Shown here in pieces: positions 1 to 33,830 of a stretch of DNA of 33,830 nt. Where the stretch lies: positions 1-33,830 of IMG/VR virus record IMGVR_UViG_3300041409_000342, one strand, 5' to 3'. This stretch comes from a virus. Under the pieces are notes generated by a model. The model was not told the DNA's origin. It saw nothing but the letters and a program-made list of their open reading frames with translations, and did no database searches. The stretch's first letter is position 1. The number at the start of each line of letters is the position of its first letter. The position numbers and the translations under genes are program-made.

Positions 1-1
1 C

Positions 2-343
2 GAACGCTACGACGATGAAGGCGTGCCGCTGCCCGACGTGGTGTGGGCGTGCATCCAGAAGCCGTTCACGCTTCCAACCGCTGACGAGATCGTAGAGCGT
101 GAGTGCGAGAACGGCGAGCACTACGAGGACATCGCGGACTCGCTCACCGATACCGACGATCTACAACGCGCGATCACTGCGTGGAACGCACGCCAGACCG
201 CTGAGTCGTGGGAGCCGGATTACCGCACACTGATCGTGCTCGACACAATGACGCCTCCCGAGAGGGCTCCGGTGCTTGCTGTTGATCGTTCTCGGTCCAC
301 CCCTGATGCGCTTCCCCCGACTGTTGCGGAGGGCGAGCGATGA
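2..343 (+). CDS. Hypothetical phage protein, 5' end cut by window edge
   Basis: The frame is open from the first bases of the window to the TGA at 341-343, so the true start probably lies outside; the first possible internal start is GTG at 23. About 113 residues are visible. The protein is acidic and mostly helical in appearance, with an AWNARQT motif around the middle that resembles the tail of small phage proteins of the Lar type, but the zinc-binding cysteines of Lar are absent, so I do not assign that function. The C-terminal stretch STPDALPP is repeated in similar form at other gene ends nearby. It overlaps the next gene by ATGA, implying co-transcription. Function unknown. Confidence 0.7.
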   Translation, partial: ERYDDEGVPLPDVVWACIQKPFTLPTADEIVERECENGEHYEDIADSLTDTDDLQRAITAWNARQTAESWEPDYRTLIVLDTMTPPERAPVLAVDRSRSTPDALPPTVAEGER

Positions 344-537
344 TGACGAGCGAGACGACAGACGAACCGACTCCGCGTTGCCCGAAGTGCAATGGGCGGA
401 CGACGTGGAAGAATCGCGACATGGGGGAGGCGGTCTGCGCAACGCACGGACTCTACCTCGTCGCTGGTGGCTTAAATCGGTGGTACCTCATCGGTCCACT
501 GCCAGCCGAGAGCGCGTATTGGGAGTCCGTCGGATGA
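340..537 (+). CDS. Small zinc-ribbon protein
   Basis: A 65-residue protein starting at ATG 340, overlapping the stop of the upstream gene. It carries CPKC near residues 14-17 and a Cys-Ala-Thr-His group (CATH) near residue 33, a plausible four-ligand zinc site. Short zinc-ribbon proteins of this sort are common in phage early regions and usually have no known role. It is the last rightward gene before the convergent regulator gene; a GC-rich hairpin lies between the two. The second ATG at 343 is equally possible as start. DNA or protein binding is an inference from the ribbon alone. Confidence 0.65.
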   Translation: MMTSETTDEPTPRCPKCNGRTTWKNRDMGEAVCATHGLYLVAGGLNRWYLIGPLPAESAYWESVG

Positions 538-550
538 CCACCTCTAGCCC

Positions 551-583
551 CTCCCCGCGTCCGAGCGAGCGCACGGCGGGGAG
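551..583. terminator. Hairpin between convergent genes
   Basis: CTCCCCGC (551-558) and GCGGGGAG (576-583) are perfect inverted repeats with a 17-base loop. The hairpin sits just past the stop of the rightward zinc-ribbon gene (537) and just past the stop of the leftward regulator gene (588). The location suits a shared transcription end. There is no T tract on either strand, so it is not a classical intrinsic terminator. Confidence 0.35.
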
Positions 584-587
584 CGCG

Positions 588-815
588 TCACTCCGGGTCG
601 TAGCGGAGCAGCGTGAACGGGCGCTTCACGTTGAGGGCAACCGCGAGCTTCTCCAGGGTGCGCAGGTCGAAGCGTCCGAGCGCGTCCCCGGCGTCAAGGT
701 GGGCGAAGATGCGCACCGCGGCGGGATAGCCGATCTCGGCCCGCTCCGCGAGTTGGTACGCGTTCTCGATGCCCGCCCTGCGAAGCACCGCCGTGAGGTC
801 CCAGCGTATCGGCAT
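588..815 (-). CDS. Cro/C1-type helix-turn-helix transcriptional regulator
   Basis: A 75-residue leftward protein, the only convincing minus-strand gene in the window. Residues 18-40 (AYQLAERAEIGYPAAVRI) fit a helix-turn-helix, and residues 47-62 (GRFDLRTLEKLAVALNV) match the fourth and fifth helices of XRE-family domains, where a 'L..LAxALNV' element is typical. There is no C-terminal dimerisation or peptidase domain, so it is Cro-sized rather than a full LexA-like repressor. Its start at 815 faces a divergent intergenic region with two copies of a palindrome, the likely operators. It probably represses the rightward genes starting at 900 and possibly itself. An antitoxin role is an alternative, but no toxin gene is adjacent. 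Confidence 0.85.
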   Translation of the reverse strand: MPIRWDLTAVLRRAGIENAYQLAERAEIGYPAAVRIFAHLDAGDALGRFDLRTLEKLAVALNVKRPFTLLRYDPE

Positions 816-821
816 GGCTCA

Positions 822-831
822 ACGCTAGCGT
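822..831. promoter_or_regulatory. Operator half-array, site 1 (near regulator start)
   Basis: ACGCTAGCGT is a perfect 10-base palindrome 7 bases upstream of the regulator start codon. Counting the 3' flank, 13 bases (ACGCTAGCGTATA) are identical to site 2. Its centre is 36 bases from that of site 2. The position would allow autoregulation by blocking leftward transcription or translation start. Confidence 0.6.
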
Positions 832-842
832 ATAACCGGCCC

Positions 843-872
843 TTGCGCAAGCACTATACGCTAGCGTATATT
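843..872 (+). promoter_or_regulatory. Rightward early promoter
   Basis: TTGCGC (843-848) and TATATT (867-872) are separated by 18 bases and resemble a sigma-70 promoter about 28 bases before the ATG at 900. The operator at 855-870 covers the spacer and the first part of the -10 box, so binding there would block the polymerase. The -35 box lies in the palindrome TTGCGCAA (843-850). Confidence 0.5.
855..870. promoter_or_regulatory. Operator site 2, perfect 16-base palindrome
   Basis: TATACGCTAGCGTATA is perfectly self-complementary over 16 bases. It shares 13 contiguous bases with site 1 and overlaps the predicted rightward -10 box. Two copies of one palindrome between a regulator and a divergent gene are the expected layout for a Cro-like switch. 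Confidence 0.7.
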
Positions 873-899
873 CCGTGCACACCTCAACGGGAGCGGGAT

Positions 900-1394
900 A
901 TGGAGAGTCAAGGCATCTGCTCTAACTGCGGCGCGTCCCTTCTGTACCCGGTGTTGTATGCGGGTCGGATATGGGGGCGCGATTGCCTGGCAACGCATCT
1001 CGGCGTGGCGCATTGGCAGCTCGCGCTGCGCTCGCGCGACGGACGGATGGAGCTGGACACCGACGCACTAGCCGCCCGCGCGGCGAGACTGGCCGCTGCC
1101 CGCGATGCGTCCGCGCGCCATGCTGAGATGTTGGAGCAGAAGCGCCAGCACTACACCGTCGCGAATGCGTGGCTCATCGACGTGCTCCGCGACAGCCCGT
1201 CCTACTTCGCACAGGAGATCGCGCAGAATCTGCGCCGCGCCTCAATCGACGAGTTGCTGAGCGATAAGGCGTTTCGTGCCGTGCGGGACATCTACGGCAA
1301 GATGAGCGGTCGGCGTGGGTCGAAGGCATACAACGCCGCCGTTGAGGAGTTCGACGCGCGCACGGTGGATCAGCCAGCCGAGGCAGTCGCATGA
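900..1394 (+). CDS. Hypothetical protein with N-terminal CxxC motif
   Basis: The frame is open much further upstream, but that part lies opposite the regulator gene. ATG 900 is preferred because it follows the promoter and operators and has a purine-rich GGGAGCGGG in front. The 164-residue product begins with a partial zinc site (CSNCG, residues 7-11, and a Cys in GRDCLA near residue 30). Residues 55-90 are an Ala/Arg-rich helix, likely a coiled coil. It is the first rightward gene after the operator region and so probably the direct target of the regulator. Its end overlaps the next gene by ATGA. Function unknown; nucleic-acid binding is a guess from the zinc motif and basic helix. Confidence 0.7.
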   Translation: MESQGICSNCGASLLYPVLYAGRIWGRDCLATHLGVAHWQLALRSRDGRMELDTDALAARAARLAAARDASARHAEMLEQKRQHYTVANAWLIDVLRDSPSYFAQEIAQNLRRASIDELLSDKAFRAVRDIYGKMSGRRGSKAYNAAVEEFDARTVDQPAEAVA

Positions 1395-1969
1395 CGCATC
1401 CCTCCGACTCCCCGCACACGGCGCGAGAGACGCGGACACCTGATCCGGTAGGGCAGGTGCGCGCGGCGGCGATGGAGAGGCGGCGCACCGAGGATGCGGC
1501 AGCGGCCGAGATTCCGACGTGGGTCGATTTTGCACGAGTCGTCGGAGAGGCGGTGGGCTGTCTCTACTCATCATGGCCGAGCGGAAACACGCACATCGTG
1601 CGCCGGGTTCGAGAGATTGCCCGTCTCCGCGCCACTCCCCTCGCCGCGCCCGCCCCGGAGATCGGGACGCTGCGGCAGGAGGCAGACGCCTACCTCTCAG
1701 CCAGCACAGACCTGCGTGCGACGAACCTCGTACTCGCGCTGTTGGATGCCCTCGCCGCGCTAGAGGAGCGGGCCACGCGGGCAGAGACGGCGCTGCGCCA
1801 CGTCGCGGACGAGATCAAGGGCCAGCGCGAACACCACCACGATCAGTACTGGAAGCGTCACGGGACGCGCGTGTATTGGGCGCAGGTTGAAGGTGTCGCC
1901 CGCGCCGCGCTCCCCTCCACCGAGGCAACGACAGACGATGCGCTGCCGCCTCACTCACCAAGGACGTGA
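1391..1969 (+). CDS. Hypothetical protein with coiled coil
   Basis: A 192-residue protein, start at ATG 1391 within the upstream gene's stop. The N-terminus is disordered and carries TARETRTPDP, a segment also found twice in the 2640-4190 protein at DNA level. The region around residues 95-150 (leucine/alanine/glutamate-rich) is predicted helical, with a heptad-like pattern suggesting a coiled coil. A His-rich HHHD patch follows. The end (DDALPPHSPRT) resembles other gene ends nearby. No family recognised. The N-terminal MTHPSDSP is similar to the start of the membrane protein at 31493, at both DNA and protein level. Confidence 0.6.
   Translation: MTHPSDSPHTARETRTPDPVGQVRAAAMERRRTEDAAAAEIPTWVDFARVVGEAVGCLYSSWPSGNTHIVRRVREIARLRATPLAAPAPEIGTLRQEADAYLSASTDLRATNLVLALLDALAALEERATRAETALRHVADEIKGQREHHHDQYWKRHGTRVYWAQVEGVARAALPSTEATTDDALPPHSPRT
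1418..1435 (+). repeat. Dispersed 18-base repeat, copy 1
   Basis: ACGGCGCGAGAGACGCGG is identical to 3555-3572 and shares its first 13 bases with 3408-3420. All three are read in the same frame, giving TARETR or TARERQ. Confidence 0.7.
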
Positions 1970-1972
1970 CCG
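1941..1972 (+). repeat. Gene-junction repeat with ribosome-binding site, copy 1
   Basis: CGCTGCCGCC (1941-1950), CACTCACCA (1952-1960) and AGGACG (1961-1966) occur in this order before the ATG at 1973. The same three blocks recur at 2236-2266 before the ATG at 2273. The AGGA-to-start spacing is the same at both sites. Confidence 0.7.
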
Positions 1973-2221
1973 ATGGCTGAGACAAAGATTGGCGTTCACG
2001 CGCTTGGTTACGAGTTGTTCGTGTCCGAGTTCGTTCCGGAATTTGGGGAGGCGACGGCGGTCGATGGGTGGGAGGATCGGCTCGCGGCGATGACGCTGCA
2101 TCACCTTGACCTCTCGTTGCTCGACCTCACCGCACCAGAGCGCGTGATGTTCTTCGTGGACCAGAAGATCGTGTGCCACCCGAGGAACGCGGACGCGATG
2201 CGGAGGGCGCTCTATGTCTGA
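1973..2221 (+). CDS. Small hypothetical protein
   Basis: An 82-residue protein starting at ATG 1973, eight bases after an AGGA ribosome-binding site. It is acidic and hydrophobic in mixed order, looks globular (alternating strands and helices), and has no cysteine cluster or membrane segment. The central part (MTLHHLDLSLLDLTAPERVMFFVDQKIV) suggests an alpha/beta fold. No family recognised. It sits in the early operon downstream of the regulated promoter and is followed by a very short bridging ORF that overlaps its 3' end. Confidence 0.6.
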   Translation: MAETKIGVHALGYELFVSEFVPEFGEATAVDGWEDRLAAMTLHHLDLSLLDLTAPERVMFFVDQKIVCHPRNADAMRRALYV

Positions 2222-2273
2222 CACCCCCACCCCCGCGCTGCCGCCCGACCCACTCACCAGAGGACGCGACTGA
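2214..2273 (+). CDS. Possible bridging micro-ORF, 19 codons
   Basis: ATG 2214 opens MSDTPTPALPPDPLTRGRD and stops with TGA 2271-2273, whose last base is the first base of the next gene's ATG. It begins inside the 3' end of the upstream gene. It may serve only to carry ribosomes across the junction, or be chance. The peptide is Pro-rich and matches other gene termini nearby. Confidence 0.3.
   Translation: MSDTPTPALPPDPLTRGRD
2236..2272 (+). repeat. Gene-junction repeat with ribosome-binding site, copy 2
   Basis: Second copy of the block set described at 1941: CGCTGCCGCC (2236-2245), CACTCACCA (2251-2259) and AGGACG (2261-2266). The spacer between the first two blocks is 5 bases here and 1 base in the other copy. 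Confidence 0.7.
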
Positions 2274-2650
2274 TGGACAAGACTGCGATGGACACGGCAA
2301 GAGACCTGACCTGCCCGTGTGGTGCGCCGCTCGTGCGTGATGGCGAGACAGTGAAGTCGCACTGGACGGGGAGCATCTGCCAGGAGTGCGAGGCGCTGAC
2401 GTTTCGCATCCATGCCGCGCCAAAATGCTGGCGGTGCAAGAAGAATCCGGGGCTCGTCCACGATGGTGTGACGCATGAGTGCATCGACTGCGCAAGCGAA
2501 ACTGGTGCTAGCACGCGGCGGATGTTGCAGGACATCGACGACGCGGTGCGCGAGGGGCTGTCGGCATGGCCGAGGATCATGGACCGCGTCGAGTTTGTGC
2601 GCGAGTGCATCAAACAGCATCGGCAAGAGGCGGTGCGCCGTGGCCGCTGA
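2273..2650 (+). CDS. Cys-rich multi-zinc-ribbon protein
   Basis: A 125-residue protein with four cysteine pairs: CPC near residue 14, CQEC near 38, CWRC near 52 and CIDC near 71. Two zinc ribbons are therefore likely in the N-terminal 80 residues. The C-terminal 45 residues are helical and charged (a RMLQDIDDAVREGL helix and a basic end). Ribbon-plus-helix proteins of this size in phage early regions are usually nucleic-acid or RNA-polymerase binders, but no specific family is recognised. ATG 2273 shares a base with a preceding stop and has an AGGA site upstream. The downstream gene starts at GTG 2640, overlapping by 11 bases. Confidence 0.65.
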   Translation: MDKTAMDTARDLTCPCGAPLVRDGETVKSHWTGSICQECEALTFRIHAAPKCWRCKKNPGLVHDGVTHECIDCASETGASTRRMLQDIDDAVREGLSAWPRIMDRVEFVRECIKQHRQEAVRRGR

Positions 2651-4190
2651 CACCCCCGCTGACGCCCCCGCGCTGCCGGAGAACCTCGTGACGCTGGTGG
2701 ACGCGATGGAGAGAGCGAGCGAAGCGTTCGCTGTCGAGGATCTAGAGTACGAGCGCGGCGAGACGACCTACGAGGCGTTTCAGCATGCGGTAGCAGCGCA
2801 GGAGTCTGCCCGAGCCGCCCTCGACGCCCACCTCCGCGCGCTGGTCGCGGATGGGGAACGGTGGCGCACACTGATGGCCAGCGAGCGCATTCGCGTGCTC
2901 GGATCGGCCGCTCTCGGCAATCCACACGCGCAGCTCATCGGCGTTGAGTTCTACACACGCTACAGCCCGCGCGCCATGAGTGAGACACGGACGATCAACG
3001 CGAATCACGAGTCGCTGCTGTGCGAGTGCGGGCATGAGGCGCGGATGCACAATGCGTCGGCTGGCGAGTGCTATGCTGGCGGCGATGAGGCGACGTGCGG
3101 CTGCTATGAGTTCCGCCCCGTCCCACCCGAGGCCGCGCCGCCCCGCGCGACGACGGTGGACGTAGAGTTTTGCCACGGCTTCGCTGACGCAGCGGAGCGA
3201 TACGTCTGTCGCTTCCGCAAAGGCCACGCTGGGCCGTGCCACCCGCACATCAACCGCGAGTCGTCGGTGCACCGCGCGACGACGCCGGAGCAGTGCTATG
3301 GGTGCCGCTTCGGCTATCCGCTCGATGCGCGAGGATGGCACGTAGACGACGCGCGAGCAACGTTCGGCGGTCCCTGCCCGAACCATCCCATCGTCCCCCC
3401 GCCGGAGACGGCGCGAGAGAGGCAAACACCGGACGCGGTGGCGCGCACCGCACTGTGCCGGCACGGGTACGCGGCGCACCGATGCGCTGACGCGCGCGAA
3501 CTGACCGCCCTCGCCGCGCGTCTCGCCAATCCGCCGGAACCGGAGGAGCTGCCGACGGCGCGAGAGACGCGGTGCCCGAACCCGAATTGCAACGACGGCA
3601 AAGTCGGGAATCTCGGCTGCGCCATTTGCTCGAGTGCGCCAACGCCAGACGATGTCGCAGACGAGCCGATCGGAAAGCATGGCCCCTACGGGTCGCACAC
3701 GAACACGGACGGTTCGCTCGTCCCCACTCCAGCCGCGAGCCGCGAGGAGGGGAGCGGGGACGCCGCCCTCTCAGAGAAGGCGTGGAAGGTGGTTATGGAG
3801 ATGTGCCGAGGTGGTCGATGGCGCATGAGCATTCCCCTGCATCCCGACGACAGCGACGAAATCCTCGCCACGCTCGTCCGCCGGTTCAACGAAATCCTCG
3901 CTGAGCAGGCCACCCTCACCGCCCGCCTCGCTCGTGCGGAGGGGGCATACGAGACCATCGTAGCGGAGTACAGCGAGAAGTTGACCACGCAAGCGTGTGA
4001 CTTCCTCGCCTCGAATGACCGCGACGTGGTGCAGTGGAGCCGACTACGAGACGCCGTGAACGAGTACCACGATCTGCGCCGCGACTGCCCCGACGAGGCC
4101 ACGCGTGACGAAGCATGGCTGACCGTGATGGAGTGCATGGGCTATGACCGCGCCTCGCTGTCCCCTGCGCCGACGAGGACCGGGGAATGA
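2640..4190 (+). CDS. Long patchwork Cys-rich protein, probably fused small genes
   Basis: Start GTG 2640 gives 516 residues; the frame is open further upstream but overlaps the previous gene. The protein reads as separate pieces: a helical segment (1-110); a piece starting at an internal ATG (2976, residue 113, MSETRTINA) with CECG, CGCYEF and other cysteines; a piece with CRFRKGHAGPCHPH; a piece with CYGCRFGY and CPNH; one with CPNPNCND; and a C-terminal helical part with coiled-coil features. Many start like independent phage zinc-finger proteins. Repeated TARETR/TARERQ linkers mark two boundaries. I infer serial in-frame fusion of small cassettes. Alternatively, internal starts make shorter products. 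Function unknown. Confidence 0.6.
   Translation: MAADTPADAPALPENLVTLVDAMERASEAFAVEDLEYERGETTYEAFQHAVAAQESARAALDAHLRALVADGERWRTLMASERIRVLGSAALGNPHAQLIGVEFYTRYSPRAMSETRTINANHESLLCECGHEARMHNASAGECYAGGDEATCGCYEFRPVPPEAAPPRATTVDVEFCHGFADAAERYVCRFRKGHAGPCHPHINRESSVHRATTPEQCYGCRFGYPLDARGWHVDDARATFGGPCPNHPIVPPPETARERQTPDAVARTALCRHGYAAHRCADARELTALAARLANPPEPEELPTARETRCPNPNCNDGKVGNLGCAICSSAPTPDDVADEPIGKHGPYGSHTNTDGSLVPTPAASREEGSGDAALSEKAWKVVMEMCRGGRWRMSIPLHPDDSDEILATLVRRFNEILAEQATLTARLARAEGAYETIVAEYSEKLTTQACDFLASNDRDVVQWSRLRDAVNEYHDLRRDCPDEATRDEAWLTVMECMGYDRASLSPAPTRTGE
3408..3420 (+). repeat. Dispersed repeat, copy 2 (13 bases)
   Basis: ACGGCGCGAGAGA is shared with the copies at 1418 and 3555. The next ten bases (GGCAAACACC) are a diverged form of CGCGGACACC that follows copy 1. 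Confidence 0.55.
3555..3572 (+). repeat. Dispersed 18-base repeat, copy 3
   Basis: Identical over 18 bases to 1418-1435 and in the same reading frame (TARETR). It lies at the start of the CPNPNC zinc-ribbon segment of the long patchwork protein. Confidence 0.7.
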
Positions 4191-4240
4191 CACGCACTGC
4201 AACAGCAGGATCACCGGAACTCAAGGGAGAAGGATCATGA
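4187..4240 (+). CDS. Possible bridging micro-ORF, 17 codons
   Basis: MTRTATAGSPELKGEGS begins with ATG 4187 overlapping the upstream stop (ATGA) and ends with a TGA at 4238-4240 overlapping the ATG at 4237. Its 3' part contains the strong GGGAGAAGG ribosome-binding site of the next gene. It may couple translation, or be a by-product of the binding site. Confidence 0.3.
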   Translation: MTRTATAGSPELKGEGS

Positions 4241-4794
4241 GCGATGCAGTCGCCACGATGGGGACGATTCTGTCGGACGGCGCAGGCGGCCGCGATGCGG
4301 TGCATGTCGCCGTCATTGCCGTCACGGCGTCCGAGAAGCTGGTGCCGGGGCAGGACGTGTCAAAGCACGGCACAACGGCGGGCTCCCACGTCGGCATCGT
4401 GGACCCGTTCCTCAAGCGTCCGGTGTTTCCCGGCGAGCGGTATTGGATGTTCCTGTATCCGCGCACGATCACTTCCCTGCGGCATGAGTGGGCGCATCCG
4501 GACTTCCCAGAGAATTCCGTCCCTCCTACTTCGGAGGCTGCAACGGGTGTAGCCACTGCGGTCTCCGAAGCGTGGCTACGTGACTTCGTGGGTCGGTCTG
4601 ACGCGCCGGGATACGAAGAGGTGCTCAGCGCCGCTGCGCTGTTCGTCGATGGGCACACCGACGGCATGCACTTCAACGGGGAGGACGCGCACGGGGAAAT
4701 CCCAGCGGAGTTTTGGACGCACGTTGAGATCGTGCTCGGTCGCAAGATCAAGGATGACGGGCCACGGCCCGCCTACTTCTCGTGTTCATGCTGA
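4237..4794 (+). CDS. Conserved phage protein of unknown function
   Basis: ATG 4237 is chosen because it follows GGGAGAAGG, the best ribosome-binding site in the accessory region; the upstream in-frame extension has none. The 185-residue product has the look of a conserved phage family: an N-terminal DAVHVAVIAVTASEKL strand, LVPGQDVS, then IGIVDPFLKRPVFPGERYW and FLYPRTITSLRHEW. I recall related proteins in other phages, with similar 'VDPF..RPV.PG..FW..L.P' blocks, all without known function. The C-terminus ends in SCSC. It stands in the early operon, followed by a 28-base gap. Confidence 0.75.
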   Translation: MSDAVATMGTILSDGAGGRDAVHVAVIAVTASEKLVPGQDVSKHGTTAGSHVGIVDPFLKRPVFPGERYWMFLYPRTITSLRHEWAHPDFPENSVPPTSEAATGVATAVSEAWLRDFVGRSDAPGYEEVLSAAALFVDGHTDGMHFNGEDAHGEIPAEFWTHVEIVLGRKIKDDGPRPAYFSCSC

Positions 4795-4812
4795 CGCGCT
4801 CCTCTCCAGCCG

Positions 4813-4834
4813 GGAGCCCGGAATGAGCGAGACC
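4813..4834 (+). repeat. Repeated translation-start segment, copy 1
   Basis: GGAGCCCGGAATGAGCGAGA and the following bases (4813-4834) match 5170-5190 except for one inserted G and one substitution. Both include a GGAG element and an ATG start encoding MSET. Confidence 0.65.
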
Positions 4835-5182
4835 GAGCGTGTGGGCGACCTAACGGTTGACGGTCGCGTGTGGTTCGCCGAGGAAAAGCTGCCGTACACG
4901 GTGCAAGCCCGCTCGCGTCGCTTTCTCGTGTGCAGCAAGCCATTCGCCGCGCGCCGCACGGTGCTGTACTGCATCATCGACTTGGAGGAGTGCGTCCGTG
5001 GCCCCGAGAATCTGATCTTCGGGATGGGCGCCGAGACGCGCGAGCAGTGCGAGGAGATGCTTGATCGGCTCGAGCGCGAGGAGGACCCGACAGAGGTGTC
5101 GGAGCGTCGCTGCATCCCGCTCAAGGTGCGCCGCGTTCAGCACGCGATAGTATCGCGCCCTCACGCTCCGGAGCCCGAATGA
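4823..5182 (+). CDS. Conserved small phage protein
   Basis: A 119-residue protein from ATG 4823, with GGAG eight bases or so upstream; the longer in-frame start at 4580 lies inside the previous gene. Key blocks are LPYTVQARSRRFLVCSKPF, TVLYCIIDLEECVRGPENL, and a charged helix TREQCEEMLDRLEREED. The pattern 'RF.VC.KPF....TVLY.I.D...GVRGPENLIFG' is familiar from many phage hypothetical proteins, always near early genes. No catalytic motif is evident. It overlaps the next gene by ATGA, so translation is probably coupled. Confidence 0.75.
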   Translation: MSETERVGDLTVDGRVWFAEEKLPYTVQARSRRFLVCSKPFAARRTVLYCIIDLEECVRGPENLIFGMGAETREQCEEMLDRLEREEDPTEVSERRCIPLKVRRVQHAIVSRPHAPEPE

Positions 5183-5190
5183 GCGAAACC
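5170..5190 (+). repeat. Repeated translation-start segment, copy 2
   Basis: Second copy of the start segment at 4813: GGAGCCCGAATGAGCGAAAC, leading into MSETR. The two consecutive genes thus share a near-identical ribosome-binding site and first codons. Confidence 0.65.
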
Positions 5191-5505
5191 CGCATTGAGC
5201 GCGGCATCGAGTGGTTCACCATCCCCGGCGACCGCGGCGAGGATTGCCAGTGCGCACGCTGCGGCTCGTCGTGCGCCTACCTGCGGTGCTGGAACTGCGA
5301 CGAGGACGGCTACAGCGCTCACGATTGCGGTGAGGATTGCTGCTGCTGCCTCTACCCGGAGAACAACGTCGTGTGCGATGGGTGCAACGGCACAGGCGGG
5401 TCGTGGCACTGCGTCTCCGGCCCCGAATGGTGCGAGGCGAATCCGCTGCCCGGTCGTGAGCACATCACGTCTACTGCGCTGAGGGCTGAAGCATGGAGAG
5501 ACTGA
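5179..5505 (+). CDS. DnaJ-like Cys-rich zinc-finger protein
   Basis: A 108-residue protein with at least 14 cysteines: CQCARCGSSCAYLRCWNC (about 23-40), DCGEDCCCC (about 49-57) and CDGCNGTGGSWHC. The last element is a CxxCxGxG repeat as in DnaJ-type zinc fingers. In phages such small proteins occur in early regions and may help assembly or bind nucleic acid. Only the zinc binding is well supported. The start overlaps the stop of the previous gene and has GGAG upstream. Confidence 0.75.
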   Translation: MSETRIERGIEWFTIPGDRGEDCQCARCGSSCAYLRCWNCDEDGYSAHDCGEDCCCCLYPENNVVCDGCNGTGGSWHCVSGPEWCEANPLPGREHITSTALRAEAWRD

Positions 5506-5543
5506 CAGCGCCCGCTCCGGCGACCGGGGAGACCGCACCGTGA
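5493..5543 (+). CDS. Possible bridging micro-ORF, 16 codons
   Basis: MERLTAPAPATGETAP starts inside the end of the DnaJ-like gene and stops with TGA 5541-5543, which overlaps the GTG start of the nuclease gene (GTGA). It fits the same bridging pattern as the ORFs at 2214, 4187 and 6174. It could be chance. Confidence 0.3.
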   Translation: MERLTAPAPATGETAP

Positions 5544-5911
5544 GCGGGGCGGCGATGCAGGAGGCGAAACGGAAAGCCCGCGAGCTCGCCGCCGAGCAAT
5601 CCGCGTCCTTGTTCCTCTCGCTGCTCAAGCGGGACGGCCTCCCACTCCCAGCGCGCGAGTACGTGTTCCACGACGCGCGGAAGTGGCGCTTCGACTTCGC
5701 CTGGCCGCTCGCCCGCGTCGCGCTCGAGGTCGAAGGCGGGGCGTTCTCCGGTGGCCGGCACACCCGAGGGGCAGGGTTCCGTGCGGATCTGAAGAAGTAC
5801 AACGAAGCGACGCGGCTCGGCTGGCGCGTCCTCCGGGTGCTCCCCGAGCAGCTCGACGCGCTCTCCACCGTCGCGATGATCCGCGACACGCTCACCCCCT
5901 CGCGCCCATGA
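5540..5911 (+). CDS. PD-(D/E)XK-like endonuclease
   Basis: A 123-residue protein from GTG 5540. The core YVFHDARKWRFDFAW (D52) followed by VALEVEGG (E63, E65) is the Asp...Glu-x-Glu arrangement of small PD-(D/E)XK phage nucleases. GGRHTRGAGFRADLKKYNEA and a final GWRVLRVLPEQ strand complete the usual fold. Related phage proteins are annotated as endonuclease-like or Holliday-junction-resolvase-like. The expected role is cleavage of branched or nicked DNA before packaging; target is unknown. The N-terminal helix (1-30) is charged. It overlaps the winged-helix gene by ATGA. Confidence 0.75.
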   Translation: MSGAAMQEAKRKARELAAEQSASLFLSLLKRDGLPLPAREYVFHDARKWRFDFAWPLARVALEVEGGAFSGGRHTRGAGFRADLKKYNEATRLGWRVLRVLPEQLDALSTVAMIRDTLTPSRP

Positions 5912-6177
5912 CGTCACCCGGGTACAACGACGCGGTCGCCGATCTCGGCCTGATCGGGATCCCGCTCTCGATCTACCTGCACCTCTACCACAACGTGCTC
6001 GACCCGGTGCAGTACCGGCCCGTGAAACAGTTGGCGCTCGCGTCGCTGTTCAAATGCTCCGAGCGGTCGATCGAGCGGGCCATCGCCACCTTGCTCGAGC
6101 GCCGGTACATTGAGCTCGGGCCGGTGAGGCCCACCGAGGTCCGCGTCTACCGACTCGTGCACTCCAGGATGCCATGA
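5908..6177 (+). CDS. Winged-helix DNA-binding protein
   Basis: An 89-residue protein; ATG 5908 overlaps the nuclease stop. Residues 37-70 (VKQLALASLFKCSERSIERA then IATLLERRYIEL) form a clear helix-turn-helix followed by a recognition-helix-plus-wing pattern, like small replication-initiation or MarR/GntR-type domains in phages. The start of the protein is short and hydrophobic (LIGIPLSIYLHLYHNVL). It may control late genes or act with the adjacent nuclease. No operator could be matched to it. A longer upstream frame exists but runs inside the nuclease gene. Confidence 0.65.
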   Translation: MTSPGYNDAVADLGLIGIPLSIYLHLYHNVLDPVQYRPVKQLALASLFKCSERSIERAIATLLERRYIELGPVRPTEVRVYRLVHSRMP

Positions 6178-6221
6178 CTGGGATGGGTGTTGTGATCGAG
6201 ACCTGCCTGCTCGCGCGGTGA
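6174..6221 (+). CDS. Possible bridging micro-ORF, 15 codons
   Basis: MTGMGVVIETCLLAR starts in ATGA overlap with the previous stop and ends in GTGA overlap with the next start (GTG 6218). It would carry ribosomes across an otherwise 40-base gap that lacks a clear ribosome-binding site before GTG 6218. Confidence 0.35.
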   Translation: MTGMGVVIETCLLAR

Positions 6222-6889
6222 GAGACTACTGGGCTGCTCTCAACGCGCTGCTCACGGCGCACCCAGCGTTCCAGAGCTTTCTAGCGTGGGTCGGGGTGAC
6301 GATTCTGTGGGAGACCGTCATCAAGGGCGCGAGAGCGCGACGGGGCCTCGCGTTCATGCTGGCCGAGGAAGTGGGGCTCAATCTGTCGACCGCCGTGGCG
6401 TACCAGGTGCAGTCGGAGTTGACACCGAACGCTATTCCCAGCGACCTCCATTTGTCCGACGTCGCGTTCGGAGCGCTCTCGTCTCAGTTGTCGCAACTAC
6501 CGAAGGATCTGATAGGAGACGCGATCCTGTACTACGGCCGCGTTCGTGTCGTGAACGCACTCGCCGGTGAATGGGCGCCGATCCTCGAGCGCTATAACGA
6601 GATGCGGCGTGACAAGTCGCGCTTCACCGAGCGGGAAATCGCGCTCCACCAGATCACTATCGACAGCATGGTCAACACGTACAAGCAATCGCTAGTCGTC
6701 GTAATCGGGCATTCGGACGTGTTCGTTCGGAAGCTTCGCGTGGCCGCAACGCTTGGCGGTCGGTATGGATATTTCTTTGTCCGAAAGACCTATGTGAGCC
6801 CCAGCGAGGTGCGCGAGCGGGTCAACGAGCACCGCAAAGCGGTCGCGGAGCACGGTTCGCCTCGCCCCGCTCCTGATCGAACATCCTGA
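6218..6889 (+). CDS. Membrane-anchored protein, possible moron
   Basis: A 223-residue protein from GTG 6218. Residues about 17-37 (AFQSFLAWVGVTILWETVIK) form one hydrophobic helix, so it is probably anchored in the inner membrane; the rest is soluble, helical and mixed in charge. There are few cysteines and no nuclease or kinase motif. Third-position bases are less GC-rich than in the neighbours (codons such as CTA, TAT, GTA), suggesting later acquisition. Position between early genes and packaging genes is typical of morons (accessory genes for host phenotype or superinfection exclusion). That role is inference only. Confidence 0.6.
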   Translation: MRDYWAALNALLTAHPAFQSFLAWVGVTILWETVIKGARARRGLAFMLAEEVGLNLSTAVAYQVQSELTPNAIPSDLHLSDVAFGALSSQLSQLPKDLIGDAILYYGRVRVVNALAGEWAPILERYNEMRRDKSRFTEREIALHQITIDSMVNTYKQSLVVVIGHSDVFVRKLRVAATLGGRYGYFFVRKTYVSPSEVRERVNEHRKAVAEHGSPRPAPDRTS

Positions 6890-6989
6890 GTTCCGCACGC
6901 TCTCGGCGAATACGCGCGCCTGGCAGTTGCGCATCATCGGGTTCAAACCCGTCCCGCCATTCTTGACGGGTACTCACTGCCCTAAGTAG
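6873..6989 (+). other. Coding-like stretch without a normal start
   Basis: Between the membrane-protein stop and the HNH gene, the frame ending at TAG 6987-6989 reads like protein (LLIEHPEFRTLSANTRAW, then LRIIGFKPVPPFL, ending CPK). It is open back to 6798 but has no ATG or GTG; only CTG 6873 and a late TTG 6927 could start it. It may be a remnant, a frameshift product, or chance. The stretch also has the hairpin GGGTTCAAACCC. No other gene is seen in 6890-7023. Confidence 0.3.
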
Positions 6990-6995
6990 GTACTC
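6969..6995 (+). repeat. GGTACTC direct repeats
   Basis: GGTACTC occurs at 6969-6975 and 6989-6995, 20 bases apart (about two helical turns), just after TTGACG (6963-6968). No good -10 box follows at normal spacing, so I call only the repeat. It could bind a regulator upstream of the packaging genes. Confidence 0.4.
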
Positions 6996-7023
6996 TCCGC
7001 GCGACTGAGTGGCATGATGCACC

Positions 7024-7461
7024 ATGCCGACTCGCCCTCCCCGCGCGCACGTCCACGGCCAGTCACCAACGCCCCGCCCTCGCCTCTCCGCCCGCAAGCG
7101 CGGCTATAGCGTCGCATGGGAGAAGGCCAGCAAGGGATTCCTCGCCAAGCATCGCTTCTGCGAGTGCCCTGCGCACAAGGGTAAGAACGACGCACCGCCT
7201 GCGACCGTCGTCCATCACGACCCTCCGCATAAAGGCGATAAGACTCTCTTCTGGGATCGCGCGACGTGGTATGGATGGGCCAAGCCCTGCCACGACACGC
7301 ACACCGGTCGCTACGACCGACCAGAGAGCGGCAGGTCGCGCCCACGGGGGGGTGAGCGAAATCTTTCAGGCCACCCCCCTGCCGGACCGGCGGTCCCCAT
7401 TTCGTGTACGCCCCCGAGTTTTCGTGAGGGGGGGGTACCCCCCTGCCTGGAGATCGTCTAG
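7024..7461 (+). CDS. HNH endonuclease, packaging-associated
   Basis: A 145-residue protein right before small terminase, the usual place of the HNH partner of cos-type terminases. RGYSVAWEKASKGFLAKHRF precedes VVHHDPPHKGDKTLFWD (H64, H65, D66) and KPCHD (C89, H90). Compared with the canonical 'FWDRSNWQxLCKxCH', the central Asn is Thr81 and the first Cys of the second zinc pair is Ala86; the first pair is compressed to C46-E-C48. The protein may still be active through H65 and H90 but the zinc site is altered. The C-terminal 45 residues are low complexity and are encoded by the G/C-tract region thought to hold cos. The stop abuts the GTG of small terminase. Confidence 0.85.
   Translation: MPTRPPRAHVHGQSPTPRPRLSARKRGYSVAWEKASKGFLAKHRFCECPAHKGKNDAPPATVVHHDPPHKGDKTLFWDRATWYGWAKPCHDTHTGRYDRPESGRSRPRGGERNLSGHPPAGPAVPISCTPPSFREGGVPPCLEIV
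7346..7450. other. Candidate cos / packaging site region
   Basis: The stretch between the HNH core and small terminase holds G7 (7346-7352), C6 (7374-7379), inverted repeat GCCGGACCGGC (7381-7391), G8 (7428-7435) and palindrome GGGGGGTACCCCCC (7430-7443). ACCCCCCTGCC is directly repeated at 7373-7383 and 7437-7447. In HNH-containing cos phages the cleavage site usually lies in exactly this interval. No cut position can be read from sequence alone. Confidence 0.5.
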
Positions 7462-7926
7462 GTGGGCCGCCGTGGACCGAAGGCGAAGCCGACGGCGCTG
7501 AAGCTCGAGCGTGGAACGCCTGGGCACCACAAGGTGAACAGCGCCGAGCCCGAACTGCCGAAGCCGACGACGCTCAAGCCTCCGAAGGGGATGTCCGTCG
7601 CGGCGCGCGCTGAGTGGAAGCGCTTGGCTGACCTGCTCGTGAGCCGCGGCGTGCTGACCGAGGCCGACATGCACGGCTTCCAGCAGTACTGCACGATGGT
7701 CGCGGAGATCGCAGAGTACGAGAAGCTGATCTCGGTGGTCGGACGAGAGGACGCGCATCGGCTCGGGTATGCGAACTACTTGATCAAGCTCCGCGCGCGC
7801 TGCAGTCAGCAGGAGGGCAGACTCGGGCTCGATCCGTCGAGCCGCTCCGGCGTCCAGGCCGTCAAGGTGGTGGCGAAGGATGCCGCAGCGACGAAGCGCG
7901 AGCGGTTCTTCGGGACGGGCGCATGA
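7462..7926 (+). CDS. terS: Terminase small subunit, P27 family
   Basis: A 154-residue protein from GTG 7462, directly after the HNH stop, with GGAG upstream. It begins with GRRGPKAKPTALKLERGTPG, the hallmark of P27-type small terminases, followed by a proline-rich linker and helices (VAARAEWKRLADLLVSRGVL, then ADMHGFQQYCTMVAEIAEYE). The end RERFFGTGA is also typical. It should bind the packaging site and regulate the large subunit. It lies just downstream of the proposed cos region and overlaps the sigma-like gene by ATGA. Confidence 0.95.
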   Translation: MGRRGPKAKPTALKLERGTPGHHKVNSAEPELPKPTTLKPPKGMSVAARAEWKRLADLLVSRGVLTEADMHGFQQYCTMVAEIAEYEKLISVVGREDAHRLGYANYLIKLRARCSQQEGRLGLDPSSRSGVQAVKVVAKDAAATKRERFFGTGA

Positions 7927-8252
7927 CGACGGACGCCGAATACTGGGAGCGCTTTCGCCAGAGACAGGCGGCGACCGTGCCATCAGCTAGGGCGCCGCGC
8001 GCCACCAGCGAGCGCGACTCACGGATCTACTGGGACCGCGTTCGTGGAATGACGCTGACCGAGATCGGCCAGAAGCACGGCATCAGCAGGGAACGTGTCC
8101 GCGGGATCTACGATTCCGAGCAAAACGAGCGTGTCCGGCGGCGCTTGCGTCAGGAGCGCCGCTGGTTGATAGGCCAAGGACTCGGGTTCCTCGCGCAGTC
8201 GTATAACGAATGGTGGCGGACGAGTGTAGGATTGCCCGCACGGCCCCAATGA
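7923..8252 (+). CDS. Sigma-region-4-like helix-turn-helix protein
   Basis: A 109-residue basic protein set between the terminase subunits, overlapping both by ATGA. Residues 43-62 (MTLTEIGQKHGISRERVRGI) match the region-4 signature of sigma-70 factors ('LtEIG..fGvSRERVRqIe'), which binds -35 boxes; the following helix is very basic (RVRRRLRQERR). The N-terminal 35 residues look disordered. There is no region 2, so it is not a complete sigma factor. It could be a late-gene activator or appropriator of host polymerase, or a DNA-binding packaging accessory. A terminase-type HTH (as in other small terminases) is the main alternative. The role is inference. Confidence 0.75.
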   Translation: MTTDAEYWERFRQRQAATVPSARAPRATSERDSRIYWDRVRGMTLTEIGQKHGISRERVRGIYDSEQNERVRRRLRQERRWLIGQGLGFLAQSYNEWWRTSVGLPARPQ

Positions 8253-10048
8253 CGACCGCCGTTCGTCCTCGCCGCACGACGACGAAGCGCCGCCGCCCGC
8301 CGACCGATGGCTGGTGGGGCAATGGCGCTTCGCCACTGGAGCGCTGGCCTGGCGTCACCATTCCGCTCGACGCCGAGTGGGATGACGATCGGTGGACCAG
8401 TCCATGTGGTCGCTTCTACTACGACCAGGCGGACTCGGACAAGGCGTATGACTTCTTCCCGACGTTCCTGAGCCACCACATCGGGGAGTTCGCCGGAACG
8501 CCGTTCGTGCCGATGCCATACCAGGAGCTGCTGCTCACGCGGCCGATCTTCGGCTGGAAGCGCGCGGACTCGGGTGTTCGTCGGTTCCAGAGCGTGTTCG
8601 CCTTCCTGCCGAAGGGGGCAGGGAAGTCGCCGTGGGGCGCCGGCACGGGCCTCTATCTCACGCTCTGCGACGGCGAGGCGGGTGCAGAAGTGTACGCGTG
8701 CGCCGGGGACACCAAGCAAGCCAAGATCGTCCACGACAACGCACGCATCATGGTCGAGGAATCGCCTGACCTGCTCGAGATGTGCGAGGTGCTGCGCGAC
8801 GCGATCTACCATCCGGGCTCACGATCGACCTACAAGGTGCTCTCGTCCGACGCCTCGACGAAGCATGGCTTCCGGCCGCATGGGATCATCTTCGACGAGA
8901 TCCACAACCAGAAAGACCGGAACCTGTTCGAGGCGCTGACGAAGTCGATGAAGAAGCGCCGGCAACCGCTGCTCATCATCATCACGCACGCCGGCGAGGA
9001 CGACGAGGGGATCGGGTACGAGGAATACGAGTACGCGAAACGCGTGCTCTCGGGCACGGTGAACGACGACACCGCGCTGCCGGTGATCTTCGAGGCGTCG
9101 AGCGACGACGACTGGACCGACGAGAAGACGTGGCGCAAGGTGAATCCGGGTCACGGCATCACGGTGCAGCACAGTGCGATCGCAGCGGAGTGCGAGAAGG
9201 CGAAGGTCGAGCCGCGGAAGCTCAACGACTTCCTCCGTTTCACGCTCAACCGCTGGGTCAACGGCGCGGACGCGTGGATGCCCGTCGATTGGTGGGACGC
9301 GTGCGAGGGGCCGGTCGCGGACGGCGAGCTCCAAGCGCTCTCGCTCGCCGGCGGACTGGATATGTCGCAGAAGTACGACCTGACGGCCTTCGTGCTCACG
9401 TTCAAGACACCGCTCGCCGAGACGGCCGAGTCGATCGACGTGATCGGCACCGACGAATTCGGGGAGCCGGTGAAGCGGTCCATCTCGCTCAACTACCGCA
9501 TCACGACGGTGCCCTTCTTCTGGATCCCGCTCGACACGATGCGCGAGCACGAGAAGAAAGACCGCGTGCCGTACAGCGAGTGGCACCGGCTCGGCCTGAT
9601 TCGCGCGACCGAAGGGAACGTCATCGACTATGACCGCATTTTTCGCGACATCCGCGACGAGATCGTCCCTCGGTTCCCGCGACTTCGCGGAGCGGAGATC
9701 GGATATGATCCCGCCTTCGCTACCGACATCGCGATGAAGCTGCAGGGCGAAGGGTTTCGCATGGTCGAGATCCTCCAGAACTACAAATACATGTCCGAGC
9801 CAGCGCACCTGCTCGAGGCGCTCGTCAAGGGCAAGCGCGTGCGGCACGACGGACATCGGGTACTCCGATGGAACGTCGAGAACTGCACGGTGAAGACGGA
9901 CGACGCGGGACGCATTCGCCCGGTGAAGCCGAAGAAAGCGACGCGACGGATCGACGGCGTGGTGGCGACCCTGATGGGGGTCTCGCGGCTGATGGTGGAG
10001 TCATCGTCGGATTGGGGTGTGGTGGGTTTCGATCTCCCTGGAGCGTGA
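8249..10048 (+). CDS. terL: Terminase large subunit (ATPase-nuclease)
   Basis: 599 residues from ATG 8249 (ATGA overlap preferred over the upstream 8210 start). ATPase: PKGAGKS Walker A (121-127), IIFDEIH Walker B (213-219) and ITHAG coupling motif (245-249). Nuclease: GGLDMSQKYDLTA (Asp371), GYDPAFATDI (Asp487) and RRIDGVVATL (Asp569), the three metal-binding acids of the RNase H fold. Length is normal for HK97/P27-type large terminases. It cuts DNA at the packaging site and drives it into the procapsid through the portal. GC content and codon use match the other late genes. Confidence 0.97.
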   Translation: MTTAVRPRRTTTKRRRPPTDGWWGNGASPLERWPGVTIPLDAEWDDDRWTSPCGRFYYDQADSDKAYDFFPTFLSHHIGEFAGTPFVPMPYQELLLTRPIFGWKRADSGVRRFQSVFAFLPKGAGKSPWGAGTGLYLTLCDGEAGAEVYACAGDTKQAKIVHDNARIMVEESPDLLEMCEVLRDAIYHPGSRSTYKVLSSDASTKHGFRPHGIIFDEIHNQKDRNLFEALTKSMKKRRQPLLIIITHAGEDDEGIGYEEYEYAKRVLSGTVNDDTALPVIFEASSDDDWTDEKTWRKVNPGHGITVQHSAIAAECEKAKVEPRKLNDFLRFTLNRWVNGADAWMPVDWWDACEGPVADGELQALSLAGGLDMSQKYDLTAFVLTFKTPLAETAESIDVIGTDEFGEPVKRSISLNYRITTVPFFWIPLDTMREHEKKDRVPYSEWHRLGLIRATEGNVIDYDRIFRDIRDEIVPRFPRLRGAEIGYDPAFATDIAMKLQGEGFRMVEILQNYKYMSEPAHLLEALVKGKRVRHDGHRVLRWNVENCTVKTDDAGRIRPVKPKKATRRIDGVVATLMGVSRLMVESSSDWGVVGFDLPGA

Positions 10049-10051
10049 ACT

Positions 10052-10243
10052 GTGGATGGACCTCCCGCTTTTGAACTTCTCAACGACGTCGCGAACGAGT
10101 GGAATGCGGAGGCAGCCGTGCTGGCCAAGTACGGTGACGAGAAGACCGCTGATCTCTTGCGACAACACGCGATTACTGTCGCTCGCCTAGCTGGACTAGC
10201 GCGCCGTCAGACGGCGCTCCCCTTCATGGCAATGGCCCGATGA
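10052..10243 (+). CDS. Small hypothetical protein
   Basis: A 63-residue helical protein from GTG 10052, three bases after the large-terminase stop. Residues 18-45 (AAVLAKYGDEKTADLLRQHA) are a strong amphipathic helix pair, similar to short phage proteins that follow terminase genes. It may bind DNA, but the pattern is too short to assign. No ribosome-binding site is clear, so coupling to large terminase is likely. Overlaps the next gene by ATGA. Confidence 0.6.
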   Translation: MDGPPAFELLNDVANEWNAEAAVLAKYGDEKTADLLRQHAITVARLAGLARRQTALPFMAMAR

Positions 10244-10458
10244 GCAAACTCCCGATGGAATCCCGCCCGCTGCGCCTCGCGCCAGAAGTGGCGCGCGTAG
10301 TCGAGAAGACGCTTGCGCCGCTCAACGGCAAGACCCTCGAGCGCGCGCAGGCCGCTGTGCTCACGGTCTATCAGTCCGGCCAGCAGATGACGATCGAACA
10401 GTGGGTGGCGAAGTACACTGAGGCCATCGCGGCGGTTGCCCAGCGAGAAGCCGCATGA
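10240..10458 (+). CDS. Small hypothetical protein
   Basis: A 72-residue protein, ATG 10240 in the stop of the previous gene and overlapping the portal start at 10455 by ATGA. It is helical, with RLAPEVARVVEKTLAPLNGK and a second helix QMTIEQWVAKYTEAIAAV. No family is recognised. The tight fit between terminase and portal suggests a packaging or procapsid accessory role, but nothing in the sequence fixes it. Confidence 0.6.
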   Translation: MSKLPMESRPLRLAPEVARVVEKTLAPLNGKTLERAQAAVLTVYQSGQQMTIEQWVAKYTEAIAAVAQREAA

Positions 10459-11801
10459 GCAGGAATTTCCACTTCCCCGTGCGTCCGTCGCCAACGCTGG
10501 CGAAAGCGGCCGCGCGCGAAGTGGAGGCCAAGGCGCTCCTCTTCACGCCGCAGACCGCCGCGTTCGAGTTCGGCGGCCTGTCGGGGATGCGCGCTCCTGG
10601 TACGAATCACGACTACGCGACCGAAGTGAAAAACGGCATGTATTCGTCCGTCATCACCTCGGCCCTCGCGTGGATGATGCGCACCTTCCCGGAAGCGCCG
10701 TGCATCGTGCAACGCCGCATCGAGAAGCGGTGGGAGGAGGTCGATGAGCACAAGCTGACGAAGCTCCTTCGGCGGCCGAACAAACGCTACGGTGGGCGCG
10801 TGCTCTGGATGGCGACCATCATGGACTTCTGCTTCGGCGAAGCGTTCTGGCTCAAGATCCGGAACGGCAACGGCGACGTGGTCGAGCTCTGGTGGGTGCC
10901 GCGCGCCCTCATCACGCCGACCCCTGACCCGGACAACCCGGGCGAGCTGGCTTACTACGCCTACGCGCCGGGCCACGGCTCACGCATCGAGTTGGCGCTC
11001 TCGGACGTCGTGCATTTCCGCTTCGGCATGGACCCCGCCAATATCCTGCGCGGCTTCTCGCCCTTGGCTGCGGTCATGCGAGAGGTCTACATCGACGACG
11101 CGGCGGGCAATTTCACGGCGGCAATTCTCAAGAATTTAGGGATCATTGGGGTGATTTTCTCCCCAAAAGACGGGACAATCCCGAAAGAGCAAGCCGCCGC
11201 GCTGAAAGAATACGTGCAGGCCAATTTCACCGGCGAGAAGCGCGCGCAGGCCATGATGTTCACCGGGGCCATGAACGCGCAGCTGCTGCAGTACAATCTG
11301 CAGGGCTTCGACGTCGGCCCGATCCGCGACATCGTGGAGGAGCGTGTGAGCGCTGCGCTCGCCATTCCCGCCGCGGTGATCGGGTTCGGCACCGGGTTGC
11401 AGCAGACGAAGGTCGGCGCCACGATGCGCGAGATGGTGAAGCTCGCGTGGCAGGGCGGGATCGAGCCGAACCAGGCGATCATGGCCGACGAGCTGGATCG
11501 CTCGCTCTTGCCGGAGTTCCAAGCGAACGCGGACCTGTTCCGGACGTGGTTCGACACGTCGCAGGTCGAGGCGCTGACCGAGTCGCCAACCGAGCGCACG
11601 GATCGCGTGCTCAAGCTCGTCAAGGAGAACGTTATCAAGGTCACGCAGGCGCAGCGCGAACTCGGGTATCCGGTGGACCCGACGCAGAACGACTACATCC
11701 GGGAGCTCACGCCGACGCCGGGTGTCCCGCCGGACAATCCGCCCCCGCCCGATCCGACCGACACGAACGCACCGCCGCCAACAGGAGCCGCCAATGCCTG
11801 A
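10455..11801 (+). CDS. Portal protein, HK97 family
   Basis: 448 residues, close to the family's usual size. The block AWMMRTFPEAPCIVQRR, FGEAFWLKIRNGNGDVVELWW, the SDVVHFRFGMDP clip entry, and the C-terminal DEHKL/EKVLKLVKEN-type helices match HK97-like portals. The GIIGVIFSPKDG and TGLQQTKVGATMREMVK segments are also typical of the stem and wing. It forms the dodecameric ring at one capsid vertex for DNA entry and tail attachment. The C-terminal tail is Pro/Asp/Asn-rich and disordered. Its end overlaps the protease start by 8 bases. Confidence 0.93.
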   Translation: MSRNFHFPVRPSPTLAKAAAREVEAKALLFTPQTAAFEFGGLSGMRAPGTNHDYATEVKNGMYSSVITSALAWMMRTFPEAPCIVQRRIEKRWEEVDEHKLTKLLRRPNKRYGGRVLWMATIMDFCFGEAFWLKIRNGNGDVVELWWVPRALITPTPDPDNPGELAYYAYAPGHGSRIELALSDVVHFRFGMDPANILRGFSPLAAVMREVYIDDAAGNFTAAILKNLGIIGVIFSPKDGTIPKEQAAALKEYVQANFTGEKRAQAMMFTGAMNAQLLQYNLQGFDVGPIRDIVEERVSAALAIPAAVIGFGTGLQQTKVGATMREMVKLAWQGGIEPNQAIMADELDRSLLPEFQANADLFRTWFDTSQVEALTESPTERTDRVLKLVKENVIKVTQAQRELGYPVDPTQNDYIRELTPTPGVPPDNPPPPDPTDTNAPPPTGAANA

Positions 11802-12468
11802 CCGCATCCCGCCGGAGACGACCCTCGCGCTCAAGTCCTTCTGCACCTTCGAGGTGAAGGACGCCGAGAAGGGGGAGGTCGAGGCGATCGTCGCCACGCT
11901 CGACGTCGTCGATAAGGACGAGGATATCATCCGGTCCGACGCGATCGCCGACGGCTCCAAGGTGACGATGTCGAGCTACGGCCACGACGCCGTGTGGGGC
12001 GCTCGCCCTGCTGGGAAGGGCAAGCTCCACATCGAGGGGAACAAGGTCGTGTTCAAGGGGCGGCTCTTCCTCGCCACCACCGACGGGCGCGACACGTTCG
12101 AGTGTTTGAAGGAGATGGGAGGCGATCAGGAATGGAGTTTCGGCTTCCGGATCCTCGGCGCCGAGGTCCCCAGCGACGACGAGCGGAAGCAGGGGGCTCG
12201 TCGTATCCTCACCAAGCTCGAGGCATTCGAGGTGAGCCCGGTGATCATCGGCGCTGGCGTGGGCACGCGCACGGTGGGCGTGAAGGCGGCGGAGGTTGTG
12301 GCGCCGCCGGTCGAGGTTCCGCCCGATCCGGCGATCGAGGCGAAGCGCCTCGCGGACGAGGAGGCCGAGACGGAGCGGCGCGCGGTGCTCATGAAGAAAA
12401 CCGCCATCGACAGCGACGGCGATCGGCGGTTCCGTCGGCCGCCAGCCGGAGTGGAGCGGCGGCGATGA
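11794..12468 (+). CDS. Prohead protease, HK97 family
   Basis: Start ATG 11794 follows AGGAG (11783-11787); the upstream frame extension lies within the portal. 224 residues. His64 in SYGHDAVWG and Ser115 in EWSFGFRI fit the His-Ser catalytic pair of U35 prohead proteases, with the usual VDKDEDIIRSDAI and KLEAFEVSPV blocks. The last 60 residues are Pro/Glu/Arg-rich and may bind scaffold or self-cleave. It cleaves the capsid N-terminal region during maturation. It overlaps the zinc-ribbon gene by ATGA. Confidence 0.92.
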   Translation: MPDRIPPETTLALKSFCTFEVKDAEKGEVEAIVATLDVVDKDEDIIRSDAIADGSKVTMSSYGHDAVWGARPAGKGKLHIEGNKVVFKGRLFLATTDGRDTFECLKEMGGDQEWSFGFRILGAEVPSDDERKQGARRILTKLEAFEVSPVIIGAGVGTRTVGVKAAEVVAPPVEVPPDPAIEAKRLADEEAETERRAVLMKKTAIDSDGDRRFRRPPAGVERRR

Positions 12469-12722
12469 GCGGCGTCTGGCTCAAGTGCGACGCGTGCAAC
12501 AAGGATCTGCGTGTGGAGGCCGATCGAGCGATGCAGCTCGCCATTCGGTTCAAGCCGTCGCTCTTCGAGCGCTCGCTCGATCAAATCCACCCGGAGGAGC
12601 GCCGCCACCGCTGCCGGTCTTGTGGTTGGGTGAACGTGTTTGTACCTTCGGCCCCAGTGGCGGCCGAGCAGCGCAACTCGCTATTGACGCCATCCTGGCG
12701 TGATGTTACGCTGAAGTCGTAG
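12465..12722 (+). CDS. Zinc-ribbon protein between protease and capsid
   Basis: 85 residues from ATG 12465. Two pairs, CDACNK near residue 9 and CRSCGW near residue 50, give a four-cysteine zinc ribbon. A helical middle (MQLAIRFKPSLFERSL) separates them. Its 3' end carries a predicted promoter (12684-12712) and a dyad, and the stop is only 31 bases before the terminator hairpin. The role is unknown; regulatory or assembly function is possible given its position. Confidence 0.7.
   Translation: MSGVWLKCDACNKDLRVEADRAMQLAIRFKPSLFERSLDQIHPEERRHRCRSCGWVNVFVPSAPVAAEQRNSLLTPSWRDVTLKS
12684..12712 (+). promoter_or_regulatory. Predicted promoter with internal dyad, before capsid gene
   Basis: TTGACG (12684-12689), a 17-base spacer, TACGCT (12707-12712) and an extended -10 TGT just before it form a sigma-70-like promoter. 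Within it ACGCCATCCTGGCGT (12687-12701) is a perfect 6-base inverted repeat around TCC, an operator candidate. Transcription would start near 12719, ahead of the intrinsic terminator at 12754. The sequence is also coding for the zinc-ribbon protein, so this is a prediction. Confidence 0.5.
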
Positions 12723-12753
12723 CCACAACCGAATTTTTCGACAGGGCCATTGC

Positions 12754-12792
12754 GGCCGGTCACGCGCGTTCCACGCGCTGGCCGGCCTTTTT
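12754..12792 (+). terminator. Strong intrinsic terminator before capsid gene
   Basis: GGCCGGTCA and GCGCG pair with CGCGC and TGGCCGGCC around the TTCCA loop: 14 pairs, one bulged C, one G-T pair. T5 (12788-12792) follows directly. It lies in the 118-base gap between the zinc-ribbon gene and the capsid frame. Transcription of head and tail genes must either read through or begin after it. Confidence 0.85.
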
Positions 12793-12840
12793 GCTTTCCG
12801 AGGCGACCAGCCATTCACCGGGACACCCGGACAGGTCGCC

Positions 12841-14313
12841 ATGCACATCGTTCTTCGGAAGGTCGGCGGGAGATTCACCCCGCTGTGGCAGTCTCGCGGC
12901 GGCGGGTCGCTGACGTTCAGCGCCGCAGGAGCCTCGCCCCTTCCTCTTGTCTCGGCGTTCGGCTGGCTCGCACTGGCGGTGATCGTGCTCGCCGTGCTGG
13001 CGTGGCTGGTCACCCACGGCTCGCTGCACGCCAGCGCGCTCCCGTTCGGCGCGTTTGGCGTCGCGGGCATGACCGACTCCGCCGCCCTCAAGGAAAAGCG
13101 CGAGAAGCTCGCGGCGAAGGCCAAGCTGTGGGGTGAGGCCGATGCCGCGAGCCTGGTGGACGGCAAGCGCGACATGTCGCAGAAGCCGCTGCTCGAGAAG
13201 CTCGGCGTCGAAAATGCCGATCAGGCCAAGTCGATGATCGATGCGCTCTACTTCGAGATCGAAGAGCTGAACGCGGACATCGACGAGATGCACCACGCCG
13301 AAATGAAGTCCGGCGTGCAGCGCGTCACCGAAGATCTCAAGCGGCCCCTCCGGGTCGTACTGCCGTCCTCGGGACGCTCGGGGCACGAGCAGCAGACCTT
13401 CGGCCAGATGGTGGTCGACTCGAAGGAGTTCAAGGGCCGCGGCCGCCGCGAGCAGTTGGCCGTCGAGATCGACATCGATCTCAAGACACTGTTGCAGACG
13501 TCTGCCGGTTGGCAGCCGCGCACGGGGAATGGCGATCGGTTCGTCGACAAGATCATCCGCCCCGTTCAGATCCTCGACCGTATTCCGACCGACTCGACGG
13601 ATCTCTTCGAGATCCCGTTCATGCTCGAGACCACGCGCACGCAGGCCGCCGCCGAGCTCGCGGAAGCCGGCACCTACGCTGAAGACGCCTTCGTGTTCGC
13701 GCGCCAGACCTCCGCCGTCCGGAAGATCGGCTCGCAGATCCCGGTCACGGACGAGCAGCTCGCCGACGTCGGCTCGATGCGCTCGCTGCTCGACAACCGC
13801 CTTCGCTTCGGCCTCGAGGCGCGACTCGACCAGCAGATCATGGTGGGCGATGGCATCTCGCCGAATCTCCAGGGTGTGTTCACGGCGTCCGGCATCCAGA
13901 CGCAGGCGAAGGGTGCCGACTCGACCGCGAACGCGATCTTCAAGGCGATGACGCTGGTCCGGATCACGGGCCGCGCCATCCCCGACACGATCGCCATGCA
14001 CGGCACCGACTGGGCGAACGTCAGGCTCGCGCAGAACGCCCAGGGCGACTACCAGTTCGGCCCACCGACGATGGTCGGTGCGGACACGATGTGGGGACTC
14101 CCGGTCGCGCAGACGGAAGCGCTGACGGCGGGCAACGCGGTCGTGGGCGCGTTCACGACCTACTCGCAGCTCCTGTACAAGAAGGGCATCGAGGTGCAGG
14201 CCGGGTGGATCGGCTCCCAGTTCATCGAGGGCAAGATGACCCTCCGTGCCGATCTCCGGGCCGCATTCGTGATCTACCGCGGGGCGGCGTTCGCGAAGGT
14301 CACCGGACTCTGA
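12841..14313 (+). CDS. Major capsid protein, HK97 fold, with in-frame N-terminal membrane segment
   Basis: The frame from ATG 12841 codes for 490 residues. Residues 77-490 (internal ATG 13069, MTDSAALKEKREKLAAKA) are a normal-sized HK97 capsid protein: an N-terminal charged coiled-coil region, then FVDKIIRPVQILDRIPTDST, the protected-loop region VRKIGSQIPVTDEQL, and C-terminal WIGSQFIEGKMTLRADLRAA. Upstream, residues about 37-57 (VSAFGWLALAVIVLAVLAWL) are one clear transmembrane helix. Ribosome binding before 12841 is weak (CAGG), and before 13069 I see none. Either the capsid starts at 13069, or a small membrane gene is fused to it. HK97-type protease would remove the N-terminal part in either case. 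Confidence 0.9.
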   Translation: MHIVLRKVGGRFTPLWQSRGGGSLTFSAAGASPLPLVSAFGWLALAVIVLAVLAWLVTHGSLHASALPFGAFGVAGMTDSAALKEKREKLAAKAKLWGEADAASLVDGKRDMSQKPLLEKLGVENADQAKSMIDALYFEIEELNADIDEMHHAEMKSGVQRVTEDLKRPLRVVLPSSGRSGHEQQTFGQMVVDSKEFKGRGRREQLAVEIDIDLKTLLQTSAGWQPRTGNGDRFVDKIIRPVQILDRIPTDSTDLFEIPFMLETTRTQAAAELAEAGTYAEDAFVFARQTSAVRKIGSQIPVTDEQLADVGSMRSLLDNRLRFGLEARLDQQIMVGDGISPNLQGVFTASGIQTQAKGADSTANAIFKAMTLVRITGRAIPDTIAMHGTDWANVRLAQNAQGDYQFGPPTMVGADTMWGLPVAQTEALTAGNAVVGAFTTYSQLLYKKGIEVQAGWIGSQFIEGKMTLRADLRAAFVIYRGAAFAKVTGL

Positions 14314-14316
14314 TCG

Positions 14317-14637
14317 GTGGCCGTCCTCTCGGAAGTCCAGTTCGTCGTCGTCAACACCGCTGCCACCGCAACACTGGTGGCAGCGCAGGCGGCGGGCGTG
14401 AAGATCCGAGTGGTCGGGCTGGTGCTCGTCAACACGACGGCGCAGTCGCTGACGTTCAAAAGCGGCGCGGCTGGTACGGCGATCACTGGCCCGCTGCCGC
14501 TCGCTGCGCTCGGCCAACTCGTTCTGCCGTTCAATCCGCTCGGCTACTTCGAGACCGCCGCTGCCACGCTGCTCGAACTGTCACTCTCCGGCGCCACGCA
14601 GGTCGGTGGCACGCTCCAATACGTCACCGTGAGCTAA
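14317..14637 (+). CDS. Virion structural protein, probable decoration or capsid-associated
   Basis: 106 residues from GTG 14317, three bases after the capsid stop. It is nearly all beta strands and short turns, rich in Ala, Thr and Leu, with TGPLPLAALGQLVLPFNPLG and a terminal VGGTLQYVTVS strand. I recall similar proteins next to capsid genes in other phages. Position and beta-rich content suggest a capsid decoration protein. There are no cysteines or charged clusters. Assignment rests on context and pattern. Confidence 0.7.
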   Translation: MAVLSEVQFVVVNTAATATLVAAQAAGVKIRVVGLVLVNTTAQSLTFKSGAAGTAITGPLPLAALGQLVLPFNPLGYFETAAATLLELSLSGATQVGGTLQYVTVS

Positions 14638-14649
14638 CCGAGACACACT

Positions 14650-15042
14650 ATGAATATCGAAGGCACACGCACCATCAAGACGTGGGTGGGCGAGTACGAT
14701 TTCGCGATCGACGCCGGTGCCATCGGCACGATCGTGCTGCGCTCGAGCGACGGGACGATTCCGTCCGGCTCGTACATCATGCAGTCCGTGCTCGACGTGC
14801 TCACCCTCTTCACGACGGGCACCGCGGCGACGGCAGCGATCACCATCGAAGCCGCGAACGACATCGTCTCGGCGACCATCGTCTCCGGCGCGCCCTACTC
14901 GACCACGGGCCTCAAGACGACCGTCCAGCTGGGCACCGGCGCCACGATGGTCAAGACATCGGCCGCGCGTGCGCCATCGCTCGTCATCGCCACGGGGACG
15001 ATCACCGCCGGCAAGTTCCGGCTCGTGCTCCAGTACCGCTAA
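14650..15042 (+). CDS. Virion structural protein, probable decoration
   Basis: 130 residues. Beta-rich, no cysteines, with long Thr/Ala runs, e.g. VLTLFTTGTAATAAITIEAA and STTGLKTTVQLGTGATMV, ending in FRLVLQYR. Phage proteins of this type follow capsid genes. It may be a second decoration or head-stabilising protein, related in style to the upstream one. ATG 14650 is 12 bases after the upstream stop. Confidence 0.7.
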   Translation: MNIEGTRTIKTWVGEYDFAIDAGAIGTIVLRSSDGTIPSGSYIMQSVLDVLTLFTTGTAATAAITIEAANDIVSATIVSGAPYSTTGLKTTVQLGTGATMVKTSAARAPSLVIATGTITAGKFRLVLQYR

Positions 15043-15057
15043 GAGGAGACTCAGACC

Positions 15058-15720
15058 ATGGCTGTCACATGGAATCGCGGCGTCACCGCCCAGCAGGAGC
15101 CGCTCATCGCTGATCGGCACCTCTACCTCGACAAGGCCGGCAACACGGTCGTCGAGGAAGGGCACGCTGATTCGGCATCGCAGCTCGTCGCGGCCGGACA
15201 TCCGATCAACCAGGCCGACGCGGATCGTCTCGGCCTCGTGATGCGAGATGGCAAGCTCGTGCAGGACCGCGCCGTCAAGATCGAGGAGCACCAGCAGCTC
15301 GTCGACCAGCTCGACGCCGAACTCACTGCGCTGTACGAGTCGATCGCGCAGTACAAGGCCGAGAACTCGACGAAGGACATCCCGAACACGATGGAAGCAG
15401 CGCGCGTGGCGCTCGAGACGCGCCATGAACACGCGACGCTCGCGCTCGGCCAGTTCATCAAGTCGCAGGGCGGCAAGGATCCGCTCAAGGGCGAGTCGCA
15501 GGCCACCGCGCTCGAGCCGGAGACGTCCGAGGTCGCGCGCGCGGCGACGCAGCAGGCCAAGGCCGCCGTGGCCGCGTCTCCCTCGCCGGCAGAACTGGCG
15601 AAGAGCGCGCCGACAGCGAAGGCGGACGTAGCGCCGCAGCATCCGTCGACCGAGCCCTCTGAGCAGTCGGGGACGAAGAAGACCGCGGCCAAGAAGTCAT
15701 CCGCGAAGCGCGGGAAGTGA
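15058..15720 (+). CDS. Head-associated protein with basic Lys/Ala tail
   Basis: 220 residues from ATG 15058, with AGGAG 10 bases upstream. The first 130 residues are a helical domain (LYLDKAGNTVVEEGHADSAS; QLVDQLDAELTALYESIAQY). After about 150 the chain is disordered and Ala/Pro/Glu-rich and then ends in a basic run (TKKTAAKKSSAKRGK) like a histone-H1 tail. Such tails bind DNA, so it may lie inside the head or at the neck. Internal scaffold-like protein is an alternative. Not assigned to a family. Confidence 0.65.
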   Translation: MAVTWNRGVTAQQEPLIADRHLYLDKAGNTVVEEGHADSASQLVAAGHPINQADADRLGLVMRDGKLVQDRAVKIEEHQQLVDQLDAELTALYESIAQYKAENSTKDIPNTMEAARVALETRHEHATLALGQFIKSQGGKDPLKGESQATALEPETSEVARAATQQAKAAVAASPSPAELAKSAPTAKADVAPQHPSTEPSEQSGTKKTAAKKSSAKRGK

Positions 15721-15723
15721 TGC

Positions 15724-16320
15724 GTGCCCGTCCTCGTCTCGTTAGCGGAGCTCAAGACCTATCTGGGTGACGCCCCGGCGTCGGCTGATGATGCGCTACT
15801 CACGCAACTCATCGACGACGTCGAGGCACTCTTCGCGAGCGAGACGGGCCGGGCGGTCGGAGACTACGTGGCCAGCGGCGAGCGGACGGAAGTCCATGCG
15901 GGCACCGGGTCGGCGACGCTCTACCTCGATTATCCGCTCGCCGAGGACGGCCTCGTCTCGGTCAGCCTGGGATATGACGCCTCCTCGCCAGACGAAACGC
16001 TCGCCGTCACCGACAAAGCGGTGCTCGTGTACGGCGAGGGGTCTCGTGTCATCACGCGCGTCGACGGCGGCACCTTCGGACGCGTTGGCCAGGCTCGGTT
16101 CATCGAGGTCGTGTACGACCACCTGGGCGACCGGCCGACGAGCGCCGAGCTCGCGATCAAGTCGGTGGCCGCGATGGCGTACCGTCGCCGCGGCTCCGAG
16201 GCCGAGAAGTCCGAGACGCTCGGTTCGTTCTATAGCCACACGATGGTGAACAGCGCCGCCGTGGACGATCCGTTCTGGCGCTCAGCCGTCGCGGCCAATG
16301 CACGCGGGCAGTTCGTATGA
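15724..16320 (+). CDS. Head-tail connector, gp6-like adaptor
   Basis: 198 residues from GTG 15724. VSLAELKTYLGDAPASADDA and LLTQLIDDVEALFASETGRA are the classic start of gp6-like (HK97/SPP1 gp15-like) adaptors, and the C-terminal helices (ELAIKSVAAMAYRRRGSEAE) fit too. It attaches under the portal and forms the first ring of the neck. The middle strands VSVSLGYD and LVYGEGSRVIT are a little larger than usual. It is the first of four connector-type genes. Confidence 0.85.
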   Translation: MPVLVSLAELKTYLGDAPASADDALLTQLIDDVEALFASETGRAVGDYVASGERTEVHAGTGSATLYLDYPLAEDGLVSVSLGYDASSPDETLAVTDKAVLVYGEGSRVITRVDGGTFGRVGQARFIEVVYDHLGDRPTSAELAIKSVAAMAYRRRGSEAEKSETLGSFYSHTMVNSAAVDDPFWRSAVAANARGQFV

Positions 16321-16330
16321 GGCGCTTCGC

Positions 16331-16672
16331 ATGAGCCTCGGCGGCACGCTCGCGCGCAAAGGCGCCGCTGTGACGTACTCGTACCTCTCTGCGGGCACCT
16401 ACGACCCAGCGACGGACACGACAACGGGCGACAGTGTGGTCACGCTCACCGGCCACTTGATGCAGATCGACGGTGATCCGGAGGCATACGCCGCGCTCGG
16501 TCTCGTCCAGTCCGAGAATCCAACGCACCTCTTTCGCCCGACGACGGTTGGGCAGATGCCACCGCTCGGCGCCACCGTTGTCTTCGGCGGCGAGACGCTG
16601 ACTGTGAAGGACGTGGAGCCGCTGGCGATGAACGGCACCAAGACCGCCGCGCGCATCAGGCACAGCCGATGA
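16331..16672 (+). CDS. Head closure protein (neck)
   Basis: 113 residues from ATG 16331, ten bases after the previous stop; ATG 16298 upstream lies inside the connector. Beta-rich with VTYSYLSAGTYDPATDTTTG, GHLMQIDGDPEAYAALGL, and TVVFGGETLTVKDVEPLAMN. The pattern and gene order match phage head-closure (stopper) proteins, which plug the channel until tail joining. Identification rests mainly on order and length. Overlaps the next gene by ATGA. Confidence 0.65.
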   Translation: MSLGGTLARKGAAVTYSYLSAGTYDPATDTTTGDSVVTLTGHLMQIDGDPEAYAALGLVQSENPTHLFRPTTVGQMPPLGATVVFGGETLTVKDVEPLAMNGTKTAARIRHSR

Positions 16673-17037
16673 GCTTCGCCGACCAACTCAAACAGTTCGC
16701 CACGGCGACAGTGAAGCAGCGCGAGGCCGTCTTCGTGGGCACCGTCGTCGAACTGCGCGAGTCGATCAAGGTCGGCTCCGCGCTGACGGGAGCGCCGGCA
16801 ATGCCAGTGGCGCCGGGCCAGTTCGCGCGCGCCGGTGCGCTGCGTGACTCCGTCACGGTGAGCTATCCCGACCCGAACACGGCGCTCATCTACACGACGT
16901 CGCCCTACGCCATTGATGTGGAGGACAACGCGAAGGGCCACCAGTTCAACTCGGGTGGTCCCCACGGGTGGAAGCTCACCGTGGCGGCCTTTCCGCGCGT
17001 CGTCCAGACGGTGGCGAAGCGGCAGGGGGCTTCGTGA
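16669..17037 (+). CDS. Neck protein, HK97 gp10-like
   Basis: 122 residues. An N-terminal helix (FADQLKQFATATVKQREAVF) precedes SVTVSYPDPNTALIYTTSPY and AIDVEDNAKGHQFNSGG, the 'YA..VE....' block common in HK97 gp10-like proteins. C-terminal VAAFPRVVQTVAKR is the last helix. The family forms part of the head-tail junction. Start ATG overlaps the upstream stop, and the stop lies in the start of the next gene. Confidence 0.75.
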   Translation: MSFADQLKQFATATVKQREAVFVGTVVELRESIKVGSALTGAPAMPVAPGQFARAGALRDSVTVSYPDPNTALIYTTSPYAIDVEDNAKGHQFNSGGPHGWKLTVAAFPRVVQTVAKRQGAS

Positions 17038-17744
17038 TCGACCATCTCGACGTCCAGCTCACCGCGCGTGCCCGCCTCACCGCGCTCGTGGTGTGCACGA
17101 CCGGAGTGACCTCGTTGTCTGCGACGGCGACCGGCTACGCGCGGGACACCGGTTCGTTCGTCGCCGATGGCTTCGCGCGAGGCATGGAGATTCGGGGAAG
17201 CGGTTTCGTGAATGCCGTGAACAACGGCGTCGGCGTCATCACGAACGCGACCCCGCTCGCTCTCACGGTCACCATGCTCGTCGTCACCTACGTCGGCGCC
17301 GTCCGGACGGTGACGCGTCCAGCCAATGTCGCAGAGGCCGCGAGTGGCGCTCGTTCGCTCGTGGTTGGGCTGCCGTCGTTCGTGGCATGGGAGAATACCG
17401 ACTTCATCAAGGAACCCGGCGTGCCCTACGTGGACGAGCAATACGTCCGAGGGCCGGCGAGTCTCCGCACGATCGGGCCGCTCGGCCGCATCGCGGGAGA
17501 ACCGATGTATCTCCCCCGCATCAACGTGCCAAGCAATTCGGGCATCACGGCCAGCGCGCGATACGCGGACGCCGTCGTGAACGCCTTCCCTCCCGGCGAC
17601 AAGATCGTACTCGCGAGTGGCGACGTCATCGAGGTCCGCAGCGACGCCGCGCCCTACGGCGGACAATTGCTGCAGGGCGAGCCGGGATTCGCAGGGCAAC
17701 TGTGCACGATCCCGCTGCGGATTCAATCCATCAATGCCATCTGA
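17034..17744 (+). CDS. Tail terminator with inserted tube-type domain
   Basis: Start GTG 17034 (GTGA overlap) gives 236 residues; the longer frame runs inside the previous gene. Gene order and the ends of the protein (DHLDVQLTARARL; and DVIEVRSDAAPYG) suit a tail terminator, normally about 140 residues. The excess is explained by an insertion at about 24-95 (SLSATATG, then SGFVNAVNNGVGVIT), which resembles the two repeats of the tail tube protein coded next. It would cap the tail and join the neck. The insertion may face outward. Terminator identity is inferred from order. Confidence 0.7.
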   Translation: MIDHLDVQLTARARLTALVVCTTGVTSLSATATGYARDTGSFVADGFARGMEIRGSGFVNAVNNGVGVITNATPLALTVTMLVVTYVGAVRTVTRPANVAEAASGARSLVVGLPSFVAWENTDFIKEPGVPYVDEQYVRGPASLRTIGPLGRIAGEPMYLPRINVPSNSGITASARYADAVVNAFPPGDKIVLASGDVIEVRSDAAPYGGQLLQGEPGFAGQLCTIPLRIQSINAI

Positions 17745-17772
17745 ATTTCCACGATGACCCGAGGACTATCCA

Positions 17773-19266
17773 GTGAGTGACACCAACGGCACCAAGATCG
17801 GATACTCGCAGAAGGAGACGACCTACGGCGTCATTCCGACGAGCCCGGTGTTCCGCAATCTGCGCATCACGGGCGGCGGGCTGATGATCGATCCGCAGTT
17901 CGTCGAATCCAAGGAACTGCGCACGGACCGCATGCCGGGCGAGCCCATTCTCGTCGGAATCGACGTCGGCGGATCCCTGCCGCTCGAGTGGTCGTGGCGC
18001 AACGCCGATGACATCATCGAAGACGCCTGTCAGTCGCTGTGGGTCCGCACCCCGGTGCGCGATAACAATGGAACGGCCGACTCGGAGATCACCGACGTCA
18101 CCGTCACCACGGGCGTCTACTCCATTCTGACGACCGGCACGGGCAACACCGACTATCACTTCGGTGCCTTCGCGATCGGCCATCTCGTGCGCGCCTCTGG
18201 CTTTACGGCCGCCGGGAACAACGGACTGTTTCGCGCGAGTGCCGCGACGGCGACGTCGGTCACGCTCGGCAACACGTCCGTGGCTGATACCGCGCCCGTT
18301 GCTGCCGCGCGCCTCAAGGTCGTCGGCTTCCGCGGTGCGGCGGCGGATCTCACCGCCACTGCTACCGGCCTCGCCTCGACGGCGCTCGTCTTCACGAATA
18401 TGGGCTTGGTGCAGGGGCAGTGGATCAAAATCGGCGGCTCCGTCGCTGGAGAGCAGTTCGCCACCACCGCCAACAACGGATGGGCGCGCATCAACGGCAC
18501 CATCACCGCGACGGCGCTTCCGCTCGACAACCTGCCGATCGGCTGGAGCGTGGATGCGGGCGCGGCGAAGACGATCACCGTGTACTTCGGCGATGTGCTG
18601 AAGAACGGGAGCACCGAATCCACGCGGACCTACGAGCAGCAGTATCCGAATCTCACGGTGCCGGAATACGACTATCTGTCCGGCATGGCTCCCGACGAGT
18701 TCACGCTGTCGGTGAAGGCACGCACGCAGATCGAGTCGAGCGTGAAGTTCATGGGTGCACAGGGCACCAACGTAACTACGCGCGCGGTTGGGGCCACGGA
18801 CGTCGCTGCGCCGACGAACGATGTGATGAGCGCCTCGGCCAACGTGGGCATCGTGTCCGAAAACGGCCTCGCCCTCTCGGCCGCAGTGACGTCGTTCGAT
18901 CTCACGCTGAAGAACAGCAAGCGCCGCCGCGATGTCGTGGGCACGCTGTACAACGCGGACGACGCGTCGGGCGCGTTCCGGGCCGAGGCCAAGATCGGCA
19001 TGTACTACGCGAGCAATGTCATCCGGACGAAGATCCTCGCCCGGACGCCGAGCTCGTTCACGACGCGCATCGTCGATACCAGTGCGCCGGTGAACAGTCG
19101 CGCCTACGTCGTCGACATGCCCCGCATCATCTACAACGGCGGCGGCAATCCCAACATCCCAGGCATCGACACCGATCGCACGCTCGATCCCTCGTTCACC
19201 GCGCACGCGCATTCGGTGCTCGGCTACTCGTTCTCGCTGCAGCGCCTGGAAGAGTACTACCCGTAA
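17773..19266 (+). CDS. Major tail tube protein with two tandem inserted domains
   Basis: 497 residues from GTG 17773, after GAGGAC. The ends are a tail-tube fold of the Phage_tube_2 type: GYSQKETTYGVIPTSPVFRN, DVGGSLPLEWSW, and C-terminal IVSENGLALSAAVTSFDLTL with KIGMYYASNVIRTKIL. In the middle two related copies occur: about 107-185 (FGAFAIGHLVRASGFTAAGN) and about 190-272 (TATATGLASTALVF, then FATTANNGWARING). Both belong to the family seen in the terminator. The copies likely decorate the outer tail. It makes the hexameric rings of the tube. Assignment is strong. Confidence 0.9.
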   Translation: MSDTNGTKIGYSQKETTYGVIPTSPVFRNLRITGGGLMIDPQFVESKELRTDRMPGEPILVGIDVGGSLPLEWSWRNADDIIEDACQSLWVRTPVRDNNGTADSEITDVTVTTGVYSILTTGTGNTDYHFGAFAIGHLVRASGFTAAGNNGLFRASAATATSVTLGNTSVADTAPVAAARLKVVGFRGAAADLTATATGLASTALVFTNMGLVQGQWIKIGGSVAGEQFATTANNGWARINGTITATALPLDNLPIGWSVDAGAAKTITVYFGDVLKNGSTESTRTYEQQYPNLTVPEYDYLSGMAPDEFTLSVKARTQIESSVKFMGAQGTNVTTRAVGATDVAAPTNDVMSASANVGIVSENGLALSAAVTSFDLTLKNSKRRRDVVGTLYNADDASGAFRAEAKIGMYYASNVIRTKILARTPSSFTTRIVDTSAPVNSRAYVVDMPRIIYNGGGNPNIPGIDTDRTLDPSFTAHAHSVLGYSFSLQRLEEYYP

Positions 19267-19386
19267 GCGCGCGCTGATCGACACCGCGGGTGCGTGCGCC
19301 GCGCGCGGTGGCAGGACCAGGAGACCGGAGCACGTTCAGCGTCCTCGTCGTGCCGTGATGACTTCCCCTAGAAGGCGGGAAGGAAC

Positions 19387-19439
19387 GGGCGCACCGCGGC
19401 GGAGGCGCTGGACACCCCTTTTGCACGTGGAGTGCGCCC
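19387..19439 (+). repeat. Inverted repeat over the chaperone ribosome-binding site
   Basis: GGGCGCAC (19387-19394) and GTGCGCCC (19432-19439) are perfect complements 37 bases apart. GGAG (19429-19432), the ribosome-binding site for ATG 19443, touches the second arm. Folding would hide it. It falls in the 176-base gap 19267-19442, in which I see no other gene; GC-rich hairpins without T tracts also occur near 19270-19310. Confidence 0.4.
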
Positions 19440-19442
19440 GCT

Positions 19443-19913
19443 ATGCCCAGCCTTACCCAGCTCAAGAAAGGTCAGTCCGACCCGACGCTCAAGGAAGAAG
19501 GCGTCTGGTCCGACTTGATCGTCCCTGATGTCGCCGCACCGCTCAAGCTCCGGCTCCGGAGCGTCGCCTCGAACGCGGCGCGGATGTGGGACATCGCCCG
19601 GTTCAAGAAGCAGCGGAACTTCTACCTGAACGACAACGTCCCGCCGATCGAGGTGATCGACCAGAACGATGTCGACAAGCTCGCCGAAGTCCTCGTCCTG
19701 GACTGGAACGTGACCAACGACGACGGCACGCCGACACCCTGCACGGTCGATGCGGTGCGCGCCGTCATGGCGCAGCTCCCCGACACGCGGCGTGATGCGC
19801 TCGCGGAGGCGGCCAAGCACAACAACTATCGCCAGGCCGAGGTGCTCGCGATCGCAAAAAACTCCGAGACGCCATCGTCGCGGGATTCCGTCACGGTGGC
19901 CGAGGGAGCGTGA
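19443..19913 (+). CDS. Tail assembly chaperone, first frame (G-like)
   Basis: 156 residues. Between tail tube and tape measure, as always for lambda gpG-type chaperones. It contains VPDVAAPLKLRLRSVASNAA, a helix VRAVMAQLPDTRRDALAEAA, and IRQA-type segments. It probably binds and guards the tape measure while the tube grows. Near its end the heptamer A AAA AAC is placed in the right frame for a -1 shift into the next gene, so two products are expected: this protein and a longer fusion of about 248 residues ending at 20188. Confidence 0.85.
   Translation: MPSLTQLKKGQSDPTLKEEGVWSDLIVPDVAAPLKLRLRSVASNAARMWDIARFKKQRNFYLNDNVPPIEVIDQNDVDKLAEVLVLDWNVTNDDGTPTPCTVDAVRAVMAQLPDTRRDALAEAAKHNNYRQAEVLAIAKNSETPSSRDSVTVAEGA
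19856..19900 (+). promoter_or_regulatory. Programmed -1 frameshift signal
   Basis: AAAAAAC (19856-19862) is read as gcA AAA AAC, the canonical X XXY YYZ slip site. Eight bases later GCCATCGT (19871-19878) pairs with ACGGTGGC (19893-19900), 8 pairs with one G-T and a 14-base loop. After a -1 slip the reading continues (LRDAIVAGFRHGGRGSV) without stop into the second chaperone gene, as in lambda gpG-gpGT. Frames were checked: zero frame 19443, second gene 19910 is one base back. Confidence 0.9.
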
Positions 19914-20188
19914 TCGCCGCCGCGCTGGCCGAGCAGGGTGTCGAGGTGCCCGAGGATCTGCTGCCGCCCGATGTGTGGGCGATCGCGGTCCCCTATCGGG
20001 CGGCCTTTGGCGTCCTCTCGTCCGCGCGCGGGCAGCACATGAACGGCTGGGACGCGATCGTCTATAGCGAGATCGTCAAGTACGCGCACGAAAACGGCTA
20101 CGCGGACTCGATCGACGCGCTCGAGGAGTTCGTGTCGCTGATCCAGGCGCAGGACCGCGCGTTCCTCGCCGCGACGGCGCCGAAATGA
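19910..20188 (+). CDS. Tail assembly chaperone, second frame (T-like)
   Basis: 92 residues if started at GTG 19910, but expression is more likely as the C-terminal 108 residues of the frameshift fusion. It contains LLPPDVWAIAVPYRAAFGVL, VYSEIVKYAHENGYADSIDA, and an acidic helix, and matches the length of T-type partners. It would connect the chaperone to the tape measure. The end overlaps the tape-measure start by ATGA. Confidence 0.8.
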   Translation: MIAAALAEQGVEVPEDLLPPDVWAIAVPYRAAFGVLSSARGQHMNGWDAIVYSEIVKYAHENGYADSIDALEEFVSLIQAQDRAFLAATAPK

Positions 20189-23100
20189 CCGGCCCGACAC
20201 TCGCCACGCTGGGGATCAAAGTCGAGAACGGCGAGGTGGTCAAGGCGACCACGGCGCTCAACTCGATGACCGTCGCGGGCGCGAAGACAGAGGCGTCCAC
20301 GCAGCGCCTCACGCGCCGGATGGCGCTCCTGGAGATCCAGGCGCGCGAGATGGACGCGGCACTCGGACAGACGACGAAGCGGGCGAGCAGTCTGGATTCC
20401 ACGATCGCACAGCTCGCTGCCGGATTCACCGCATTCAAGGCGGTTCAGTACGCGCGGGATGCGCTCGGGCTGGCCGACGCGTACACCAATCTTCATTCGC
20501 GGATCGCCCTCGTCACGACAGGCGGCGAGAATCTCGCGCGCATCCAGCGCGAGCTGTTCGCGGTCTCGCAGTCCACGCGGACGGGGCTCGAAAGCAATGT
20601 CGCGCTCTACTCGTCGCTCGCGCGCTCGACCAAGGCACTCGGGTTGTCGCAGCAGGAGATCGTCGGCATCACCCAGACCGTCGCGCAGTCATTCCTCGTG
20701 AGCGGTGCGAACGCCTCGGAGACGAGCGCCGCGGTGCGGCAGCTGGGTCAGGCGATGGCGTCGGGCGTGCTGCGCGGCGACGAGTTCAATAGCATCGCCG
20801 AAAACGCGCCACGGCTGCAGCAGGCGGTGGCCGAGTCGCTCGGCGTGACGATCGGCCAACTCCGGGCCATGGCGGCGCAGGGCGAGCTCACGAGCCGTGT
20901 GCTGGCCGAGGCGATGCTCAAGAGCGCCAAGGCGATCAGCGACGAATTCGCGAAGATGCCGCTCACCGTGGGCGGCGCGCTCACGCAGGCCCGCAACGCG
21001 ATGCTGCTCTACGTCGGCACGACGAGCCAGGCGAGCGGCATCTCCGAGACGCTGGCTGGTGCGATCTCGGGACTTTCGAAGCATATCGGCACGTTGGTCA
21101 CCGGCGCCGAGCTGCTCGCCACCGTATTCATCGGCCGCGTCGTCGCGGGCTTCGCGAAAACGGCGGCGGCGGGGATGGACTCGGTGAGCGTGATGGGCGC
21201 GAGCCTCACCGCGCAGCGCGAGATGGCCGCGGCCGCGGTCGCCACCGCGAAACAGCAAACCGCCTCGTCCTCCGCGGTCGTGAGCGCCTTGCGGGCCGAG
21301 GAAGCGGAGATCCTTCGGCTGATCGCGCTTGAGAAGGAGCGCCAGGTGGCCGCGGCAGCCAACGCCGCGCGCGCGGCGGTCTTCCCCGTGACGCCGATCA
21401 ACACGGGTAGCACGGGGTCGGCGTCGAGCTACTACGCGCAGAAGGAGCTTGAGTCGCAGCGCGCGAAGGCCATCGTCCTCCGCACGGCCGCGCTCGAGGC
21501 AGAGGCGGTTGCCCTGACGAACGTCACGGCCCTCGAGCAGCGCCACGCGCAAGTCCTCGCGCAAGTCTCGGCCACGGAGGCCCGCGTCGCGGAGACGACC
21601 ACCGCCACCACGCTCGCTGTCGCACGCCAGGGGGAGGTGATGCTCGCGACCTCACTGGCCACGCGCGCGTGGGCCGGCGCGACCTCCGCGCTCTCCGGTG
21701 CGATGGCCCTGCTCGGTGGCCCGATTGGTGTGGCCCTCATCGCCGCGACAGCGTTCAACGCGGCACTCGACTGGTACATCGACCGGACGATGAAGGCCGC
21801 TGAGCAGACAGACGCGCAGCGGCAGGCGACCGAGAGCGCGCTGGATACCGCGCACAAACATGCCGCCGCGACCAAGGCGACCGCGGACGCGGCGACCGAG
21901 GCCCAGCGGAAGTTCGCCGCGCTCCAGCAGGAGCGGACGGAGGAACTCGGAAAGCTCGCCGCACTCAACGCCGCCTACGGGCAGAGCGACCTCGCGCTGC
22001 AGCTCATCGGGCTGCGCTATGACGCGATGCTCCAGAAGTCGAAGGATGCGAAGGAGCACAAGGGTGCCGAGTTGGCTGCGCTCAATGCGCTCACCGACGG
22101 CATCCTCCGACAGAAGGAGGCGCAGGCGCTTCTCGCCGATCAGCGGGAACGCGAGACGCGCCTTCGCGGGACCCAGCGCGGGAATAGCGATGCGGTGCGC
22201 GCGGCGCAACAGGAGCTCGAGCTCGCGAAACTGAGCGACGACGCGGCCGCACGGCGAAAGATCGACCTCGCCGCCGAGAACGCGCTCTACGCGGCGCGCC
22301 TCGACTTTGCCGAGAAGACGATCCGTGCGACAGAGGCGCAGGTCGCAACCGCACAGCAGGAATACGACAGCACTGTTCAGCGCGTGACCGCCGTCCGGGA
22401 TCTCGAGCGCGCCACGCTCGACGAGACGGACGCCCAGAAGCTCGCGAATGATGCGCGCGCCATTGCCATCCAGCAGTTCAACGAGCAGGGCACCGCCGCG
22501 CAGCGCGCCTACCAGGCCGCTCTCGATGCCACGGTCCGCACCTTCAACGAGGAGGAGAAGTCCCGCGACGACATGCACAAAGCGTGGCTCCGTGGCATTG
22601 AGCACATCACGGCGCACGGCCTGACGTCGTATCGGTCGTTCTTCGAGTCGGTCTACTCGCTCTTCACTGAGATGATGGTGAAGATGAAGAAGGACGGCGA
22701 AGCCAGTGGATTCGGCTACGGCGCGCTCAAGACCGGGAGCGCAGCGCTTGCGGGCGGGTTCGCCGGCTATGGCGTAGGCCAGTCCGCCTACAGCGACGCG
22801 CACGGCGGCGCCGGCAACGCGGCGCGCGGTGCGTTGGGCGGTGCGGCGGCTGGCGCGCTCGCTGGCTCCGCGTTCGGCCCGGTCGGTTCTGCGGTCGGAG
22901 CCGTCGCAGGCTTCACGATGGGGATCATCGGCGCCGGCAAGGCGGCGAAAGAAGCGGCCGCGCGCATGGGCGATCTGCAGAAGGCGCTCGCGGCCTCGAT
23001 CGCCGGGATCCGTGCGGAGCTCGCGGGCGACTCGCTCGGAGCGGCCCTCGCATCCGAGAAGGCGAAGTTCGACGCGCTGCGCAAGCAGACGGAAGACGCC

Positions 23101-24225
23101 TATGCAGGCGGCGGATCGGGAAGCGCGCAGGTGGCCAAGCGCAACGCGGTGCTGGCGGACCTGAACGGTCTCGAGGCGCGGCGCATTGCGCAGCTCCAGG
23201 CGGAGGCCGAGGCCGTGCGCCGTGCCGCGCAGGAGGACCTCCATGTGCGCTTGCTCACCGCGCAGGGCCACACCGCCGAGGCCCATGCGCGCGCGTTCGC
23301 GCTCGCGCAGCAGCGCGAGATGGCGGCGGCGCTCAAGGATACCACGGCGTCCGGGATCGCCTACGCGAATGCCCTCGGGGTCGTCCTGACGGCGGAGAAG
23401 GACGCTCGTGAGGCGGCGATCAAGAAAGACGAGATCGAGGCGGCCCGCGTCTCGATCGTGAGCGACACGATCCGGCAGCTCACCGCCGAAGGGAAGACGT
23501 GGGACGCGCAGCAGATGGAGATGGCCGAGAATCATCGCCGGGGCATGGAGGCGCTCATCAAGTCGATGGGCGACACGATCGATCCGATCGCCATCACCGC
23601 CCGGATCGCAGCCGATGCAGCGGAGGACGCGCGCGCGGCATGGCAGCACACGCAGGACGTCATCAATCAGGGCACCGACTGGATCGCACAGCAAGCGGAC
23701 GTGTTCGGGATGAATCCAAGCGATGCCTTCGCGATGGAGACGCAGAACTTTGGATTCGGCGGAATGACCAAGGAGGAGGTCCGTGCGCTGTTCACGCCGT
23801 GGACGCTGGGCGGGCAACTGACGCCGGAGCAGAAGGCGATGAACGACCACGTCTCGCAGTGGATTCGAGACTTCGAACGCATCAACGCGGCGAGCACCGG
23901 CGGCGCGGCTGGCGGACGGGCCAGTGCGGCCGGTGCGATGCAGGCACTCTCGTCCGTGTCGTCGTCTGTGAATCAGCAGACGGCGCTGATGATGGTGGAT
24001 CTCCACCGCGCCTCGAACACCTACCTCGACAAAATCGAGCGGAACACGCGCGGAGGCGGCGGGAGTGGTGGTGGTGTGGTCATTCACAACCGCTTCGACT
24101 TCTCGGCGAAGCTGACCGAGGCGGAGTATCGCGACGTCGTGGATGTGATCCTCGACGGCGTGAACGCGGGGCTCGGCACGCTCCGCACGCAGACGACGAT
24201 CCGCAACGGCGCGGTGCGGCGCTGA
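20185..24225 (+). CDS. Tape measure protein
   Basis: 1346 residues, the second longest gene. Residues about 85-280 match the tape-measure N-terminal domain (FNSIAENAPRLQQAVAESLG; GELTSRVLAEAMLKSAKAIS). Long Ala/Glu/Arg helices with coiled-coil character fill the centre. Membrane-like segments occur near 495-530 (GAMALLGGPIGVALIAATAF), and a Gly-zipper at about 848-925 (GGAAAGALAGSAFGPVGSAV). These could help DNA entry through the inner membrane. By the usual 0.15 nm per residue rule the tail would be near 200 nm; this is an estimate. The antisense frame is open for long stretches because of GC-rich codons. Confidence 0.95.
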   Translation: MTGPTLATLGIKVENGEVVKATTALNSMTVAGAKTEASTQRLTRRMALLEIQAREMDAALGQTTKRASSLDSTIAQLAAGFTAFKAVQYARDALGLADAYTNLHSRIALVTTGGENLARIQRELFAVSQSTRTGLESNVALYSSLARSTKALGLSQQEIVGITQTVAQSFLVSGANASETSAAVRQLGQAMASGVLRGDEFNSIAENAPRLQQAVAESLGVTIGQLRAMAAQGELTSRVLAEAMLKSAKAISDEFAKMPLTVGGALTQARNAMLLYVGTTSQASGISETLAGAISGLSKHIGTLVTGAELLATVFIGRVVAGFAKTAAAGMDSVSVMGASLTAQREMAAAAVATAKQQTASSSAVVSALRAEEAEILRLIALEKERQVAAAANAARAAVFPVTPINTGSTGSASSYYAQKELESQRAKAIVLRTAALEAEAVALTNVTALEQRHAQVLAQVSATEARVAETTTATTLAVARQGEVMLATSLATRAWAGATSALSGAMALLGGPIGVALIAATAFNAALDWYIDRTMKAAEQTDAQRQATESALDTAHKHAAATKATADAATEAQRKFAALQQERTEELGKLAALNAAYGQSDLALQLIGLRYDAMLQKSKDAKEHKGAELAALNALTDGILRQKEAQALLADQRERETRLRGTQRGNSDAVRAAQQELELAKLSDDAAARRKIDLAAENALYAARLDFAEKTIRATEAQVATAQQEYDSTVQRVTAVRDLERATLDETDAQKLANDARAIAIQQFNEQGTAAQRAYQAALDATVRTFNEEEKSRDDMHKAWLRGIEHITAHGLTSYRSFFESVYSLFTEMMVKMKKDGEASGFGYGALKTGSAALAGGFAGYGVGQSAYSDAHGGAGNAARGALGGAAAGALAGSAFGPVGSAVGAVAGFTMGIIGAGKAAKEAAARMGDLQKALAASIAGIRAELAGDSLGAALASEKAKFDALRKQTEDAYAGGGSGSAQVAKRNAVLADLNGLEARRIAQLQAEAEAVRRAAQEDLHVRLLTAQGHTAEAHARAFALAQQREMAAALKDTTASGIAYANALGVVLTAEKDAREAAIKKDEIEAARVSIVSDTIRQLTAEGKTWDAQQMEMAENHRRGMEALIKSMGDTIDPIAITARIAADAAEDARAAWQHTQDVINQGTDWIAQQADVFGMNPSDAFAMETQNFGFGGMTKEEVRALFTPWTLGGQLTPEQKAMNDHVSQWIRDFERINAASTGGAAGGRASAAGAMQALSSVSSSVNQQTALMMVDLHRASNTYLDKIERNTRGGGGSGGGVVIHNRFDFSAKLTEAEYRDVVDVILDGVNAGLGTLRTQTTIRNGAVRR

Positions 24226-24518
24226 TGACGGCGAACTCTCCGCGGGTCGATGCGATGCAAGACCTCGTCGCGCTGCTGCTCCGCCAGCATATCGCGGGCG
24301 AGCCCGTCTCCTCGGCCGACGTCCTGCCGATCTACGAGCACCATGCGTTGAGCGCGGACGATCGCGAGGACGTCGCGTGCATCATGTCGGAGCTGGTCTA
24401 CAAGAGCGATCCGAGCATAGGCGCGGAGGGCTTCGCGCGTTGGGGACTCGTCTTTCGGTGCGCGGTTGAGGGGCAGTGGCTTCCATTGCCGCCGTGCCCT
24501 GAAGAGCCGGCCCGCTGA
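24225..24518 (+). CDS. Small protein between tape measure and distal tail protein
   Basis: 97 residues from ATG 24225, one base overlapping the tape-measure stop. It is helical, acidic (SSADVLPIYEHHALSADDRED) with two cysteines (AC, RC) and a proline-rich end. No family is recognised. By position it is probably a baseplate or assembly accessory. It overlaps the next gene by one base. Confidence 0.6.
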   Translation: MTANSPRVDAMQDLVALLLRQHIAGEPVSSADVLPIYEHHALSADDREDVACIMSELVYKSDPSIGAEGFARWGLVFRCAVEGQWLPLPPCPEEPAR

Positions 24519-25357
24519 TGGCGCTCTCCGGCATTCTTTTCCTCAACGATCGCGACGTCCTCACGGACTTCGGGCTCGTCGTGTCTGAGATGGCCGGGTG
24601 GCCTGGCATGCTCGCGGGAGCCCCGCGCGATGTGCCGTTCCTCGACGGCCCCGAGATGTCGGGCGCGATCCTGGATCCGCGACTCCTACGTCGCCGCTCG
24701 GGCACCGCAACGATCGTCGGCACGATCCGGCTTGCGTCGAGCGTCGCCGCGCTGGCCGCACTCGACGCGCTGCGCGGTGTGGTGTCCACCGGTGGCGAGG
24801 TCGCCGTGCGCACCATCTACGCGACGGATCGCTACTGCCTCTCGGTCTGCACGAGCTTCGACGGCGCGCTCGACGTGCAGGGGATCGCGGACGGCAACAT
24901 CAAAGTCACGCTCTCCTTCACGATCAAGGACGGCGTCGCGCTGAGACTCCAGCCGGATGGCTACGCCCTCTCCACGACGCGGGTCGCGTGTCCGATCTGG
25001 ACGGCCGAGTCCAAGCCGGTGGTCGTCGTGCACGGGGGAGGCGCGGCGCTCACGAATCCGGTCATCACCGTGCGGAACGCTGCCGGGTCGATCGTGCAGA
25101 CGATGTCGTTCACGGTCTCCCTCGGGTCGACCGCAGCGCTCCGGATCGACGCCGCGCGGACGCTGGTCTCGCTCGTCACGGCGGGCGTCATCACGGATGC
25201 GATGGTCGCCGGCTACTGGCCGATCGGCTCGGGCGACTATCCCCTCCTCCGGCCCTACGACGCAAACCCGGAAGCGGGCGCGTATCCGACGGTCGAACTG
25301 TCGGCGTCGAGCGGGACGCCGGTCGGGCGGATCACGTACACGAGGCGTGCCGCATGA
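24518..25357 (+). CDS. Distal tail protein (Dit-like)
   Basis: 279 residues. ILFLNDRDVLTDFGLVVSEM at the start and SGAILDPRLLRRRSGTATIV, VRTIYATDRYCLSVCTSFD later follow the Dit layout of N-terminal tube-like fold plus C-terminal galectin-like domain. The C-terminal YPTVELSASSGTPVGRITYT is typical. It forms the hexameric platform joining tail tube and hub. Length is a normal value for Dit proteins. Start overlaps the upstream stop by one base; next start is 8 bases past its stop. Confidence 0.75.
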   Translation: MALSGILFLNDRDVLTDFGLVVSEMAGWPGMLAGAPRDVPFLDGPEMSGAILDPRLLRRRSGTATIVGTIRLASSVAALAALDALRGVVSTGGEVAVRTIYATDRYCLSVCTSFDGALDVQGIADGNIKVTLSFTIKDGVALRLQPDGYALSTTRVACPIWTAESKPVVVVHGGGAALTNPVITVRNAAGSIVQTMSFTVSLGSTAALRIDAARTLVSLVTAGVITDAMVAGYWPIGSGDYPLLRPYDANPEAGAYPTVELSASSGTPVGRITYTRRAA

Positions 25358-25364
25358 GGACGCG

Positions 25365-26540
25365 ATGACCGTCCTCCTCCCCTCGGCCACGCGCCGCTCG
25401 CGCTTCCTGTTCGAGTTCGATGCGTCGCGCTGTCTCTGTGCGTCCGAGCAAGCGTTGGACGCCGTCACGGGGCAGGCGGCGACGTTCACGCGGGCGGCCA
25501 CTAAGGTCGCGCTCGACGCGAATGGCGTGGCCTCGGTCATCGCGCACTCACTCCCCGCGTTCGAGTGGACGCTCGATCCGGTGTCGGGGCTCATGACGCC
25601 GGGTGTGCTGTTGGAAGGGGCACGCACGAACGTCGTGCTCTGGTCGCGCGACCTCACGAACGCGGCGTGGACGAAGACGAATTGCACCGCGGCCAAGACG
25701 CAACTCGGCGTCGATGGGCAGGCCGCCAGTGCCTCGCTCCTGACTGCCACGGCGGGCAACGGCACGTGTCTGCAGGCGATCACGCTCGCCTCGTCGGCCC
25801 GGTATCAGAGCGCGTATGTGAAGCGCGTCACCGGCTCGGGTGTGGTGAACATGACCACGGACAACGGCGCGACGTGGACCGCCGTGACGGTGACGTCATC
25901 GTGGAGCCGGGTGCGGATTCCGTCGCAGACGTTGGCGAATCCCACGGTCGGGTTCCGGCTCGTCACGAGCGGGGACGCGATCGCGGTGGACTACGTGCAG
26001 AACGAAACCGGGCTCAACGCGTCGTCGCCGATCCCAACAACGACGGTGGCCGTCGCGCGCGCGGCGGATAGTCTCTCGTTCCCGTATCTCGCGCTCCCGG
26101 CGGCCATGACGGTGTATGCGCGGTACCGGGAGCTCGGCACGCAGGCGGTGTCTGGCGGCGCGTTCGAGGTGGGTGCACTCAGCCCTGGCCCGTCCCTCCT
26201 GTCCTATCGCGCGAGCGCGACGACAGCCGGAGCCTCGTGGCACAACGGGACGACGCAGCAGGTCACGGGCGCGATCACTGGGCCGGTGTACGGCGACCAG
26301 GTCGAGGACCGCGTCACGCTCTCCGCCGCGGGATCGGCGGGCTTCGGTCTCACGATCAATGGCGGGGTTGAGACCTCCCCGGCCGCAAGTCCGGTTGCCG
26401 TGATCGGCACGAGTCCATTCGGCGCGACGACGCTCACCCTGAACACCTACACCGGGGCACCCTCGGTCGGCTTCGCGGCGTTCTACAGCCTGCGGATCGC
26501 GCTCGGCGTGCAGACGCTCGCGTACATGCGGGTGGGCTGA
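25365..26540 (+). CDS. Tail protein with lectin/jelly-roll-like domain
   Basis: Start ATG 25365 is inferred from GAGGACG upstream; the longer frame lies inside the distal-tail gene. 391 residues. GVLLEGARTNVVLWSRDLTN resembles the 'N.L..S.DF.NA.W.K' block found in phage tail proteins with carbohydrate-binding jelly-roll modules. Later parts are Thr/Ser-rich beta strands (AVARAADSLSFPYLALPAAM). It may bind host surface sugars or connect the hub. Its end overlaps the hub start by one base. Confidence 0.65.
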   Translation: MTVLLPSATRRSRFLFEFDASRCLCASEQALDAVTGQAATFTRAATKVALDANGVASVIAHSLPAFEWTLDPVSGLMTPGVLLEGARTNVVLWSRDLTNAAWTKTNCTAAKTQLGVDGQAASASLLTATAGNGTCLQAITLASSARYQSAYVKRVTGSGVVNMTTDNGATWTAVTVTSSWSRVRIPSQTLANPTVGFRLVTSGDAIAVDYVQNETGLNASSPIPTTTVAVARAADSLSFPYLALPAAMTVYARYRELGTQAVSGGAFEVGALSPGPSLLSYRASATTAGASWHNGTTQQVTGAITGPVYGDQVEDRVTLSAAGSAGFGLTINGGVETSPAASPVAVIGTSPFGATTLTLNTYTGAPSVGFAAFYSLRIALGVQTLAYMRVG

Positions 26541-29500
26541 TGAAGTCCCTCGTGAATATCTCGCTCACTGATCGACTGAGCTGCCAAGGCGTCCAAGTCC
26601 TGTACGGCGTGCTGTATCCCGGCGACCTGTCGAGCGCGAGTGACGTGCACGCGATCGAGGAACGAGAGTCGCTGACCCTCAAGTTCTCGCGCCTTGACGC
26701 GACGGGGGCGGTGCGCGCGTTCGCGGCGCAGATCCGCGCGGGGCGCGTGCTCACGGTCGTGTGGAGCGACGGCTCGTTCGACGAGTGGCGCGTCGGGCCG
26801 GACGTCTCCGGCCGTGGGGAAGGTGGGCTCATCACCGTGGAGGGCGTGCCGCTCTGGCTCGATCTCGTCGAGCGGGCGGATTCGGCGCTCGGCATGGGCT
26901 GGGTGTCCGACGTCTCGGGCCGCGTGCGCAACTTCGACTACGAGATCACCGAGCGGACGGCGTCGTCGATCTTCTCCGCCTACGTCATTCCAAACTGTCC
27001 GAGCTACGTCACGCTCGGCACGGTGGACCCGACGTATGTGCTGCCGAGCCTGTCCGTCTCGCGCCTCACGCCGGGCGGGTTGGCCCTCGCGGTCCGCGAC
27101 GCGCTGCGCAGCGTGGACATCTCGTGCGAGGTGCAACTCCGGCGGAACGGGACGACCGACTACAAGCTCGACCTGGTCACGCAGATCGGCGCCTCGGGGA
27201 ATACCCCCGTCTTCCATCCGTCGACGAGCCTCAAGACGCTGACGCGGAAGTCCGACCCGACGTTGCAGGCGACGCGCGTGCTCGTGCGCGGCGGCGGAGA
27301 TCCGGCGGGACTGCCTGGCGTGTGGGGCGTCTCGCGGTGGCGGGTTGGGGCACCGTCCGGCACGACGATCGCCCTTACGGACCGGAACGGCGGAGCGTCG
27401 CCCATCGCCTTCGACAATCAGTTCGTTGGCCAGTACCTGCTCCGCGTGAAGACGGGGCGGACGTTCCCGATCACCGCGAGCAGTGCGGCGGCGGGGACGG
27501 TCACGCTGGGCGGCGGCGTCTCGACGATCGCGGCAGACGAAGACGTCGAGTTCCGGCTGACCGAGCCGAGCACGAACACACGGACCACGACGACCCGGTA
27601 CGCGATCAGCGCGGTGGGCGGCGGGACGATCACGATGGGCGTCTCGGTCCCGATCGCAGTGGACAGCCAGTACGTCGATTGGTACGCGCGCGTGTGGAGC
27701 GCGTCGAGCGGTGGCACGATCGTGCTCACCACGCGCATCTCGGCCAGTGTAGCCGCGACGGACGTCATCACCGTGGCCTCGATCGCCGGGGTGACGACCG
27801 CGCACTTCGTCGAGTTCATCCAGCTCGACGGCGCGGGCGAGGTCCCCTCATTCGTCGATCACCCGACGTATGTCCAGGCCGATCCGATCGGGTACGGCGT
27901 GAAGGCGATGGAGTTGGCGAAGCCACAGGCGGGGATCGCGCAACTGATCCCCAACGCGTGGATGCGCACCTGGACGACGCCAGCGAGCCCGCCGGATGGC
28001 TGGTCGGCGGTGCTCACCAGCGGCGGCCCGGCGAGCATCGCACGCAACAGCAGCGCCGCATTTACCCGCTACGGCGGCTACTCGTGGCAATTCGCGGTGT
28101 TGGGAAGCGCCGGGGTCGCGGCGTACAAGATCATCACGCCGACCGCCTATCCGAACACAGGGAGTCTCTCGGCCCGCGCGTGGGTCTACTTCTCCGCCTT
28201 CGCGGATCCGGGCTCGCTGGCCCGCTTCTCCGTGTACGCGCTCACGGCCGCCGGGGCACTTGGCGCCTCGCTCGGCTCCGTCCTGGTCTCGCCCCTCACC
28301 GGCACCGGCGCCGAGACCGCGGTCGACATCGGGACGTGGGTGGAGCTCAAAGTCGAGAACATCTCGCTCGACGGGACGGACGCGCCTTACGGGGTCGTGG
28401 GCGTGTTCGAGCCGCACTTCGGTGCGGTCAACTCGGGTGCCAATTCGCCCGCTGGGTACCTCGACGTCGTCGAGATGTTCCCGTTCGCCAAGTGTCCGAC
28501 CGCGGCGATGGAGTTCGGCGACGCGAATGGGCTGTTGCAGGCGGCGAACAACCAGCTCCGGCTCGTCGCCTCGCCGCCCCTGTTCTACACGTTCGGCATC
28601 CTCGACCTCGCCCGCGCGTTCTCGACCGAGTACAGCCGTCTCGCCCCGACGCTGGGGGCGAACGCGCGCGCGGCCGACATCGAGTACGGCAATGACGTGA
28701 CGGTGCGCGTGCTCGCGTTCGCGCGCGATCTGCTGGACGCGACGAACACGACGCTCACGCTCGCCAACCGTCCGACGCTCCTGACGTCGCTGGAGAGTGG
28801 GGGGCTCGAGAGTGTGGGGCTCGTGCCGGTGGGGAGTACCACGGTCGAGCTGACGCAGTCGGTCCCGATCGAGGCGGCCTATGTCGAACTGACAGCGGCA
28901 GCCGCGACGCTCCCGTCGAGCACCGAGATCCGGACGAGCAGTCTCAGCCCCACGAAGATCTCACTCAATCTCAACTCAGCCGTCACCTTCGCCCCGGCCG
29001 ATCCAACGACCGCGCCCTCGACGAGTGTCGCCGTCGGTGTGCCCCCTTCACGGGCGGCCGTGATCTCCCGCATCCCGACGACCGCGGTGCGCGCGTCGGA
29101 GTCCACCTCGTCGCTGTTTGGGTACGATTCGGCCTCGGATCGCACGCTGCCGCTCAAGGAGTTGGATCGGGTCATCCCGGTCATCAACGTGCGCGACAGC
29201 GAGCATGGGGCCAGGGGCGACGACCTCGCGGACGACACCGGGGCGTTCGTGAGCGCTGTGGCTCGACGCGCGACGCGCGGGCTCCGCGTGTTCATCCCAC
29301 CGGGGCGGTACCGGCTTGACTGGACGTCGCTCTCCACGCTGACCTCCCCGCTGATCTTCGAGGGCGCTGGCCCCGATTCGGTCCTGCTGTTCAAGCCCGC
29401 CGGCACGTCGGCCCTCTTCAAGGGCGCGGCATCGGTCGCCTCTGCGTTTCTCGCGTTCCGGAATCTCTCGCTGGATGGGTACCGGGCGAGCCAGGGATCG

Positions 29501-30865
29501 GGCGTGAAGGATCTCGTGCAGTTCAGCGACGCGCCGCTCCTCTTCGAGGACGTGGATTTCATGAGCTTTACCGGGCGCGCGATCTACGGAACGAACATTC
29601 CCTTCTTCCGCGCGCGTGGGTTCACCGTGACCGACGTGGCCGAGACGTCCGACGCGCTCCTTGCCGGGGGCGCCGCGCTCGCGTACCTGCCGAGCCTCAC
29701 CGGCTCCGTCGATATCGGCGATGGGCGCTTCATCCAGGGCGTCCCGGCGATTCCGAGTCGCGCGCCCTCCGGGCTCGGACTCCAGGGCACGAGCGTGCAG
29801 ACGCTCTCCGGCACGATCGAAAACCTCTACTTCGAGCGGTACGGCCACAAATCGGCCGGCGCGAACCCGCTCGGCTGCATCGACGTGTACAACTACGGCA
29901 ACGACCTCACGATCGCTGGGATTGTCGGTCGGAATATCACGCACTCGCTCGTGAAGCTCGCCAATGGCGGGCGCGTGCACGTCGAGGCGACGGTCGTCGG
30001 GCAGGACCACAACTTCGGGGCGGCCGCGGTGCAGATCGGCGCCGGCGTGCATTCGGTGACCGGAGATTTCCCCGACCCGACCGTGCACGTCAAGGGGACC
30101 GGCTTCACTGCGGGCCCGCTCGTGCAGGTCGTCGGCGCCTCAGGTTCCGAGATCCGGAATCCTCGCCTCACGGTGATTGCGCGGGGCTGTTTGCAGGCGA
30201 TCTCCACGGACTACATCGACGGCGGGCACTTCGACGTGGTCGCGAGCGATTCGACGGGCGTCAGCAATGCCGACTCCCCGATCGCGTTCGGCACGGGCTG
30301 CAAGGGAAAGGTGAGCATCCGCGCGAACATCAAGAACAGCGCGGTCGGCGCGATCTACGCGAACGCCTCGCCCACCCTCGACATCCACCTGCTCCCCGGA
30401 TCGGTGCTCGACACGAGCGCAGTCGGTGGCCAACACCTCTACGCCTCGGGCGTGCGGGATGTGACGCTGGACAGCGTGCAACTGCTCGGCACCCCCACGA
30501 ACGGCATTGCCGTGCTCAGCTCCAATCGCTTCCAGGCGAGAGGGTGCCAAGCGCCAGCCGGGACGACGATCAGCCGCACCTCCACCACGACGATCGTCGA
30601 GTCGGACAACACGTGGCTCGTGGGATCGGCCTCCTGGAACCCGCCGAACCTGGCGGCAGGCGCGGTGCAGTCGACGACGGTGCCGCTCTTGGACTGTCTC
30701 GTTGGCGACTTCGTTGACGTCACGTTCAGCATCCCGCTCCTCGGCACGCGCATCTGGGGCGAAGTGCTCGTCGCGGGGACCGTGACCGTGTACCAGCAGA
30801 ACCCCACCGGAGGCGCGGTGGACGTCGGCGCCGGGTTTGTCACCGCGCGCGTGCGCCGAGGCTAG
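26540..30865 (+). CDS. Tail hub fused to pectate-lyase-like tailspike
   Basis: 1441 residues, the largest gene. The N-terminus (DRLSCQGVQVLYGVLYPGDL; RVLTVVWSDGSFDEWRVGPD) resembles tail-hub proteins of siphoviruses. A Thr/Gly-rich beta region (about 270-430) follows, then a LamG-like middle. At about 880 the block INVRDSEHGARGDDLADDTG marks the start of a right-handed beta-helix of the pectate-lyase family used by tailspike depolymerases. Beta-helix rungs extend to about 1340. The last 80 residues (PPNLAAGAVQSTTVPLLDCL and RIWGEVLVAGTVTVY) form a trimer-type cap common in phage fibres. It should attach at the tail tip and degrade or bind capsule/cell-surface glycan. Hub role is inference; beta-helix is well supported. 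Confidence 0.85.
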   Translation: MKSLVNISLTDRLSCQGVQVLYGVLYPGDLSSASDVHAIEERESLTLKFSRLDATGAVRAFAAQIRAGRVLTVVWSDGSFDEWRVGPDVSGRGEGGLITVEGVPLWLDLVERADSALGMGWVSDVSGRVRNFDYEITERTASSIFSAYVIPNCPSYVTLGTVDPTYVLPSLSVSRLTPGGLALAVRDALRSVDISCEVQLRRNGTTDYKLDLVTQIGASGNTPVFHPSTSLKTLTRKSDPTLQATRVLVRGGGDPAGLPGVWGVSRWRVGAPSGTTIALTDRNGGASPIAFDNQFVGQYLLRVKTGRTFPITASSAAAGTVTLGGGVSTIAADEDVEFRLTEPSTNTRTTTTRYAISAVGGGTITMGVSVPIAVDSQYVDWYARVWSASSGGTIVLTTRISASVAATDVITVASIAGVTTAHFVEFIQLDGAGEVPSFVDHPTYVQADPIGYGVKAMELAKPQAGIAQLIPNAWMRTWTTPASPPDGWSAVLTSGGPASIARNSSAAFTRYGGYSWQFAVLGSAGVAAYKIITPTAYPNTGSLSARAWVYFSAFADPGSLARFSVYALTAAGALGASLGSVLVSPLTGTGAETAVDIGTWVELKVENISLDGTDAPYGVVGVFEPHFGAVNSGANSPAGYLDVVEMFPFAKCPTAAMEFGDANGLLQAANNQLRLVASPPLFYTFGILDLARAFSTEYSRLAPTLGANARAADIEYGNDVTVRVLAFARDLLDATNTTLTLANRPTLLTSLESGGLESVGLVPVGSTTVELTQSVPIEAAYVELTAAAATLPSSTEIRTSSLSPTKISLNLNSAVTFAPADPTTAPSTSVAVGVPPSRAAVISRIPTTAVRASESTSSLFGYDSASDRTLPLKELDRVIPVINVRDSEHGARGDDLADDTGAFVSAVARRATRGLRVFIPPGRYRLDWTSLSTLTSPLIFEGAGPDSVLLFKPAGTSALFKGAASVASAFLAFRNLSLDGYRASQGSGVKDLVQFSDAPLLFEDVDFMSFTGRAIYGTNIPFFRARGFTVTDVAETSDALLAGGAALAYLPSLTGSVDIGDGRFIQGVPAIPSRAPSGLGLQGTSVQTLSGTIENLYFERYGHKSAGANPLGCIDVYNYGNDLTIAGIVGRNITHSLVKLANGGRVHVEATVVGQDHNFGAAAVQIGAGVHSVTGDFPDPTVHVKGTGFTAGPLVQVVGASGSEIRNPRLTVIARGCLQAISTDYIDGGHFDVVASDSTGVSNADSPIAFGTGCKGKVSIRANIKNSAVGAIYANASPTLDIHLLPGSVLDTSAVGGQHLYASGVRDVTLDSVQLLGTPTNGIAVLSSNRFQARGCQAPAGTTISRTSTTTIVESDNTWLVGSASWNPPNLAAGAVQSTTVPLLDCLVGDFVDVTFSIPLLGTRIWGEVLVAGTVTVYQQNPTGGAVDVGAGFVTARVRRG

Positions 30866-30879
30866 GAACAAAGGACCCC

Positions 30880-31176
30880 ATGCCCACCGTCGATCTTCCG
30901 GTCTACCTCTACGACGTCGTCACCGCGTCAGACGCGCCACGATTCGTCGTGTCGTGCCGCACGGCGGAGGCCGCGCAGCAGGTCGCCGTCCGTCTCAACC
31001 AGCTCCGCACCGACGGCCTCCTAGCGGGTGACGAGCACTTCACGGCGGCCGAGCCGCGCATCGCGACGGTCACGCTCCCCGTCACGCCGGGCGCCCACGT
31101 GATCGTCCAGGGCTACTGCGTCGCCACCGAAGCCGTGGCGGTTGCACTCAATCAGGCGCAGGGGCGCGCGCCATGA
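30880..31176 (+). CDS. Small hypothetical protein
   Basis: 98 residues after AAAGGA. Beta-alpha-beta in appearance: VDLPVYLYDVVTASDAPRFV, a helix AAQQVAVRLNQLRTD, and strands VTLPVTPGAHVIVQGY. No cysteine pairs or membrane helix. Sits between spike and membrane genes; a tail-fibre chaperone or a virion accessory are possible, but nothing in the sequence decides this. It overlaps the next gene by ATGA. Confidence 0.6.
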   Translation: MPTVDLPVYLYDVVTASDAPRFVVSCRTAEAAQQVAVRLNQLRTDGLLAGDEHFTAAEPRIATVTLPVTPGAHVIVQGYCVATEAVAVALNQAQGRAP

Positions 31177-31496
31177 TGCTGATCCTCTCCGGGCCGGACG
31201 ATCCGATCGTGATCGCGGCGAAGACGCTCGGCGTGATCCTCTCGGCGCCGTTCGCGCTCCTGATCGGCCGCGGCTTCTACTTCCTCGGCCGCGTCTCGAA
31301 GCAGTTCGGTGATCTCGTGACGTCGGTCGACAAGATCGAGAAGAAGCTCGAGGAGTATGCGGGCGAGTCGCAATCGCACGTCTGGAGCTTCGCCATCATC
31401 GAAGAGGACATCAACGCATTGCAGCGGAAGGCCGGCGTCGAGATCCGCGAGTATCCGAACCGGCGCGTCGGCCCGCCGGATCGGCGGCACGCATGA
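31173..31496 (+). CDS. Small membrane protein with coiled coil (holin-like)
   Basis: 107 residues. One hydrophobic helix at about 13-35 (IAAKTLGVILSAPFALLIGR), then a charged coiled coil (LVTSVDKIEKKLEEY). The C-terminus is basic. One-membrane-helix proteins next to an endolysin may be holins, antiholins or spanin-like linkers. Only one helix is seen, so I favour a holin accessory. Start ATG 31173 overlaps the previous stop; its own stop overlaps the next start by ATGA. Confidence 0.6.
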   Translation: MMLILSGPDDPIVIAAKTLGVILSAPFALLIGRGFYFLGRVSKQFGDLVTSVDKIEKKLEEYAGESQSHVWSFAIIEEDINALQRKAGVEIREYPNRRVGPPDRRHA

Positions 31497-31885
31497 CTCA
31501 CCACTCCGACTCACCCTCTCGACTCATGGACGCCCTCCGCCCCTTTCTCTCCCGTGGCATCGGCCTGCTCGTCGGCTGGCTCGTCGGGCAAGCCGCGCTC
31601 CGCTACGGCGTCACCGTGCCGGACGAGGTGCGCGACTACCTGATCGACGGACTGAACACGATGGTCGGCGTCCTCGGGACCTATTTCCTCACGCACCGCA
31701 CGCTCGACAAAAAGCTCAACCCCGCCGACACCGCGAGCTCGCACCTCGCCGCGGAAGGCAAGGTCGAAGCACGCGCGATCAAGGTCGCCGAGCAGACGGC
31801 CGCGCGCACGGCGGCGTTCGGGGCGGCCGATCCGCTCGAGGAGCCTCCGCGACGGCTCTACCGTCCCCCGCACAACGAGGACTAG
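31493..31885 (+). CDS. Small two-helix membrane protein (holin candidate)
   Basis: 130 residues. Hydrophobic segments at about 22-38 (GIGLLVGWLVGQAAL) and about 50-68 (LIDGLNTMVGVLGTYFL) are joined by a short loop, then follow a soluble Ala-rich helix and a basic/proline end. This is a plausible class II holin-like layout, two bases from the endolysin gene (starting at 31888). The N-terminal MTHHSDSP repeats that of the 1391-1969 protein. Topology and lethality are not shown by sequence. Confidence 0.65.
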   Translation: MTHHSDSPSRLMDALRPFLSRGIGLLVGWLVGQAALRYGVTVPDEVRDYLIDGLNTMVGVLGTYFLTHRTLDKKLNPADTASSHLAAEGKVEARAIKVAEQTAARTAAFGAADPLEEPPRRLYRPPHNED

Positions 31886-31887
31886 CG

Positions 31888-32604
31888 ATGCTCGGTCATC
31901 TGCCCGCTGGGACCAAAGGGTTTGACTGCAACACCACCGTCACGGCCGACGCGGCCCGCCGGTTCTACGACGCCGGGTATCGCTTCGCCATTCGCTACGT
32001 GCGCCGCGCGCAGCACCACGCGTATGACATGACCGTGCGCGAGCTCGCCGATCTACTGCGCGCGGGACTCGGCGTCATGGTCGTGCAGCATGTTGCGCCA
32101 CCTGGCTGGGTGCCAACCGCGGGGCTCGGGCGGCTCTACGGCGAGACCGCGGCGTTGGAGGCGAATGAGGCAGGCGTCAGTGCCGGGTGCACGCTCTGGT
32201 GCGATCTGGAGGGCGTGGCCAAAGGAGTGCCCCACGCGGACGTGATCGCCTTCTGCAACGCGTGGTACGGCGCGGCGCGGAGCGGTGGCTACTCGCCGGG
32301 ACTCTACGTCGGCGACTCGTGCGGGCTCACGGCGACGGAGCTCTATCACCGATTGAAGTTCCGGCGCTACTGGTCGGCCTACAATCTCAATCGCGACGAG
32401 TTCCCGGCGGTGCGCGGAGTGCAGATGCGCCAGCACGCAGCGATCGTCTCCGACCGCGTGCCGGGGATCCCCTACGAGTTCGACGTCAACCTGATCGGAC
32501 GGGACGCGATGGGAGATAGCCCGCATCTCCTCCTGCCGCGCGCGAGCCACCGCGGGGACGTCGCGCCAGATGCACCGCAGATCCCGGACGACGGGACGAT
32601 CTAG
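31888..32604 (+). CDS. Putative endolysin, DUF1906 (Rv2525c-like) glycoside-hydrolase-like
   Basis: 238 residues from ATG 31888; the long upstream frame lies in other genes. TKGFDCNTTVTADAARRFYD, AGYRFAIRYVRRAQH and TLWCDLEGVAKGV match the DUF1906 TIM-barrel family, which folds like GH25 lysozymes. Asp13, Asp106 and Glu108 are candidates for the active site. It has no signal peptide, so release would need a holin, and two candidates lie upstream. Cleavage of peptidoglycan is inferred from context and fold; no activity is proven for the family. The last 30 residues are proline-rich. Confidence 0.8.
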   Translation: MLGHLPAGTKGFDCNTTVTADAARRFYDAGYRFAIRYVRRAQHHAYDMTVRELADLLRAGLGVMVVQHVAPPGWVPTAGLGRLYGETAALEANEAGVSAGCTLWCDLEGVAKGVPHADVIAFCNAWYGAARSGGYSPGLYVGDSCGLTATELYHRLKFRRYWSAYNLNRDEFPAVRGVQMRQHAAIVSDRVPGIPYEFDVNLIGRDAMGDSPHLLLPRASHRGDVAPDAPQIPDDGTI

Positions 32605-32642
32605 GACCCTCTCACTCCACTCCCCCTTCTCGGAGTCCGATC

Positions 32643-33113
32643 ATGGCCGCAGGAAAATGGAAGCTGTACGAGAGCGCGAAGCTCTATCTGGCTGACGGGA
32701 CGTTCGACCTCGACGACAACACGAACTGGAAGCTCGCCCTCTTCCTCTCGACCTCGAACGCGAACACGCTCGGCGGCACGAACGACGTGTACGGTGATCT
32801 CACGAACGAGCACGCCAACGCGAACGGCTACACCACGGGCGGTCTCGCGCTCACGCCGACGTGGACGCAGGCGGCCGGCACGGCCACGTTCGACTCGAAC
32901 GACCCGGTCTGGACCGCCGCCGGTGGATCCATCGTCGCCCGGTTCGGCGTGATCTACAAGAACGCCACGGTCAACACCATCGTGAAGCCGCTGTTCGCGG
33001 TCTGCCTGCTCGACACGACGCCGGCCGACGTGACGGCGACGACCGGCAACACGCTCACCGTCACCATGAGCGCCTCGGGGATCATCACCCTGAGTGGCGC
33101 GGCGGTGGATTAG
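32643..33113 (+). CDS. Structural/virion-like protein
   Basis: 156 residues, with GGAG before ATG 32643. Beta-rich and Thr-rich: YESAKLYLADGTFDLDDNTN, KLALFLSTSNANTLGGTND, and SIVARFGVIYKNATVNTIVK. Similar proteins occur near the end of tail modules in several phages and are thought to be minor virion proteins or fibre tips. No membrane segment or catalytic motif. Position after the endolysin is a bit unusual for a virion gene, so assignment is tentative. Gap 32605-32642 shows nothing else. Confidence 0.65.
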   Translation: MAAGKWKLYESAKLYLADGTFDLDDNTNWKLALFLSTSNANTLGGTNDVYGDLTNEHANANGYTTGGLALTPTWTQAAGTATFDSNDPVWTAAGGSIVARFGVIYKNATVNTIVKPLFAVCLLDTTPADVTATTGNTLTVTMSASGIITLSGAAVD

Positions 33114-33120
33114 TCCGCCG

Positions 33121-33830
33121 ATGCCGCACTTGCTCCTCCGCCAGCGCGGCCCGAAGTCCGCGAACTACACCGGTCCAGGCGGGCCGGTGTGGTACGCGCG
33201 CACCTCCGATTCGTTCATCCCGTTGACGGAAGCGTCCCCGAAGACGTGCGCGTTCAAGGTGTTCATCCCGGCCGGCTACTCGAGTCGCACGCCGCACCGG
33301 ATCGTGTATCAGTGGCCAGATAGCGGGGCGCGCGGAACGGACAATACGTCGCAGCTCGGCGGTGGGCTGGCGAAAGCGCTCTCGGTGAACAATCTCGCGG
33401 GCACGTACACGCAGGCGACGTGGCCAACGATTCTGGTCGCGATTCAGTATCCGCAGTTTCAGCCCTCGGACGGCGTGACGTCGATCGGCGCGGCCGGTCG
33501 CTACTGGGGATTCCCACTCTTCGCCGCGGTGATGTCAGCGGTTGAGCGGGAGTGGAACGTCGACGCGACGCGCCGCTTCTGTACCGGCTGGTCGCTCGGC
33601 GGGAATACCTGTCTCGAGTACCTCGGCGCGTACCGCTATGAGTTCCGTGCTGCGTTCGTGACGGAATGCAATCTCTCGTCGGTCGTACACCTCCTCACGC
33701 CGGTGAGCCCGCAGACGACGCAGGGCTCGACGGACAAAGTGGCCTCGGTCGCCGCGACGATGCCGATCAAACATTACCAAGCGATCGACGACAGTTCGCT
33801 CCCGTACACGCAAGCACGTGTGGTGCGCGA
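33121..33830 (+). CDS. Alpha/beta-hydrolase (esterase), 3' end cut by window edge
   Basis: ATG 33121 to the window end, 236 codons without stop. FKVFIPAGYSSRTPHRIVYQ gives the first strands, as in polyhydroxybutyrate-depolymerase and feruloyl-esterase-type hydrolases. FCTGWSLGGNTCLEY holds the nucleophile elbow G-W-S-L-G-G with Ser158. A later strand-turn (KHYQAIDDSS, Asp223/Asp224) fits the acid residue; the catalytic His would be beyond the window. The product likely splits ester bonds in surface polysaccharides or wall polymers. No signal peptide; a virion-attached esterase is possible. GC and codon use match the adjacent genes. Confidence 0.8.
   Translation, partial: MPHLLLRQRGPKSANYTGPGGPVWYARTSDSFIPLTEASPKTCAFKVFIPAGYSSRTPHRIVYQWPDSGARGTDNTSQLGGGLAKALSVNNLAGTYTQATWPTILVAIQYPQFQPSDGVTSIGAAGRYWGFPLFAAVMSAVEREWNVDATRRFCTGWSLGGNTCLEYLGAYRYEFRAAFVTECNLSSVVHLLTPVSPQTTQGSTDKVASVAATMPIKHYQAIDDSSLPYTQARVVR

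Follow-up and report, generated by a model that had tools for sequence, protein, structure and literature searches.

A predicted membrane-anchor module ahead of the scaffold domain in the capsid protein precursor of a siphophage-type virus and some of its distant relatives

The major capsid protein of the siphophage-type virus described here is encoded with an extension of 76 codons at its N-terminal end, and an in-frame helix of membrane-span hydrophobicity ahead of the scaffold domain was found in this protein and, among the matches listed, in six other distinct capsids of 105. We think it somewhat more probable than otherwise that the long precursor anchors procapsid growth at the membrane and that the prohead protease removes the anchor together with the scaffold. 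The broader reading, for which the balance appears even, is that there is a group of tailed phages whose procapsids arise from membrane-anchored capsid protein, with a bipartite module on every subunit that would be cut off with the scaffold and that would have been gained, exchanged or lost repeatedly within one capsid family. All anchor-bearing members are metagenome contigs.

The window, that is, the whole stretch of DNA that was analysed, is a virus record of 33,830 bases, whose siphophage-type head and tail module is ordinary in make-up, with genes for the small terminase, large terminase, portal, S78 protease, capsid protein, adaptor, head closure, tail terminator and tape measure. The portal protein (10455..11801, + strand; Pfam Phage_portal, E 1.2e-36) is followed by the S78 prohead protease (11722..12468, + strand; Pfam Peptidase_S78, E 9.8e-8, and PHROG 80), which is the expected candidate for cutting the capsid precursor, and the profile matches of terminase, portal and protease are all ordinary. 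Between the protease and capsid genes lies a frame for a small zinc-ribbon-like protein (12465..12722, + strand) with a CxxC...CxxC pattern; this protein, with its two CxxC pairs, matched nothing in Pfam or PHROG, and similar, conserved frames are present at four of the related capsid loci, which are numbered here with the prefix L (L002, L003, L019 and L059). An HNH endonuclease gene is located at 7024-7461, immediately 5' of the small terminase gene. No scaffold-family match, of the kind that a separate scaffold gene would give, was obtained among the head genes of the window with Pfam and PHROG profiles, and nothing matched in an Rfam search of the whole window.

The capsid frame is open from 12715 to 14313 and contains two ATG codons, at 12841 and 13069, that are 76 codons apart and would give products of 490 and 414 residues, respectively. 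The capsid part matches Pfam Phage_capsid PF05065 (E 9.7e-27, 94.5 bits against a cut-off of 24.2) and PHROG 10, the major head protein, and an AlphaFold model built from 99 sequences (mean pLDDT 80) has the D3 and HK97 prohead structures as its best PDB matches (top Foldseek E 7.7e-24). By this model the capsid protein is of the HK97 fold, and the long form is annotated on the combined Pfam, PHROG, AlphaFold and Foldseek results as a precursor of 490 residues (12841..14313, + strand). Helices 81-104 and 126-167 of the predicted structure correspond to an N-terminal helical scaffold (delta) domain, which is placed at 13069..13450 (+ strand, end approximate) from these helices and from the aligned starts of L002, L003 and L008-L011. 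The extension itself, the putative anchor module (12841..13068, + strand), is delimited by its in-frame codon bias, by a start position that agrees with that of relatives, and by similar extensions elsewhere. Both features on which the preliminary description was built, a capsid frame 76 codons longer 5' of 13069 and a helix at residues 37-57, are borne out, with the hydrophobic segment now at residues 36-54 and the modelled helix at residues 40-59.

The hydrophobicity of the extension and its codon usage both depart from chance. The Kyte-Doolittle average over 19 residues peaks at 2.63 for residues 36-54, a value reached by none of 5000 dinucleotide shuffles and by none of 370 off-frame blocks of 76 codons taken from the genes of the window. 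GC at third codon positions is 0.86, a level reached by about 0.001 of shuffles, and the GC3-GC2 difference was matched by 0.0002 of shuffles. The codon-usage log-odds per codon is +0.14 in the capsid frame, the two remaining + frames giving -0.30 and -0.38; the signal is weakest in the first part of the extension. Phages, plasmids, IMG/VR, GTDB genomes and PDB sequences were searched directly with the extension and yielded no relative, none of the sequenced phages in the collection searched has a matching extension, and a scan of bacterial genomes with the capsid protein found no capsid relative. An origin of the extension by copying from elsewhere in the window was considered and rejected: the matches were short and due to chance, and a two-sequence test of the one to the gene at 14317 gave E 0.02.

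An apparent fusion could also be produced by a one-base contig error that joins a separate small membrane protein gene to the capsid gene, since a shift of one base would give an ATGA stop-start overlap, and an ATGA is indeed present at 13069, while small membrane proteins are encoded near the head genes of some relatives. As far as 13068, however, the codon phase remains that of the capsid frame, and in-frame extensions occur on other contigs, one type of them on several contigs, which makes such an error highly improbable.

The choice between the two starts can be approached through the leader of the gene, where a conserved GC-rich hairpin (12754..12787, + strand) was identified by folding energy and by a consensus helix across seven sequences; the region folds at -31.5 kcal/mol (z -3.2). 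All close relatives have such a hairpin just ahead of their capsid start; a short T run often comes after it and a CGACAGGGCC motif often before it. By inspection a similar hairpin precedes the long starts of L019 and L035, and the loci with the hairpin are the window and the leaders of L002, L003, L008-L011, L019 and L035. The hairpin may act as a leaky terminator or may stabilise the mRNA. The nearest relatives by capsid identity (L002, 71%; L003, 61%; L008-L011, 56-60%) start at the residue equivalent to 13069 and are without the extension. Counted by hand, the distance from hairpin to start is about 22-57 nt in the relatives and, in the window, about 52 nt for the ATG at 12841 and about 280 nt for that at 13069; as the former lies at the usual distance, the additional 228 nt, a length divisible by three, lie between an ordinary start site and ordinary first residues. 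The energy of the ribosome-binding duplex is -4.8 kcal/mol at 12841 versus -2.6 at 13069, compared with -6.1 to -9.0 kcal/mol at seven starts in close relatives that have no extension and -6.6 to -8.2 for the long starts of the other extension-bearing members. The remark in the preliminary description that 13069 has no ribosome-binding site ahead of it is thus confirmed, and leader position and binding energies together favour the start at 12841, despite its own weak site.

Translation of the long form is further indicated by the other extension-bearing members. Purifying selection acts on the extension in two pairs of related members: dN/dS is 0.25 between L082 and L085, with 1.15 and 0.80 for the two remaining frames, and 0.16 between L035 and L044, versus 1.08 in one other frame, the second having no countable synonymous change. 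The extension of the window has no close relative, so that selection is seen in other members alone. In L092 the protease stop and the long start share 17 nt, and in L093 the long start lies 5 nt past the stop. There is no ATG from the helix to the scaffold domain in L082, L085 and L059, and the long form is therefore expected to be the main product in these members. The suggestion that the long form is translated is thereby made very likely, through leader position, codon bias, selection in relatives and gene overlap in a relative, whereas the accompanying idea that a small fraction of the capsid protein is membrane-tethered does not agree with the missing ATG in L082/L085 and L059. In the window, the long precursor from 12841 is with high probability the only capsid protein made. 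That the short form from 13069 is the sole product, and the upstream stretch an untranslated leader, would accord with the conserved capsid N-terminus beginning at 13069 and with nearest relatives that have no extension; it seems very improbable against the in-frame coding signal, the leader position, the missing ribosome-binding site at 13069, the selection on related extensions and the lack of an alternative ATG in L082, L085 and L059.

The distribution of the trait was examined in the open frames upstream of 141 capsid loci, window counted, which represent 105 distinct capsid cores and derive from the best 80 capsid relatives per scan; the related extensions came to light upstream of distant capsid genes. 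A membrane-type helix is present in 7 of the 105 distinct capsid cores among the matches listed, with hydrophobicities of 2.45-2.64 that are clearly set apart from the next best value, 1.49, so that the cores form two classes. Conservation of the upstream helix, on which the preliminary description had made its proposal depend, accordingly fails in the nearest relatives and holds in the wider family. The seven cores (the window, L035, L044, L019, L059, L082, which equals L092, and L085, which equals L086 and L093-L096) fall into five lineages, with L035 and L044 together, L082 and L085 together, and the window, L019 and L059 each alone, and on a quick tree of capsid cores well-supported branches force a minimum of five changes in the anchor trait. 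Judged from these sequences, the scatter would be explained by any of three histories: several gains, exchange of 5' ends, or a single early gain followed by many losses. The locus with the value of 1.49, L025, was kept out of the anchor group as borderline; its hydrophobic stretch (3869-3997), followed by HTHGG, lies directly before the capsid start and may be a decayed or variant anchor. Upstream of the L059 capsid gene is a ClpP-type protease (2717-3493), while the other anchor-bearing members examined have S78, so the anchor is not bound to one protease type. In L093 (1778-1880) and L092 (1758-1860) the N-terminus of the portal protein is basic and partly hydrophobic (VIQWLRKAFSRM.HAGAAAIF) and could be a further membrane contact. 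Small separate membrane genes were considered as unfused partners of the module in relatives and rejected, the candidates being scattered, unrelated and without a common motif.

The module has a bipartite architecture. It begins with the segment MHIVLRKVGG (12841..12870, + strand), whose motif [IV][IV]LRK[VL]xG was confined, in a six-frame scan of all loci, to the extensions of the window, L019 and L035. A hydrophobic, transmembrane-like helix follows at residues 36-59 (12946..13017, + strand), according to the Kyte-Doolittle profile and to the model, in which residues 40-59 are helical with a pLDDT of about 82, with a flexible stretch between them and scaffold helix 81-104. Comparison of the extensions revealed a second short hydrophobic patch, LPFGAFGVAGM, ahead of the scaffold helix (13039..13071, + strand); a patch of about 11 residues lies 9-17 residues past the helix in all six extensions checked and in none of six ordinary starts compared. 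The N side of the helix is basic in all six (+2 to +5) and the C side ranges from 0 to -2, and for each of them the positive-inside rule predicts an N-in/C-out orientation, which would place the capsid domain outside the cytoplasm unless helix and second patch form a re-entrant hairpin. The topology predicted from the charges would thus be wrong for a simple anchor, and this is a real difficulty, the main one, for membrane anchoring.

The same features bear on a reading of the module as a Sec signal or signal anchor that exports the capsid protein from the cytoplasm. A basic start, a hydrophobic core and a neutral or acidic stretch after a helix of membrane-span length are common to all six extensions examined, and ASA and AQA motifs occur past the helix in two. 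Packaging of DNA, however, is cytoplasmic, and the terminase, portal and protease of this phage look ordinary, and export is the least probable of the explanations considered. The chief alternative, unlikely but well above the others, is that the long form is made and the module acts as an extra scaffold inside the procapsid, where the helices would cluster in the core until the protease removes them, with no membrane involved. The scaffold domain of HK97 sits within the procapsid (PMC10275583), the module in the model adjoins the N-terminal end of the scaffold domain, and the charge pattern misfits a simple anchor. The inward direction of the scaffold domain also makes anchoring through it geometrically awkward. 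On the other hand, the helix has in every case the length and hydrophobicity of a membrane span, a basic N-terminal flank is typical for membrane proteins, and exposed helices of such a kind are prone to insert or aggregate. The module might also be cargo, a membrane peptide freed by the protease that would act in lysis, phage exclusion or membrane passage at ejection; many copies of a bipartite hydrophobic peptide would presumably be freed per capsid, but the extension matched no holin, exclusion or other family in Pfam, PHROG or sequence searches, and this role is improbable.

Under the preferred reading, anchoring at the membrane, the 490-residue precursor from 12841 would present a basic segment, a membrane-span helix, a short turn and the second hydrophobic patch, followed by the scaffold domain. 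The N-terminal module would tether the capsid subunits, and with them the procapsid as it grows, to the cytoplasmic membrane on its inner face, a re-entrant hairpin of helix and second patch would return the capsid domain to the cytoplasm, and the S78 protease would remove anchor and scaffold together at maturation. Membrane insertion, assembly at the membrane and proteolytic removal are all inferred steps, and the nearest relatives, which do without the extension, count against them. If the reading is true, a removable anchor carried by the capsid protein itself would offer a route to membrane-sited assembly that is both new and simple in genetic terms, and the N-terminal end of the capsid protein would be an exchangeable targeting module; from the recurrence in distant relatives, some phages may pin growing shells to the bacterial membrane via the shell protein.

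In the titles and abstracts of the open-access papers brought up by full-text searches, no capsid protein of a tailed phage was described as having an N-terminal membrane helix that can be removed, and by comparison with known systems a capsid protein that is itself the membrane contact for procapsid growth would be new. HK97 gp5 shares with the window protein the HK97 fold, a helical N-terminal scaffold domain and an upstream protease gene, but its scaffold domain has 103 residues and the paper on it describes no membrane-spanning helix (PMC10275583), whereas the window has 76 residues with a hydrophobic helix ahead of that domain. The closest solved structure by fold is the prohead of phage D3 (PDB 9osb, Foldseek E 7.7e-24); its solved chain, which is what was compared here rather than the D3 gene, spans the capsid fold without an anchor module. 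The major coat protein of filamentous phages, pVIII, has a transmembrane helix during assembly (PMC3185693), but it is unrelated in fold and virion type and its helix is not a removable part of a precursor. A few phages are known to have procapsids associated with the membrane. In T4 the procapsid grows at the cytoplasmic (inner) membrane and is released after cleavage, with portal gp20 and the chaperone gp40, not the capsid protein, as the membrane contact (PMC9958956). In the siphophage SPP1, open procapsid precursors are found at the cell membrane in dependence on portal gp6, and the 2026 study states that the molecular mechanism of this contact is unknown (PMC13212656). Since both T4 and SPP1 start their procapsids at the membrane via the portal, the membrane is a plausible place of assembly, and the window phage would differ from SPP1 in that the contact, dependent there on gp6, would be provided by the predicted anchor of the capsid protein itself.
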